Translations under genes and position numbers: made by a program | Shown: in pieces, positions 1 to 64,000 of the stretch | Layout: each line of letters begins with the position of its first letter | How positions within the stretch are numbered: the first letter of the stretch is position 1 | DNA from: Roseospira visakhapatnamensis | GTDB lineage: Bacteria; Pseudomonadota; Alphaproteobacteria; Rhodospirillales; Rhodospirillaceae | Length of the DNA: 64,000 nt | Assembly: GCF_014197915.1 (NCBI RefSeq) | Contig: NZ_JACIGK010000001.1 | Coordinates: 124,001 to 188,000, forward strand | Reading direction: 5' to 3' | Notes under the pieces: model-generated | Databases searched by the model: none | The model's input: only the letters and a program-made list of their open reading frames with translations | What the model was told of the DNA's origin: nothing

Positions 1-1056
1 CCGGGCCAGGGCGACGTTGAAGGTCGCCAGCACCATCCGCCGCGCGCCCAGCTTCTTGTAGCGCAACTCGGCCACCTGCTGCGCCGTTAGCGCCCGGCCG
101 CCGATGACGAACGGATTGACGATGATGATGTCGTGGTTGGTGGCGCGCAGCGCCCCCACCAGCAGGCTCACGTCGCCAAACCCGCCGCCGTGCTCCAGCA
201 CCAGCGCCGAGCGGGCCTGACGCGGATCGGTGATGTTGTCGGCGTTCTCGCCCATCGGGCGACCGCCGGGCACGCGGTCCAGCCGGCCGTGGTCGTCGGT
301 GTCCACCAGCAGCAGCACGCCGGCCTCGGCGGCCAGCCGGTGCGCCTCGACCACGCCCTCGGCGTCCACGCAGTGATCGACGGACAGCAACGCCATGTCC
401 AGGTCGCGCAGTACCGCCAGCGTTTCCGGATCCAGCGGCGGTTGGCCACAGAACTGGCCGTCCAGCACCAGGCCGTCGACGGCGCCGACGAAGCCGCTGC
501 TGATCTCGCCCACCCCGGCGGCCGGCGAGTCGGGATCGACCGCGCCCAGGCCGGCCTCGACGGCGCGCGCCGCCTCCAGCACCGCCTCGCGGCGGTCGCG
601 CACGGCCAGCGGCGCCCCGCCCCGGGCCAGGATGGCGAATCCCGGATCGCGGGCGCGGGCATAGCGCGCCAGCTCGCGGACGATGGCCCGCAGCTCCTCG
701 CGGAAGGCGGGGATGGCCCAGGGGGGCAGCGACAGCAGGGGCTCGCCGGGACCCTCGGGCTCGGCCACCGGCTGCTCCGCCCGCAGCGCCTCCAGCAGGG
801 TCGGGCGCGGCTCCGGATCGTACAGCCCCTCGGGCTCCATGCTCTCCTGTTCGGGCGCGAGGCCCAGATCGCGGAGCTGCTCCATCAACCGCTGGGTCCC
901 CATGACCGGCGGGCCGACCGGCGAGTCCGAGGCCGCCGGGTCCTGCGCCCGGGCGGCGGGGGGCGGCGACATCACCGCCCCCAGGGACAGCGCGGCGACA
1001 AGCGCGCGGGCGGGCCAGACGGACCGGCGGGCGGGGTATGAGCGGTTGGCTTTCAT
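1..1056 (-). CDS. Secreted TM1410/endo-alpha-1,4-polygalactosaminidase-like protein, C-terminus cut by window edge
   Basis: 352 codons are visible; the 3' end lies outside the window. Residues 1-38 form a Sec signal peptide with a basic start, a hydrophobic stretch and an ARA-Q cleavage site, so the product is exported. After a Pro/Glu-rich linker there is a stretch (about 140-270) ending in [10 protein letters not shown], followed by a new barrel start, [15 protein letters not shown] and [18 protein letters not shown]. These resemble the strands of MJ1477/TM1410-type TIM-barrel glycoside hydrolases, here perhaps in tandem. The catalytic part is off the edge, so substrate and activity cannot be judged. 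The ATG overlaps the stop of the upstream oxidoreductase by four bases (ATGA), which suggests translational coupling. The family call rests on remembered strand patterns and is moderate. Confidence 0.55.
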
Positions 1057-2195
1057 GCGGCGACCTCCGCCACCATTTCGGCGATCGCCAGGCAGGCGGT
1101 CAAGCCCGGACTCTCGATCCCGTAAAGCGCGGTGTATCCGGGCACGCCGGTCTCGCGCGGGGACTGGATGACGAAATCCCGGGCCGGCGCGCCCGGTGCC
1201 TGGATCTTGGGGCGGATGCCGGCATAGGCGGGATGCAGGGCCCCGTCGGGCAGATCGGGCCAGTAGCGGCGAATGCTGGCCTCGAAGGCGGCGCGGCGAC
1301 CCGCGTCCACGGTGTAGTCGACGGCGTCGTCCACCCAGGCCACGTCCGGGCCGAACCGGCCCTGGCCGCCCAGGTCGCGGGTGTAGTGGATGCCCAGGCC
1401 GGCTTGGCCCGGCACCGGATAGACCAGGCGGTGGAACGGCGGGCGCCCCGACAGGGCGAAGTACACCCCCTTGGCATGGTGGAGCGGCGGGATCGGCGCG
1501 GCGGGCACGCCGGCCAGCGCGCGACTCAGGGGCTGGGCGCCCAGGCCGGCGCAGTTGACGACGCCATCCGCCCGCAGCGTCATCGGCGCGGCCCCCCCCA
1601 CCGCCAGCACCACGCCCGCCGCCTCCACCCGGCCGCCGACGACCGGCGCGCGCACCGCCAGCATGGCCCCGGCCGCCTGGGCGTCCCCCAGCAGCGCCAG
1701 CATCAGGCCGTGGCTGTCGACGATGCCCGTGGTCGGCGAGGCCAGGGCGGCGGTGCAGGCCAGGCCGCCGGGCTCCAGGGCCATGGCCTCGGCCGCCGTC
1801 AGCCAGGGCAGGTCCACGCCGGCGGCGGCGGCCCGCGCCTGGACGGCGCGCAACCCGTCGATCTCCGCCGCGCCGCCGGCCGGGGTGGCGACGATCAGCT
1901 TCTCGCAACGCTCATGGGCGATGCCGCGCTCGGCGAGATAGGCATACAGAAGCGTCTTGCCCCGCACGCACAGGCGCGCCTTGAGGCTGCCCTCGGGGTA
2001 GTAGACACCGGCGTGAATCACCTCGCTGTTGCGGGCGCTGGTGACGGTGCCGAAGGTCTCGGCGGCCTCCAGGAGGATCACCTCGCGGCCCGCCCGGGCC
2101 AGGGCGCGGGCCACCGCCAGGCCGACCACGCCGGCCCCCACCACCACCCGCTCGACCCGCTCCATGCCGCCGCTCATGTCCTTGCCGTCGCACAC
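1053..2195 (-). CDS. FAD-dependent oxidoreductase, L-2-hydroxyglutarate dehydrogenase (LhgO)-like
   Basis: 380 residues of the DAO/glycine-oxidase superfamily. The N-terminus carries the dinucleotide-binding motif [16 protein letters not shown], then an acidic strand end (ILLEA). The block [16 protein letters not shown] is the signature around the FAD site in LhgO/L2HGDH proteins, which oxidise L-2-hydroxyglutarate to 2-oxoglutarate and pass electrons to quinone. The C-terminal [10 protein letters not shown] and a glycine-rich end complete the FAD fold. Length matches the family (about 390-420). Possible starts are M1, M7 and M11; the motif begins at residue 13, so a shorter start (2177 or 2165) is possible. 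It overlaps the glycoside-hydrolase-like gene by four bases. The substrate is inferred; another 2-hydroxyacid or amine is possible. Confidence 0.65.
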
Positions 2196-2297
2196 CCGGG
2201 CCTGCCGGGCACACGCCGTCCGTCCGTCTGGGTGTCATCACGTCGCGGCGGGAGTGTGCGGACCGGACCGGCGCCGGTCAAGGTCCAGCGCCCTGGA

Positions 2298-2708
2298 TCA
2301 GTCGTCCAGGCGGACGATGACGTCCACGCTCTTGATGCGCGTGCCGTCAGGGGCCTCGGGCAAGGTCCCGATGGGGATCTGCTGTCCGGGAATGTCCGAC
2401 AGCTTGCCGGTGCGCTCGTGGAAGAAATGGTGGTGCACCGAGGTGTTGGTGTCGAAATACGACCGCCCGGCCTCGACCACGATTTCCCGCAGCAAGCCGA
2501 CCTCGGTGAACTGGTGCAGTGTGTTGTAGACCGTCGCCAGGGACACCCGCATGCCGGTGGCCAGGACCTCGGTATGCAGGATCTCGGCCGTGATATGGCG
2601 ATCGCCGGCGTCGAACAGCAGATGGGCCAGCGCCAGACGCTGGCGCGTCGGCCGCAGGCCCGCGTCACGCAGACGATCGGCGGCCGTGGGGTGCTGGGCC
2701 ATGTCCAT
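2298..2708 (-). CDS. irr: Iron response regulator Irr (Fur superfamily)
   Basis: 136 residues. A winged-helix DNA-binding domain (LRPTRQRLALAHLLFDAGDRH; VSLATVYNTLHQFTEVGL) is followed by the Fur dimerisation fold. The run of three histidines in TSVHHHFFHE is the heme-binding HxH signature of Irr, and the C-terminal CxxC zinc cysteines of true Fur are absent, which separates Irr from Fur. In alphaproteobacteria Irr represses or activates iron and heme genes when iron is low and is destabilised by heme. The start at 2708 is chosen because an AGGAG lies eight bases upstream; a TTG-initiated version from 2729 is less likely. The heme synthesis genes hemE, hemH and hemJ lie 37 kb away and are plausible targets, but I see no convincing ICE box here. 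Confidence 0.88.
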   Translation of the reverse strand: MDMAQHPTAADRLRDAGLRPTRQRLALAHLLFDAGDRHITAEILHTEVLATGMRVSLATVYNTLHQFTEVGLLREIVVEAGRSYFDTNTSVHHHFFHERTGKLSDIPGQQIPIGTLPEAPDGTRIKSVDVIVRLDD

Positions 2709-2829
2709 CAAGGCGCTCCTGCTCTCCAACCGGTTTCACGGCCTATCCCATGCCACCAGGGCGCGCGGCCCACGCCGGCATGTCCGGCCCGGGCCCGTGG
2801 CGTCCCTCGGGCTTCCCTCGCGTCCGCCG

Positions 2830-4227
2830 TCAGTCTCCGGTCTCGATCCGCGCCACCAGTTCCCCGACGGACGGCACGCGCCCGTTGGCAAAGAAGGGAT
2901 CCGTTGCGAATCGGTAGGCGTTGTGACCGGCAAACATCAACTCATTCTCGATATCACCACCATGAGCGATGTTCTGCAAGGTTTTCTGAATACAAAATGA
3001 TCGGGGATCCGCGCGCCGCCCCGTGTTTCCCTCGTCCCCTTGCGACCAATTGGAGAAGGCGCACGCCGACAGGCACCCCATGCAATTGATCTGATCGGCC
3101 AGGATCTCCCGCGCCTTCGCGGGCGTCACGTAGATCAGGGTGGAGTCCGGGGTGCGCAGAACCTCGGTATGGCCCTCGGCCATCCAGTCCTTGATCATGT
3201 CCAGGGCGGACTCGGGCACGAACACCTGGCGACCGCGCGCGCCCACCGCCAGGGCCGCGTTGTGGGTCTCGTCGGGTTCGCTGGCGTAGGGCACCTGGCG
3301 CGCGCTGCGGGCTTCCAGGTCGTCCAGGAACGCGTTGCGGACCGCCGACGAATAGAAACCGGTGGGGCTGAAGCGGTGCAACAGCACGTCGCCCTTGGCC
3401 AGCCGCAACAGGCGCTGCTTCCAGGACTCGGGGATGGGGCTTTCCCGCGTCAGCAGCGGCCGGGTGCCGAACTGAAAGGCGATGGGTCCCAGATCCGGGT
3501 TGTCGATCCAGTCGGCCCATTCGCGCAGGTACCAGACGCCGCCGGCCATGAAGATGGGCACCTCGGGCGAGCCGGCCTCGCGCATGGACTTGCGCAGCGC
3601 CGCCACCCGGGGGTAGGGCGATTGCGGCTCGCGCGGGTTCTCGCTGTTGGACAGGCCGTTGTGCCCCCCGGCGAGCCAGGGGTCCTCGTAGACCACGCCG
3701 CCCAGCCAGTCGGCGGTCTTGCGATAGCTGCGCTTCCACAGCGCGTTGAAGGCCCGCGCGGAGGAGACGATGGGGTAGTAGGACACCCGGAATCGCTCCG
3801 CCAATTCGCCCAGGCGATAGGGCATGCCGGCGCCGCAGGTGATGCCGTGGATCAGGCCGCGCGCGCCTTCCAGCACCCCCAGCAGAACGCGTTCGGCGCC
3901 CCCCATTTCCCACAGCACGTTCATGTGCACGCGGCCGGCCCCGCCGGCCATCTCATGGGCGATGCGCGCCTGGGTGATGCCCCCCTGAATGCCGAAGGCC
4001 ACCAGCTCCTCGTGACGTTCCCGGCGCGTCTTTCCCTTGTAGATCTGGGGAAGGATGTTCCCGGCATCGTCGTAGCTGTCGGCGTTCACCGCCGAGAAGG
4101 TGCCGACCCCTCCGGCCGCCGCCCAGGCGCCGGAACTCTGTCCGTTGCTGACCGCGACGCCCTTGCCCCCTTCCACCAGGGGCAGAACCTCTCGTCCGGA
4201 AATCTTGAGCGGATTGAGACGCTTCAC
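2830..4227 (-). CDS. Nitronate monooxygenase-like NAD(P)H-dependent flavin oxidoreductase with C-terminal Cys cluster
   Basis: 465 residues. The N-terminal region (LVEGGKGVAVSNGQSSGAWA) and the TIM-barrel blocks HGITCGAGMPYRL, PIFMAGGVWYLREW and PIAFQFGTRPLLT belong to the FMN-binding NMO/2-nitropropane dioxygenase superfamily, in the long PfaD-like alphaproteobacterial branch often found near irr and fatty-acid genes. Members bind FMN; the physiological substrate of this branch is not established. Near the C-terminus C382, C385 and C389 (CxxCxxxC) plus C412 could ligate an Fe-S cluster. GTG at 4227 is preferred because AAAGG lies about six bases upstream and the resulting N-terminus fits the family; ATG at 4260 would add 11 residues. 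It reads in the same direction as irr, with about 120 bases between them. Confidence 0.75.
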   Translation of the reverse strand: MKRLNPLKISGREVLPLVEGGKGVAVSNGQSSGAWAAAGGVGTFSAVNADSYDDAGNILPQIYKGKTRRERHEELVAFGIQGGITQARIAHEMAGGAGRVHMNVLWEMGGAERVLLGVLEGARGLIHGITCGAGMPYRLGELAERFRVSYYPIVSSARAFNALWKRSYRKTADWLGGVVYEDPWLAGGHNGLSNSENPREPQSPYPRVAALRKSMREAGSPEVPIFMAGGVWYLREWADWIDNPDLGPIAFQFGTRPLLTRESPIPESWKQRLLRLAKGDVLLHRFSPTGFYSSAVRNAFLDDLEARSARQVPYASEPDETHNAALAVGARGRQVFVPESALDMIKDWMAEGHTEVLRTPDSTLIYVTPAKAREILADQINCMGCLSACAFSNWSQGDEGNTGRRADPRSFCIQKTLQNIAHGGDIENELMFAGHNAYRFATDPFFANGRVPSVGELVARIETGD

Positions 4228-4260
4228 ACTCGACCCTTTCGCCTGATCCCAGTGGCCCAT

Positions 4261-4638
4261 GAGCGAGTCTCATCGGCCTTATATCTCTTGGGGCCGTGGT
4301 CCGACCCGCGCCCACACCCGGCACCCCCGACGCGCGTGACGGGCCCCCCGGGAGACCGGCCCGCGACGACGCGCGCCCCTCGGGCCTCCCCTGGCGACCC
4401 ACCGCATCCTGTGTTGGGAGAGGGGACATGGAAGGGAAACCGGCCGGTTCTCACGCCAACGACAGCCCCACCCGGGCGCCTCCTCGACCATGGTGTTCGC
4501 GGCGGCCTCGGACCTCCGTCGACGGCGGACCACAATCACCCGAAAACCCGCCGGGAATCCACTGGATTCGTGTGATGTCCCGCATGGGTAGCGGTCCACA
4601 AAAATCACGCGTCACGCCATGGTTCGACACGCGGCCGC
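4261..4638. other. Intergenic gap between the flavoprotein and the glycerophosphodiesterase gene
   Basis: 378 bases without a supported gene. Both flanking genes read on the minus strand, so the part next to 4261 should hold the promoter of the flavin oxidoreductase. An AT-richer patch (TTATATCTC on the plus strand, about 4279-4287) is the only promoter-like composition. No clear hairpin with a T-run follows the glycerophosphodiesterase stop. Confidence 0.4.
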
Positions 4639-5394
4639 TCAAGCACCCGCCATCGGCAACAGAACCTCGGGGCGATCGGTGAAGATGCCGTGCACGCCCC
4701 AGTCCCACAGGTTGGCGGCCCGCCCCGGATCGTTGACGGTGTACACCATCACCCGATAGCCCGCGTCCAGCACCTCGGCCACGTCCCGCGCGCGGATGAC
4801 GTCGGCGTCGGCGTGCACCGCCCAGACGTCGGCGGCCTCGGCCTCCGACCGCCAGTCGTCGGTCAGCGCGCCCAGCAGCAACCCGCGCGGCCATTGCGGC
4901 GTCACATCGCGGGCCACCCGCAGCGCCGGGCGGCTGAAGCTGGATACCAGCAGCGGCGGCGCCGCCGCCGGCCACATCGCCCGGGCCACATCCAGGGCGA
5001 CGACGGCGGTGTCGGTGTCGCGCCCCGGGGCGGGCTTCAGTTCCATGTTGGCACCCAACCCCATATCCGCAAGCAGGTCCAGGACCTCCTCCAGGGTGGG
5101 CACCAGTTCGCCGGCGAAATCGGGCGCGAACCACGTGCCGGCATCCAGGTCGGCCAGGGCGGCCAGCGTCGTCTCGGCGACGCGGCCGGCGCCGTCGGTG
5201 GTGCGCTCCAGGGTATCGTCGTGGATCACCACCGGACGGCCGTCGGCGGTCAGCGTGACGTCGAACTCCACCCAGCGCGCGCCCAGTTCGGCGGCGCGGC
5301 GAAAGGCCGCCAGGGTGTTCTCGGGCGCCGAGGCCGAGGCGCCGCGATGGGCGATCACGGCCGGCACGGCGGCGGCGGGGGCGACGGTGGTCAT
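4639..5394 (-). CDS. Glycerophosphodiester phosphodiesterase (UgpQ/GlpQ type)
   Basis: 251 residues of the GDPD family, a TIM barrel that hydrolyses glycerophosphodiesters from phospholipid turnover to sn-glycerol 3-phosphate and an alcohol with a divalent metal. The catalytic N-terminus is intact: AHRGASASAPENTLAAF has the general-acid His and Arg plus the metal-binding Glu, and WVEFDVTLTADGRPVVIHDD supplies Glu, Asp and the second catalytic His. Further blocks are LEEVLDLL, NMELKP and VYTVND. No signal peptide is evident, so it is probably cytoplasmic like UgpQ. GGGAGG lies seven bases before the ATG. About 140 bases separate it from the pnp stop and it probably has its own promoter. Substrate head group is not predictable. 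Confidence 0.88.
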   Translation of the reverse strand: MTTVAPAAAVPAVIAHRGASASAPENTLAAFRRAAELGARWVEFDVTLTADGRPVVIHDDTLERTTDGAGRVAETTLAALADLDAGTWFAPDFAGELVPTLEEVLDLLADMGLGANMELKPAPGRDTDTAVVALDVARAMWPAAAPPLLVSSFSRPALRVARDVTPQWPRGLLLGALTDDWRSEAEAADVWAVHADADVIRARDVAEVLDAGYRVMVYTVNDPGRAANLWDWGVHGIFTDRPEVLLPMAGA

Positions 5395-5535
5395 GGGGTG
5401 TCCTCCCTTGCGAGGGCGGCACGATACGAACGGTCCTTGACCATGACCGTTGGCATGACAGGGAGCGGGGCCGAGGTCTCCCCCGGCCCCGCTCTGCTGT
5501 CGGACGCCCCGATGAACGGAACGGTGCCCGCGCGG

Positions 5536-7656
5536 TCAGTCCGCCGGCGCCGTCAGATCCTCGCCGGTTTCCTGATCGACCTGCTTCATGGTCAGCTTGA
5601 CCTTGCCGCGATCGTCGAAGCCGAGGACCTTCACCTTGACCATGTCGCCCTGGTTGACGACGTCGGTCACCTTCTGCGGCCGCTTCTGCGACAGCTCGGA
5701 GATGTGCACCAGGCCGTCGCGGCTGCCCAGGAAGTTCACGAAGGCGCCGAACTCGACCACCTTCACCACCTTGCCGTTGTAGACCACGCCCATCTCCGGA
5801 TCGGCGGCGATGCCCTTGATCCACTCCACGGCGCGTTCGGCGTTGGCCGAGTCGGTGGCGGCGATCTTGATGGTGCCGTCGTCCTCGATGTCGATCTTGG
5901 TCTGGGTGGTCTCGGTGATCTCGCGGATCACCTTGCCGCCGCTGCCGATGACCTCGCGCACCTTGGACGGGTTCACCTTGATGGTGGTGATGCGCGGCGC
6001 GTTGCCGGAGACCTCGTCGCGGGCGCTGGTCAGCCCCTTGGCCATCTCGCCCAGGATGTGCAGGCGGCCGTCGCGGGCCTGGTTCAGGGCGACGTCCATG
6101 ATCTCCTTGGTGATGGACGTGATCTTGATGTCCATCTGCAGGGCGGTGATGCCCTCGGCGGTGCCGGCGACCTTGAAGTCCATGTCACCCAGGTGATCCT
6201 CATCCCCCAGGATGTCGGTCAGCACGGCGAAGCGGTCATCTTCCTTGATGAGGCCCATGGCGATGCCGGCCACCGGGCGCGGCATGGGCACGCCGGCGTC
6301 CATCAGCGCCAGCGACGAGCCGCACACCGTGGCCATGGAGGACGAGCCGTTGGACTCGGTGATCTCGGAGACCACGCGCATGGTGTAGGGGAAGTCCGCC
6401 TTGACCGGCAGCAGCGGCCGGATGGCCCGCCAGGCCAGCTTGCCGTGGCCGATCTCGCGTCGGCCGGCGCCGCCCATGCGGCCGGTCTCGCCCACCGAAT
6501 AGGGCGGGAAGTTGTAGTGCAGCATGAAGTGCTGGCGGTACTCGCCCTCCAGCGCGTCGATGATCTGCTCGTCCTGGCCGGTGCCCAGCGTGGCGACCAC
6601 CAGGGCCTGGGTCTCGCCCCGGGTGAACAGGGTCGAGCCGTGGGCGCGCGGCAGGAAGCCCACGTCCACCTCGATCGGGCGGACCGTCTTGGTGTCGCGG
6701 CCGTCGATGCGCTGGCCGGTCTCCAGGATGGAGCCGCGCACGATGTCGGCCTCCAGGGCCTTGAAGGCGCCGGGCATCAGGGCCTGGCCGGCCTCGTCGT
6801 CGGCGAAGGCGGCGGCCACCTCGGCCTTCACCTCGGCCACCTTGGCCTGGCGGGCCTGCTTGTCCGCCTCGGCATAGGCGGCGCGCAGCCCCTCGGCGCC
6901 GATCTCGCGCACGCGGGCGGCCACGGCCTCGGCCTCCGGCGGCGGTGGCGGCACGTCACGCGGTTCGCGCGCGGCCTTCTCGGCCAGGTCGATGATGGCG
7001 TCGATGACCGGCTGGAACTGCGCGTGGCCGAAGGTCACGGCGTCGAGCATGATCTCCTCGGACAGCTCCTGGGCCTCGGACTCGACCATCAGCACGCCGT
7101 CCTTGGTGCCGGCGACCACCAGGTCCAGGTCGGACTCCTTGACCTGATCGAGGGTCGGGTTCAGCACCAGCTGGCCGTCGATGTAGCCCACGCGCGCGGC
7201 GCCGATGGGACCCAGGAAGGGCAGGCCGGACAGCGTCAGGGCGGCGGAGGCGCCGATCATGGCGACCACGTCGGGATCGTTTTCCATGTCATGGCAGAGC
7301 ACGGTGCAGATGACCTGGGTCTCGCACTTGTAGCCCTTGTGGAACAGCGGCCGGATGGGCCGGTCGATCAGCCGCGAGACCAGGGTTTCCTTCTCGGTGG
7401 GCCGGCCCTCGCGCTTGAAAAAGCCGCCGGGGATCTTGCCGGCCGCGAAGGTCTTTTCCTGGTAGTGCACGGTCAACGGGAAGAAGTCGATTCCCGGACG
7501 CGCGGCCGAATCGCCGACGGCGGTACACAGCACCGTGGTCTCGCCCAGCGAGACCAGGACCGCGCCGTCCGCCTGACGGGCGACACGGCCGCTTTCCAGG
7601 ACCAGCCGGCGGCCGCCCCAGTCGAGTTCGGTGCGGGATACGTTGAACATGGACAT
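5536..7656 (-). CDS. pnp: Polyribonucleotide nucleotidyltransferase (PNPase)
   Basis: 706 residues, normal length. Two RNase PH-like domains (about 10-140 and 320-545) flank an alpha-helical linker; then a KH domain ([22 protein letters not shown]) and a C-terminal S1 domain ([22 protein letters not shown]). PNPase degrades RNA from the 3' end with phosphate and, in the degradosome, works with RNase E. The core motif [20 protein letters not shown] and the catalytic region with [18 protein letters not shown] are intact. ATG at 7656 is chosen; ATG at 7650 is two codons on. It is the last gene of the rimP-to-pnp run. The 402-base gap to rpsO contains hairpins that may serve in RNA processing, as known for the rpsO-pnp pair of enterobacteria. 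Confidence 0.97.
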
Positions 7657-8058
7657 GCGTCTTGTCTTTCTCTTGCAAGCTCGTCGCCGCCCGTATGCGC
7701 ACCCACCGGCCGCAGACTCGCGCGAGCACGCGGGCCCCTTGCGTCCCTGTCGGCGCGGTGCGGCCATCGGCCCGGCGATCCCGTCCCGTCGAGGGACCGG
7801 GGCGCGGTGGGTCGGCGGACGAACGCCAGGGGACACGGAGAGGGGGCCGGCGTCTCGGCCGGACCGATCGACGGTCCGGCGTGCCGGGGGCGGGAGTCCG
7901 GGTCCAGCCCGGAATCCGCAACGCGCGGGGGGCGCGGTCCCGCGATCGGCGTGAGGATCGGCCTACCCGGCCCTGGTCGGGTCCCGGTTTCGGTGGCCGG
8001 CTCACTGCGCCCTGATTGCCCGTGTGACAACGAAGGGGACACGGGCGATCCCCCTTTT
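7657..8058. other. rpsO-pnp intercistronic region with hairpins
   Basis: 402 bases between rpsO and pnp. Read as minus-strand RNA it has a perfect hairpin of GCCGGACC with GGTCCGGC around a 7-nt loop (7858-7880) and a second one just after rpsO (8018-8046). In E. coli this interval carries a terminator and RNase III sites through which PNPase controls its own mRNA; equivalence here is inference. No open reading frame in it is convincing. Confidence 0.5.
8018..8046 (-). terminator. Hairpin downstream of rpsO, no U-tract
   Basis: Perfect 8-bp stem (GCCCGTGT / ACACGGGC) with a 13-nt loop, 12 bases after the rpsO stop. On the minus strand it is preceded by an A-run, not followed by a T-run, so it looks more like a 3'-end stabiliser or processing hairpin than a full intrinsic terminator. 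Read on the plus strand it is followed by GATCCCCCTTTTTT, which would suit a terminator, but no plus-strand gene ends here. Confidence 0.4.
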
Positions 8059-8328
8059 TTACTTCCGCAGGCCGAGTCGGCCGATCAGGCTTTCGTAGCG
8101 CGCCTGCTCGCACTTCTTGACGTAATCCAGCAGGCGCCGGCGCTGGCCCACCATCATCAGCAGGCCCCGGCGGGAGTGGGTGTCCTTCTTGTGGACCTTC
8201 AGGTGTTCGGTCAGGTTGATGATCCGTTCGGTCAGGATGGCCACCTGCACCTCGGGCGATCCGGTGTCGCCTTCGTTGGTGGCGTATTCCTTGATCAGGT
8301 CCTGCTTGCGTTCGGCGGTAATCGACAT
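8059..8328 (-). CDS. rpsO: 30S ribosomal protein S15
   Basis: 89 residues, the standard S15 length. The sequence follows the family throughout: [50 protein letters not shown] and the C-terminal [14 protein letters not shown]15 binds the central domain of 16S rRNA early in small-subunit assembly and in enterobacteria represses its own translation. ATG at 8328 is used because family proteins begin MSIT and GGAG lies about six bases upstream; an in-frame ATG four codons earlier (8340) overlaps that site. It sits between truB and pnp, the conserved order. Confidence 0.98.
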
Positions 8329-8477
8329 CGGGAACTCCATGAGGTCGGGGCTGGGCCGCCCCGAAGGCGATTGGGTAACGACCGGACGCGCGGGCGGGCT
8401 GGGCCGCGCCCCCTCCGGATCGACTGGGACAAACACGGGGGCCGGGCTCACCGTGGGGGACCCCCCGGCCAACCCGG

Positions 8478-9431
8478 TCACAGGTTCATGACGCGGACCG
8501 GGCGGATCTCTCCGCCGACGATCCGAACCATCGCCACCAGACGCGACCCCGCCATGGCCCTCAGGACCGTGTCGGCGTCCGCCCCTTCCGGTCCCGTGTC
8601 CACGGGAGACCGGGACAGCACCGGCAGCACGGCCAGCGATTGCCCCAGGGACAGGCGGCAGGCTTCGGCGTCCGTCAGGGCCAGGGCCGGGATGTCGTCC
8701 AGCGCGGTCTCGACGGACAGAAGAAGCTCGGAAGGGTCGAGACTATGCCCCACGGCGTCCAGCTTTTCCAGGGAAATCGCCTGGGACTCGTCGAACGGCC
8801 CGCAGGCCAGCCGGCGCAATCCGGACATGTGGGCACAGGTCCCCAGCGCCTCGGCCAGATCGCGGGCCAGCGACCGCATGTAGGTGCCCTTGCCGGACCG
8901 CACCAGAAGGGTGATCCGATCGGGATCGGCCCGGGCCTCGGCCTCGGCGGTCAGGATGTCGATGGCGTCGATGCGCACCAGGCGCGGACTCAGGTCCACC
9001 GGCTGGTCGGCCCGCGCCAGATCATAGGCGCGCTTGCCGTCCACCTTGATGGCCGAGAAGCGGGGCGGCACCTGCGACACGGTGCCGAGGAAGGCCGGCA
9101 GCGCGGCCCGGACCTCGTCCAGGGTGGGCCGATGGGCGCGGGTTTCGGTCACCCGGCCTTCGGCATCGTCGGTGTCCCGGGCCTCGCCCCAGCGGATGTC
9201 TAGGCGGTAGACCTTGCGGCCGTCCATGACGTGGCTCACCGTCTTGGTGGCCTCGCCCAGGGCGATGGGCAGGATGCCGGTGGCCAGCGGATCCAGGGTG
9301 CCGCCATGGCCCACCTTGGCGGCGTCGGTGGCCCGGCGAACCCGGGACACCACCCGCGTGGAGGTGATGCCTTGCGGCTTGTCCACCACCAGCCAGCCGT
9401 GCACCGGCTTGCCCTTGCGCCTACGTCCCAT
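8478..9431 (-). CDS. truB: tRNA pseudouridine(55) synthase TruB
   Basis: 317 residues. TruB isomerises U55 in the T-loop of elongator tRNAs. The N-terminal [14 protein letters not shown] and the catalytic motif [21 protein letters not shown], with the nucleophilic Asp in TLDP, are intact; [17 protein letters not shown] and the [15 protein letters not shown] block follow. The C-terminal region carries a small PUA-like segment ending in [17 protein letters not shown] at 9431 is chosen because family members begin with a basic stretch before the GWLV motif; this start lies inside the 3' end of rbfA (11-base overlap), which suggests coupled translation. An ATG at 9476 would add an unconserved Pro-rich extension. 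Confidence 0.97.
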
Positions 9432-9909
9432 CGCATCGTCCGGAGTCGGCCGCCTCGGGGGCGGGCCCATCCCCAACCCGATCCGGGTGATCCCGGTCGA
9501 GATCCCGGGCCACGTCCGGGCGGTGCAAGATCGCCTCGATGCGATCGGCGGTATCGAAGGTCTCGTCCACCGCGAAGGTCAGGTCGGGCACGTGGCGCAG
9601 ATTGACCTTGTGGGCCAGTTCGTGGCGCAGGAACGACTTGACGCGCTTGAAGCCGGCCAGCACCTCGGCCTCGGCCATGTCGCCACCCCCCAGCGGCACC
9701 ACGTAGACGGTGGCGTTGCGCAGGTCGGGGCTGACCCGTACCTCGGTGACGGTGACCGGACGCCCGGCCAGGGCCGGATCGCGAATATCGCCCCGCTCCA
9801 GCGTCCAGGCCAGCGCGTGGCGCAACTCCTCACCGACGCGCAACTGGCGCTGGCCGGGCGGACGGGCGGTCCTCTGCGACGAGGCGGACCGGGTGGCGTC
9901 TCGTCTCAT
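9421..9909 (-). CDS. rbfA: 30S ribosome-binding factor RbfA
   Basis: 162 residues. RbfA is a KH-fold protein that binds immature 30S subunits near helix 1 of 16S rRNA and is needed for maturation and cold adaptation. Family blocks are [17 protein letters not shown] at the N-terminus, [19 protein letters not shown] in the KH core, and [21 protein letters not shown] followed by the [14 protein letters not shown] helix. The start at 9909 has GGGAG about ten bases upstream. The C-terminal 25 residues are acidic and overlap the truB start. It lies between infB and truB as usual, but 305 bases separate it from infB, an unusually long gap holding a long inverted repeat. Confidence 0.95.
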
Positions 9910-10214
9910 GATGACGCGACTCCCTGTCTGGATGAGAAACGTGAGAGGGGAGAGCGCCGTCGCATCATCGCCCCGGCGTGTCGCCGGGTCCCCGGTCCCG
10001 TCCCCGCGAGGGAGGCGGGAACCGGGGGTCATGCTCCATCGATCCGACGCGGGCCTCGCCCCGGTGCCGGACGCAGGCGACCGGCCGCTCGTGCACTGAT
10101 CCAGACAAAAGATGCGGTCCACAGTCTTTTGTCTGGATCGAACGTGCGCGAAAAACAATGTCTTGTGCAGCGACCTTTGCATTCAAGGGTGAATTCCTTG
10201 CATGCGTCGCCGCA
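9910..10214. other. infB-rbfA gap, locally AT-richer
   Basis: 305 bases inside an otherwise compact operon. It is clearly AT-richer around 10095-10200 than its surroundings and holds a perfect 15-bp inverted repeat listed separately. No gene is supported. Confidence 0.5.
10098..10139. repeat. Perfect 15-bp inverted repeat (hairpin) between infB and rbfA
   Basis: Arms GATCCAGACAAAAGA (10098-10112) and TCTTTTGTCTGGATC (10125-10139) are exact complements around a 12-base loop. The arms are AT-rich against a GC-rich background. In infB-rbfA mRNA this would fold into a strong hairpin 76 bases after the infB stop. No T-tract follows, so it is not a classical terminator. It could be an mRNA processing or stability element or a remnant of a mobile element. 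Confidence 0.8.
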
Positions 10215-12848
10215 CTAGAGTTCGGCCGCCACCTCCTCCAGCTCGAAGCACTCGATCATGTCGCCCACCTGAAGGTCGTGATAGTGCTCGAACGACATGC
10301 CGCACTCGTAGCCCTCGCGCACCTCGCGGACGTCGTCCTTGAAGCGCTTGAGCTGGCCCAGGCTGCCCTCATGGATGACCACGTCGTCGCGCAGCAGGCG
10401 CACCTTGGCGCCCCGCTTGACCACGCCCTCGGTGATCATGCAGCCGGCCACCTTGCCCACCTTGGTGATGTTGAACACCTCGCGGATCTGGGCGTAGCCG
10501 ATGAAGTTCTCCTTGAACGTCGGCTCCAGCATGCCGGCCAGCAGTGCCTTCACGTCGTCGGCGACGTTGTAGATGATGCTGTAGTAGCGGATCTCCACGC
10601 CGTCGCGCCGGGCCATCTCGCGGGCCTGAGGGTTGGCGCGGACGTTGAAGCCGATGATCAGGGCGTCGGACGCCTTGGCCAGCGTGATGTCGCTTTCGTT
10701 GATGCCGCCGACCGCCGAGTGCAGCACCCGCACCCGGACCTCGTCGCTGCCCATCTTCTCCAGCGTGCCGATGAGCGCCTCGACCGAGCCCTGCACGTCG
10801 CCCTTGATGACCACGGGCAGTTCCTTGGCCTCGCCGGCATGGATGCGCTCGAACATCTGCTCCATGGTGCCGCGCGCCGACTTCACGAACTGGGCCTCGC
10901 GGTCCTTGCGCTGGCGATAGCCGGAGACCTCGCGAGCCTGCGCCTCGTCGGCGACGACGATGAAATCGTCGCCGGCCTCGGGCATGCCGTTGAAGCCCAG
11001 CACCTCGGCGGGCGTGGCTGGACCGGCCTCCTCCAGGCGCTCGCCGCGTTCGCTGACCAGCGCCCGCACGCGGCCCCACTCCTTGCCGCACACGAAGGTG
11101 TCGCCGATGTGCAACGTGCCGCGCTGGATCAGCACCGTGGCCACGGACCCGCGCCCACGCTCCATCTTGGCCTCGATCACCGCACCCTCGGCCACCCGGT
11201 CCGGGTTGGCCTTCAGGTCCAGCAACTCGGACTGGAGCATCAGGGCCTCTTCCAGCTTGTCGAGGTGCAGGCGCTTCTTGGCCGAGACCTCGACGCACAG
11301 CACGTCGCCGCCCATCTGCTCCACCACCACTTCGTGGTTCAGCAGCGCGGTGCGCACCTTGTCGGGATCGGCCTCGGGCAGGTCGATCTTGTTGATGGCC
11401 ACGACCATCGGCACCTTGGCCGCCTGGGCGTGGCGGATGGCCTCCACCGTCTGCGGCATGATGCCGTCGTTGGCGGCCACCACCAGCACGACGATGTCGG
11501 TCACATGGGCACCGCGCGCGCGCATCGCCGTGAAGGCGGCGTGGCCCGGCGTGTCGATGTAGGTGACACGCGCGCCGGAGGCCGACTGCACCTGATAGGC
11601 GCCGATATGCTGGGTGATGCCGCCGGCCTCGCCGGAGACCACGTCGGCCTCGCGCAGCGCATCCAGCAGCGACGTCTTGCCGTGGTCCACGTGACCCATG
11701 ACGGTGACCACCGGCGGACGCGACATCAGCGTCTCGTCCTCGTCGGGACCCGCCACCAGGCCGATTTCCACGTCGGCGTCGGACACCCGCTTGGCCTTGT
11801 GACCGAAGTCCCCGATCACAAGTTCGGCGGTGTCGGCGTCGATGACCTGGTTGATGGTGGCCATCACGCCCAGCTTCATCAGCGACTTGACCACGTTGCC
11901 GCCACGCTCGGCCATGCGGTTGGCCAGTTCCTGGACGGTGATGGTCTCGGGGAGCGTGACCTCGCGGATGACCCGTTCCTGCGGCTGGGACTGCTGCTTG
12001 CGGCGCTCCTTCTGCTGGGCGCGGCGCATGGCCGCCATGGAGCGTCCGCGTTCCGACCGGTCGTCGCCGGTCAGCACCGAGGAAATGGTCAGCTTGCCGC
12101 GCCGCTTGGGCTCGACACGCTTGGTCGACGGTGTCTTGGCCGGCGCCTTGGCCGCCGGGGTGGCGGTGGCACCGCGCCGCGCCGGACCGGCGTCCTGCTC
12201 ACCCTCGCGGCCGGTGGCCGGACGGCCCCGGGCCGCCGGACGCGCGCGATCGGCCTCGGCGCCATCGGCGCGCGGCTTGTCGCGGCGGGCCGCCGCGTCG
12301 GCGACCGGGCTGGCGGCCGCCGCCGCCGCATCGGCCGGCGTCGCGGTCCGGACGGCGCCGGGCTCACGCGGCGATGCGACCTCTTCCTCGGCCCTGCGGC
12401 GAGCGTCCTCCGCCTCGGCCAGGCGGCGCGCCTCGTCCTCCTCGGCCTTGCGGCGGGCGTCCTCCGCCTCGGCCAGACGACGCGCTTCCTCCTCGGCCTT
12501 GCGACGGACCTCCTCCTCGGCCTTGCGGCGCGCCTCGTCCTCGGCGCGCTGCTGGGCGGCCTGGAGGGCGCGCAGGCGATGCGCCTTTTCCTCGTTGGTC
12601 AGGTCCCCCGACAGGGATTCGGCGACCTCGCGCAGGCGCGCGTCGGATCCGCCGCCGCGCCCCCGGCGCGCCGCTTCCGCCTCGGCGGCGTGGACGGTGC
12701 GTTTCTTGCGCACCTCCACCTGGACCACCTTGGAGCGTCCATGGGAGAAGTTCTGGCGCACCTGGCCACTTTCCAGCGGGCGCTTCAGTTCCAGCTTGCC
12801 GCGCGAAGACAGCGACAACGGGGCCTTACGTTCCTTCTCGTCCGCCAT
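10215..12848 (-). CDS. infB: Translation initiation factor IF-2
   Basis: 877 residues. IF-2 is the GTPase that places initiator fMet-tRNA on the 30S subunit and promotes 50S joining. An IF2 N-terminal segment (KRKAPLSL-like start, [20 protein letters not shown]) is followed by a long charged Ala/Arg/Glu region (about 70-250) with imperfect repeats of [12 protein letters not shown] type, a second IF2_N motif ([15 protein letters not shown]), then the G domain from about residue 380: [12 protein letters not shown] (G1), DTPGHAAFT (G3), NKIDLPEAD (G4). Domains II-IV end in [11 protein letters not shown]. The repeat-rich N-terminus is usual in high-GC alphaproteobacteria. It stands between ylxR and rbfA. 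Confidence 0.97.
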
Positions 12849-12924
12849 TCGAACCAGCTATGCTCCATACCCTTGCCATGGGCCGGGCCCCGGATGGGCG
12901 ACGGCCTTCGAATACACCCTGGCC

Positions 12925-13749
12925 TCATCGGGCCGGGCGCGCGCGAGTCCCACGCGTCCCGTCCGGATGCGCCGGGTCGGTCTCTGACCCCTCGGCCCGG
13001 ACCATGGAAACGGGACCCATCACCGGCTCCGCCCGGAAACCGGCAAGCAACACACAACTCTCCAGGAGACGCGTCGCCAGGCGCCCCGTGTCCAGGGCCA
13101 CATGCACGGCCCGATCCCGGCCCAGCGGCCGCCCCAGTTCCGCGGCGGTGAAGGCCGTCACCAGCACCGGTTCCGCCCGAACCCCCTCCTGGATCGGACG
13201 CTTTCCATCGGGGCGATCCAGATCGTCGCCGCCGGACTCTGCGGCCCGGGCGCGGGCCAGGGCGGCCGCCAGGGCCGCGACCTTGGTCCGTCCGTCCGGA
13301 GCCCCGTCGCTGGCCGCCAGAAGCACGCCAACAGCCCCCTCGCGCAGACGGGCGCGAACCTTTTCATACCCGGTCACCACCTGCCCGGCGCGGCGCGCCA
13401 GACCGAGACCATTCAAGCATCGTCGGACGAGCAGGGCCTCGACCCTGTCGGCCAGATCGGGCGGCACGGTGACGGGGCGGCGCGCGGCCCGGGCGAATGC
13501 ACGCCGGGACGACGCCATCTCTACCATATCGCGGCCAGGGCTCAACCACAAACCTCGCCCCGGCAGCCGTTCATCCACATCGGGGACCACCTGACCGTCC
13601 AGATCGAGCACAAAGCGGATCAGACGGCGCCTGGGACGCCGCTCACGGGTGACGATACAGCGCCGTTCACCCTCGGGAAGGGACTCGCCAGAGTCGTCCT
13701 CCGGGGCATCATCGCCCGCGTCGTCGGTCCTATCGGCGCCCTCGATCAT
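12925..13749 (-). CDS. YlxR (DUF448) - L7Ae-like fusion RNA-binding protein
   Basis: 274 residues with two recognisable parts. Residues about 28-100 are the YlxR/DUF448 fold: RRCIVTRERRPRRRLIRFV and LPGRGLWLSPGRDMVEMA. Residues about 115-225 are an L7Ae/L30e-like domain: LGLARRAGQVVTGYEKVRARLREGAV, then a weaker strand order ending in ESCVLLAGFR. In alphaproteobacteria these two domains are commonly fused and encoded between nusA and infB. The role is not firmly established; YlxR proteins are nucleoid- or RNA-associated and the L7Ae fold binds kink-turn RNA. It lies 44 bases after nusA and 76 before infB, so it is co-transcribed. Confidence 0.9.
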   Translation of the reverse strand: MIEGADRTDDAGDDAPEDDSGESLPEGERRCIVTRERRPRRRLIRFVLDLDGQVVPDVDERLPGRGLWLSPGRDMVEMASSRRAFARAARRPVTVPPDLADRVEALLVRRCLNGLGLARRAGQVVTGYEKVRARLREGAVGVLLAASDGAPDGRTKVAALAAALARARAAESGGDDLDRPDGKRPIQEGVRAEPVLVTAFTAAELGRPLGRDRAVHVALDTGRLATRLLESCVLLAGFRAEPVMGPVSMVRAEGSETDPAHPDGTRGTRARPAR

Positions 13750-13793
13750 GGCCGCGCCCCCGCGATCCCCCGCGATCCCCGCTTGCGCCCCGG

Positions 13794-15506
<1,713 letters not shown>

Positions 15507-15525
15507 CTGACTCAGTCTCCCGAAA

Positions 15526-16095
15526 CTACGCGTCCTGCGCCGCGGCCCGATCCGGCGCCGGATCCCGGCGGGCATCCTTGTCGGCCTTCATGACCGCCGC
15601 GATCAGATCATCCGTCAGCACCAGCTTGGCCTTGGTCAGCGATCCCAGCGGCACCCGCCACTCGGCCACGCCCTCGTTGGTGGGCTCGTCCAGCCGCAGC
15701 GACACCACGTCGTCCTGGTCGATGCCCAGCAGCCGCCCCTTGGCGCGCCGCCGGCCGTCCACCGCCAGATCCGCCTCCAGCCGCACCGCGTGTCCGGCGT
15801 AGCGCGCGAAGTCGGCGCGCCGGGTCAGGGGCCGGTCCACGCCGGGCGAACTGACCTCCAGGTCGTAGGCGCCGGCGATGGGATCGTCCACGTCCAGCAC
15901 CGCCGACAGCGCATGGCTGATGGCCTCGCAGTCCTCCACGGTGATCGGCAGGCCATCCACGCGATCGGCCATCACCTGAAGGACCTTGCGTTGGCGGCCC
16001 ATGAACAGCACGCGCACCAGTGTGAAGCCCATACCCTCCAGGACGGGTGCCACCAGGTCCACCAGCGGGCCGTTGTCGCCGATCAGCCGCGTCAC
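15526..16095 (-). CDS. rimP: Ribosome maturation factor RimP
   Basis: 189 residues. RimP binds the 30S subunit and speeds S12-dependent maturation of the central pseudoknot. The N-terminal alpha/beta domain (LVDLVAPVLEGMGFTLVRVLF; ITVEDCEAISHALSAVLD; YDLEVSSPGVDRPLTR) and the C-terminal Sm-like beta-barrel (RAKGRLLGIDQDDVVSLRL) are both complete, followed by a charged tail. The start is GTG at 16095, with GGAG eleven bases upstream. It is the first gene of the rimP-nusA-ylxR-infB-rbfA-truB-rpsO-pnp run, and a promoter plus leader terminator lie upstream of it. Confidence 0.96.
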   Translation of the reverse strand: MTRLIGDNGPLVDLVAPVLEGMGFTLVRVLFMGRQRKVLQVMADRVDGLPITVEDCEAISHALSAVLDVDDPIAGAYDLEVSSPGVDRPLTRRADFARYAGHAVRLEADLAVDGRRRAKGRLLGIDQDDVVSLRLDEPTNEGVAEWRVPLGSLTKAKLVLTDDLIAAVMKADKDARRDPAPDRAAAQDA

Positions 16096-16170
16096 GCCTG
16101 TTGCCGCTCCATCCCTTGCGATCAGGTCCCCACCCCCGACGTGACGACGCCATCGCCGGACTTCGGGAAC

Positions 16171-16199
16171 AAAAAAAAGGGGGGCCGCTGGCCCACCCC
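16171..16199 (-). terminator. Intrinsic terminator in the rimP operon leader (putative attenuator)
   Basis: On the minus strand a GC-rich hairpin (right arm GGGGGGCC, loop AGC, left arm GGGGTGGGCC with one bulged base) runs straight into eight T residues (16178-16171). It lies about 75 bases before the rimP GTG and about 55 bases after the predicted start from the promoter at 16259-16287. No gene ends upstream of it on this strand close by, so it is best read as a leader attenuator or the end of a short leader RNA. Confidence 0.75.
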
Positions 16200-16258
16200 A
16201 TCATGGCGTCCCGGGTCCGTATCATGGTCCGGTCCGTTATGAGGATCGATACCGTCGT

Positions 16259-16287
16259 CGTATACCAACATTGCCGACCGCTGGCAA
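16259..16287 (-). promoter_or_regulatory. Sigma-70-type promoter for the rimP-nusA operon
   Basis: On the minus strand TTGCCA (16287-16282) is followed by a 17-base spacer and TATACG (16264-16259). That is 5/6 and 4/6 matches to the vegetative consensus with ideal spacing. Predicted start near 16252, giving a leader of about 155 bases to the rimP GTG, interrupted by the terminator at 16171-16199. Confidence 0.7.
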
Positions 16288-16378
16288 GACCGCGTCCCAG
16301 GGCGATTCGGTTCCCCATGGGGCATCCCGTCCGACCGCGCCCCTCCGGCGCTGGTCCCGCCGCGTCTCCATGCCGGCC

Positions 16379-16555
16379 TTAGCGCCGCTCGGCATACCAG
16401 CCGTGGCGCGCCGGCCATGGCCTGGGCGCGGCGCCCCCCTCGAACAGGTCGCCCCCCGTGACGATCTGATCCCAGGGGTCGGCGCCCCGGGGTCCGGTGT
16501 CGCGCACGAACTCGACGGCGCCGTTCCGCCCGACCGTGCCATGGATGCGCGTCAC
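16379..16555 (-). CDS. Possible small protein, unrecognised
   Basis: 58 codons from a GTG at 16555. I do not recognise it. The case for coding: third codon positions are almost all G or C, as in real genes of this genome, and the composition is protein-like and balanced (VEFVRDTGPRGADPWDQIV; PWPARHGWYAER), unlike the Arg-rich shadows around it. Against: no good ribosome binding site precedes the GTG. A strong AGGAGA-ATG pair exists at about 16631 but opens a different frame, which could mean an error or frameshift. It lies between the cyclase gene (other strand) and the rimP promoter. Confidence 0.35.
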   Translation of the reverse strand: MTRIHGTVGRNGAVEFVRDTGPRGADPWDQIVTGGDLFEGGAAPRPWPARHGWYAERR

Positions 16556-16739
16556 TTCGCCGCCGCCGGGGCGGGACACGCGGACCGGCCGTCGATGTCG
16601 GGTGACGGATCCTGCGCCCTTGTTCCCGCATCGGTCTCCTCTTACCCTTTTCTTTAAGGTCCCGGTGTCAGAATGGGGGACGCGGCCGGCCGGTCGGCGC
16701 GGCCGCGCCATGATGCCGACCGCCTTGGGGATTCGGGGC

Positions 16740-19286
16740 ATGCCGACGATCGCCCACTACGAGGTCTACACCCTGGAGGACACGGGCTGGGTCCTGCACG
16801 CCCGCTATGTCACGGCCGAAAAGACGCGCGCCCTGGAAGAGGCCAGCGCCCTGGAGGCCCACCTGGGCCGCCCCACCAAGGTGATGCGGGAAAGCTACGA
16901 CACCGACACCAATCGGTACGGCGAGCAGACCGTCTACCTCAGCCCCAAGGCCGTGGACCTGCGCCGGAACCAGCGCGCGCGCCGTGACCGTACCCTGGCG
17001 CGCCGCCGGGGCACCAGGGCCAGCCTGGGGGACGACCTGGGGGACTCCGAGTGGGGCCGGCCAACCGCGTCGTCCGGGCCTGTCGGCGCCGGGTACCGCC
17101 CCAATGCGCGGATTCCCGCCGGACTGAGCCAGTTCGCGGGACCGGGAAACGCCCAGGCCGGCCGCACCCGCTTCGGCGCGCCCACCCATGCCCGCTCCAC
17201 GGGGGATCTGCTGGCGCGCCTGCTGTTCGTGCTGGTCGCCAGCCTAATCATCGCCACGGCGGGCGCGGCGGTGCTTCCGGTCGTCATCAACATGCTGCGG
17301 AGCTTCGACGTGGTCGTCGACAGCCGCTCGCTGTCCAACTCCCTGTTTTCGGTGTTCATGGTCCTGTTCCTGCTCAGCGGCTTCGTGTTGACGCTGCGCC
17401 TGGTTCCCCTGCAGGGCGTCGCGGGCGAAGACCAGCCGCGGCGGCGGCGACGCGCGCCCGGCGGCGCGCGGGTCCCGGGACACGCCGCCCCGCCGGGCGC
17501 GGCAGACGCCGCCGGCACGGTCCTTGGCGCGCCCACCGAGACGGAGACCACCAGCGCCGACCGGACGGTGGTGGAGGACCGCGCTGGCCAGGAGGCGGCC
17601 GAGACCCCGGACGACCGATCGCCCCCGCCCGCGACGGACGGCGACATCGACAAGAAGCGAAAAAGGAAAATTCAGGACGAAGAGGAAAAAGAAAGGAAAA
17701 GGCTGAAGAAAGAACTTGAAGACCAGAAAAAGAAACAAAAAGAAAAAGACCAGAAATCAGAGCAAATCCTTGCGGAGATGGACCTGACCGACGATCCATA
17801 CGACGAGTCCATGGATGAGCTGACCCTGGACCCGCCCCCCAGCCGGGCCTTCGAGACCGGTCACGCCCTCACGGTGGACTTCCTCGGCACGTATGTCGCC
17901 GCCCTCAAGGACCTACGTCCCAAACTGGACACCTTCAACCGCTTCGGCATCAACCTCTACCTGGCCGGCGTCTGCGACGTGGTGTCCCAGACCGCGCACC
18001 TGAGCCAGGAGGAGTTCCACAAGCTGTTGCGCGAGACGGTGGAGGTCATGGGAACGCGCCCGGAACTGGCCAACTCGTTCGTCGAGCGTCTCGACACCTA
18101 TCTGGCCGAGGACCGCTACGCCCGCATGGTGCGCTTCGGACGCGAGGCCATGACCCTGCACCAGTCCGGCGCCGACAATGCCTTCGCCAGCCTGGGCATG
18201 GTGCTGGAAGACTGGAACACCCCCAAGACACAGACCATCACCGGCAGCACCATCGCCATCGTCTTCACCGACATGGTGGGCTCCACCGACCTGACCAGCG
18301 AACACGGCGACCTCAAGGCCCAGCAGACCCTGCGCGCCCACAACGCGGCCGTGCGCTCGGCGCTGGCGCGTTTCAACGGTCGCGAGATCAAGCACACCGG
18401 CGACGGCATCATGGCCACCTTCGAGCATGTGCCCGACGCCGTCTGGGGCATGATCGACGTGCTCAAGGCGGCGCGCGTCCATAACCAAGCCGAGTCCGAA
18501 CTGCCGCTTCGGATTCGGATCGGCATCAACGCCGGCGAGCCCATCAGCGCCGAGAACGACTACTATGGCCTGGCGGTCACGGTGGCGGCGCGCGTCTGCG
18601 CGCAGGCGGACATGGACGAGATCATGGTCAGCCAGATCGTGCGCGACATGTGCGAGGGCACCAAGCTGGTGTTCGAGGAGCGGGGGACCACCTTCCTGAA
18701 GGGCATCAAGGACCCCCAGCGGCTGCACGAGGCGGTGTGGGAGGGATCACCGTCCCGCCAGCGGCGCGCGGGGTCCGCCGCCGACGCCCCGCCGGCGGAC
18801 GGCACGGCTCCGGCCACCGGCGCGCCCCCTCCCGGACCCGCCGACGACGGGACGGCGGAGACCGCCCTCACCGCCGTGCCCAGCCAGCCGGGGGCCGGAC
18901 AGGTCCACGACGGCGGCGCCACCATCGACCCGGAGGCCGACGGCTGGCAGGAACCGCGCCTTGATCCGGACCCGGCGTCCGGCCCCCGGGCGGCGGCCGA
19001 TCCCCGATCCGATCCCCGATCTGATTCTGGACCCGAGGTCCGGCGCGCGTCCGACTCCGACGGCGGTCCGGCGCCCGACGCCAGGGGCGAGACGGGGGAC
19101 ACCACGCGGGCCGACATCGGCGGTGATGCCGGCAGCGACGCCCCCTCCGACGTCGTCGACCGGACCCCGGCCCGGGACGGCGGCGCGCCGGGATCGGCCG
19201 CCCCGCCGGACACAACGGCCACGGCCCCCACGACGGAGAGTTCGACGACGGAATCCTCGACGACGGGGCGCCCCGCCTCCGCCTGA
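16740..19286 (+). CDS. Membrane-anchored class III adenylate/guanylate cyclase
   Basis: 848 residues. Layout: a soluble N-terminal segment (1-95, MPTIAHYEVYTLEDTGW onward); two transmembrane helices (about 160-182 and 203-223); a Lys/Glu-rich coiled coil (about 304-345); a helical linker; a class III cyclase domain (about 500-667); and a long disordered Pro/Asp/Ala tail. The cyclase domain keeps the metal-binding aspartates in FTDMVGST and HTGDGIMATF and the GLAVTVAARVC helix where the transition-state residues lie. It should make cyclic nucleotide at the membrane; ATP versus GTP is not decidable. DNA for the coiled coil (17651-17775) is A-rich with AAA/GAA/AGG codons, unlike the rest. ATG at 16740 follows a GGGGATTCGGGG stretch; ATG at 16710 is possible. 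Confidence 0.8.
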   Translation: MPTIAHYEVYTLEDTGWVLHARYVTAEKTRALEEASALEAHLGRPTKVMRESYDTDTNRYGEQTVYLSPKAVDLRRNQRARRDRTLARRRGTRASLGDDLGDSEWGRPTASSGPVGAGYRPNARIPAGLSQFAGPGNAQAGRTRFGAPTHARSTGDLLARLLFVLVASLIIATAGAAVLPVVINMLRSFDVVVDSRSLSNSLFSVFMVLFLLSGFVLTLRLVPLQGVAGEDQPRRRRRAPGGARVPGHAAPPGAADAAGTVLGAPTETETTSADRTVVEDRAGQEAAETPDDRSPPPATDGDIDKKRKRKIQDEEEKERKRLKKELEDQKKKQKEKDQKSEQILAEMDLTDDPYDESMDELTLDPPPSRAFETGHALTVDFLGTYVAALKDLRPKLDTFNRFGINLYLAGVCDVVSQTAHLSQEEFHKLLRETVEVMGTRPELANSFVERLDTYLAEDRYARMVRFGREAMTLHQSGADNAFASLGMVLEDWNTPKTQTITGSTIAIVFTDMVGSTDLTSEHGDLKAQQTLRAHNAAVRSALARFNGREIKHTGDGIMATFEHVPDAVWGMIDVLKAARVHNQAESELPLRIRIGINAGEPISAENDYYGLAVTVAARVCAQADMDEIMVSQIVRDMCEGTKLVFEERGTTFLKGIKDPQRLHEAVWEGSPSRQRRAGSAADAPPADGTAPATGAPPPGPADDGTAETALTAVPSQPGAGQVHDGGATIDPEADGWQEPRLDPDPASGPRAAADPRSDPRSDSGPEVRRASDSDGGPAPDARGETGDTTRADIGGDAGSDAPSDVVDRTPARDGGAPGSAAPPDTTATAPTTESSTTESSTTGRPASA

Positions 19287-19360
19287 TCCCGGCCGGCGGC
19301 GGGTCACGCGCCGCATGCGGAGCGTCGCCAGGCCCGGGGATCGGTCGGATCCGGTGGCCG

Positions 19361-19618
19361 TTACGGCGAGCCGCCGGTGGCCCGGCTGGCGGCCTGGGTG
19401 AACTGCTGCCAGAAAAATTTTTGAAGATGTTCCAGGTTGCCGATCTGCGCCGGCAGCCAGGTCCGGAACAGAACCTCGGGATCGGTGGCCGCCAGGTTGG
19501 CCTCCAACCGCTCCTGCAACTGCGCCATCACCGCCGACTGCATGGGCTGGACGTCGGGCAGGCCGAGGAAGGCCCGGGCCTCCTCCGGCGTGCAATCAAT
19601 GTCGATATGCAGCTTCAT
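19361..19618 (-). CDS. DUF6489 family protein
   Basis: 85 residues. Small, mostly helical, no signal peptide or membrane segment. The N-terminus MKLHIDIDCTPEEARAFLGLP resembles a short conserved alphaproteobacterial family (DUF6489) of unknown function; the C-terminal LEHLQKFFWQQF is its amphipathic helix. The composition near the C-terminus recalls small phasin-like or coiled-coil proteins but no function can be given. GGAGG lies ten bases before the ATG. It stands alone, convergent with the cyclase gene and separated by 74 bases. Confidence 0.7.
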   Translation of the reverse strand: MKLHIDIDCTPEEARAFLGLPDVQPMQSAVMAQLQERLEANLAATDPEVLFRTWLPAQIGNLEHLQKFFWQQFTQAASRATGGSP

Positions 19619-20156
19619 CGGTGGTCTCCTCCCGGAGTCGGGGTGGACGGGGCGTCGCGACCGTGCCAAGGGCGAGACCCATGATCCCGGCGATCGTCGC
19701 ACCCGCACGAGGTCCTGTTATTCCAACGGTCATAGAGACTGACCGTCGCCGTCCGTGGCCGATGCCGCTGGTATGAGGACTCCTGCCTGCCAGGGATCGT
19801 GCCCGGGACCCTGCCCGGGACCCTGCCCGGGACCCTGCCCGGGACCCTGCCCGGGACCCTGCCCGGGACCCTGCCCGGGACCCTGGTTGTATCGCCAGCC
19901 GTGGATCCCAACCTAAGGCAACGGGCGCGCGGTTTCCAGTGCGGCCCCACGATCCCTTGACCGGCCGTCCTTGCGCCTGACTGGTCAGTCCCAAGGACAT
20001 GCGCCGCCCCGGACGCCCGACGGGGCATCCCGTCGATACGACCGGAGCCGCGTCGCGGCACCGGAGGCGATACCGACGCCGTCGCGTCGGCCGCCCGACA
20101 CCACGTTGACCCCTTCTGTCGGGCGGTATTCCCCCCCCACGCGGAGTCGAGACGCG
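19619..20156. other. Divergent gap holding the 12-bp tandem array
   Basis: 538 bases between the divergent DUF6489 and YyaL genes. The only structured part is the array at 19801-19884. A short inverted repeat TGACTGGTCA lies at about 19979-19988. No gene is supported; reading frames across the array give only repeated Gly-Arg-Val-Pro. Confidence 0.6.
19801..19884. repeat. Seven perfect tandem copies of a 12-bp unit
   Basis: GCCCGGGACCCT occurs seven times without change or spacing; each unit contains the palindrome CCCGGG. On the minus strand the rotated unit is GGGTCCCGGGCA, which differs at two positions from the unit of the array at 55982-56040 (GGGTTCGGGGCA). It lies in a non-coding gap. 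Confidence 0.95.
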
Positions 20157-22247
20157 ATGAGCCACAACCGCCTGGCCGACGAAACCAGCCCGTACCTGCT
20201 GCAACACAAGGACAACCCGGTCCACTGGTGGCCCTGGGGCGAGGCGGCCTTCGCCGAGGCCCGGGCGAGCGGCCGGCCGGTGCTGCTGTCGGTGGGCTAC
20301 GCCGCCTGCCACTGGTGCCATGTCATGGCCCACGAGAGCTTCGAGAACCCGGCCATCGCCGCGCGCATGAACGCCCTGTTCGTGAACATCAAGGTGGACC
20401 GCGAGGAGCGCCCGGACGTCGACGCCCTGTACATGGGGGCGCTGGCGCTGATGGGCGAGCCGGGGGGCTGGCCGCTGACCCTGTTCCTGACCCCGGACGG
20501 GCGGCCGTTCACCGGCGGCACCTACTTCCCGCCCACGCCGCGACACGGGCGGCCGGGCTTTCCGGCGGTGCTGGAGCAGGTGTCCGCGCTGTTCCACGCC
20601 GACGACGGACGGGTGGCGCGGGCGGCGACCGGCCTCTGTCAGGCGCTGGAGGCCCAGGCCCGGGGCGGCGGGAGCGGGGAGGGGCCGGACGCCGACGGAC
20701 CGGATGGGGCCGGCGCCGTGCCCACCCTGGCCGATCAGGATGCCTGGGCGCGGCGCCTGCTGGATCACCTGGATCCGGTGCATGGCGGCCTGGCCGGCGC
20801 GCCCAAGTTTCCCATGGTCACGGCCCTGGACGCCCTGTGGCGCGCCTTCCGCCGCACCGGTGACGAGTCCCTGGGCGACGCGGTGCGCCTGAGCCTGACC
20901 CGCATGGGCCAGGGCGGGATCTACGACCACCTGGGCGGCGGCTTCGCGCGCTACAGCACCGACGAGCGCTGGCTGGCGCCGCACTTCGAGAAGATGCTCT
21001 ACGACAATGCCCAGGTGCTCGACCTGATGGTCCGGGTCTGGGCGCGGGACCGGACCCCCCTGCTGTTGGCGCGCATCGAGGAGACCGTTGCCTGGGTCGA
21101 GCGGGAGATGATCGCCGACAACGGCGCCTTCGCCGCCACCCTGGACGCCGACAGCGAGGGCGAGGAGGGACGCTTCTATGTCTGGCGCGAGGCCGAGGTG
21201 GATGCCGTGCTGGACGGCGATCCGGAGACGGCGGCGCTGGTCAAGGCGGCCTACGACGTGACCGCGGCGGGCAACTGGGAGGGGCGGGTGATCCTCAACC
21301 GCTCGGGCCCCCAGCCGGTGCCGCCGCCCGGGTGGTCCACCGACGATGTCGAGGCCGCCCTGGCGCGCGGCCGGGCACGGCTGCTGGCGGCCCGGGACAC
21401 GCGGGTGCGCCCGGCCCGCGACGACAAGGTCCTGGCCGACTGGAACGGCCTGATGATCGCCGCGTTGGCGCGGGCGGCGGCGGTGCTGGACCGGCCCGCA
21501 TGGCGGACGCGGGCGGAGACGGCCTTCGCGGCCGTGGTCCGCGATCTCGGCTGGCGTGACGAGGCCGGCCACGCACGCCTGAGCCATGCCTGGCGCCAGG
21601 GGCGGCGGCGCAAGGTCGGCGTTCTGGACGACCTCGGGCATATGGCCCTGGCGGCCCTGGCGCTGCATCGCGGCACCGGGACGGCGGATTATCTGGAGCA
21701 CGCGCGCGCCTGGGTCGACACCGCCCTCGCCCTGTACGGGGACACCGAGGCCGGGGGCTTCTTCCTTGCCGCCGCCGATGCGCCCGACCTGATCGTCCGA
21801 CCCAAGAGCGCCATGGACACGCCCGCGCCCTCGGGCAACGGGGCGCTGGCGCTGGCGCTGGCGCGGCTGGCGGCGATGACCGGCGACGAGACAGACGCGC
21901 GCCAGGCCGAGGCGACGGCCCGCGCCTTCGCCGCCGTGCTGCCCCGGGGCTATCCGCACACGGCGACGCTCCTGGCGGCGCTGGAGGCGCTGGCGCGCTG
22001 TCCCCAGGTGGTGGTGGTCGGCCGGTCCGACGACCCGGGCACGGCGGCGCTGATGGGGGTGGCGGCGGCCAGTCCGGACCCGGATCTGGTGCTGACCCGG
22101 GTGACGCCGGGCGATGCCGTGCCGGCCGGGCATCCGGCGGCGGGCAAGACGGCCGTCGCGGACCAGGCCACCGCCTACGTCTGCCGGGGACCCACCTGCG
22201 GCGCGCCGGTGACCGATCCGGCGGTCCTGGCCCGGGTGCTGGACTAG
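20157..22247 (+). CDS. Thioredoxin-fold YyaL/DUF255 (SSP411-like) protein
   Basis: 696 residues. The N-terminal 160 residues are the DUF255 thioredoxin-like domain with the CHWCHVM motif (a CxxC in the redox position) in [18 protein letters not shown]; the opening [19 protein letters not shown] is the family signature. The rest is an (alpha/alpha) six-barrel-like region related to N-acylglucosamine 2-epimerase/glycosidase folds ([35 protein letters not shown]). Proteins of this family are widespread, including human SPATA20; their biochemical role is uncertain. Length is normal. No signal peptide, so cytoplasmic. It is followed 190 bases on by the quinone oxidoreductase gene, same strand. Confidence 0.93.
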
Positions 22248-22438
22248 ATGCGACTCCGGCGACGGCGGCCTCCCCCCTTGGCCCACCGGTGGTCCGCCCT
22301 TGGCGCGCCTCTGGTCCTGCCCTGGTCGCGGTCTCCGTCGCGTGCTATCCGGACGGCACGGCAGCCGGCGGGGACCGCCCGCGCCCGCGCGCGGATCGTC
22401 GTTGGATGCCCGGTCACTGCCACGAAAGGAGCCCGGCC

Positions 22439-23419
22439 ATGTCCCACGCCATCCGCTTTCACAAGACCGGCGGCCCCGAGGTCCTGAGCTGGGACCCCGC
22501 GCCGGACGGCGACCCCGGCCCCGGCGAGGTGCGGGTGCGTCACCGCGCGGTGGGCCTGAACTTCATCGACACCTATCATCGCTCCGGCCTCTATCCGGTG
22601 GCGGCGCTTCCCTCCGGACTGGGGCTTGAGGCCGCCGGGGTGATCGAGGCGGTGGGGGCGGGAGTCCAGGGATTCGCGGCGGGGGACCGCGTCGCCTATG
22701 GCACCGGGCCTCTGGGGGCCTATCGCGAGACCCGGGTGATGGCCACGGACACCCTGGTCACGCTCCCGGACACCATCGACGACACCACCGCCGCCGCCAT
22801 GATGCTGCAGGGCCTGACGGCGCAATACCTCATCCGCCGCCTGTTTCCGGTCCAGCCGGGCATGACCGTGCTGGTCCATGCCGCCGCCGGAGGCGTGGGG
22901 TTGATCGCCTGCCAGTGGCTCAGGCACATCGGGGCCACGGTCATCGGCACGGTGGGCTCATCGGAGAAGGCGGAGCTCGCGCGGGCGCACGGCTGTGATC
23001 ATCCGATTCTCTACCGTGACGAGGATTTCGTCGCCCGGGTGCGGGAGATCACCGGCGGTCGGGGCGTGCCGGTGGTCTATGATGGCGTCGGCCAGGACGT
23101 GTTCGAGGGTTCGCTGGACTGCCTGGCGCGGCGCGGCACGATGGTCACCTTCGGCAATGCCTCCGGGCCGGTGCCGCCGGTCTCCCCGCTGACCCTTTCC
23201 GACAAGGGATCGCTGGTCCTGACCCGGCCCAAGCTGATGGACTGGGTGGCGACGCGGGACGAGTTGGTGGCGGCGGCCGAGGACCTGTTTTCCGTCGTCT
23301 CCAGCGGCGCGGTGCGCGTGGCCGTCCATCAGACCTACGCCCTGAGGGACGCCGCCCAGGCGCATCGGGACCTGGAGGGGCGCAAGACCACCGGCTCGAC
23401 GGTGCTGCTCCCGGCGTGA
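22439..23419 (+). CDS. NADPH:quinone oxidoreductase (zinc-less MDR, QorA type)
   Basis: 326 residues. A zinc-free medium-chain dehydrogenase/reductase that reduces quinones with NADPH. The GroES-like N-terminal half contains VGLNFIDTYHRSGLYP, the QOR signature, and lacks catalytic zinc cysteines. The Rossmann half carries VLVHAAAGGVGLIACQWL (AxxGxG-type nucleotide binding) and the C-terminal LEGRKTTGSTVLLP that ends most Qor proteins. AAAGGAG lies seven bases before the ATG. It is the last gene before the parS/mnmG region, with the first parS 36 bases after its stop. Natural quinone is not predictable. Confidence 0.9.
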   Translation: MSHAIRFHKTGGPEVLSWDPAPDGDPGPGEVRVRHRAVGLNFIDTYHRSGLYPVAALPSGLGLEAAGVIEAVGAGVQGFAAGDRVAYGTGPLGAYRETRVMATDTLVTLPDTIDDTTAAAMMLQGLTAQYLIRRLFPVQPGMTVLVHAAAGGVGLIACQWLRHIGATVIGTVGSSEKAELARAHGCDHPILYRDEDFVARVREITGGRGVPVVYDGVGQDVFEGSLDCLARRGTMVTFGNASGPVPPVSPLTLSDKGSLVLTRPKLMDWVATRDELVAAAEDLFSVVSSGAVRVAVHQTYALRDAAQAHRDLEGRKTTGSTVLLPA

Positions 23420-23454
23420 GGACCATCGGGACGGGGGAGGGGACCGCCGGGGCC

Positions 23455-23470
23455 TGTTTCACGTGAAACA
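23455..23470. other. parS centromere site 1
   Basis: TGTTTCACGTGAAACA, a perfect 16-bp palindrome identical to the universal bacterial parS consensus bound by ParB. It lies 4 kb before parB on the same replicon arm and 47 bases from a second copy. Confidence 0.96.
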
Positions 23471-23501
23471 CACGGTTGGGGAAGGGGAGGGCAGCCCTCG
23501 T

Positions 23502-23517
23502 TGTTTCACGTGAAACA
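23502..23517. other. parS centromere site 2
   Basis: A second perfect TGTTTCACGTGAAACA, 47 bases (start to start) from the first, about 4.5 helical turns. Tandem parS sites favour ParB spreading and SMC loading. Confidence 0.96.
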
Positions 23518-23710
23518 GTTGGCCAAGCGCGTGATCACCCGTCGGTGACGAGGCGCGCATTCGCGCCTCTCCCGGCTCCGCGAGCCCCTTCGTGTCGCGG
23601 CGCGAGACACCACCGCACCGCGTCGCCCCTGGAACCCGGTGGCCACCGCCTCTATAAGGACGGGGTCCACGCCCGATGACGCGGACGCCGCCGGGTCCCA
23701 CCCCGTCCCC

Positions 23711-25723
23711 ATGACCGACCCCGTGCCGCCCATGCCGCGCTCGACCCCATCGTCTGGCCCACACACACTGCCCCCCGCCGACGTCCTGGTCGTGGGCGGC
23801 GGGCACGCGGGGGTCGAGGCTGCCGCCGCCGCCGCGCGCCTGGGGGCGCGTACCCTGCTGCTCACCCATCGGCGCGAGACCATCGGCGCGATGTCCTGCA
23901 ACCCGGCCATCGGCGGCCTGGGCAAGGGCCATCTGGCGCGCGAGATCGACGCCCTGGACGGCCTGATGGCCCGGGCCATCGACCGCGCCGGCATCCAGTT
24001 TCGCGTGCTCAACCGCTCCAAGGGACCGGCGGTGCAGGGGCCACGCGCCCAGGCCGACCGCCGCCTGTACGCCCGGGCCATCCAGGACCTGCTGGCCGGG
24101 GTCCCGGGCCTGGACATCGTCGAGGGCGCCGTCGAGGATCTGATCGTTGACTCCACGCCGCGCCGGGCCGACACCGACCAGGGCGTCGTCGCCGGTGTCG
24201 TGCTGGCCGACGGCCGGCGGCTGACCGCCGGCGCCGTCGTTCTGACCACCGGGACCTTCCTGCGCGGGGTGCTGCACCGGGGGCACGCCACCACCCCCGG
24301 CGGGCGTCTGGGCTGCCCGGCCGCCCTGGGCCTGTCCACCGCGCTGGCCCGCCTGGGCCTGCCGCTGGCCCGCCTGAAGACCGGCACGCCGCCCCGCCTG
24401 GACGGCCGCACCATCGACTGGGAGGCCCTGGCGCCACAGCCCGGCGACATCCCGCCCGAACCCTTTTCCAGCCTGACCGACCGCATCACCACGCCGCAGG
24501 TGCCCTGCCACATCACCACCACGACCCCCGCGACCCACGCCCTGATCCGCGCCAACCTGACCCGCTCGGCCCTCTACGGCGGCCGCATCGAGGGCATCGG
24601 CCCGCGCTATTGCCCGAGCATCGAGGACAAGGTGGTGCGCTTCGCCGACCGCGACCGCCATCAGATCTTCCTGGAGCCCGAGGGGCTGGACACGCCCACG
24701 GTCTACCCCAACGGCATCTCCACCAGCCTGCCCGATGACGTTCAGGCCGCCCTGGTGGCCACCATCCCCGGGCTGGCGCGCGCGCGCATCCTCCAATCCG
24801 GCTATGCCATCGAGTACGACATGGTGGACCCTCGCGTGCTGCGCCCGACCCTGGAGGTCGCCCGCCTGCCGGGCCTGTTCCTGGCCGGCCAGATCAACGG
24901 CACCACCGGGTACGAGGAGGCCGCCGCCCTGGGCCTGATGGCCGGCGTCAACGCGGCCCTCCTGGCCGGCGCCCGGGCCGGCGACCGCCGCGACCCGGCC
25001 GGCGCGCCCGCCGACGACCGGCCGGCCTTCACGCTGGATCGGGCCGAGGCCACCATCGGCGTCATGATCGACGATTTGGTGACGCGCGGCGTGACCGAGC
25101 CCTATCGCATGTTCACCAGCCGCGCCGAATACCGCCTGCGCCTGCGCGCCGACAACGCCGACGAGCGCCTGACCGACCGGGGCCTGGCCGTCGGCCTGGT
25201 GGGCCGGGAGCGCGCCGCCCACTGGCGCGATCGGGCCGCGCGCCTGGCCCAGGCCCGCGCCCTGCTGGACGGGCTGTCCATGACCCCGACGCACCTGAAC
25301 CGCGCCGGCTGGCGCATCAACCAGGACGGCCAGCGCCGCACCGCCTTCGACCTGCTGGGCCAGCCCGACGTGACCGTGGCCCGGCTGGCGACCCTGTGGC
25401 CCGCGCTGGCCAGCATCGACCCGGCCAGCGCCGCCCGCCTGGAGGTCACCGCCCGCTACGACCGCTACCTGGCCCGCATGGACCGCGACATCGCCCAGCA
25501 CCGCCGCGACGAGGCGCTGCGCCTGCCCGACGGCGTGGACTACGCGGCCATCGGCGGCCTGTCCACGGAGATGCGCCAGGTGCTGTCCCGGGCCCGCCCG
25601 GCCACCCTGGGCGCCGCCGCGCGTCTGCCCGGCGTCACCCCGGCCGCGCTCACCGCCCTGCTGGCCCATGTGCGCCGGCGCGACCCCGGCGCCCGCGCGC
25701 GGCCCGGGACCGCCGGACCATGA
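23711..25723 (+). CDS. mnmG: tRNA uridine-5-carboxymethylaminomethyl modification enzyme MnmG (GidA)
   Basis: 670 residues. With MnmE it installs the cmnm5 group on wobble U34 of tRNAs using FAD, NADH and methylene-THF. The FAD site is [38 protein letters not shown] and [20 protein letters not shown] are family signatures with the catalytic cysteine region; [21 protein letters not shown] follows; the C-terminal helical domain binds MnmE. ATG at 23711 is preferred, though no good ribosome binding site is visible; 23732 and 23639 are alternatives. The stop overlaps rsmG (ATGA). Its partner mnmE is 26 kb away at 51541, not adjacent. Confidence 0.97.
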
Positions 25724-26484
25724 CCCGCCGCCCCCGATCCCCGATCCGTCCCACCGCCCCGCCCCGGACCACCGCCCGTCCGGCGTCGGCGCGGACGGCG
25801 CCCCCGCCGCCGCTGGCGGACGACCCCCCGGCCGCCCGCGCCGCCCGCCGCGACGCGCTGGCCGCCGTCCTCGGCTGCCCCCCCACGGCGATTCCCGACG
25901 ACACCGTCCGCCGCCTGGAGACCCTGCTCGACCTGCTGGCCCGCTGGACCCGTCGCATCAACCTGGTGGCCCCGTCCACCCTGACCGGGCCGGACCGGGG
26001 GTGGGCGCGGCACGTGCTCGATTCGGCCCAGCTCCACCCGCTGATGCCCGGCACCGCCCGTCGCCTGGTGGACCTGGGATCGGGCGCCGGCTTTCCCGGG
26101 CTGGTGCTCGCGATCCTGGGCGCGCCCGATGCGCACCTCGTCGAGTCGGACCGGCGCAAGGCCGCTTTCCTGCGCGAGGCCGCCCGCGCCACCCACACAG
26201 CCGTCACCCTTCATGCCGCCCGGCTGGAGTCCGTCGCGCCGCTCGCGGGCGACGTGGTCACCGCCCGCGCCCTGGCCCCGCTGCCGGACCTGCTGCCCCT
26301 GGTGTTGCGTCACCGCGCGCCGGACGGCCTGGCGCTGCTCCCCAAGGGGCGGGACGTGGAGACGGAATTGACCGCCTGCCGGGATCAATGGATCATGCGC
26401 CTGAGCAGCCAGCCGGCGCGCGGTGATCCCGCCGGCCGCATTCTCGTCATTCGGGAGATCCACCGTGTCGCCACCCCCCGCTGA
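25720..26484 (+). CDS. rsmG: 16S rRNA (guanine(527)-N7)-methyltransferase RsmG (GidB)
   Basis: 254 residues. It methylates N7 of G527 in 16S rRNA with S-adenosylmethionine. The Rossmann core shows [20 protein letters not shown] (SAM motif I) and [18 protein letters not shown], with [16 protein letters not shown] and the lysine in LLPKGRDVE following. The first 45 residues are a Pro/Arg/Thr-rich extension not typical of the family. The conserved helix [19 protein letters not shown] precedes the SAM site. It starts inside mnmG (ATGA) and ends 20 bases after the parA GTG, so mnmG-rsmG-parA are translationally coupled. Confidence 0.95.
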
Positions 26485-27355
26485 CACGCCCACCCGGGGG
26501 CGCGCCGGTGCCCCCCGGACCGGCCCCATGGGCATCGGCCCCACCACGGGCACCGGTCCGCGTATCATCGCCATCGCCAACCAGAAGGGCGGCGTGGGCA
26601 AGACCACCACGGCCATCAATCTGGCGACCGCGCTGGCCGCCACCCAAACGCGTGTTCTGGTCATCGACCTGGATCCGCAAGGCAACGCCTCCACGGGCTT
26701 CGGCATCGCCCGGGGCAATCGCGGCCGCGACAGCTACCAGCTTCTGTCCGGCACCCTGCCGTTGTCCGAAACCCAGGTGGACACCGGGATTCCCGGCCTG
26801 ACGCTGGTGCCCTCGGGGATGGACCTGGCGGGCGCCGAGCTGGAACTGGTGGACATCGACCGCCGCGAGCACCGCCTGGCCGATGCCCTGACCCGGACTC
26901 CCGCGGGGCGTCCCGGCCCGAGCGACGCGGCGGTCGACTACATCCTCATCGACTGCCCGCCCGCCCTGGGCCTGCTGACCCTCAATGCCCTGGTGGCGGC
27001 GCACGCGGTGCTGATCCCGCTGCAATGCGAGTTCTTCGCCCTGGAGGGCATCAGCCACCTCATGACCACCGTCGAGCGGGTCCGCGCCCGCTTCAACCCC
27101 GCCCTGGAGATCCAGGGAATCGTGCTGACCATGTTCGACCGCCGCAACAACCTGTCGGACCTGGTGGCCGAGGACGTGCGCACCTACTTCGGCGACAAGG
27201 TCTACGAGACGGTCATTCCCCGCAACGTCCGCGTCTCCGAGGCACCATCGCATGGCAAGCCGGTGCTGCTCTATGACCTGGCCTGCGCCGGATCCAGGGC
27301 TTACGTGAAGCTGGCCGGCGAGGTGATCCGCCAGACCCGCACCCTGGCGGCGTAG
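26465..27355 (+). CDS. parA: Chromosome partitioning ATPase ParA
   Basis: 296 residues. A deviant Walker ATPase that binds nucleoid DNA and moves ParB-parS complexes. Deviant Walker A KGGVGKTTT with the signature lysine follows IIAIANQ; VLVIDLDPQGNASTGFG is Walker A' and YILIDCPPALGLLTLNAL is Walker B. Switch regions and the C-terminal RNVRVSEAPSHGKPVLLYD are normal for chromosomal ParA. GTG at 26465 is chosen because GGGAG lies eight bases upstream; ATG at 26528 would give a more typical N-terminus without the Pro/Thr-rich 21-residue lead. It overlaps the end of rsmG by 20 bases. Confidence 0.96.
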   Translation: MSPPPADTPTRGRAGAPRTGPMGIGPTTGTGPRIIAIANQKGGVGKTTTAINLATALAATQTRVLVIDLDPQGNASTGFGIARGNRGRDSYQLLSGTLPLSETQVDTGIPGLTLVPSGMDLAGAELELVDIDRREHRLADALTRTPAGRPGPSDAAVDYILIDCPPALGLLTLNALVAAHAVLIPLQCEFFALEGISHLMTTVERVRARFNPALEIQGIVLTMFDRRNNLSDLVAEDVRTYFGDKVYETVIPRNVRVSEAPSHGKPVLLYDLACAGSRAYVKLAGEVIRQTRTLAA

Positions 27356-27419
27356 TACCCGACCGGCCCCCGGCGACCCGCGTCACGCTGGTCCCTCCGA
27401 CTTCAGACCACGGATACAA

Positions 27420-28427
27420 ATGGCCAAACGACAGACTCTCGGGCGCGGCCTGTCCGCCCTGTTCGGCGAGGCGGAGGCCTCGGCCATCGCCGCGTCGGCC
27501 GACGACACCGGCGCCGGTCCGGACGCCACCGCGATCCCGTCCGGCACCGGCGACGCCGCCGCGCCGGCGTCCGGCGTGCGCCAGCTGCCGGTGGACCGCC
27601 TGAGCCCCAGCCCCTTGCAGCCGCGCCGGGTGTTCGACGAGGCCGGGCTGGACGAACTGGCCGAGAGCGTCCGCCATCGGGGCGTCCTGCAGCCCTTGTT
27701 GGTGCGCCCGCGCGCCGGCGCGCCCGACCAGTATGAGATCATCGCCGGCGAGCGCCGCTGGCGCGCCGCTCAGCGCGCCCAGGTGCACCAGGTGCCGGTG
27801 CTGGTCCGGGACTTCACCGACCGCGACACCCTGGAGGTCGCCCTTGTCGAGAACCTGCAGCGCCAGGATCTCAATCCGATGGAAGAGGCCGAGGGCTACC
27901 GCCGCCTGGTCCACGAGTTCGACCACACCCAGGAGGCCCTGGCCGAGGCGGTGGGCAAGAGCCGCAGCCATGTGGCCAACACCATGCGCCTGCTGACCCT
28001 GCCGGAGGAGGTGCGTGGCCTGCTCAACGACGGCGCGCTCACCGCCGGCCATGCCCGGGCGTTGCTGACCCTGGAGCACCCCACGCAGGCCGCCCGGGAC
28101 GTGGTCCGCAAGGGCCTGAACGTCCGCCAGACCGAGACCCTGGCCCGCGAAATGGCCCAGCGCCCGGCCCAGGCACGCCCCCGCAAGGGCAGCGGCCCGC
28201 GCGCCGGACGTCCCGACAAGGACGCCGACACCCTGGCCCTGGAACGGGACCTGAGCGCTCAGCTCGGTATGGCGGTGAGCATCGACATGAAGGCGGGCGG
28301 CGGCACCCAAGGCACCGTCACCGTGCAGTACGCCTCGCTGTCGCAGCTCGACGAGATCCTGGCCCGCCTGTCGCGCGGCCCCTCGGCGGAGGATGGCGAC
28401 GACATCACACCGTCGCCCTTTGGGTAA
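27420..28427 (+). CDS. parB: Chromosome partitioning protein ParB
   Basis: 335 residues. The CTP-dependent clamp that binds parS and spreads. The N-terminal KRQTLGRGLSALFG is the ParA-interacting peptide; QLPVDRLSPSPLQPRRVF starts the CTPase domain, with GERRWRAAQ as its CTP-binding motif; ALVENLQRQDLNPMEEA follows; the helix-turn-helix is TQEALAEAVGKSRSHVANTM, and a basic linker leads to the C-terminal dimerisation domain. The gene begins 64 bases after parA and is the last of the run. Two perfect parS targets lie 3.9 kb upstream. Confidence 0.97.
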   Translation: MAKRQTLGRGLSALFGEAEASAIAASADDTGAGPDATAIPSGTGDAAAPASGVRQLPVDRLSPSPLQPRRVFDEAGLDELAESVRHRGVLQPLLVRPRAGAPDQYEIIAGERRWRAAQRAQVHQVPVLVRDFTDRDTLEVALVENLQRQDLNPMEEAEGYRRLVHEFDHTQEALAEAVGKSRSHVANTMRLLTLPEEVRGLLNDGALTAGHARALLTLEHPTQAARDVVRKGLNVRQTETLAREMAQRPAQARPRKGSGPRAGRPDKDADTLALERDLSAQLGMAVSIDMKAGGGTQGTVTVQYASLSQLDEILARLSRGPSAEDGDDITPSPFG

Positions 28428-28464
28428 GCCACCGCCCGCCGAGGCGTCCGGGCATGCGCGGTCG

Positions 28465-29169
28465 TCACCGCCGCTCCACGGCCACGGCCACCTCGTTGCG
28501 GCGCAGGAAGGGCAGGGTCCAGGGCGGATCGTAGAACCACGCCACCGGCTGGCCCACCGGGCGCCACGCGGTCCGGTCGAGAGCCGCCAGCAACGCCGCC
28601 TTGCGCGCCTCGGTCCGGTCGTCGTTGCGGAAGCCGGAGAAGCGCAGCACCGCCATGTCCCGCCCGGGCAGGCCCACGATGCGCACCCGCGCATGGGTGG
28701 GAACGGGCGCGGTGTCCGGCGTGGACCCGTCGGGCAGGAAGAAGCGCATGACGTAGGCGTCCTCGCCGGCGGCCCCGGTTCGGTCCGATCCCGTGCTTTC
28801 CACGGGCACGGTCATGGGAATCTTCGTGCCCGCGCGCCCGCCGCCCGTCGGCCGGGCCACCGGCGTGGTCATGGCCACCGTCTCGCCCTGGCGATTGGCT
28901 CCGGAGATGTAGTCGAACAGCAACCGGAAGGCGGCGTTGCCGGTGGTGGGCGCGCCGTCGTCGCGGGGGATCACCTCGGCGGCGACCCGATCGCCATAGC
29001 GGCGCACCTCGACATGACGGGTGCCGTCGTCCCCGGGCACGGACAGACGGTCCTCGATGGTGAAGGCGGACTCGGGCGTGCCCGAACGGCCGCCGGTGAT
29101 GGCGCAACCGGCCATGGCCAGGACTCCCACAAGGCTGATCGCCACGAAGGCGCGAGATGAGCGTGTCAT
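28465..29169 (-). CDS. SOUL family heme-binding lipoprotein
   Basis: 234 residues. A lipoprotein signal peptide ends in LAMAGC (lipobox), so the product is lipid-anchored in the periplasm. The body is the SOUL/HEBP fold: VEVRRYGDRVAAEVI, AAFRLLFDYISGANRQGETVAMTTPV (the classic IAMTxPV-type motif) and KIPMTVPV, ending in an RRNEVAV strand. SOUL proteins bind heme or other tetrapyrroles; bacterial roles are not settled. It lies convergent with parB (37 bases) and 264 bases from acxC. Heme-related function would fit the hem genes nearby, but that is inference. Confidence 0.88.
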   Translation of the reverse strand: MTRSSRAFVAISLVGVLAMAGCAITGGRSGTPESAFTIEDRLSVPGDDGTRHVEVRRYGDRVAAEVIPRDDGAPTTGNAAFRLLFDYISGANRQGETVAMTTPVARPTGGGRAGTKIPMTVPVESTGSDRTGAAGEDAYVMRFFLPDGSTPDTAPVPTHARVRIVGLPGRDMAVLRFSGFRNDDRTEARKAALLAALDRTAWRPVGQPVAWFYDPPWTLPFLRRNEVAVAVERR

Positions 29170-29228
29170 GCCCAGACATACGGCATTCGTGTCCACCCGG
29201 ATCATGGGAGGCCCCAGGGACGCTGGAC

Positions 29229-29418
29229 GTTGGGCGTCGGGCGTCGGGTGCTGGGCCTCGGGCACGCGGCGGGACGTCGCGCCGCCCGAAGGGACGTCCC
29301 CCATCCCAACCGCCGATGGGGGCGAAGGTCCGTCCTCCGCCCCCGATCGACAAACGCCGATCGACAAACACCGATCGGCGGCCCCGATGACCGGCCCGAT
29401 GACCGGCCCGGTGACCGC
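29229..29418. repeat. Cluster of short tandem repeats between the SOUL gene and acxC
   Basis: Heptamer-like GGGCGTC repeats (29232-29262), then two 14-bp units CGATCGACAAACGC / CGATCGACAAACAC (29344-29371), then three 12-bp units CCCGATGACCGG / CCCGATGACCGG / CCCGGTGACCGC (29383-29418). All lie in the 264-base non-coding gap. No gene is supported there. Confidence 0.75.
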
Positions 29419-29433
29419 CCGCCGGCGCGGGGA

Positions 29434-29934
29434 TCAGGCGCGCTCAGGTACCGGCAGCTTCACCCAGTCCCGATAGAAGGTCTCGATATCCGGTTCGAAG
29501 TCATGCACCACCGGATACCAGGGCGTCGGTGCCTCCACGTCGTGCATCACCCCGCAGGTCGGGCAATAGTATTCCCGGTAAACCTGCCAGGCGGGATCGG
29601 GCGCCATGAGGCGTGGATAGACCTCGGCCATGGCCTCTTCGGTATCCCGCACGTAAACGAGAGCATTCAGCTTCCAGTTTTCGTCACAGTCACCAAAGTT
29701 GTGGCCACACTCGCACATCGTCACCCACGCCTTATCCCTGGTCTGGACGATGTGGAGATGGGGGCCGAGCGGCAGAATGATCCGGGTATCGAAGGACGCC
29801 TTGTCCTGCAAAACCTCCAGGTACAGGCGGAAACGGTCGGCGTCCTTGGGCATGGACAGCATGCGATGGACGGTGGTCCAGGGCGCGCGGCCCTCGATCA
29901 GATCGGCGATCTGGTGCTTGGTGTAGCTGGACAT
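29434..29934 (-). CDS. acxC: Acetone carboxylase gamma subunit
   Basis: 166 residues, the normal size. Acetone carboxylase is a cytoplasmic alpha2-beta2-gamma2 enzyme that turns acetone, bicarbonate and ATP into acetoacetate. The gamma subunit is recognised by IADLIEGRAPW at the N-terminus, the cysteine-containing blocks TMCECGHNFGDCDENWKLNA and YYCPTCGVMHDVEAP, and the end FYRDWVKLPVPER. The two pairs of cysteines suggest a metal site; zinc is a reasonable guess. It follows acxB by 92 bases in the order acxA-acxB-acxC and shares its sigma-54 promoter. Confidence 0.95.
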   Translation of the reverse strand: MSSYTKHQIADLIEGRAPWTTVHRMLSMPKDADRFRLYLEVLQDKASFDTRIILPLGPHLHIVQTRDKAWVTMCECGHNFGDCDENWKLNALVYVRDTEEAMAEVYPRLMAPDPAWQVYREYYCPTCGVMHDVEAPTPWYPVVHDFEPDIETFYRDWVKLPVPERA

Positions 29935-30026
29935 GCGTTTGAGTCCCTTGCTCGATATCCGTCACGGGGTGGGGCGGGGAGGGCAGGGGACGCGACGGCG
30001 GCACCGCCCCCCGGCCGCGTCCAGTC

Positions 30027-32345
30027 CTATTCCTCGACCAGCACGACGGTGCGCACGTCGGGCAGCGTCGACAGGTCATTGCGGTGCCGGGCGCCGAAGG
30101 CGGGCACGCCCAACTCGTCCTCCGTCAGGGTCCAATCCCCGGGCAGGTCCCAGAAGGCGCGGAAGCGGGCCAGGAAGGTGTCGCTGAGCCCGAAGCTGCT
30201 GGCGAACATGTGCTTCACCGGAAGGGCGGCCTGCTTGGCGAGGATGCGTTCCCGCTCCTCGGCCATCCACGCGCGGGTCGGCTTGGCGCGGGCGAGGCGC
30301 TCCCGGCGGATGTCCGCGCGCCGCCTGGCCGTGGCCTCCCCATCCACCGCATAGCGCCCCTCCGCGTCGCGCGCGAACACCGCGCCGTAAACGGTTTCGG
30401 CGAACCGGGGCAGCACAAGGCGGTCGTTCAGGTCGGCTTCCACCGCCGCCGGATCCCGGTCCAGGGGATCGCCGAAGCCGGGACCGCCGCGCAGGTAGTT
30501 CAGGTACAGGTCGTGGTTCTCGAAGATGGACTCGGTGGTCATGGCCTGGTTGTCGCGTTTGACCACGGCGCTCGCGCCCAGGTGCTGTTCGTAGGCGCGC
30601 GCGTCCGGATCGCGGTCGGCGCCCAGGGGCAGGGACAGGCCCTCGGCGATGCGCGCCTTGAGGTCGGTCTTGTGGGCCTCGAAGCGGTATCCGGTGGCCG
30701 AGGGATAGCCACCCATGAGCCCCCAGTCGGAGTTCATGTAGCCGTTGCCCATGAAGTACATGGTCCAGTCCTCGGCCTTCCAAACCATGCGCAGGGTCTC
30801 GAAGCCGCAGCCGCCCCGGTACGTGCCATAGCCGCCGGAGTTGGTCTTCACGGTGCGCCCCAGGTAGAGCAGGGGCTCGGCCAGCTCCCAGATCTCCATG
30901 TCGCCCATGTCGCCCTCGGGGTTCCAGATGGCGGCCGCGTTGTTCAGGCCATCCTTGACCGCGCCGGCGCCGGTGCCGCAGGCGGCGGCCTCGAAGCTGT
31001 TGACGGCGTGGATCTCCAGATCCTGGTTGATTCCGCCTCCCTGGAGCCAGTTGGAGGTATTGGCGTTGCCGGCGTTGACCTCCTCCAGGTAGCCCCGGGC
31101 GAAGTAGGCGGAGCCCAGCCCCCGCCATAGGGCGCTCCAGCCGGACACCAGGAAGTGCCAGGCGTAGGCGTGGCCGGTGCGCCGGTCGTCCGGGTTCATC
31201 CAGGTGCCCTTGGGTAAGCGGAACTGGGTGCCGTAATAAGCGCCGTCGTTGATCCGCTCGGTGGGCACCAGGGTCTGGGTCATCATCACCCAGATGCCCG
31301 AGGTGAACGCCACCTGGTTGGCGTTGTACGTATGCCAGCCCCAGCGGCTCGCGCCCTCGAAGTCAAGGCGCCAGGTGGCGTCGGGCTTGATCGTGATCTC
31401 CACCGGCGCGTGCATGATGGTATCGACCTTGGCGAAGGCCGAGGGACAGCCGATGTCCTCGTGGGCGTAGGGCACGTCCACGAAGGCCACCCGGCGGTAG
31501 GTGCCGGGCACAGTCATCGCCTTGACACGGCTGGCCAGGCCCCGGCGGCCCTCCTCGATGACCTCGTGGGCGAAGGTCCTCCAGGTCTCCAGGCCGTCCT
31601 CGCGGATGACCTCCTCCACCAGGTCGCGGATCATGTGACAGCCGGCGATGCGGGTGCGTTCGTCCAGGATCCAGTATTTCGTGGTGCGCACGGCGCGCTG
31701 GCTTTCATGCAGCCAGTCGCGGAAGGGCTGGTCGTTGGCGCCGGTCTTGCGGCAGGTGATCTGCACGCCGTCCCCGAAGCGCTGCACCTGGCCCGTGGAC
31801 ATGGACCCGGGCCCCACCGACCCGGTGTCGATGACATGGGTCACGCCGCCCACCCAGCCGACGAGCGTATCGTCGGCGAAGATGGGGACGATGGTGGCGA
31901 TGTCGCAGGGATGCACGTTGCCGATGGAGCAGTCGTTGTTGGTGAACATGTCGCCGGGGTTGATGCCGGGATTGGACTCCCAGTCGTTCTCGATCATGTA
32001 CTTGATGGCCGCGCCCATGGTGCCGACGTGGATGATAATGCCCGTGGAGGTCAGCACGCAGTCCCCGGCGGCGTTGTACAGGGTGAAGCACAGTTCGCCT
32101 TCCTGCTCGACGATGGGCGAGGCGGCGATTTTCTTGGCGGTCTCGCGGGCATGCACCAGACCGCCGCGCAGCTTGGAGAACATCTTCTCGTAGGCGATGG
32201 GGTCGTTTTCCTTGAAGGCCAGGGCCTTCAGGCCGTTGTAGAAACCGGTTTTGGCGGTGCGGGCCAGCACGGTGTCGCGGTTCTGCTTCAAGGTCTTGCC
32301 GCCGCCGGCCAGGCCCGCGTGGATCGTCTTGGAGATCACGTTCAT
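30027..32345 (-). CDS. acxB: Acetone carboxylase alpha subunit (HyuB family)
   Basis: 772 residues, hydantoinase B/oxoprolinase family and the expected length for this subunit. Within the complex it carries the metal-containing carboxylation site. Family blocks seen: HVGTMGAAIKYMIEN, GDMFTNNDCSIGNVHPCDI, YRGGCGFETLRMVW, GLMGGYPSATGYRFEAHK and YLRGGPGFGDPLDRDP. There is no signal peptide. The ATG comes two bases after the acxA stop, with GGGGAG ten bases upstream, so the two are translated together. Residues near 60-130 keep the conserved His/Asp set of HyuB proteins, where Mn would bind. Assignment to acetone rather than acetophenone carboxylase rests on the presence of the gamma subunit and overall similarity. 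Confidence 0.95.
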   Translation of the reverse strand: MNVISKTIHAGLAGGGKTLKQNRDTVLARTAKTGFYNGLKALAFKENDPIAYEKMFSKLRGGLVHARETAKKIAASPIVEQEGELCFTLYNAAGDCVLTSTGIIIHVGTMGAAIKYMIENDWESNPGINPGDMFTNNDCSIGNVHPCDIATIVPIFADDTLVGWVGGVTHVIDTGSVGPGSMSTGQVQRFGDGVQITCRKTGANDQPFRDWLHESQRAVRTTKYWILDERTRIAGCHMIRDLVEEVIREDGLETWRTFAHEVIEEGRRGLASRVKAMTVPGTYRRVAFVDVPYAHEDIGCPSAFAKVDTIMHAPVEITIKPDATWRLDFEGASRWGWHTYNANQVAFTSGIWVMMTQTLVPTERINDGAYYGTQFRLPKGTWMNPDDRRTGHAYAWHFLVSGWSALWRGLGSAYFARGYLEEVNAGNANTSNWLQGGGINQDLEIHAVNSFEAAACGTGAGAVKDGLNNAAAIWNPEGDMGDMEIWELAEPLLYLGRTVKTNSGGYGTYRGGCGFETLRMVWKAEDWTMYFMGNGYMNSDWGLMGGYPSATGYRFEAHKTDLKARIAEGLSLPLGADRDPDARAYEQHLGASAVVKRDNQAMTTESIFENHDLYLNYLRGGPGFGDPLDRDPAAVEADLNDRLVLPRFAETVYGAVFARDAEGRYAVDGEATARRRADIRRERLARAKPTRAWMAEERERILAKQAALPVKHMFASSFGLSDTFLARFRAFWDLPGDWTLTEDELGVPAFGARHRNDLSTLPDVRTVVLVEE

Positions 32346-32347
32346 GG

Positions 32348-34513
32348 TCAGGCGCTCCCCTGGGCGGTGGTTTCCGTGAGATGGAACAGCCGGTGCTCGT
32401 CCAGCCAGGCGGCGAAGCCATCGGGGACGACGAAGGTGGTGGCCGAGGATTCGATGATGGCCGGGCCGGTGATGTGGTTGCCGGCCTTCAGGGCCTCCAT
32501 GTGCCAGACGGTCGCGTGGACCCAGCGGTTATGGCGGAAGACCGCCCGGCGGCCGATGCGGGCGTCCTCGGGCGGATCCTGGCCGGCCAGCGGCTCCTTG
32601 GGCAGGTGGGGCTTCTGGGTGGCGACCACGCCGCGCATGATGGCGCCGGTGATGCTGAAGCCCAGCTCCGGCGAGCGCGCGGCGCTGGCGTAGACGCGGG
32701 CGTAGGTTTCGTCGAACGCCGCCACCAGCCGGTCCCAGTCGGCCGCCGTTGTCGCCGAGGTGACGGGGGAGTCGATCTCCAGGTCGTTGAGCTGCCCCAT
32801 GTACTGCATGCGGTAGCCGGGGTGGAGGGTTACCGCCGAGGCCTCGAAGCCGTTGATGGCGAACTCCTCGATCACCTTGGCGGCCAGCTCGGCCCAGGCC
32901 TCCTGAAGGGCCGAGACCGCCTGCGTCTTGAAGGCATCGGGCGCGCCGCCGGGAACGGCCACGTCCACGGACTTGTCGTACCGGTATTCGAAGTCCGCCG
33001 TGGCGCAGCCGAAGGCGGAGAATCCGGCGGCCCAGGCCGGGACGATGACATCCTTGAAGCCCAGTCCCTCGGTGTAACCATAGGTGTGCACCGGCCCGGC
33101 GCCGCCGTAGGAGAAGCAGACGAAGTCCGTGGGGCTGTAGCCCTTGGCGCTGATGGTGGCCCGCAGGTGGTCGCGCAGGCTCAGGTCCAGCAGCTCGACC
33201 ACCCCGGCGGCGGCTTCCTCCACCGACAGCCCCAGCGGATCGGCGATCTGCGCCTTGAGCGCGGCGTGGGCGCGCTCCACATCCAGGGTGATCTGGCCGC
33301 CCAGGAAGTTGTGCGGATTCAGGTACCCCAGCACCACATGACAGTCGGTGACGGTCACCGTGTCGAGGCCGCCCTCGGGCCAGCAGACGCCCACCCGGTA
33401 GCCGGCGCTGTCCGGCCCCAGCTTGATGGCGTTGGTGTGGGGATCCAGGCGGACGAAGCTGCCGGCGCCCGCACCCACCGAGTCCATGGCCACCAGGGGC
33501 AGGGACAGCACCAGGCGGGCCATGTCCGGGTCGGCGGCGATGGCGAAACTGCCCTTGGTGATCAGCGCCATGTCGAAGCTGGTGCCGCCGATGTCCGAGC
33601 AGGCGATGGTGTCATACCCCAGCAACTCACCCAGGAACTTGGCGCCGATCACCCCGCCCACGGGGCCGGACACCATGGTGCGGGCCAGTTCCTTGGCCTT
33701 CCAGCTGATGGTGCCGCCATGGGTGGCCATGACGCGCAGGTCGTGGCGGGCGCCCTGGGTCCGCATGCGGTCGCTGATCCGGGTCAGGGTCTTGCGGGAC
33801 GGTTCGGCGGCGTAGGCCTCCAGGATGGTGGTGTTGGTGCGATGGCTCTCCTTGCGCACCGGGTAGTAATCGACGGAGGCGAAGATGGGCAGGTCCGGCT
33901 TACCGTGTTCGGTGGCCACGGCCCGGCAGATGTCCCGCACCCGGCGTTCGTTGCCGCCGTTCTTGTGGGAGTGCAACAGGCTGATGGCGATGGCCTCCAC
34001 GCCCAGGGCGATCAGCTCGGCCGCCGCCTGGCGCGCCTCGTCCTCGCGCAGGGGAATGGCCACGTCGCCTTGGGAATCGGTGCGCTCGGTCACGCCCCGG
34101 GTGCGCTCGATCGGCACCAGGGGCGGGTCGTAGCGATGGGTGTTCAGGTGGATACGATCCTCGAAGGCATAGCCGAGATAGGACTGGATGGCCCGCCCCA
34201 TGCGGTGGAAGTCCTCCACGCCCCGGTTGACGATCAGGCCGACGGCGAGCCCCTGGCGTTGAACCACCCGGTTGAGCATCGCCGTGCCCGAGTACACGCA
34301 GGTGATCATCTCGGGATAGACGTCCTCGATCGACCGGCCCCATTGGGCCAGGGCATCGACCGAGGAATCGGAAATCGCCAGGGACTCGTCGGCGGGATTG
34401 CTCTGCGCCTTGCCGACGACGAACTCGCCGTCGGCCTGGACGAAGAAGGTGTCGGTCATCGTGCCGCCGGCATCGATGCCCATGACCTGGACCGAATTGG
34501 CTTGGTGTCCCAC
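32348..34513 (-). CDS. acxA: Acetone carboxylase beta subunit (HyuA family, ATP-binding)
   Basis: 721 residues. The hydantoinase A/oxoprolinase fold belongs to the actin-like ATPase superfamily; VMGIDAGGTMTDTFFV is the phosphate-binding loop. It activates acetone and bicarbonate with ATP in the carboxylase complex. Other blocks: RGVEDFHRMGRAIQSYL, HGGTISWKAKELARTM, GPVGGVIGAKFLG, CSDIGGTSFDMALI (second nucleotide-binding region) and FVCFSYGGAGPVHTYGY. The start is GTG at 34513, with GGAGG eight bases upstream; an ATG farther upstream (34615) would overlap the sigma-54 promoter and is unlikely. It is the first gene of acxA-acxB-acxC. Confidence 0.95.
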   Translation of the reverse strand: MGHQANSVQVMGIDAGGTMTDTFFVQADGEFVVGKAQSNPADESLAISDSSVDALAQWGRSIEDVYPEMITCVYSGTAMLNRVVQRQGLAVGLIVNRGVEDFHRMGRAIQSYLGYAFEDRIHLNTHRYDPPLVPIERTRGVTERTDSQGDVAIPLREDEARQAAAELIALGVEAIAISLLHSHKNGGNERRVRDICRAVATEHGKPDLPIFASVDYYPVRKESHRTNTTILEAYAAEPSRKTLTRISDRMRTQGARHDLRVMATHGGTISWKAKELARTMVSGPVGGVIGAKFLGELLGYDTIACSDIGGTSFDMALITKGSFAIAADPDMARLVLSLPLVAMDSVGAGAGSFVRLDPHTNAIKLGPDSAGYRVGVCWPEGGLDTVTVTDCHVVLGYLNPHNFLGGQITLDVERAHAALKAQIADPLGLSVEEAAAGVVELLDLSLRDHLRATISAKGYSPTDFVCFSYGGAGPVHTYGYTEGLGFKDVIVPAWAAGFSAFGCATADFEYRYDKSVDVAVPGGAPDAFKTQAVSALQEAWAELAAKVIEEFAINGFEASAVTLHPGYRMQYMGQLNDLEIDSPVTSATTAADWDRLVAAFDETYARVYASAARSPELGFSITGAIMRGVVATQKPHLPKEPLAGQDPPEDARIGRRAVFRHNRWVHATVWHMEALKAGNHITGPAIIESSATTFVVPDGFAAWLDEHRLFHLTETTAQGSA

Positions 34514-35002
34514 TGTGTCCTCCCATGAGACCTGTTCTGGGTGACGTCCGGGGACGGACCCGCGCGGCGGGGGTCCGATGGACGCCACCGGGAGGCAGGG
34601 CAACCGTCGTGCCATGGCAGGAACGACAAGGACTCTGTTGTATTTTCAAGGGGTTGGAAGGCAGTCATCGGGTCCTGACCGCGTCCGCACCCTGACCGGT
34701 TCGCGTTTGCGGTCCGGACGCGTCATCCGAAATCCGGATCCACGCAAGGGGGTCGGTACGCGACACGGCACGGCATGGCCTCGGGCCTGCGAGAGGCTGG
34801 ATCACGGCCGGGCGGCCGCCCGGACCCGCCCCACGACATCATGGGGAGGACACCCCTCAAGCCCCCATTTCTCTTTTCAAATCAAAGGAATAAGTCCGAG
34901 GCTCCGGCAAGCGGCGGGGCAACGCCCCGCATCGGCGCCCTACCTGGGGCACGCGGCCTGTGTCGTGTCGTGTGGATCACGACGCCGGCGTGGCCGCGCG
35001 GT
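34514..35002. other. acx promoter region
   Basis: 489 bases between the regulator and acxA, both on the minus strand. It contains the sigma-54 promoter at 34600-34614, a perfect 7-bp hairpin (GCGGGGC / GCCCCGC, 34914-34930) 73 bases upstream of it in gene order that may end the regulator transcript but lacks a U-tract, and an IHF-like AATCAAAGGAATAA near 34880-34893. The enhancer sites for the activator should lie between about 34650 and 34900 but I could not assign them. Confidence 0.5.
34600..34614 (-). promoter_or_regulatory. Sigma-54 (RpoN) promoter of acxABC
   Basis: On the minus strand TGGCAC-GACGG-TTGC: exact -24 and -12 elements with the obligatory spacing. It stands 87 bases before the acxA GTG and directly downstream of a gene for a sigma-54-dependent activator, the expected arrangement. 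Confidence 0.85.
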
Positions 35003-37090
<2,088 letters not shown>

Positions 37091-37148
37091 GACGGAACCC
37101 TCCCCGAGGTCGTCCGTCCATGGGACGATCCTTTTTCATTGCGTCTTC

Positions 37149-37177
37149 AGTATAAACCACGGTTCCCATGTTGTCTG
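37149..37177 (-). promoter_or_regulatory. Sigma-70-like promoter for the acx activator gene
   Basis: On the minus strand CAGACA (37177-37172), a 17-base spacer and TATACT (37154-37149). The -10 matches 5/6 and the -35 keeps GACA. Predicted start about 37142, some 50 bases before the ATG and 35 before its ribosome binding site. Confidence 0.55.
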
Positions 37178-37584
37178 CGGACACCCCGCCGCCGTCGCGC
37201 CAGCACCCGATCTCGGGTGCGCGCCACGGCGTTTCCGAACGCCCGGTCGGGACACCGGCCAGAGGATCGTCCTAAGCAAGGCGTGGACCATGTCCCGTCG
37301 CCCTGGTTCGCGCGGACTCAGGGACCCTCGGGGCGGGGTCTGGGGACACGCCGACCGGTCGGACCCGGACAACCCGTCCGGATCCGGGTCGACTCGCCCG
37401 GAATCCGATCACCGACCCGTGATCTTGACTCCCGCCCCATGACACCTGCCGATGCGACGGCACCCCGCCACGGGGTCCGGAGTCCAGACCGCGATGCAGG
37501 GCACTCGTCACCAGCACACTATTCAGGAAGAACCGTTAGATCATATCGTAGGGACCACGGACCACGCTGTCCGCAACCTTAGAG

Positions 37585-37616
37585 CATGGTGCGTGAGTCT
37601 GGACTCACGCACCATG
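37585..37616. repeat. Perfect 32-base palindrome near the rho terminator
   Basis: Arms CATGGTGCGTGAGTC (37585-37599) and GACTCACGCACCATG (37602-37616) are exact complements with only two bases between them. On the plus strand ATTTATGATT follows. It is not coding and not flanked by a direct T-run on the rho side. It may be an operator, a transposon end remnant or a cruciform-forming site. Confidence 0.85.
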
Positions 37617-37635
37617 ATTTATGATTCTGATATTT

Positions 37636-37681
37636 AAGAAAATCGTCGTCGCGATCCGGTTCGGATCGCTCGGGATTTTCT

Positions 37682-37682
<1 letters not shown>
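37636..37682 (-). terminator. rho terminator, nested hairpins
   Basis: Directly at the rho stop the minus strand reads AAGAAAATC ... GATTTTCTT as complementary outer arms (37682-37674 with 37644-37636), enclosing a second perfect stem GCGATCC / GGATCGC (37669-37663, 37657-37651) with a five-base loop. The T-rich outer right arm acts as the U-tract. A plausible intrinsic terminator. Confidence 0.7.
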
Positions 37683-38938
<1,256 letters not shown>

Positions 38939-39448
38939 GGTGGTCTCGACGATCGCGCATGCGGGAGGCGGGGCGCGGGCTGGGGAGGGGAATCGCCGGT
39001 GGCGCCGTCGTGATCGACGGACTCTCCGAGGTCCGGTCCAGGGCCGCCAGGCGCGGTGAGGGTCCATCGACTCCCGATGTCCGATCCCGTACGACCACGG
39101 ACGAAGATCAGGATGCGGCGACAGAACGATGAGGAAACCGGGGGTCACGGCACATGACGTGCGACGGTCCGGGCACCGCTCCCGTCAGCGCCCCGTGAGC
39201 TTCCACGAGAACACCGAGGGGCCAGACCCGCACGGCCTCACGCCACCTCCGGGAAACGAAGATTTGCCTGGATGACCAGCCCGATGAGGGATGAGACGGG
39301 TCGGGTCCCCACGGACCCAACCAACGGCAGACTACGGAAAGCCAGACCCCCACGCAAGGAAAAAACCCGGGCTTGTGCCCCGGCCTGTGCCCAGGCCCGT
39401 GATGGTGATGTGGCGGCGCGCGCGTCACGGTGCGCGTGCCCGGGCCGG
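38939..39448. other. hemJ-rho gap
   Basis: 510 bases. It contains the hemJ terminator at 39360-39399 and presumably the rho promoter and leader. Rho leaders in other bacteria are regulated by attenuation; here I see no clear hexamers or leader peptide. Confidence 0.45.
39360..39399 (-). terminator. Intrinsic terminator after hemJ
   Basis: On the minus strand an ACGGGCCTG arm pairs with CAAGCCCGG (one mismatch), with an inner GCCTG/CAGGC stem possible, followed at once by six T residues (39365-39360). It lies about 50 bases after the hemJ stop and would end a hemE-hemH-hemJ transcript. Confidence 0.7.
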
Positions 39449-39910
39449 CTAGAACGTCGGCTTGACGATCACCACCGTCACGATCACCAGCATCATCAGC
39501 GTCGGCACCTCCCCCCAGACACGATAGAACACCGCCGAATGCGTGTTCCGGTCGGCCTCGAAGTTCTTCCGCCACCGGGCATAGACGCCGTGCGCCACCA
39601 GCATCCCCGCGACCATGAGCAGCTTGATGTGGAACCAGCCGTCCAGCAGGAACTGTCCCCACAGAAGCAGGCCCGTGACCAGCACGATCCCCAGCGCGGG
39701 GTTCATGATCGCCCTCAACAGGCGCCGCTCCATGACCTTGAATGTTTCGGAGGCCGACGACCCGGCCTGTTCCCGGGCGTGATACCGATAAAGACGGGGC
39801 AGATAAAACAGTCCAACCATCCACAGGATGACGCCGACGACATGCAGGGCCTTGATCCACAGCATGTAGTCATACAGATCAAAGAGATCCATAAAATCCA
39901 CGTATTCCAT
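39449..39910 (-). CDS. hemJ: Protoporphyrinogen oxidase HemJ
   Basis: 153 residues, membrane protein of the HemJ/UPF0093 family that oxidises protoporphyrinogen IX to protoporphyrin IX and probably contains heme b. Four hydrophobic helices are visible: YMLWIKALHVVGVILWMVGLF, the stretch around NPALGIVLVTGLLLWG, FHIKLLMVAGMLVAHGVYA and the C-terminal LMMLVIVTVVIV. The conserved His in the first helix and in FHIKL, and LPRLYRYHA after helix one, match the family. ATG at 39910 follows GGAGG; earlier in-frame ATGs lack a site. It sits between hemH and rho, the usual alphaproteobacterial order. Confidence 0.93.
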   Translation of the reverse strand: MEYVDFMDLFDLYDYMLWIKALHVVGVILWMVGLFYLPRLYRYHAREQAGSSASETFKVMERRLLRAIMNPALGIVLVTGLLLWGQFLLDGWFHIKLLMVAGMLVAHGVYARWRKNFEADRNTHSAVFYRVWGEVPTLMMLVIVTVVIVKPTF

Positions 39911-39956
39911 GGGTTTTATCCTCCCCATCGTTCCGGTCTGGCCCGAACGGGTGGCA

Positions 39957-41081
39957 TCACGGTGTTTTCGTCTGCCGAGGATTGGGAACATGCGGACACA
40001 TGCTCCAGGTCTCGGCGCAAACTCGCGCGCCCACCTGGGAGCACAGCCGCCCCTGCGCCGGTCCCGCCTCGATCAGGCAGCCGTCGCCCTCGGTCGGGTT
40101 CACCGCCCGGCTCACCAGGTCGGCCAGGCCCTCGATGAACGCGGCATGGGTTTGCACCGTCGGCACCCGCACATAGACCGGGACACCGCGCTCGCGGGCC
40201 AGGTCTCCGTACTCCAGATCCAGTTCCACCAGCGTCTCGGAGTGCTCCGAGACGAAGGCCAGCGGCACCACCACCAGCGGCACGCCATCGGCGCCGGCCC
40301 GCACGATCTCGGATTCCGTGTCCGGACCGATCCACTCCAGCGGCCCGACACGGCTCTGGTAGCACACCAGCCAGTCCAGGTCCGGCTGGTCCATCTGTTC
40401 AATCACGGCCCTGGCGGTCATCTCCACCTGGCTCTGGTAGGGATCGCCCTTCTCGATGCTGGTCTTGGGCAGGCCATGGGCCGAGAACAGCACCCGGGGC
40501 CCGGCGGTCAGGCCGTGGATCTCCACCCCGGCGCGGGCGCGACCAAGGCCCTCCAGCGTCAGATTGGCCAGCGCGGTGACAAACCCGGCTTCGGTGGGAT
40601 AGCAGCAGACCGTCAGGGTCTCGGCCGACAGGCCCCGTGCCTCGGCGATTTCCACCCAGGCCCGCAGCGAGGATCCGCTGGTGGACCCCGAGTGCTGCGG
40701 GTAGAGCGGCAGCAGCACCACGGTATCCGGCTTGAAGCGCTTCACCTCGTCCACGGCGGCGCGGGTCATCGGATGCCAATAGCGCATGGCGATGAACACG
40801 CCGATCTCGTCGGCCAGACCACGGTCGGCGAGCACCGCCGCCAGCGCGTCGGTCTGCGCCTTGGTCTGCTCCACCAGGGGCGAGCGACCGCCGATGCGGT
40901 CGTAGATGGCGCGGGCGACCGGCGCCCGGCGTCCCGAAATCAAGCGCGCCAGGATCCAGCGCACGGGCGCCGGCAGGCCAATGATCGCCGGGTCATTGAA
41001 CAGGTTGAACAGGAAGGGCTTGACCGCCTTCAGGCTGTCCGGACCCCCGAGATTGAACACAACAACAGCCAGTCGGCTCAT
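39957..41081 (-). CDS. hemH: Ferrochelatase
   Basis: 374 residues. It inserts Fe2+ into protoporphyrin IX, the last step of heme synthesis. N-terminal VVVFNLGGPDSLKAVKPFLFNLFNDP is the family start; the catalytic His lies in LFSAHGLPKTSIEKGDPYQ and the catalytic Glu region in AFVSEHSETLVELDLEY. YQSRVGPLEWIGP follows. The C-terminus ends in a short Cys-containing tail (VCAETWSMC) that is not conserved enough to claim an Fe-S cluster. It is 107 bases after hemE and 46 bases before hemJ, so the three probably form one transcript. Confidence 0.96.
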   Translation of the reverse strand: MSRLAVVVFNLGGPDSLKAVKPFLFNLFNDPAIIGLPAPVRWILARLISGRRAPVARAIYDRIGGRSPLVEQTKAQTDALAAVLADRGLADEIGVFIAMRYWHPMTRAAVDEVKRFKPDTVVLLPLYPQHSGSTSGSSLRAWVEIAEARGLSAETLTVCCYPTEAGFVTALANLTLEGLGRARAGVEIHGLTAGPRVLFSAHGLPKTSIEKGDPYQSQVEMTARAVIEQMDQPDLDWLVCYQSRVGPLEWIGPDTESEIVRAGADGVPLVVVPLAFVSEHSETLVELDLEYGDLARERGVPVYVRVPTVQTHAAFIEGLADLVSRAVNPTEGDGCLIEAGPAQGRLCSQVGARVCAETWSMCPHVPNPRQTKTP

Positions 41082-41188
41082 GATCTCTCCAGATCCCCGT
41101 CTCGCCGATGGTCCAGCGGGCGGGGGAGCGCGCGGCGCGCGGCTCCCTCGTCATGCCGCCGGCATGTCACCAGCGAGTCGGGCCAACC

Positions 41189-42259
41189 CTACACCGAACC
41201 AGGGCGCGGCGCATTGCGAACGCGGTCCATCAGACGCGCCACATTCTCGGGGGGCGTCTGCGGCACGATCCCATGGCCAAGATTGAAGACATGGGGCCGA
41301 TGTCCACCCAGGGTCTTCAGGACATGATCGGTGGCCGCGTCCAGCGCCGCGCCGCCGACCACCACGTGAATCGGATCCAGATTGCCCTGGGTCACGGCCA
41401 GCGGCTGGATGGCCTCGGCCGCCCAGCCGCAGGGTAGGCTGGTGTCCAGGCTGACGGCGGTCACGCCGGTGTCGCGCACGAAGTCGGGGTACAGTAGGCC
41501 GGCCCCGCGCGGGAACCCGATCACCGGAATGCCGGGCCGCTCGGTCTGAATGCGCCGGGTCAGGCGCCCGATCGGCGCCACCACCCAGCGCCGGAAATCG
41601 GCCTCCGGCAGCGCGCCCGCCCAGGTATCGAAAATCTGCACCGCCTCGGCGCCGGCGTCGATCTGGGCGATCAGGTAGTCTCCGGTCGCCTGCACCAGGG
41701 TGTCGATCAGGCGTTCGAACAGGTCCGGACGGCCATAGGCCCAGGCCTTGGTCTTGGCGAAGTCCTTCGAGCCGCCGCCCTCGATCATGTAGGTGGCCAC
41801 GGTCCAGGGCGCGCCCGCGAACCCGATCAGGGCGGTGGTGTCCGGAATGGCCTTGGCCAGGCCGCCCACCGTCTCCAGCACCGGCCGCAGATGATCCAGG
41901 ACCCGGCCGACGTCGAGTTTGGCCAGGTCGTCCTCGGTCTTCAGGGCGTCGAGCACCGGACCCTCGCCCTGCCTGAAGGCCAGATCCTGCCCCAGGGCGT
42001 GCGGAATCACCAGGATGTCGGAAAACAGGATGGCGGCGTCGAAGCCGTAGCGCCGCAAAGGCTGCAAGGTCACCTCGACGGCCAGTTCCGGGTTGTAGCA
42101 CAGGTCCAGGAAGCTTCCCGCGGTCCGCCGCGTCTCCAGGTACTCCGGCAGGTAGCGCCCGGCCTGACGCATCAGCCACACCGGCGGCGGCCATACCGCC
42201 TCACCCGCCAGGACACGAAGGAAGGGCTTGTCGGCCGACGGGGCGCTCGACTGGGACAC
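41189..42259 (-). CDS. hemE: Uroporphyrinogen decarboxylase
   Basis: 356 residues. It decarboxylates uroporphyrinogen III to coproporphyrinogen III, the branch step shared by heme and bacteriochlorophyll. [16 protein letters not shown] holds the substrate-binding Arg/Tyr signature; [14 protein letters not shown] contains the catalytic Asp; [29 protein letters not shown]-like (VQIFDTWAG) and [16 protein letters not shown] are also conserved. GTG at 42259 is the start: GGAGAT lies about eight bases upstream and the extension further upstream is not conserved. It reads away from the DUF299 gene, leaving the predicted origin between them. Confidence 0.96.
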
Positions 42260-42906
42260 GAGGACATCTCCGGCTGGTTGCGACCCGGACGCGGGTCGGG
42301 GGAAACGGATCGATCCGGGGCCTCGATCGTGGCCAAACGCGGATCCGGCCGAGGAACCGGCCGACGGATCAGATCCTCCTTCTACCCATTCATAGAAGGA
42401 AAAAAAAGAGGAGGTGGTTGTTGTGGATGCCGATGGATTTCGGGAATTCGCGATCGTCCCGAGGTTATCCCCGGCCACGACCGGCCGGGGACGCCGTGTC
42501 GGCATGGCGTGTCGCCGGTCTGTGGGCAGGTCCGGGATGATCCGGGAGGGGTCGGGCGAGTCCATCATGGCCGTCCCAGGAGTCGTGGGACGCGAAAACC
42601 CGGCCTGCCCATCGACCGGGGAAAGCGGGAGTCATGGGGATAACGACTCCCGGATCGCGCGCGCCGTCCCCAAAGTCCCCGGAACCGCTTCAGGGTTATT
42701 CCGGTGGGGACAGGCAGGGGGGTGACCGGACGGGCGAACCGGGGTAAAACCCGGGGTCCGTGACGAGGCCGTTCCTTGTCCCCAGGACCGCCCCGGTCAT
42801 GCACAGGGTTGTCCCCAGGACCAGGGTCCGACTCCGGGTCGATCCGTGGCGCATGGCGCGCGGGACCGCACCCATCGTGTTTCTCCGGCGAGCCCGAGGT
42901 GTGGTC
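42260..42906. other. Predicted chromosomal replication origin (oriC)
   Basis: 647-base divergent gap between hemE and the DUF299 gene, the position of oriC in Caulobacter, Rickettsia and other alphaproteobacteria. DnaA-box-like nonamers: TTATCCCCA on the minus strand at 42643-42635 (8/9 to TTATCCACA), TTATCCCCG at 42465, GCATCCACA (minus, 42430-42422), and TTGTCCCCA at 42776 and 42809, plus TGGGGACAG at 42705. An AT-rich purine tract with eight A residues next to a CCTTCTA/TAGAAGG hairpin (42378-42425) could be the unwinding element. No gene is supported within it. Confidence 0.7.
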
Positions 42907-43755
42907 GTGACCGAACACCATCTGCATCTGGTCTCCGACGCCACCGGGGAGACGATCAGCAGCGCGGTTCGGGCCTGCCTGGTGCAGTTCGACACCGTGC
43001 CGAAGGTCAACCAGCATCTCTGGTGGCTGGTGCGGACCCCGGGACAGGTGCGGCGCCTGATCGAGGGCATTCAGGCCCATCCGGGGGTGGTATTCTTCAC
43101 CCTTGTGGATCCGGAGATCCGCGTCGTCCTGGAAGATGCCTGCCGGGATCTGGGCGTGCCGGCGGTGCCGTTGCTTGATCCGGTCCTGCTGGCCCTGAAG
43201 CAGTACTTCCAGGCCGACTTTCGCAGTGATCCGGGTCGTCAGCACAATCTTGACGACGCGTACTTCCGCCGCATCGACGCCATCCACTACACCCTGGCCC
43301 ACGACGACGGCCAGCTGCTGGAGAAGCTTCACGACGCCGATGTCATTGTCCTGGGCGTCTCGCGCACATCCAAGACGCCGACCTGCATGTACCTGGCCAA
43401 CAAGGGATTCAAGGCGGTCAATATTCCGCTGGTGCCGGCTGTGCCGGTGCCGGATCAGGTGCTGGCCCTGGTCAGGGATCCGGCGACGGATGCCGGCACG
43501 GCACCCCTGATCGTGGGGTTGACGCGCGAGGCCCGCAGCCTGTCACAGTTGCGCCGAAACCGCTTACGCGTTATGCACGAGAGCGTGGATAGCATCTACG
43601 CAGACGAGGAACACGTGCGGGACGAGGTGGCCCGTGCCCGGCGTCTGTTCGCCCGTCATGGCTGGCCGGTGATCGACGTCACCCGCAAGTCCATCGAGGA
43701 AGTGGCGGCGGCCATCATCCAACGCATTCAACGTCATCAGGGAATGTCGTGGTGA
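42907..43755 (+). CDS. DUF299/PPSR family: pyruvate, water dikinase or PPDK regulatory kinase/pyrophosphorylase
   Basis: 282 residues. Members are bifunctional: ADP-dependent kinase and phosphate-dependent pyrophosphorylase acting on a Thr of phosphoenolpyruvate synthase or pyruvate phosphate dikinase. HHLHLVSDATGETISSAVRA is the N-terminal signature and VLGVSRTSKTPTCMYLAN is the P-loop; YKAVNIPLVP-like (FKAVNIPLVP) and the basic helix with SIYADEEHVRDEVARAR follow. GTG at 42907 gives the typical N-terminus; ATG at 42853 would add an unconserved basic lead. It is the first gene right of the predicted origin and overlaps maf by seven bases. Confidence 0.92.
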   Translation: MTEHHLHLVSDATGETISSAVRACLVQFDTVPKVNQHLWWLVRTPGQVRRLIEGIQAHPGVVFFTLVDPEIRVVLEDACRDLGVPAVPLLDPVLLALKQYFQADFRSDPGRQHNLDDAYFRRIDAIHYTLAHDDGQLLEKLHDADVIVLGVSRTSKTPTCMYLANKGFKAVNIPLVPAVPVPDQVLALVRDPATDAGTAPLIVGLTREARSLSQLRRNRLRVMHESVDSIYADEEHVRDEVARARRLFARHGWPVIDVTRKSIEEVAAAIIQRIQRHQGMSW

Positions 43756-44402
43756 CCGTATCCTACACAAGCCGCGTCGCGGTGCCCGCCGCCCCGAGCG
43801 CCCTGCCCCTTCTGCTGGCGTCGGCAAGCACCACACGCCGGGCCTTGCTGCTCGCGGCCGGTGTGCCGCTGGCGGGACATAGCGTGATGCCCATGGATGA
43901 AGGTGCCCTTCGCGACGATCTGCGGGCCGAGGGCGCCACCACCGAACAGGCGGCCGACCGCCTGGCGCTGGCCAAGGCGCAGATCGTGTCCAGCCGTTAT
44001 CCCGGGACCCTGGTGCTGGGCGCCGACCAGATTCTGGAAACCGCCGATGGCGCCTGGTTGGGGAAACCTGCCGATCGCGCGGCGGCGAAGACGCAGCTTG
44101 AGGCCCTTCGCGGGACCACCCATCGTCTGGTGTCGGCGGCCGTGCTGGTTCATGATGGCGAACCGGTCTGGCGCACGGTGAGCGACGCGCGCCTGACCAT
44201 GCGCCCGTTCACCGATGATTTTCTGGAGGCGTACCTGAATGCCACCAGCAAGGCGGTGACCCAGAGCGTCGGCGGATATCAGGTGGAAGGCATGGGTCTC
44301 CAGCTCTTTTCCCAACTTGACGGCGATTACTTCACCATCCTGGGCCTGCCCCTCATGGCGGTGCTGGAGGCCCTTCGCGCTCGTGGCGTGGTGCTCGCGT
44401 GA
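43749..44402 (+). CDS. maf: Maf-like nucleotide pyrophosphatase
   Basis: 217 residues. Maf/YceF-type house-cleaning enzymes hydrolyse non-canonical nucleoside triphosphates to monophosphates. LLLASASTTRRALLLAAG is the N-terminal motif with the Ser/Thr-Arg-Arg substrate loop, LVLGADQILE has the catalytic Asp, and GGYQVEGMGLQLFSQLDGDY closes the active site. The start is GTG at 43749, overlapping the DUF299 stop; a second GTG lies one codon on. It ends in a GTGA overlap with aroE. Base specificity (7-methyl-GTP or dTTP/UTP) is not determined from motifs visible here. Confidence 0.92.
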   Translation: MVTVSYTSRVAVPAAPSALPLLLASASTTRRALLLAAGVPLAGHSVMPMDEGALRDDLRAEGATTEQAADRLALAKAQIVSSRYPGTLVLGADQILETADGAWLGKPADRAAAKTQLEALRGTTHRLVSAAVLVHDGEPVWRTVSDARLTMRPFTDDFLEAYLNATSKAVTQSVGGYQVEGMGLQLFSQLDGDYFTILGLPLMAVLEALRARGVVLA

Positions 44403-45295
44403 GTCTGGCCGACTCCGTTCCCGCCAATGCCAACGGTGCGGGCGGGCCGCGCCTGCCCAGCGGCGCCGCCCGGGTGGCGGGCGTGATCGGCTGGCCGATC
44501 GGTCATTCGCGTTCGCCGCGTCTGCACGGGACCTGGCTGGCCTGGTACGGCATCGACGGCGCCTATGTGCCGCTGCCGACCCCGCCGGACAGGGCCGATG
44601 AAGCGTTGCGCGCCTTGCCCGCGCTCGGGCTGGTCGGGGCCAATGTCACGGTCCCGCACAAGGAACGGGCCTTTCGGGCTTGCGATACCCTGACCGACCG
44701 CGCCCGGCGCGTGGGTGCCGTCAATACCCTGTCGATCACCGAAATGGGTGGCCTTCACGGCGACAGCACCGATGGCTTCGGGTTCCTGGAAAACCTGCGG
44801 CACGGGGCGCCGGGCTGGGATGTGACCCGGGGTCCGGCGGTGGTGCTGGGCGCGGGCGGCGCGGCGCGGGCGGTCTGCGCGGCGCTGCTGGAGGCCGGCG
44901 CGCCGGCGGTGCGCGTGCTCAATCGCACCGTGGCCCGGGCCGAGACCCTGGTGGCCGACCTCGACGAGGGCGGTGTCATGACCGTGGCGCCCCTGGCGGA
45001 CGCGGCGGCGGCGCTGATCGATGCCGCGCTGCTGGTGAACACGACGTCCTTGGGCATGGTGGGCCAGCCGTCCCTGGTCCTGGATCTGGCTCCGCTGCCC
45101 CCCGACGCGCTGGTCAATGATCTGGTGTACGCGCCCCTGGAGACTCCCTTGCTGGCCGCCGCGCGGGCGCGCGGCAACGGCGTGGTGGATGGCCTCGGCA
45201 TGCTGTTGCATCAGGGCCGGCCAGGCTTCCAGGCGTGGTTCGGCGTCGACCCGGAGGTGACCCCGGCGCTGCGCCGCGCGGTTCTGGATGACTGA
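44399..45295 (+). CDS. aroE: Shikimate dehydrogenase
   Basis: 298 residues. It reduces 3-dehydroshikimate to shikimate with NADPH in aromatic amino acid synthesis. GVIGWPIGHSRSPRLHGTWL is the substrate-binding signature; VTVPHKERAFRACD contains the catalytic Lys; the NADP site is VVLGAGGAARAVCAALLEAG; NTTSLGMVG and a C-terminal DGLGMLLHQGRPGF follow. The first 25 residues before GVIGWP are an Asn/Ala/Gly-rich extension. The start is GTG in a GTGA overlap with maf, so translation is coupled. Confidence 0.95.
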   Translation: MSLADSVPANANGAGGPRLPSGAARVAGVIGWPIGHSRSPRLHGTWLAWYGIDGAYVPLPTPPDRADEALRALPALGLVGANVTVPHKERAFRACDTLTDRARRVGAVNTLSITEMGGLHGDSTDGFGFLENLRHGAPGWDVTRGPAVVLGAGGAARAVCAALLEAGAPAVRVLNRTVARAETLVADLDEGGVMTVAPLADAAAALIDAALLVNTTSLGMVGQPSLVLDLAPLPPDALVNDLVYAPLETPLLAAARARGNGVVDGLGMLLHQGRPGFQAWFGVDPEVTPALRRAVLDD

Positions 45296-45353
45296 ACGGA
45301 CGTTGGTCACGACCCGGCGTCGGGCCCGGGGCGCACGCCTCGGCGGCCGGCGC

Positions 45354-45971
45354 ATGACGGTCCTCGGCCTGACGGGTTCCATCGGCATGGGAAAGTCGAC
45401 GGCCGCCCGCATGATGCGCGGGCTGGGCGTGCCGTGCCATGACGCCGACGCCACGGTGCACGCCTTGCTGGGACCAGGCGGCGGCGCGGTGGCCGCCGTC
45501 GCGGCGGCGTTTCCCGGCGTGGTCCACAACGGCGCGGTGGACCGCGCGGCGCTGGGCACGCGGGTGTTCGGCGACGACGCGGCCTTGAAACGGCTGGAAG
45601 CGATCCTGCATCCTCGGGTGCGCGCGGCCGAGCGGGCCTTTCTCCGCCGCCAAGCCTTGGCACGCCGGCGGCTGGTGGTGCTGGACGTGCCCCTGCTGTT
45701 CGAGACCGGGGGCGAGCACCGGTGCGACCTCGTCCTGCTGGTCACGGCGCCGGCCTTCCTTCAGGCCCAGCGGGTATTGCGCCGTCCCGGCATGACGCCA
45801 GAGCGGCTGGCCCGGATCCGGGCGAAGCAGATGCCGGAGGCGGACAAGCGCCGCCGCGCCGATCGGACGGTCAACACCGGCCTGGGCATGGCGCCGGCCT
45901 ATCGGCGGGTGCGCGCGCTGGTCGATTACCTGCGGGCCGCGCCGGCCGGCCCCATGACGAGGACCTCATGA
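45354..45971 (+). CDS. coaE: Dephospho-CoA kinase
   Basis: 205 residues from ATG at 45354. It phosphorylates dephospho-CoA in the final step of CoA synthesis. P-loop [34 protein letters not shown] is the conserved DAD region; [21 protein letters not shown] and a lid with [17 protein letters not shown] follow, ending in [12 protein letters not shown] at 45288 overlaps the aroE stop and would add a basic 22-residue lead absent from the family; translational coupling makes it a real alternative. It ends in an ATGA overlap with dnaQ, the conserved aroE-coaE-dnaQ order. Confidence 0.93.
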
Positions 45972-46681
45972 TTCGCGAAATCGTGCTGGATACGGAGACC
46001 ACGGGCTTCGACCCGGACCAGGGCGACCGCATCGTGGAAATCGGTGCGCTGGAGCTGCTCAACCACGTGGCCACCGGCCGGACCTATCACGTCTACCTGA
46101 ACCCGGAACGGGACATGCCGGAGGGCGCCTACCGGGTTCACGGCCTGTCCAGTGCCTTCCTGGCGGACAAGCCGCTGTTTCACGAGGTGGTGGACGCTTT
46201 CCTGACCTTCATCGCCGACTCGGCGCTGGTCATTCACAACGCCGCCTTCGACATGAAGTTCCTGAATGCGGAACTGGCCCGCATCGACCGCCCGCCCCTG
46301 TCCATGGACCGGGCCATCGACACCGTGACCATGGCCCGGCGGAAGTTCCCGGGGGCGCCGGCCAGCCTGGACGCGTTGTGCCGACGGTTCGCCATCGACA
46401 ACGCCCATCGCGCCCTGCATGGGGCGCTGCTCGACAGCGAATTGCTGGCCGAGGTCTATCTGGAGCTGATGGGGGGACGCGAGCCGGGACTGGGACTCAT
46501 GAAGACCGGCGCGGCGCGGCGCGGCGCGGACCCGGATGATCCTGGAGGAGCGGACGGCGCCCTGCCGTCGGCGGCCACGCGACCCCGGCGGTCGCCGCGC
46601 CCGCATCAGGAAAGCGCGGCGGAACGGGACGCCCACGGGGTGTTCCTGACGCGCCTCAAGGACCCGATCTGGTTGCGTTGA
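45968..46681 (+). CDS. dnaQ: DNA polymerase III epsilon subunit (proofreading exonuclease)
   Basis: 237 residues. The 3'-5' exonuclease of the replicative polymerase. DEDDh motifs: Exo [12 protein letters not shown], Exo [13 protein letters not shown], Exo [20 protein letters not shown] with His and Asp in place. The C-terminal segment beyond residue 180 is a charged linker ending in DPIWLR; the polymerase-binding tail is short. It overlaps coaE (ATGA) and is the last gene of the DUF299-maf-aroE-coaE-dnaQ run right of the predicted origin, the same order as in many alphaproteobacteria. Confidence 0.95.
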
Positions 46682-46723
46682 CCCGACAGGGCCCCGCCGA
46701 TCCCTGCATGACGGATGCGCGCA

Positions 46724-46743
46724 TGATCACACGCACGTGATCA
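46724..46743. repeat. Inverted repeat between dnaQ and the ferredoxin gene
   Basis: TGATCAC and GTGATCA flank a six-base loop in the 187-base gap between two convergent genes. It could act as a bidirectional 3'-end hairpin, though no T-run follows on either strand. Confidence 0.45.
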
Positions 46744-46868
46744 CCGGGACATGACCACAGGGGGCATCGGTGAACGGTGGCCCGACGAACGGGGGTCGCC
46801 GGGCCGGCCACCGACTCCAGCGGTCCAGGACATGGGCCGCCGGATATCCTGACACGGACCGTCCGGGC

Positions 46869-47571
<703 letters not shown>

Positions 47572-49290
47572 ATGGCGCATACTTCGGTCTCCATCGCCCT
47601 GACAGGCAGTGGCGGTGCGGGCGTGATGACGGCGGGACAGAGTCTTCTGGACGCCGCCGCCAAGGCGGGATTCTACGGCCTCATGGGGCGGACCCTGGGC
47701 CCCCAGATCCGGGGTGGCGAGTCGGCCGCCCTGCTGCGCCTGGGCACGCACCCGGTGCAGGGCACGGATGACGGTTACGACATCATCGTCGCCTTCGACT
47801 GGGGGAACTTCGCCCGGTTCCACGACGAAATGCCGCTCAATCCGGGCAGCGTGGTGATCGCCGATCCCCACAACGGCGCCGTGCCCGACGTGCTGGCGCC
47901 CAGCAATCCCCACGTGGTGATGGTGCCGTTCCACGACCTGGCGAAGGGCATTCAGGGCGGGCGCGTCAACATGGTCGGCCTGGGCCTGATCGCCGCGCTG
48001 ATCGGGCTCGATCAGGCGTTCCTGATCGAGCGCCTGTCGCGCCAGCTCGCGGGCAAGGGTGCCGAGGCGCTGGCCGCCAGTAAGGCCGGCCTGGAGGCCG
48101 GCGCCGGGGCCGCCGCCGCCATCACCGGTGTCGCGCCCCTGTCGGCGCCGGACCCGGCGCGCGGCGAGCGCTGGTCGCTGACCGGCAACGAGGCCGCCGG
48201 CCTGGGCGCCATCCAGGGGGGCGTGCGCTTCTGCGCCGCCTATCCCATCACCCCGGCCACCGACGTCCTGGAATGGCTGGCCCCCAACCTGCCCAAGGTG
48301 GGCGGCATGCTGGTCCAGTGCGAGGATGAACTGGCCTCCATCAACATGCTGCTGGGGGCCAGCTTCGGCGGCACGCCCTCGGTGACGGCCACGTCCGGCC
48401 CCGGCCTGGCGCTGATGACCGAGAGCCTGGGTCTGGCCGTGGCCTCGGAGACGCCGCTGGTGGTGGTCAACGTGCAGCGCGGCGGGCCGTCCACCGGCAT
48501 CCCCACCAAGTCGGAACAGTCGGACCTGAACATCGCCGTGCATGGCCTGCATGGCGACGCGCCGCATGTGGTGACCGCGCCCCTGTCCATCGGCGACTGC
48601 CTGTTCACCACCCAGTGGAGCGTCTATCTGGCCGAAAGCCTTCAGACGCCGGTGATCGTGCTGTCCGATCAGGTGTTGGGCCAGTCGCGGGCCATCATCG
48701 ATCGCCCGGCGGACATCGCCTTCATCGGCCGCCGCCGGGTGCCGGAAACACTGGACGCCAGCTACCGCCGCTACGAGCTGACCGCCGACGGCATCTCCCC
48801 CATGGCCCTGCCGGGCATGGAGGGCGCCTCCTACACGGCCGAGGGGCTGGAGCACAACCCGTTCGGCCATCCCTCGACCCAGACCAACTTCCACGAGGAA
48901 CAGCTCGCCAAGCGCCGCCGCAAGGTGGAGGGCTTCGACTACGGCGATCCCTGGGCGATGACCGCCGGAGACCCGGACGCCGACATCGTCGTGCTCACCT
49001 GGGGCTCGTCCACCGAGCCCGCGCGCGAGGCGATGGAACGCGTCCGCGCCGAGGGCCGGCGTGTCCGTCTGGTGGCGGCCCGCCTGATCGCGCCGGTTCC
49101 GGTGGACCGGTTGACCGCCGCCCTGGAGGGGGCCCGCCATGTCGTGGTGGTGGAGCAGAACCACAGCGGCCAGTACTGCAACCTGCTGCGCGCTCACATG
49201 GACCTGCCCGGCACCGTGCATCCTCTGCATCGCCCCGGCCCGCTGCCCCTGCGGCCCGGGGAAATCGTCGACCACCTTCGCGGCCTGTAG
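47572..49290 (+). CDS. korA: 2-oxoacid:acceptor oxidoreductase, fused gamma-alpha subunit
   Basis: 572 residues. N-terminal gamma domain (SIALTGSGGAGVMTAGQSLL; GPQIRGGESAALLRLG) joined to the alpha domain with YPITPATDVLEWLA, GASFGGTPSVTATSGPGLALM and NVQRGGPSTGIPTKSEQSDL, the substrate-binding signatures of the KOR/OFOR family. With KorB it converts a 2-oxoacid and CoA to acyl-CoA, CO2 and reduced ferredoxin, or the reverse; 2-oxoglutarate is likely but not proven. GGAAGGA lies five bases before the ATG. korB begins 12 bases after its stop. No ferredoxin domain is fused; a separate ferredoxin gene is divergent upstream. Confidence 0.92.
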   Translation: MAHTSVSIALTGSGGAGVMTAGQSLLDAAAKAGFYGLMGRTLGPQIRGGESAALLRLGTHPVQGTDDGYDIIVAFDWGNFARFHDEMPLNPGSVVIADPHNGAVPDVLAPSNPHVVMVPFHDLAKGIQGGRVNMVGLGLIAALIGLDQAFLIERLSRQLAGKGAEALAASKAGLEAGAGAAAAITGVAPLSAPDPARGERWSLTGNEAAGLGAIQGGVRFCAAYPITPATDVLEWLAPNLPKVGGMLVQCEDELASINMLLGASFGGTPSVTATSGPGLALMTESLGLAVASETPLVVVNVQRGGPSTGIPTKSEQSDLNIAVHGLHGDAPHVVTAPLSIGDCLFTTQWSVYLAESLQTPVIVLSDQVLGQSRAIIDRPADIAFIGRRRVPETLDASYRRYELTADGISPMALPGMEGASYTAEGLEHNPFGHPSTQTNFHEEQLAKRRRKVEGFDYGDPWAMTAGDPDADIVVLTWGSSTEPAREAMERVRAEGRRVRLVAARLIAPVPVDRLTAALEGARHVVVVEQNHSGQYCNLLRAHMDLPGTVHPLHRPGPLPLRPGEIVDHLRGL

Positions 49291-49302
49291 GGAGCGCGCG
49301 TC

Positions 49303-50142
49303 ATGGATGTCCCCCTGGAAGAGACCCCCGTCTACAAGGTCAAGAGCTACAAGTCCGACCTGAAGCCGATCTGGTGCCCGGGGTGCGGCGACTTCTCGGT
49401 GTTGTCGGCCATCATGCGGGCGCTGACCGAATTGCAGCTGCCGCCCCACCAGGTCTCGTTGGTGTCGGGCATCGGATGCTCGTCTCGATTGCCGGCCTAT
49501 TCCACCCTCTACGGCTTCCACAGCGTGCATGGCCGCGCCCTGCCGGTGGCGAGCGGCCTGAAGCTCAGCCGCCCCGATCTCACCGTTCTGGCGGTGGGCG
49601 GCGACGGCGACGGCTTCTCCATCGGCGGCAACCACTTCATCCATGCCTGCCGGCGCAACGTGGACATGACCTATATCGTCATGGACAACAGCGTCTACGG
49701 CATGACCAAGGGCCAGGCATCGCCCACCACGGATCCGGAGTGGCCGGGATCCAAGCTGACGCCGGACGGCCCGGGAGTGGCCGCGTTCAAGCCGCTGGAG
49801 ATGGCCCTGTCGGCGGGCGCGACCTTCATTGCCCGGGCCTTTTCGGGCGATCCGCTGGAGGTGGCCCGCCAGATCTGCGAGGGCATCCAGCACCCCGGGT
49901 TCTCGTTCGTGCACGTCCTCAGCCCCTGCGTCACCTACCGTCCGGAACAGAAGACGTGGCGCGAGCGGGTCCACGAGGGCTTTCCCGAGCCCACGGATGA
50001 TCGCCGCGAGGCGTTCTTGCGTCTGCTGGACGACGACGCCTTCTCGACCGGCATTCTCTACAAGGGCCGGACCGGGGCCTTCCAGCCGCACGCCGAGGCG
50101 ACCACCCGGGCGGTGGCGCTGGGCGATCAGTTCGTGATCTGA
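49303..50142 (+). CDS. korB: 2-oxoacid:acceptor oxidoreductase, beta subunit (TPP-binding)
   Basis: 279 residues. The thiamine diphosphate and [4Fe-4S] subunit. WCPGCGDFSVLSAIM and GIGCSSRLPAYSTLY supply the conserved cysteines; VGGDGDGFSIGGNHFIHACRR is the TPP/Mg motif (GDG...N); YIVMDNSVYGMTKGQASPTT follows. A C-terminal extension of about 60 residues ends the protein. GGGAGCG stands before the ATG. It is co-transcribed with korA and is followed 53 bases on by the ferritin-like gene. Confidence 0.93.
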   Translation: MDVPLEETPVYKVKSYKSDLKPIWCPGCGDFSVLSAIMRALTELQLPPHQVSLVSGIGCSSRLPAYSTLYGFHSVHGRALPVASGLKLSRPDLTVLAVGGDGDGFSIGGNHFIHACRRNVDMTYIVMDNSVYGMTKGQASPTTDPEWPGSKLTPDGPGVAAFKPLEMALSAGATFIARAFSGDPLEVARQICEGIQHPGFSFVHVLSPCVTYRPEQKTWRERVHEGFPEPTDDRREAFLRLLDDDAFSTGILYKGRTGAFQPHAEATTRAVALGDQFVI

Positions 50143-50195
50143 TCCCCGGCCGGAGGACACCCGCCGGGCATCGAGACAGGAAAGGGACGACGGGG

Positions 50196-50699
50196 ATGGA
50201 GACGGTGGAGGAGTTCCTGGCGCACGCCGTGGCCCTGGAGGAGGACTCGGCGGTGCGCTTCGACGACATGGCCGATGCCCTGGAGGTGCACCAGAACGAC
50301 GAGGTCACCGGACTGTTCCGCCGCATGGCCCACTTCTCGCGCCTGCATCTGGCCGAGGCGCAGAAGATGGCCGAGGGTCTGGACCTGCCGCACTTCAAGC
50401 CCTGGGAATACAAGTGGCCGGACGCGGAGGCGCCGGAAACGCCCGAGATGGACGCCACCCACTACCTGATGACACCGCACCACGCGCTAACCCTGGCGCT
50501 GGACAGCGAGAAACGGGGGCATGCCTTCTACGCCGATCTGGCGGCCAACAACGGTAACGACCGGATCCGGGAACTGGCGATGGAGTTCGCGGAGGAAGAG
50601 GCCGAGCATGTAGCCTTGCTGGAAACCATGCTGGCCAAGTATCCCCTGCCGCCCGGGGACTGGGACGAGGACATGGACCCGCCGGTGGCCGTGGATTGA
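50196..50699 (+). CDS. Ferritin-like/rubrerythrin-domain protein
   Basis: 167 residues, all helical. Two half-repeats carry carboxylate motifs of a di-iron four-helix bundle: ALEEDSAVRFDDMAD and MAHFSRLHLAEAQKM in the first, ALDSEKRGHAFYADLA and EFAEEEAEHVALLE in the second (ExxH). No C-terminal rubredoxin CxxC domain, so it is not a full rubrerythrin. Such proteins serve in peroxide or oxygen protection. GGAAAGGGACGACGGGG precedes the ATG. It lies 53 bases after korB; protection of the oxygen-sensitive oxidoreductase is a reasonable guess. Confidence 0.82.
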   Translation: METVEEFLAHAVALEEDSAVRFDDMADALEVHQNDEVTGLFRRMAHFSRLHLAEAQKMAEGLDLPHFKPWEYKWPDAEAPETPEMDATHYLMTPHHALTLALDSEKRGHAFYADLAANNGNDRIRELAMEFAEEEAEHVALLETMLAKYPLPPGDWDEDMDPPVAVD

Positions 50700-50728
50700 G
50701 GTGAGGGCGGCGGTCGCCGCCCGCGTCG

Positions 50729-51364
50729 CTACAGCTGCGCCCGCAGCCCCTGGACGATGGACCCCAGACCCATGAGGCCCAGCACCGCCGCCACGGTCAA
50801 GCCGATGCCGGTGGAGACCGACGGGATGCGCACCAGCACGCGGATGGCCCGGCCCAGGCTGGCGTAGATCAGGAACACGCCCGCCGCGACGGCCGCCAGG
50901 GCCACGGTCAGGGCCAAACCCAGGGCCATGGAACTGCCCTCCCGGGGGATGATCTGCGGGAACAGGGCCACGAAAAAGACGATGGCCTTGGGGTTCATCA
51001 GGGTGACGACGAACACGTCCACGAAACCCCGCGCGCGCAGCGTGGCGGCCTGTCCCAGCGAGGACTCCAGGGCGCGGAACGGGTTGTGACGGGCCAGATC
51101 CACCCCCAGCCATACCAGATAGCCGCCGCCCAGCACCAGCATGACCCGGAACAGCGTGTCATAGGTGTCCATCACCACGCCCACCAGGGCGAAGGAGGCC
51201 AGCGCCTGAAGCACGGATGCCGCCACGTTGCCGGCGGCGGCGGGCAGGGCCCGCGCCACCCCGTGGCGGGCGCCGGTGGCCAGGGCCAACACGGTGGTCG
51301 GGCCGGGAATCAGGCCCACCGCCAGGATGGTCAGGCAGTAGGTGGCCCATTGCTGCGTGGTCAT
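50729..51364 (-). CDS. LysE family exporter
   Basis: 211 residues with about six hydrophobic helices. The N-terminal GLIPGPTTVLALATGARHG is the conserved LysE/RhtB motif; GGGYLVWLGVDLARHNP and FVVTLMNPKAIVFFVALFPQII follow, the last being the second family signature. It is an inner-membrane exporter of amino acids or related solutes; the substrate cannot be told. It is divergent from mnmE (176 bases) and convergent with the ferritin-like gene (29 bases). Confidence 0.93.
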   Translation of the reverse strand: MTTQQWATYCLTILAVGLIPGPTTVLALATGARHGVARALPAAAGNVAASVLQALASFALVGVVMDTYDTLFRVMLVLGGGYLVWLGVDLARHNPFRALESSLGQAATLRARGFVDVFVVTLMNPKAIVFFVALFPQIIPREGSSMALGLALTVALAAVAAGVFLIYASLGRAIRVLVRIPSVSTGIGLTVAAVLGLMGLGSIVQGLRAQL

Positions 51365-51540
51365 CGGGCATCGGGTCCCTGTGGGTGCACGATCAGGCTT
51401 CCATACTAGGAAGATCCCTGGGGGTTCACGATTAAAAAGTGTTCACGTCGGCCAGGCCCTCGGAACCGGCGTCGCTCCCGCCCGTGCCGGCTCCGTTTTC
51501 CGTCTTGACCGATCCCCTCGGCGGCGACCACACCTCGGCT

Positions 51541-52875
51541 ATGACCGACATCTCTACCCTGTTCGCCCTGTCCACCGCGCCCGGCCGCGCCGGGGTGGCG
51601 GTCGTCCGCGTCTCCGGCCCGGGCGCCGGCCCCGCCCTGCTGGCGCTGACCGGCCGCGAGGCCCTGCCGGCGCCGCGCCGGGCCACGCGGACGGTGATCC
51701 GCGATCCCGCTACCGGCGAGACCCTGGATGACGGCTTGGTGCTGTGGTTTCCCGGGCCGGCCAGCTTCACCGGCGATGACGTGGTGGAACTGCACGGGCA
51801 CGGGGGACGGGCGGTGACGCGGGCCATCCTGGACGCCCTGGCCGCCCGGCCCGGACTGGCGCCGGCCGAGCCGGGGGCCTTCACCCGCCGGGCGTTCGAG
51901 GCCGGCAAGCTGGACCTGACCGCCGTGGAGGGCCTGGCCGACCTGATCGACGCCGAGACCCGGGCCCAGCACCGCCAGGCGCGCCGGCAGATGGACGGTG
52001 CCCTCGCCCGCCTGACCGAGGGCTGGCGGGATCGGCTTGTCCGCCTGCTGGCCCACCTGGAAGCGACCCTGGACTTTTCCGACGAGGACCTGCCCGAGGC
52101 GCTGCTGGCCGATCAGGCGTCGGCGGTGGAGTCGCTGCGCGCCGAGATCGACGCCTGCCTGGCCGACGACCGGCGCGGCGAGCGCCTGCGCGACGGCGTG
52201 CACGTGGCCGTGCTGGGACCGCCCAACGTCGGCAAGTCCAGCCTGGTCAACACCCTGGCCCGGCGCGAGGCGGCCATCGTCTCGGCGGAGGCCGGGACTA
52301 CGCGTGACGTGCTGGAGGTGCACCTGGACCTGGGGGGCGTGCCGGTGGTGCTGGCCGACACGGCGGGCCTGCGCGAGACCGGGGACCTGGTGGAACGGGA
52401 GGGCGTGCGCCGCGCCCGTGCTCGCGCCGAGGCCGCCGACCTGCGCCTGCTGTTGCTGGACGGCACGATCGACGCGCCGCTTGATGAGACTCTCGCGACG
52501 CTGGCCGCCGATCCCGACACCCTGGTGATCCACACCAAGGCGGACCTGTGGTCCAGGCGGCCCGACGGGGTGTCCCTGCCCCTGTCGCTGGTCACCGGCG
52601 CCGGGTTCGACGCCGTGATGACGGCCGTCGCCGGCCGGGTCCAGGCCCTGGCCGAACTGGGCGCCGGGCCGCCCTCGCCGCTCACCCGGGCGCGCCACCG
52701 CCAGGCGCTGGCCGAAACCCGCGAGGCCCTGGCGCGCGCCGCCGAGGCGCCGTTGCCCGAACTGGTGGCCGAGGACCTGCGCCTGGCGCTGCGGGCGCTC
52801 GGCCGCATCACCGGCCGCGTGGACGTGGAGGACCTTCTGGACGTGATCTTCGGAGACTTCTGTATCGGCAAGTAG
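51541..52875 (+). CDS. mnmE: tRNA modification GTPase MnmE (TrmE)
   Basis: 444 residues. Partner of MnmG in wobble U34 modification. N-terminal folate-binding domain (TLFALSTAPGRAGVAVVRVSG; FTGDDVVELHGHGG), helical domain, inserted G domain with G1 LGPPNVGKSSLVNTL, G2 AGTTRDVLE, G3 DTAGLRETGD, and a G4 written HTKAD where NKxD is usual. The C-terminal end DLLDVIFGDFCIGK carries the invariant CIGK cysteine. ATG at 51541 fits the family start. It stands alone here, far from mnmG at 23.7 kb, whereas in many relatives they are adjacent. Confidence 0.97.
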   Translation: MTDISTLFALSTAPGRAGVAVVRVSGPGAGPALLALTGREALPAPRRATRTVIRDPATGETLDDGLVLWFPGPASFTGDDVVELHGHGGRAVTRAILDALAARPGLAPAEPGAFTRRAFEAGKLDLTAVEGLADLIDAETRAQHRQARRQMDGALARLTEGWRDRLVRLLAHLEATLDFSDEDLPEALLADQASAVESLRAEIDACLADDRRGERLRDGVHVAVLGPPNVGKSSLVNTLARREAAIVSAEAGTTRDVLEVHLDLGGVPVVLADTAGLRETGDLVEREGVRRARARAEAADLRLLLLDGTIDAPLDETLATLAADPDTLVIHTKADLWSRRPDGVSLPLSLVTGAGFDAVMTAVAGRVQALAELGAGPPSPLTRARHRQALAETREALARAAEAPLPELVAEDLRLALRALGRITGRVDVEDLLDVIFGDFCIGK

Positions 52876-52895
52876 CGCGCGGCCGGGGTGGCCCG

Positions 52896-53567
52896 TCAGT
52901 TCCCCAGGATCAGGTCCAGCGGCAGGGCATAGTTCAGGGTCAGCGTCTCGATGCCCGGGTTGCGGTCCCCCAGGCCGGCGTTGGAGATGTGGTGATAGGC
53001 CACACCCAGGCGGCCGCCATGATCGAACTGGTAGGCCGCCTCCAGCCCGGTGCGGAACTCCAGGGGGTAGCCGAGGTCGCGGCCGTCCCCGGCGCTGTAG
53101 TACCCCAGGGCGGCGCTGGGACTGATCAGGAACCGGTCGCCGAAAAACACGTCCAGCATGACGCCGCCGTAGCCATACACCGCGCCCCGGTCGGTGATCT
53201 CCACGCCGGTGATGGGCGTCAGGCGCCAGAGCTTGGTGGGCAGGCGGGCTTCCAGGCGCACCATGGAGACGGTGTCGTTGCCGTGATCGTTCTCGTTGTC
53301 CAGGCGCACGTTATGGGCGCCCGCGCCGACGGTCAGGCGGAACGGTTCCTCCGGCCCCTCCGCCCACACGTCGTTGCCGCGCAAGTGATCGCCGATCAGG
53401 CCCGCGCCGATGACCGCGACCGAGGCGGCGGCGATCAGGTTGAAGTCCTGATCTGCCCGGGCCGGCGCCGGCATCGCCGAGGTCAGGGCCGCCACCGTCA
53501 CCGCCGCGACCGCCGTCGTGCCCATGCCGGCGCGTCGCCCCCGCCGTCCCCGTGCCTCGATCCGCAT
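52896..53567 (-). CDS. pagL: PagL-like lipid A 3-O-deacylase (acyloxyacyl hydrolase)
   Basis: 223 residues. A signal peptide ends in APARA-D near residue 38, then a short helical stretch and an eight-strand outer-membrane barrel. The catalytic triad is visible: His193-x-Ser195 in YHHISNAG and Glu207 in NPGIE; spacing between Ser and Glu is 12, the same as Ser128/Glu140 of Pseudomonas PagL. It would remove the 3-linked acyl chain from lipid A at the outer membrane. GGGAGACG precedes the ATG. It converges with mnmE, 20 bases apart. The 45-residue segment between signal peptide and barrel (LIAAASVAVIGAGLIGDH) is hydrophobic and longer than usual. Confidence 0.85.
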   Translation of the reverse strand: MRIEARGRRGRRAGMGTTAVAAVTVAALTSAMPAPARADQDFNLIAAASVAVIGAGLIGDHLRGNDVWAEGPEEPFRLTVGAGAHNVRLDNENDHGNDTVSMVRLEARLPTKLWRLTPITGVEITDRGAVYGYGGVMLDVFFGDRFLISPSAALGYYSAGDGRDLGYPLEFRTGLEAAYQFDHGGRLGVAYHHISNAGLGDRNPGIETLTLNYALPLDLILGN

Positions 53568-53652
53568 CGGCGCGTCTCCCCCCTTTGATAAAAGGCCGCC
53601 CACCTTACCGCCTCTCCGGACGCGAGGGAACCGGGGCCACGGCGTCCCGAGT

Positions 53653-54942
53653 CTAACGCAGCGACCGGCGCAGCCGGGCCACCGCCTGCATGGCGGCCCA
53701 CATCATGCGCGGGCTGCGCACCACGCAATACCGCCCGCGCGCCTGGCGCTGCCGGCAGATGGAGCGCGCCTGTCCGGACCCCAGCGCGGCCACATAGGCG
53801 CGGTGGCGCACCATGCCGCCCATGCCGGCCGGGGAGGTCAACGGCTTGCCCCCATACACCCGCGCCACCTGGGTGGCCACCGACCGGGCGCGGCCCCGGC
53901 TGCGGAAGGTGCCCATCTCGATGGCCCACCCGCCGGCATAAAGGCCGCCGCAGCCCTCCACATCGGGGGCCGGCTGGACGCGCACGGCGCGCGGCGTGAC
54001 GAGGGTCGCCAGACTCGGGGCGGCCGGGGTCAGCACCGGCGCGTCCGCCGCCTCGGTCCCGGCCGTGGGTCCGGTCTCGTCCTCGGTGCTCACGTCCCCC
54101 TTCCCCTCGGCCTTGACGTCGGCGTCGGCTTCGGCCGACAGGCGATCGAAACCGGCCTCCATGAGCCGGGTGATGGTGGCCAGGCGATCGGCGCTGGACG
54201 CGCCGCCCATGACCACGGCGATCACCCGCCGTCCGTCGCGCTCGGCCGAGCCGGCCAGGTTGTAGCCGGCGGCGCAGGTGAAGCCGGTCTTCAGGCCGTC
54301 GGCGCCGGGCAGGCTGGACAGCAACGGGTTGTAAGTGCCCAGGGCCTGGCCCCGGAACCGGAACACCCGGGTCTCGAACGCCGCCATGCGGTCGGCATGA
54401 TCCCGCCACAGGGCCAGGGCGAGGCGGGCCATGTCGCGCGGCGTGCTCTGGTGGTCGTCGTCGGGCAGGCCGGAGGCATTGCGGAAGGTGGTGCGGGTCA
54501 TGCCCAGCTCCTCGCGGGCGACCCGGGTCATGGCGCGGCCGAAGGCGGCCTCGTCGCCGGCCAGCAACTCGGCCACCGCGACCGCCACGTCGTTCGCCGA
54601 GCGGGCGACCAGCGCCGGGATGGCCTCGGCCACGGGCATCGAATCGCCCGGCGGCAGGCCCAGCTTCACCGGGTTGGCCGCCGCCGCCCCTCGGGAGATG
54701 GGAATCAATGTCTCCGGGGTCAGGGTGCCGGCGTCCAGGGCCCGGAACAGCATCAACACCGTCATCATCTTGGTCAGCGACGCCGGATAGCGCAGGTGGT
54801 TGGGCTTGCGGGCATCCAGCACCCGGCCGCTGGCGGCATCCAGCACCACATAGGCCTGGCGATCCTCGAAGGCCCATGCCGGCGTCGCCAGCAGCACCCC
54901 CAGGCTCGCCAGCATCAGCAGCCACCGGATGCGGCCGCTCAT
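53653..54942 (-). CDS. D-alanyl-D-alanine carboxypeptidase with C-terminal SPOR-like region
   Basis: 429 residues. Signal peptide (1-24, cleaved near AWA-F). Penicillin-binding type 5 fold: nucleophile S55-x-x-K58 in YPASLTKMM, SxN in ARSANDVA, KTG in DGLKTGFTCAAG. It trims the terminal D-Ala of peptidoglycan stem peptides in the periplasm. After a Thr/Glu/Ala-rich linker (about 270-320) a C-terminal segment with GWAIEMGTFRSRGRARSVATQVA resembles a SPOR/sporulation-related peptidoglycan-binding domain. ATGA overlap with xerD upstream. A second carboxypeptidase gene begins at 63066. Confidence 0.93.
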   Translation of the reverse strand: MSGRIRWLLMLASLGVLLATPAWAFEDRQAYVVLDAASGRVLDARKPNHLRYPASLTKMMTVLMLFRALDAGTLTPETLIPISRGAAAANPVKLGLPPGDSMPVAEAIPALVARSANDVAVAVAELLAGDEAAFGRAMTRVAREELGMTRTTFRNASGLPDDDHQSTPRDMARLALALWRDHADRMAAFETRVFRFRGQALGTYNPLLSSLPGADGLKTGFTCAAGYNLAGSAERDGRRVIAVVMGGASSADRLATITRLMEAGFDRLSAEADADVKAEGKGDVSTEDETGPTAGTEAADAPVLTPAAPSLATLVTPRAVRVQPAPDVEGCGGLYAGGWAIEMGTFRSRGRARSVATQVARVYGGKPLTSPAGMGGMVRHRAYVAALGSGQARSICRQRQARGRYCVVRSPRMMWAAMQAVARLRRSLR

Positions 54943-55931
54943 GCCGGCGGCTCCCGGGGCTCGCCGTCGGCCGGGTCCCGCCCCGCGAGGGGATGATGGT
55001 CGCGCACCAGGGCACGCAGGCGGGCGTCGAGCACATGCGTATAGATCTGCGTGGTGGAGATGTCGGCATGACCCAACATGGCCTGCACGCCCCGCAGGTC
55101 GGCGCCGTGGGCCAGCAGGTGGGTGGCGAAGGCATGGCGCAGCACGTGCGGCGACACCCGCCCCGGGGGCAGGCCGGCGCGCGCCGCCAGCTCGGCCAGC
55201 ATCTTGGTGACGCCGTCGCGGGTCAGGTGGCCGGCCGCCGCCCGCGAGGGAAACAGCCACCGCTGACCGGCGCGGCGGGCCGATCCGGCGCGGGCCAGGA
55301 AGGTCTCGCGCGCCGGCAGGTAGGCGCGCACCGCCATCCGCGCGGCCTCGCCGATCGGCACCACGCGCTCCTTGTCGCCCTTGCCGCGCACCAGCAGCAC
55401 CTCGGGGTCTCGGGCCACGGCGGCCAGCGGCAGCGCCACCAGTTCTGAAACCCGCAGACCGGCGGCATAGGCCAGTTCCAGGAGGGCGCTGGCACGCAGG
55501 CCGTGCGGCCCCTCCCAGGCCCGGGCGGCCTCCAGCAGGCGCTCGACCTCCGATTCCTCCAGCGTTTTCGGCAACGGCCGGCCCAGGCGTGGCGGGTCGA
55601 GCCCATCGGCGGGATTGTCCGCGCGGCGCCCGTCGGCGGCCAGGAAGGCGTAGAACTGGCGCAGGGCCGAGCGCCGCCGCGCCGCCGTGCGCGGCGCCAT
55701 GCCCTGGTCCGTCTGGTGAGTCAGGAACGCCCGCAGATCCTCGGACCCGGCGGTGTCCAGGGACGCCGCCGCCGGCGCGCGGCCCAGGAACACGGCCAGG
55801 GCGTCCAGGTCGCGGCGGTAGGCGTCCAGGGTGTGCGCCGAGGCGCCCCGGTCCACCGCCATCATTTCCAGGAAGGACTCGACGTGTCGTGACATGGGCG
55901 CGGGCGGTCCCGATGGGCCGGTCGAAGGCAT
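54939..55931 (-). CDS. xerD: Tyrosine recombinase XerD
   Basis: 330 residues. With XerC it resolves chromosome dimers at dif. N-terminal SAM-like core-binding domain (ESFLEMMAVDRGASAHTLDAY), catalytic domain with Arg in AAGLRVSELVALPL, Lys in VRGKGDKERVVPIG, HxxR in SPHVLRHAFATHLL, the second His in MLGHADISTTQIYTH, and the nucleophilic Tyr in IYTH. All are present, so the enzyme should be active. It begins 41 bases before the 12-bp array at 55982 and overlaps the carboxypeptidase gene. XerD rather than XerC is judged from the LEESEVERLL and RVSELVALPL pattern. Confidence 0.9.
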   Translation of the reverse strand: MPSTGPSGPPAPMSRHVESFLEMMAVDRGASAHTLDAYRRDLDALAVFLGRAPAAASLDTAGSEDLRAFLTHQTDQGMAPRTAARRRSALRQFYAFLAADGRRADNPADGLDPPRLGRPLPKTLEESEVERLLEAARAWEGPHGLRASALLELAYAAGLRVSELVALPLAAVARDPEVLLVRGKGDKERVVPIGEAARMAVRAYLPARETFLARAGSARRAGQRWLFPSRAAAGHLTRDGVTKMLAELAARAGLPPGRVSPHVLRHAFATHLLAHGADLRGVQAMLGHADISTTQIYTHVLDARLRALVRDHHPLAGRDPADGEPREPPA

Positions 55932-55981
55932 GCGCGACTGTAGCAGACCGGGCCGGCGCCGTCGCCGCGTCCGATCGCCCC

Positions 55982-56040
55982 GGGTTCGGGGCAGGGTTCG
56001 GGGCAGGGTTCGGGGCAGGGTTCGGGGCAGGGTTCGGGGC
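55982..56040. repeat. 12-bp tandem array, 4.9 copies, abutting the merR stop codon
   Basis: GGGTTCGGGGCA is repeated without change; the fifth copy lacks its last base, where the merR stop codon begins (56043-56041). A partial sixth (AGGGTTCGGG) continues inside the end of the gene. The unit matches the array at 19801-19884 (minus-strand unit GGGTCCCGGGCA) at 10 of 12 bases. Confidence 0.95.
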
Positions 56041-56541
56041 TCAGGGTTCGGGTGGGCGGCCGGCCGGCTCCCCGGGCGCCGACGCCTCTCCCGTGTCCTC
56101 GCCGGTGGCGTCCAGCAGGCGCTGGGCCTGGGCTTCCACCTCGTCCAGTTCCTTGAGGGTCAAGCGCAGGTCGGCCAGGCGGTCCTGAAGGACGGACCGG
56201 CGCTGGCGAATGGTCTCGATCAACCGCTGAAGCTGCGCGCCCTCGGTCGGCTCCGCGCCGTACATGTCGATGATGTCCTGACATTCCCGCAGCGAGAACC
56301 CCAATCGCTTGCCGCGCACGATCAGCAGCAGGCGCACGCGCTCGCGTTCCGAGTAGACTCGGCGCAAACCCTCGCGTCGCGGCTCCAGGAGGCCCTTGTC
56401 CTCATAGAACCGGATGGCCCGGGGGGTGATCTCGAACTCCCGGGCGAGGTCGGCGATGCTGTAGGTGATGTCGGTCCCGTCGGCATCCCTGGACAGGGAT
56501 GCACCGGGGCCAGGACGGGGGGGAACGTGTGGTTCGGTCAT
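56041..56541 (-). CDS. MerR family regulator (LiuR-like)
   Basis: 166 residues. A 25-residue lead is followed by the MerR winged helix: YSIADLAREFEITPRAIRFYEDKGLLEPRREG, RRVYSERERVRLLLIVRGKRLGFSLRE. A long dimerisation helix (QRLIETIRQRRSVLQDRLADL) follows and the tail is Pro/Glu-rich. No conserved metal-binding cysteines, so it is not a metal sensor. The pattern fits LiuR/DUF-type regulators of branched-chain amino acid and fatty acid catabolism. A palindrome GTTTACGTAAAC lies eight bases upstream of its ATG. It is divergent from an aminotransferase gene. Confidence 0.85.
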   Translation of the reverse strand: MTEPHVPPRPGPGASLSRDADGTDITYSIADLAREFEITPRAIRFYEDKGLLEPRREGLRRVYSERERVRLLLIVRGKRLGFSLRECQDIIDMYGAEPTEGAQLQRLIETIRQRRSVLQDRLADLRLTLKELDEVEAQAQRLLDATGEDTGEASAPGEPAGRPPEP

Positions 56542-56548
56542 GGCCGCA

Positions 56549-56560
56549 GTTTACGTAAAC
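56549..56560. promoter_or_regulatory. Probable MerR/LiuR-type operator
   Basis: GTTTACGTAAAC, a perfect 12-bp palindrome between the divergent merR and aminotransferase genes, flanked by CGTCAAG. It resembles motifs reported for LiuR-type regulators in proteobacteria. Its position eight bases before the merR ATG would allow autorepression. Confidence 0.6.
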
Positions 56561-56813
56561 GTCAAGTGAGTGTCGAGTCGGAACGCGCCGGCGGTGTCGC
56601 CGGGTCCCGGCGCGGGGTGGTGTTGCACGACCGGCGCGCCACCACTCCTTTTCACCAAACCCGGTCGGAACCGAATCGCCCTGGGGGAACCGACCGGCGG
56701 GGGTGACCGGGTGGGGGCACCGACGATACAGTGTCGGCCCGGTCGTGGCGCGAGCCGCCCCGGCGCCCCCGGCCCCCTCGCCGCCCCGTCCTTCCCCAGG
56801 AGCCTCCGCCGCC

Positions 56814-58145
56814 ATGACCTTCGACGTGACCGCGCCCATGGTGAACGATCTGGATGCCTATTGGATGCCGTTCACCGCCAACCGACAGTTCAAGGGCGCG
56901 CCGCGCCTGCTGGTCTCCGCCCGGGGGATGCACTACACCAGCCGCGACGGACGGCGCATCCTGGACGGCACCGCCGGGCTGTGGTGCGTCAACGCCGGCC
57001 ACGGCCGCCCCGAGATCACCGAGGCCATCCGTGCCATGGCCGGTCACCTGGACTACGCGCCGCCCTTCCAGATGGGCCACCCGCTGGCCTTCGACCTGGC
57101 GGCGCGGCTGGTTTCCATCATGCCCGACGGCCTTGATCACGTGTTCTTCTCCAACTCGGGGTCGGAGGCGGTGGAGACCGCCCTGAAGATCGCCCTGGCC
57201 TACCACGCGGTCCGGGGCGAGGCCGGCCGCACCCGCCTGATCGGCCGCGAGCGCGCCTACCACGGCGTCAATTTCGGGGGTCTGTCGGTCGGCGGCATGG
57301 TCAACAACCGTCGCCTCTTCGGGACCCTGCTCGGCGGTGTCGACCACCTGCCTCACACCCACCTGCCGGCCGAGAACGCCTTCACGCGCGGCCAGCCCGC
57401 GCATGGCGCGCACCTGGCCGACGACCTGGAGCGCCTGGTGGCCCTGCATGGCGCCGAGACCATCGCCGCCGTGATCGTCGAGCCGATGGCGGGGTCCGCC
57501 GGGGTGCTGCCGCCGCCCAGGGGCTATCTGGAGCGGCTGCGCGAGATCACCACCCGGCACGGCATCCTGTTGATCTTCGACGAGGTCATCACCGCCTTCG
57601 GCCGCCTGGGCCACGCCAGCGCCGCCGAGCGCTTCGGCGTCACCCCCGATATCATGACCACCGCCAAGGCCCTCACCAACGCCGCCGTGCCCATGGGCGC
57701 GACCCTGGTATCCGGGGCCATCCACGACGCCTTCATGCGCGGCCCGGAGCATGTGGTCGAGCTGTTCCACGGGTACACCTATTCGGCGCATCCGCTGGCC
57801 TGCGCGGCGGCGGTGGCCACCCAGGAGGTCTACAAGGCCGACGGCCTGTTCACCCGCGCCCGGACGCTGGAGGACCCCTGGGCCGACGCCATCCACGGGC
57901 TGCGAGACCTGCCCCATGTCATCGACCTGCGCACCCTGGGCCTGGTCGCCGCCGTCGAACTGGCGCCGCGCCCCGAGGCCCCGGGCGAGCGCGGGTTCGA
58001 GGTGTTCCGGGCCTGCTACGACCGGGGGGTCCTGACCCGGGTGACCGGGGACACCATCGCCCTGTCGCCGCCCCTGATCATCGGGGACGGGCACATCGAC
58101 CAGCTGGTCTCGACGCTGGCGGATGTGCTGCGCGCCATCCCGTGA
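56814..58145 (+). CDS. Class III aminotransferase (omega-amino acid:pyruvate/beta-alanine type)
   Basis: 443 residues. PLP-dependent fold type I. N-terminal AYWMPFTANRQFKGAPR is the beta-alanine/omega-amino acid:pyruvate transaminase signature; GTAGLWCVNAGHGRPEI, FFSNSGSEAVETALKIALAY, the aspartate motif LIFDEVITAFGRLG and the catalytic Lys in MTTAKALTNAAVPMGA follow, then ELFHGYTYSAHPLACAAA. AGGAG lies 12 bases before the ATG. It is divergent from a MerR regulator with a palindromic operator between them, so beta-alanine, taurine or a related amino acid may be under its control. Precise substrate is not predictable. Confidence 0.9.
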   Translation: MTFDVTAPMVNDLDAYWMPFTANRQFKGAPRLLVSARGMHYTSRDGRRILDGTAGLWCVNAGHGRPEITEAIRAMAGHLDYAPPFQMGHPLAFDLAARLVSIMPDGLDHVFFSNSGSEAVETALKIALAYHAVRGEAGRTRLIGRERAYHGVNFGGLSVGGMVNNRRLFGTLLGGVDHLPHTHLPAENAFTRGQPAHGAHLADDLERLVALHGAETIAAVIVEPMAGSAGVLPPPRGYLERLREITTRHGILLIFDEVITAFGRLGHASAAERFGVTPDIMTTAKALTNAAVPMGATLVSGAIHDAFMRGPEHVVELFHGYTYSAHPLACAAAVATQEVYKADGLFTRARTLEDPWADAIHGLRDLPHVIDLRTLGLVAAVELAPRPEAPGERGFEVFRACYDRGVLTRVTGDTIALSPPLIIGDGHIDQLVSTLADVLRAIP

Positions 58146-58521
58146 CGGCGCCGGACGGACCGGAGGAACCGCCCGAGTCCCCACTTCCAAAGAGGTCTTG
58201 CGCCGCATCGGACGCTGGCTGATAGTGACGCGCGGGACACAGGCGACGGGTCGACGCGGGGGATCCGCCCGGCATGGAGGGCGCCCACGGCGTCGGTCGT
58301 TGTCCTGATGTCCGTCAAGGAGACCATGACCGCCCGGGTCAGGGCGGCGCCGGAGTGTCTTGGGTGACAGTGTCGTCGGTGACAGTGTCTTGGGCGGCGG
58401 CCCTGGAGGGAGACGCGCGGGAGCACGGGACCGCGCCCGGGGCGCGTCGCGGAGGGGACGAAGGGAATACAAGGGAGTCGCGCCGTCGCGTTCAATCCAT
58501 TCACCATGGAGGGATCGTGAC
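58146..58521. other. Gap before the two-TM protein, with 15-bp repeats
   Basis: 376 bases with no supported gene. The only ordered part is 58354-58394: AGTGTCTTGGGTGAC, AGTGTCGTCGGTGAC and a partial AGTGTCTTGGG in tandem. Confidence 0.6.
58354..58394. repeat. 15-bp tandem repeat, 2.7 copies
   Basis: Units AGTGTCTTGGGTGAC and AGTGTCGTCGGTGAC differ at two positions; a third unit stops after 11 bases. Non-coding. Confidence 0.8.
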
Positions 58522-58953
58522 ATGGAAAGCGATATCGAAACCGTGACCACGAACGCCGCGCCGGAGTCTGGGACCGACCCTGGGACCGATCCTGGGGCGG
58601 ACAGCAGGTCGGATCCGGGGGCGACGACGCCCGAGGATTCGCCCGGCCGGGCCGACGCCCTGGCGCGGGACCTGCGGGAGGAGCGGGCCTTTCGCCAGGA
58701 CGAGCGATTCCTGTTCGTGTTCGCCATCATCGTGCTGCTGGACGTCATCGTGTTCGACGCGGTGGGCGGCTGGGTCGTGCCGGTGGTCCTGCTGATCCTG
58801 GAGCTGGCGTTCCTGGTGGTGCTGGCTCGCCTCATGGGGATCGAGGCGGTGGGGGATCTGGCCCGGCGTCTGGGCCACTGGTCCAAGCACCTGTTTGATC
58901 AGGCGGCGCGGGCCGTCCAGGGCCTGAGCAAGCCGAAGATCAAAGCCGGATAG
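58522..58953 (+). CDS. Small two-TM membrane protein, unknown function
   Basis: 143 residues; not recognised. Residues 1-45 are acidic low complexity (repeated Gly-Thr-Asp-Pro, encoded by 12-bp repeats at 58570-58593), then a charged helix (ADALARDLREERAFRQDERF), two hydrophobic helices separated by a short turn (LFVFAIIVLLDVIVFDAV and VVPVVLLILELAFLVVLARL), and a basic amphipathic C-terminus. GGAGGGA lies before the ATG. The hairpin topology suggests both ends face the cytoplasm. It is a single-gene unit before the ELM1-like gene. Confidence 0.75.
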   Translation: MESDIETVTTNAAPESGTDPGTDPGADSRSDPGATTPEDSPGRADALARDLREERAFRQDERFLFVFAIIVLLDVIVFDAVGGWVVPVVLLILELAFLVVLARLMGIEAVGDLARRLGHWSKHLFDQAARAVQGLSKPKIKAG

Positions 58954-59267
58954 GACGTGGCCGCCGCGTGGCCGCGCGATCCGCGACGGGTCGAGGCCGT
59001 CCGTTTTTCGACCCCGATTTCCGGATTGCCGGCCGCGCGCGCGGTGGCGGGCGCCGGCTCTCGACCCGAGGGCCGGCGGTCGCGTCCCGCGCCTTCGGGC
59101 CGCCGAGGTCGAGGCCCGGCGCGCGGCGCGGACCCGGGTTGCCCGGGTCGGCGGGGCATGGGAGAGTGCGCCTCCCCGCCGCGCCCATCGCCCCGGGGTC
59201 CGGCCGGCAGCCGGGGTCGGGGGCGGAGCGGCCGGCTTGCGCGAGTCCTCGACCAGGCATCCCGCTC
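58954..59267. other. Gap before the ELM1-family gene
   Basis: 314 bases without a supported gene. An inverted repeat GGGTCGA / TCGACCC (58988-59014) encloses a T-run in its loop, so it is at best an imperfect terminator of the upstream gene. Confidence 0.4.
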
Positions 59268-60380
59268 ATGATCCGTTCCGTGGCGTCCGCCCCCTGCTCC
59301 GACGGCGCCGACGCGGCCCATCCCGCGACGGTGCCCGTGGTGTGGGCGCTGGTGGACCGGCTGGTGGGGTCGGCCAACCAGGCGCGCGGCGTGGCGACCG
59401 CGCTGGGCCTGCCGACGGCGGAGCAGCCCCTGGAGTACGCCCGGGAATGGCCGTGGGACCGGCTGGCGCGGCACGTGGTGCTGGCGCCGGAGACGCGGGC
59501 GCGGGTGCTGGCGTCGGCGTCCGCGCCCCATGGGCCACCCCGTCTGGTGATCAGTTGCGGGCGCCGGGCCGGGGCGGCGGCGCGCTGGATCCGGGGTGCC
59601 CTGGCGGCCGGGGGCGGGCGGCCGCCCCGCCTGCTGCACATGCAGGACCCGCGGGTCGGCCATGGGGACTTCGACCTGATCGCCGTGCCCAGCCACGACC
59701 GCGCGGTGGCGCGCCTGCGCCGGCGCTCCAATGTGCTGGTCGTGCTGGGGGCGCCGCACGCGCTGACGCCGGCGCGGCTGACGGCCGAGGCGGCGCGCTG
59801 GCGGGAGGCCGTGGCCGCCCTGCCCCGCCCCTGGATCACGGTTCTGGTGGGCGGCGATTCCGGGCGGCGGCGCCTGGATGCCGGGGTGGCGGTGACGCTG
59901 GCGGGGCAGGCCCGCGCGCTCGCGGCACGCGCCGGCGGGAGCCTCCTGGTCACCACCAGCCGGCGAACGCGGCCGGACGCGGTGGCGGCGATCCGGGCCG
60001 GCCTGGCCGGCGTGCCCCACGTCCTGCACCCCTGGACGCCGGACCGGGCGGCCAATCCCTATCTCGGGTTCCTGGGACTGGCGGACGCCGTGGTGGTGAC
60101 GGGCGATTCCATCTCCATGCTGACCGAGGCGACGACCACCGGCCGGCCGCTCTATGTGGCCTCGCCGCCGGGGTGGGCGCGGGGGCCGCACGCGCGGTAT
60201 CACGCGGCCCTGATCCAGGCCGGGGCGGCGCGGCCCTTGAGGGATGGGACGCCCTGGAGCCCCTGGTCGGCGACGGCCGTCAATCCGGCCGGCCAGATCG
60301 CGGCGGCGGCCCGCGCGCTGCTGGCGGCGGATGGCCTGGAGGGCGACGGGGAGGGTGACGGGGAGGGCGGCGGGGCGTGA
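59268..60380 (+). CDS. ELM1/DUF1022 family protein (mitochondrial-fission ELM1-like)
   Basis: 370 residues. ELM1-like proteins share a GT-B-like fold with nucleotide-sugar transferases. Here VVWALVDRLVGSANQARGVATAL, GRRAGAAARWIRG, LHMQDPRVGHGDFDLIAVPSHD, VLVGGDSGRR and GDSISMLTEATTTGRPLYV match the family in order; the last is its most conserved block. In plants ELM1 recruits a dynamin to mitochondria; in bacteria the role is unknown and a glycosyltransferase-like activity has been suggested from the fold. The C-terminus ends in a Gly/Asp/Glu run. It ends four bases from the convergent NnrU-like gene. Confidence 0.85.
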   Translation: MIRSVASAPCSDGADAAHPATVPVVWALVDRLVGSANQARGVATALGLPTAEQPLEYAREWPWDRLARHVVLAPETRARVLASASAPHGPPRLVISCGRRAGAAARWIRGALAAGGGRPPRLLHMQDPRVGHGDFDLIAVPSHDRAVARLRRRSNVLVVLGAPHALTPARLTAEAARWREAVAALPRPWITVLVGGDSGRRRLDAGVAVTLAGQARALAARAGGSLLVTTSRRTRPDAVAAIRAGLAGVPHVLHPWTPDRAANPYLGFLGLADAVVVTGDSISMLTEATTTGRPLYVASPPGWARGPHARYHAALIQAGAARPLRDGTPWSPWSATAVNPAGQIAAAARALLAADGLEGDGEGDGEGGGA

Positions 60381-60384
60381 TGCG

Positions 60385-60993
60385 TCAGGCCGGCGGCAGG
60401 GGACGGCGGCCCAGCAGCGGCGCCGGGATGAACCCGGGAATGCGGCGGCGATAGTCGGCGTAGGCGCCGCCGTAGAGGGCCAGCAGGCGCCGTTCCTCGA
60501 CGCGGGATCCGATCAGGAAGTACAGCGAGCCCCACAGCGCCGTGGCCAGCCCGAGGGGGCTCTGGGCCAGGCCCCAGAACAGCATGAGGCCGGCGGCGTA
60601 GAACGGATGGCGCAGGAAGCGGTGCGGCCCGTCCAGGCGCAGGGGCTCGCTCTCGGGCGCGTCGGGGTCGCGGATCTGCCGCAGGCCGGCCAGGCGGCCC
60701 ATGTCATAGAAGCGCGACGCCCAGGCCAGCAGCAGCAGCCCGGCGAGGGCCAGGACACCTTGGGCCGCCGTCAACGGCCAGGGCGGGGCGAACGGTGGCC
60801 GATCCCCCAGCAGCCAGACCCCCCCGGCGACCACGACGGCGAGATGGACGGCGGCCATGGCGTTGTAGGTCAGGCGATACCACCGTCCCAGCGCCGCCAT
60901 CCGGGCCTTCATGGCACGGCCGGCGAACAGCGAGTGCCCGAGGCCGAAACTGGCCCAGAGGGCGGCATAGGCAAGGTGGGGTACCCAGTCCAT
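60385..60993 (-). CDS. NnrU/isoprenylcysteine methyltransferase-like membrane protein
   Basis: 202 residues, about five hydrophobic helices. The C-terminal half has the conserved GPHRFLRHPFYAAGLMLFWG segment and RVEERRLLALYGGAYADYRRRIPGF, which define the SAM-binding region of the ICMT/PEMT/NnrU group of membrane methyltransferases. NnrU in denitrifiers is of unknown precise function; methylation substrate cannot be assigned. It reads on the minus strand 50 bases after the CULT-domain gene and could share its transcript. Confidence 0.8.
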   Translation of the reverse strand: MDWVPHLAYAALWASFGLGHSLFAGRAMKARMAALGRWYRLTYNAMAAVHLAVVVAGGVWLLGDRPPFAPPWPLTAAQGVLALAGLLLLAWASRFYDMGRLAGLRQIRDPDAPESEPLRLDGPHRFLRHPFYAAGLMLFWGLAQSPLGLATALWGSLYFLIGSRVEERRLLALYGGAYADYRRRIPGFIPAPLLGRRPLPPA

Positions 60994-61043
60994 CAGACGG
61001 TCTCACGATGTTGGCATAATACTGCCGTGGGTGGCGGGGTGGG

Positions 61044-61529
61044 TCACGCCGATGGCGTGGAGGGCGAGTCTCCGGCGCCCTCGACCAGCCGGTCCAGCAC
61101 CAGTCCGTGGAAGACCGGTGGCCGCGCCGGCGCGCCGGGCGCGCTCGGCTCGGCCAGGAACAGCCAGCCCAGGTGGCAGCCGCAGCCCGCGCAGGCGCTC
61201 ACCATCCAGGCGTGGCCGGGGAACCAGCTGAACGCCGTGCTGCGCGGGCCGAAGGGACGCACACCCGGCGCCTCGACGAAGCAGCCGATCCGGAACACCA
61301 GGCCGGCCGGATTGAAGACGGTGTGCTCGTGGGCGTCGCGCACGCGGATGGCCCAGGCCCGGCGGGTGATCGGTGCGCCGCAGGCTCGGCAGCGGATCAT
61401 CGCCCCGGGACGCGGCGCCTCGGCGGGGAGTCGTCGCGGCTGCGGCCCCGGCCGCCCCGCCGGCCCGCCGGGCTCGCGTGGGCGCGGGCGGGCGGAAGCC
61501 CCGGGGCCTGGCGACGCGAGCCCCGCCAT
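61044..61529 (-). CDS. CULT-domain protein (cereblon thalidomide-binding-domain homologue)
   Basis: 161 residues. After a Pro/Arg-rich lead (1-43) comes a CULT domain (about 45-125 plus a C-terminal strand). Zinc ligands C47-x-x-C50 (CRACG) and C113-x-x-C116 (CAGCG); DAHEHTVFNPAGLVFRIGCF; the aromatic cage W102 (FSWF), W108 and W122 (HLGWLF). From memory this follows the single-domain bacterial cereblon homologue of Magnetospirillum (MsCI4), including the final FHGLVLDRLVEG. Where MsCI4 has a Tyr after the last cage Trp, this protein has Phe124. The domain binds cyclic imides and uracil-like ligands; its bacterial role is unknown. It starts four bases after the HIT stop, with AAGGA upstream; ATG at 61400 would yield the bare domain. 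Confidence 0.85.
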   Translation of the reverse strand: MAGLASPGPGASARPRPREPGGPAGRPGPQPRRLPAEAPRPGAMIRCRACGAPITRRAWAIRVRDAHEHTVFNPAGLVFRIGCFVEAPGVRPFGPRSTAFSWFPGHAWMVSACAGCGCHLGWLFLAEPSAPGAPARPPVFHGLVLDRLVEGAGDSPSTPSA

Positions 61530-61533
61530 GGGG

Positions 61534-61896
61534 TCAGTCCTTGGGGACCATGCGGCCCAGGGGCCGGCCGCCGAAGACATGGATGTGCAGGTGCTCGACC
61601 TCCTGGTTGCCGTGGGGACCGATGTTGGACAGCACGCGATAGCCGTCCTCGGCCACTCCCTGCTCCCGGGCCACCACGCCCACCGCCCGCACCAGGGCGG
61701 CGATCTCGGCGTCGCTGGCGGTCTCGGCGAAGTCGGACCAGCTCACGTAGGCGCCCTTCGGGATCACCAGCACGTGGGTCGGGGTCTGCGGGTTGATGTC
61801 GTGGAAGGCAAGCGTGTGCTCGTCCTCGCGCACCTTGGAGCAGGGAATCTCGCCGCGCAGGATACGGGCGAAGACGTTGTTGGGATCGTAGGCCAT
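61534..61896 (-). CDS. HIT family hydrolase (HINT-like)
   Basis: 120 residues. The HINT branch of histidine-triad proteins, which hydrolyse adenosine phosphoramidates and related nucleotides. VFARILRGEIPCSKVREDEHTLAFHDINPQ is the N-terminal signature (residues 8-37), HVLVIPKG follows, and the catalytic triad HLHIHVFGGR (HxHxHxx) is intact with N and G residues before it. GGGAGA lies seven bases before the ATG. It stands four bases before the CULT-domain gene and 58 after a lipoprotein gene, all in one direction. Confidence 0.95.
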   Translation of the reverse strand: MAYDPNNVFARILRGEIPCSKVREDEHTLAFHDINPQTPTHVLVIPKGAYVSWSDFAETASDAEIAALVRAVGVVAREQGVAEDGYRVLSNIGPHGNQEVEHLHIHVFGGRPLGRMVPKD

Positions 61897-61954
61897 GGCG
61901 GAGTCTCCCGTGGGGGTGGTCGTGATCGCCTGTCGTTAAACCCCAAGGGCGGGA

Positions 61955-62725
61955 TCAGGGCAACCGTGGCGGCCCGTTGATGCCCTCGGGTCCCACCGAC
62001 AGACGGAACCGCACCTCCTTGTCGGCCCGCGCCCGGTCGTACATCACCGGGTTGCCGCCATGGGGCTCGTCGGCCGGGGTCCGGATCGGAATCCCGGTGC
62101 CGTCCAGGGCCCGCAGCCGCGCCGGAGCGGTCAGCGCCGCGTAGCCGGGATCCGGGTCGGCCCACGCCTGGATGCGCATCCGCCCGTCCAGACACCCCAC
62201 GGCCAGCCACCAGAACTCGTGGGAGTCGAGTCGCCGAACGGTCGGCGGCCCGCCGTCCAGGCCGTCGGCCTCCAGGGCGGCGCGCAGCCGCGCGGCGTCA
62301 CCCGGCCCGATCACCCGGCGCGCCACCCGCCCGCCCAGGGGCGCCAGCGCCAGGCCCGGCGCCGCCGGATCGACGGTCAGGCTGGCCGGCGTCGGCCCCA
62401 GCACGCGGGTCATCAGGACCAGGCTGCCGGGCGGCGGTCCCTGGGGGGCGGGGGGCGGTTCGACCAGGTCGTACACGCGCACGCGGACCATGTAGTCGGC
62501 GTTGTGCACGAGTCTTACGCGCAGGGGCGCCCCCGGGGCGCAGGTGGCGCGGATGTCGTCCCCGTTCAGAAACGAGAACCAGGTCAGCTTCCGTGTCACC
62601 GGATCGGCGATGTCGCCGCTGCTCGCGCAGCCGGCGAGCACGCCAAGAGCCACCACGGCCATCCCAAGTCTTGGGGTCACCCAGCGGGTAACCCGGCACG
62701 TCTTGTGTAAGCCCAAACGTCGCAT
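61955..62725 (-). CDS. Lipoprotein of unknown function
   Basis: 256 residues; not recognised. A basic start and a hydrophobic stretch end in LGVLAGC, a lipobox, so the mature protein should be anchored by Cys33 in the periplasm. The mature part begins with TRKLTWFSFLNGDD and contains VRVRVYDL, a Pro-rich loop (PPPAPQGPPPG) and beta-rich segments ending in EVRFRLSVGPEG. No enzyme motif is visible. It lies upstream of HIT and CULT on the same strand and may lead that transcript. Confidence 0.75.
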   Translation of the reverse strand: MRRLGLHKTCRVTRWVTPRLGMAVVALGVLAGCASSGDIADPVTRKLTWFSFLNGDDIRATCAPGAPLRVRLVHNADYMVRVRVYDLVEPPPAPQGPPPGSLVLMTRVLGPTPASLTVDPAAPGLALAPLGGRVARRVIGPGDAARLRAALEADGLDGGPPTVRRLDSHEFWWLAVGCLDGRMRIQAWADPDPGYAALTAPARLRALDGTGIPIRTPADEPHGGNPVMYDRARADKEVRFRLSVGPEGINGPPRLP

Positions 62726-63065
62726 GCCGTTCCCATCTCTTTCGGGGGAGTCCGGCGACCGGCGCCGGGACCTCTGGATCTCAAGGGACTCGAACTCTTC
62801 TATGGACAGGACCTCAGGTATTTTCTATGCTGATCCCAATTAGGCATTGAATCCGCACCAAATTCCCAGACCGCCGGTGCTCCGTGGGAGCCTCGGAGGA
62901 GGCCGGCGCGACAACCCCTCGATCGTGGCCGGCGCGTGACGCGAACCGGGCCGATACCCGGCACCGGGCCGCGTGCGCCATGTGTTTGGACGCCGCCGGG
63001 GTGTGTTCGGGCGTCGTCGCCGTTCCGGGCCGCGCGGCCCGCCATCGGACCGCAGGAGTCGCACC
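62726..63065. other. Divergent gap between the lipoprotein and the second carboxypeptidase
   Basis: 340 bases. An AT-richer patch at about 62800-62850 (TATTTTCTATGCTG) is the likely promoter zone for one or both genes; no clear hexamer pairs or repeats are visible. Confidence 0.4.
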
Positions 63066-64000
63066 GTGTTGCCGCACCCGCCTGATGCCCCTGGCCTCCC
63101 TTCCATGCTCGCCGACGGGTCCGCTCCCGCCGCGTCGCCCCGTCCTGTCGGCACGCGGGTCTGCCAACGAACGCCCGCGCGATCGCCCGGCCCGGCCCTG
63201 ATCACGGCCCGCCGCCTCATGGCGGCGCTGGGCGTCGTGCTGCTGCTGGGCCTGGTCCTGCCGGCCGCCGCCGAGGCCCGGGGCTATGCCTCGATCGTGG
63301 TGGACGCCGCCTCGGGCCGCATCGTCTCCGGGCGCCACATCGACACCCGGCTCTACCCGGCCTCGATGACCAAGATGATGACGCTCTACATGCTGTTCGA
63401 GGCCCTCGACCAGGGCAAGCTTACCATGAACTCGCGGCTGCGGGTGTCGACCCGCGCGGCCGGGCAGCCGGCCTCCAAGCTGGGGCTCCGGGCGGGCTCC
63501 ACCATCCGCGTGCGCGACGCCATCCTGGCGCTGGTCACCAAGTCGGCCAACGATGTGGCCACCGTGGTGGCCGAGGCCCTGGGCGGCACCGAAAGCCGCT
63601 TCGCCCGGATGATGACGGAGCAGGCGCACCGCCTGGGCATGAGCCGGACCACCTTCCGCAACGCCTCCGGGCTGCCCAACAGCGCGCAGAAAAGCACCGC
63701 CCGCGACATGGCGATCCTGGCGCTGTCGCTGCAAACGCACTTCCCGCGCCAGTACCGCCTGTTCTCCACCACCAGCTTCCGCCTTGGCGGCCGTACCATC
63801 GGCACCCACAATCACCTGCTGAAGCGCTATCCCGGCGCGGATGGCCTGAAGACCGGCTACATCCGCGCCTCGGGCTTCAACATCGCCTTCTCCGCGCGCC
63901 GCAACGGGCGCCGGCTGGTCGGCGTGGTGTTCGGCGGCCGCAGCGCCCGCAGCCGCGACGACCACATGGCCAAGCTGATGGACGCCGGCTTCGCCACGGT
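63066..64000 (+). CDS. D-alanyl-D-alanine carboxypeptidase, C-terminus beyond the window
   Basis: 311 codons visible. Start GTG at 63066 has AGGAG about eight bases upstream; ATG at 63105 or 63219 would shorten an unusually long lead before the signal peptide (hydrophobic stretch right after the 63219 ATG, cleavage near AEA-R). PBP5-type fold: nucleophile in YPASMTKMM, SxN in KSANDVATV, KTG in DGLKTGYIRASGFN. It trims peptidoglycan stem peptides in the periplasm, alongside the paralogue at 53653. The part after the KTG motif continues off the edge, so a SPOR or anchoring domain cannot be judged. Confidence 0.92.
   Translation, partial: MLPHPPDAPGLPSMLADGSAPAASPRPVGTRVCQRTPARSPGPALITARRLMAALGVVLLLGLVLPAAAEARGYASIVVDAASGRIVSGRHIDTRLYPASMTKMMTLYMLFEALDQGKLTMNSRLRVSTRAAGQPASKLGLRAGSTIRVRDAILALVTKSANDVATVVAEALGGTESRFARMMTEQAHRLGMSRTTFRNASGLPNSAQKSTARDMAILALSLQTHFPRQYRLFSTTSFRLGGRTIGTHNHLLKRYPGADGLKTGYIRASGFNIAFSARRNGRRLVGVVFGGRSARSRDDHMAKLMDAGFAT

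Follow-up and report, generated by a model that had tools for sequence, protein, structure and literature searches.

A survey of the genes that precede CULT domains, the thalidomide-binding domain type of cereblon, is the main new result of this work, and it speaks against reading the function of a bacterial CULT protein from a HIT gene beside it. The protein concerned is encoded in the window, a stretch of 64,000 nucleotides from Roseospira visakhapatnamensis of the order Rhodospirillales, where its gene directly follows that of a HIT-domain protein. This pairing is a habit of one genus and offers no general functional clue.

Family, fold, and cage of the window protein

The open reading frame for this protein lies at 61044-61529, as the original prediction had it, on the minus strand, which the prediction left unstated. 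It encodes 161 amino acids when read from the ATG at 61529. The conserved CULT domain takes up residues 44-161 (61044-61400, minus strand), with an alternative start at ATG 61400, and residues 1-43 (61401-61529, minus strand), a low-complexity run of Pro, Ala, Arg, and Gly, may represent either a disordered N-terminal tail or a noncoding spacer. Which of the two ATG codons is the start is uncertain, as this run is of low complexity and its GC content by codon position (0.93/0.86/0.86, versus 0.69/0.64/0.92 in the CULT domain) is not coding-like. In a structural model, residues 1-40 have a pLDDT of 62 to 76 per block and are devoid of secondary structure.

Membership in the CULT family, proposed from the sequence at the outset, is borne out. 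A phmmer search of PDB sequences places chains of MsCI4 (Magnetospirillum gryphiswaldense cereblon isoform 4, PDB 4V2Y) on top, the best match being that of the Y101F mutant, 4v32 (E = 1.8e-30; wild type, 3.2e-30), with chains named "Protein cereblon" at E values of 1.9e-10 to 1.5e-8. The Yippee-Mis18 Pfam profile, which had been proposed as a check, gave no match at E values up to 10, though sequence and fold both identify the family clearly. The AlphaFold2 model, built from 65 aligned sequences, has a mean pLDDT of 85.7 and a pTM of 0.69, and its predicted fold is the beta-tent. It overlays closely on MsCI4, with target TM scores of up to 0.96 and of 0.94 to 0.96 for many chains. Foldseek leads with MsCI4 structures (6r0q_A, E = 2.2e-12, target TM 0.95, rmsd 1.0), including the 4v32 mutant chains (target TM 0.91 to 0.94), followed by CRBN chains at E values of about 1e-9. 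The window open reading frame is a bacterial CULT-family protein, and chance similarity is excluded.

Like MsCI4, the window protein is a single CULT domain with two CxxC motifs and three cage Trp residues, and the two are 41 to 46% identical in structural alignments. They differ at the cage base, which is Phe in the window protein and the 4V32 mutant and Tyr in native MsCI4, and in the HinT-like gene that stands in front of the window CULT. Ahead of its last strands, the window protein also carries 7 residues that the 36 other rows of the alignment (A1) lack. CRBN chains are about 30% identical to it; human cereblon's thalidomide-binding domain shares its fold class and its cage of three Trp plus Phe (F402), whereas the LON domain described for mammalian cereblon (PMC4449219) is absent from the window protein.

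The two predicted zinc motifs are C47-x-x-C50 and C113-x-x-C116, and the three predicted cage Trp residues are W102, W108, and W122. By alignment, in the numbering given in PMC8900816, W102 (61224-61226, minus strand) corresponds to MsCI4 Trp79 and human Trp380, and W108 (61206-61208, minus strand) to Trp85 and Trp386. The segment W122-L123-F124 (61158-61166, minus strand) holds the third cage Trp, equivalent to Trp99 and Trp400, and the cage base, F124, equivalent to MsCI4 Tyr101 and human Phe402. F100 aligns with MsCI4 Phe77, at a place where human cereblon has His378. Among 121 distinct CULT sequences, a set that leaves out one broken (L110) and one degenerate (L111) copy, C47, C50, N73, W102, W108, C113, C116, and G121 are invariant, and Trp is found at the W122 position in 120. 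The sole exception, L075, carries Cys there.

The original prediction regarded F124 as a cage variant directly after the last cage Trp. It lies two residues after that Trp (W-L-F), and it is not a variant, since Phe is both the human state (Phe402; PMC11697593) and the common one, present in 74 of the 121 sequences against 47 with Tyr, counts that come from related sequences and do not represent independent events. As described in PMC8900816, the Y101F exchange lowers the affinity of MsCI4 and leaves binding modes unaltered, a Phe cage base is without the extra hydrogen bond of Tyr101, and Phe had to be engineered into the MsCI4 model for drug work. The window protein is one of many natural human-type versions of that model. 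Between the window CULT and its nearest relative, codon positions 1, 2, and 3 differ by 0.16, 0.13, and 0.33, and in four comparisons third positions differ about twice as much as the first and second, a pattern that fits purifying selection.

Distribution and gene neighbors of CULT

Within the order, CULT is present in 81 of 297 sampled genomes and 37 of 111 genera, one of the 81 (G082) having only a weak, degenerate copy. That copy (L111) and another in G094 (L110) are broken or strongly diverged and may reflect loss in progress. In the window's family, CULT is confined to 5 of 73 genomes and 1 of 23 genera, all within the window's genus, where 5 of 6 genomes carry it. Wider samples, each including the window's own genome, gave 4 of 385 genomes for the class and 21 of 398 for the phylum. 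Named genome contigs yielded 148 confirmed CULT loci, and the titles of the best 80 of these 148 point mostly to Rhodospirillales and Desulfobacterota-type bacteria. Plasmids gave no CULT match, and none of 7 pattern matches in viral contigs was confirmed, in a search whose query, the single window protein, reaches close relatives only. The CULT tree groups the genus as a clade (support 100/99) at the end of a long branch (0.81), with a sister that lacks support and a bootstrap that had not settled.

To survey the neighbors of CULT, we used a simple gene caller of our own with CULT forced in, so that gene calls and families are approximate, and named the families by Pfam scans of one representative each. 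The best 80 of the 148 named loci overlap those of the order; with duplicates removed, 119 distinct CULT loci had a called upstream neighbor, which was on the same strand in 91. At 72 of the 119, a same-strand neighbor lies no more than 150 nt from the start of the domain, and these 72 neighbors fall into 25 families, HIT among them. Most frequent are a CobA-HemD fusion (16 loci), SDR (7), PPIC-type peptidyl-prolyl isomerase (PPIase; 6), HIT (5), and Der/EngA (4), and no family listed in the survey is common to all clades. Because CULT follows 25 different same-strand families, the gene in front is exchangeable, and because that gene changes from clade to clade, a single neighbor such as HIT is weak functional evidence. 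From this distribution, a general ligand for CULT appears more likely than a pathway-specific one.

Several arrangements recur in particular lineages. At 21 loci, whose records bear titles such as Desulfobulbaceae, Desulfofustis, and Desulforhopalus (among them L190, L191, L193, L194, L196, L199, L201, L202, L204, L206, L207, L210, L212, L213, and L224), the CobA-HemD fusion (tetrapyrrole methylase plus uroporphyrinogen-III synthase) stands directly ahead of a same-strand CULT. In family f27 (L040, L081, L084, L101, and others), CULT often follows GatB and a GNAT acetyltransferase at a distance of one to three genes and is itself followed by a small Rdx-family protein; at three loci of its genus g45, genes that by eye resemble pyrB, pyrC, and plsY occupy positions -3, -2, and -1. 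The PPIC-type PPIase family precedes CULT at position -1 in 15 loci, -2 in 8, and -3 in 4 (L037, L074, and others, mainly in family f22). This neighbor family, which counts 41 members, may be heterogeneous, as 9 of them are found at +2 on the opposite strand.

The HIT-CULT pair and its surroundings

As predicted, the HIT gene (61534-61896, minus strand; 120 amino acids) is directly upstream of CULT on the same strand, its stop codon ending 4 nt before ATG 61529. The product shares with HinT of the HIT family both the PF01230 domain (E = 4.2e-24) and the His triad (HxHxHxx), here HLHIHVF. It scores 97.8 bits with the purine nucleoside phosphoramidase equivalog model (PRK10687), below the cutoff of 206, and no exact activity is assigned to it for this reason. 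Ahead of HIT is a putative lipoprotein gene (61955-62725, minus strand), with an LAGC lipobox by eye and no Pfam family. The gene after CULT (60385-60993, minus strand) had been taken for NnrU; Pfam at E values up to 10 gives only PEMT (PF04191, E = 2.8e-6) and ICMT, with no NnrU, and the NCBIfam matches, MddA (43.5 bits against a cutoff of 270) and two further methyltransferase models, all miss their cutoffs, so that a membrane methyltransferase-like (PEMT/MddA-like) protein describes it better.

HIT adjoins CULT in all five CULT-bearing genomes of the window's genus. Searched by tblastn with the window HIT, 4 of 80 CULT-bearing loci of the order have it, all in that genus; the degenerate locus of G082 (L111), with no CULT match by BLAST, falls outside the 80. 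The fifth genome with the pair is G297. Among the best 80 of the 148 named loci, HIT occurs at L219 alone; its record bears the title Rhodospira sp., and judging by identities the contig is probably that of G297. Elsewhere, HIT was found beside CULT at none of 76 further loci of the order, none of 79 further named loci among those best 80, which overlap the order loci, and none of 23 loci from outside the order, within the flanks examined, which are short for loci at contig ends and for the last group (L233 to L255) span at most about 1.5 kb per side. These counts rule out HIT as a general partner of CULT. The expectation that the HIT-CULT neighborhood would be conserved across Rhodospirillales holds within the genus and fails at the level of the order. 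HIT itself is present in 71 of 73 family genomes, including G143 of the window's genus, which has no CULT.

Around the pair, gene content varies. The window lipoprotein precedes HIT in the window and in G297 (L219); an OmpA-family gene does so in G130 (by Pfam) and G155 (by eye), and in G248 the gene ahead of the pair is YbaK-like and the one after it rho-like, as judged by eye. When 11 kb of the window was compared by blastn with 16-kb loci of G130, G155, and G248, only the HIT-CULT stretch aligned, over 754 to 770 columns. As the pair is kept in five of five genomes while its flanks differ, within the genus it may exceed chance. An in-frame CULT start lies downstream of the HIT stop at a distance of 4 nt (window and L219), 8 nt (G155), or 88 nt (G130), with a 4-nt overlap in G248. 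This spacing makes translational coupling possible, and with HIT directly upstream on the same strand coexpression is plausible, the junction itself being a low-complexity stretch whose GC pattern is not coding-like.

Two further arrangements concern these neighbors. The lipoprotein gene lies close to a gene resembling, by eye, a D-Ala-D-Ala carboxypeptidase (window 62973-63998) in the window, L219, and G143, and in G143 (L227) the two are away from HIT. G099, a member of the family without CULT, has its HIT gene (L229) behind what by eye resembles a hisH-hisA-hisF-hisE series, a place where the HinT-like gene may have resided earlier.

Candidate roles and ligands

We consider it likely that the window protein, a CULT beta-tent with three Trp and Phe, is a nonenzymatic binder of a cyclic imide or uracil-like ring, probably carried on the HIT transcript for steady expression. 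A zinc-held beta-tent would present the cage of human cereblon type, which would bind the ring without catalysis. The protein would probably be expressed from the HIT transcript, and HIT would then supply a steady level of expression and not act as a pathway partner.

MsCI4 binds thalidomide, uridine, and deoxyuridine (PMC4449219; structure titles including 4v31), and its authors write that they could give uridine binding no biological context (PMC4449219; background in PMC4287342). In eukaryotic cells, cereblon is described as binding C-terminal cyclic imides (PMC13001092). Cyclic imides at damaged C termini of proteins or peptides are a tentative first candidate for the physiological ligand, favored since damage of this kind is expected in all cells and would suit a gene that lacks a constant partner; uridine or uracil, ranked next, is a rather improbable one. 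The PCMT family is one source of cyclic imides, and its presence in 295 of the 297 order genomes makes co-occurrence with CULT uninformative.

A different possibility is that HIT and CULT work together as a two-gene module: the HinT-like protein would hydrolyze a nucleotide-linked compound, and CULT would bind the uracil-like or imide moiety of that compound or else sense what is produced. The constancy of the pair in the genus, its isolation as the only stretch aligning with three relatives (754 to 770 columns), and a CULT start between a 4-nt overlap and 8 nt after the HIT stop in four of five genomes (88 nt in the fifth) speak for such a module. Set against these are the counts of loci with HIT beside CULT outside the genus (0/76, 0/79, and 0/23, the first two sets overlapping), the spread of HinT-like genes without CULT (71 against 5 of 73 family genomes), and G143, which has HIT alone, and we regard the module as quite unlikely. 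A narrower version, limited to the genus, would have HinT and CULT coselected as a unit amid shuffled surroundings, with CULT recognizing a cyclic imide or uracil-like product that HinT, acting on aminoacyl- or acyl-nucleotides, would form or use up; this strikes us as very doubtful. For the functional link proposed originally, between the CULT ligand and a substrate of HIT, support reaches no further than the genus, and no HIT-CULT link turned up among the papers listed from an open-access library.

That the protein is a sensor or sink for uridine or uracil is also unlikely. MsCI4 binds uridine and deoxyuridine (PMC4449219), and the three g45 loci have pyrB/pyrC/plsY-like genes (by eye) ahead of CULT, but no pyrimidine genes were seen among the other commonest neighbor families, and Phe at the base of the cage cannot make the additional hydrogen bond of Tyr101 (PMC8900816). 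The patchy occurrence of CULT, in 5 of 73 genomes and a single one of 23 genera in the family, and the long branch (0.81) to a genus clade with no supported sister would also suit a recently acquired gene, nonfunctional or neutral, parked behind HIT. We find this extremely improbable, as cage and zinc residues are kept in the genus and in four comparisons differences at codon position 3 are about twice as frequent as those at the first two positions.

The CULT family was already known, and the window protein adds to it a member with a lineage-specific gene pair. If a genus-level HinT-CULT unit proved true, it would be the first metabolic context for the bacterial cereblon domain. The thalidomide pocket of cereblon is one that bacteria share.
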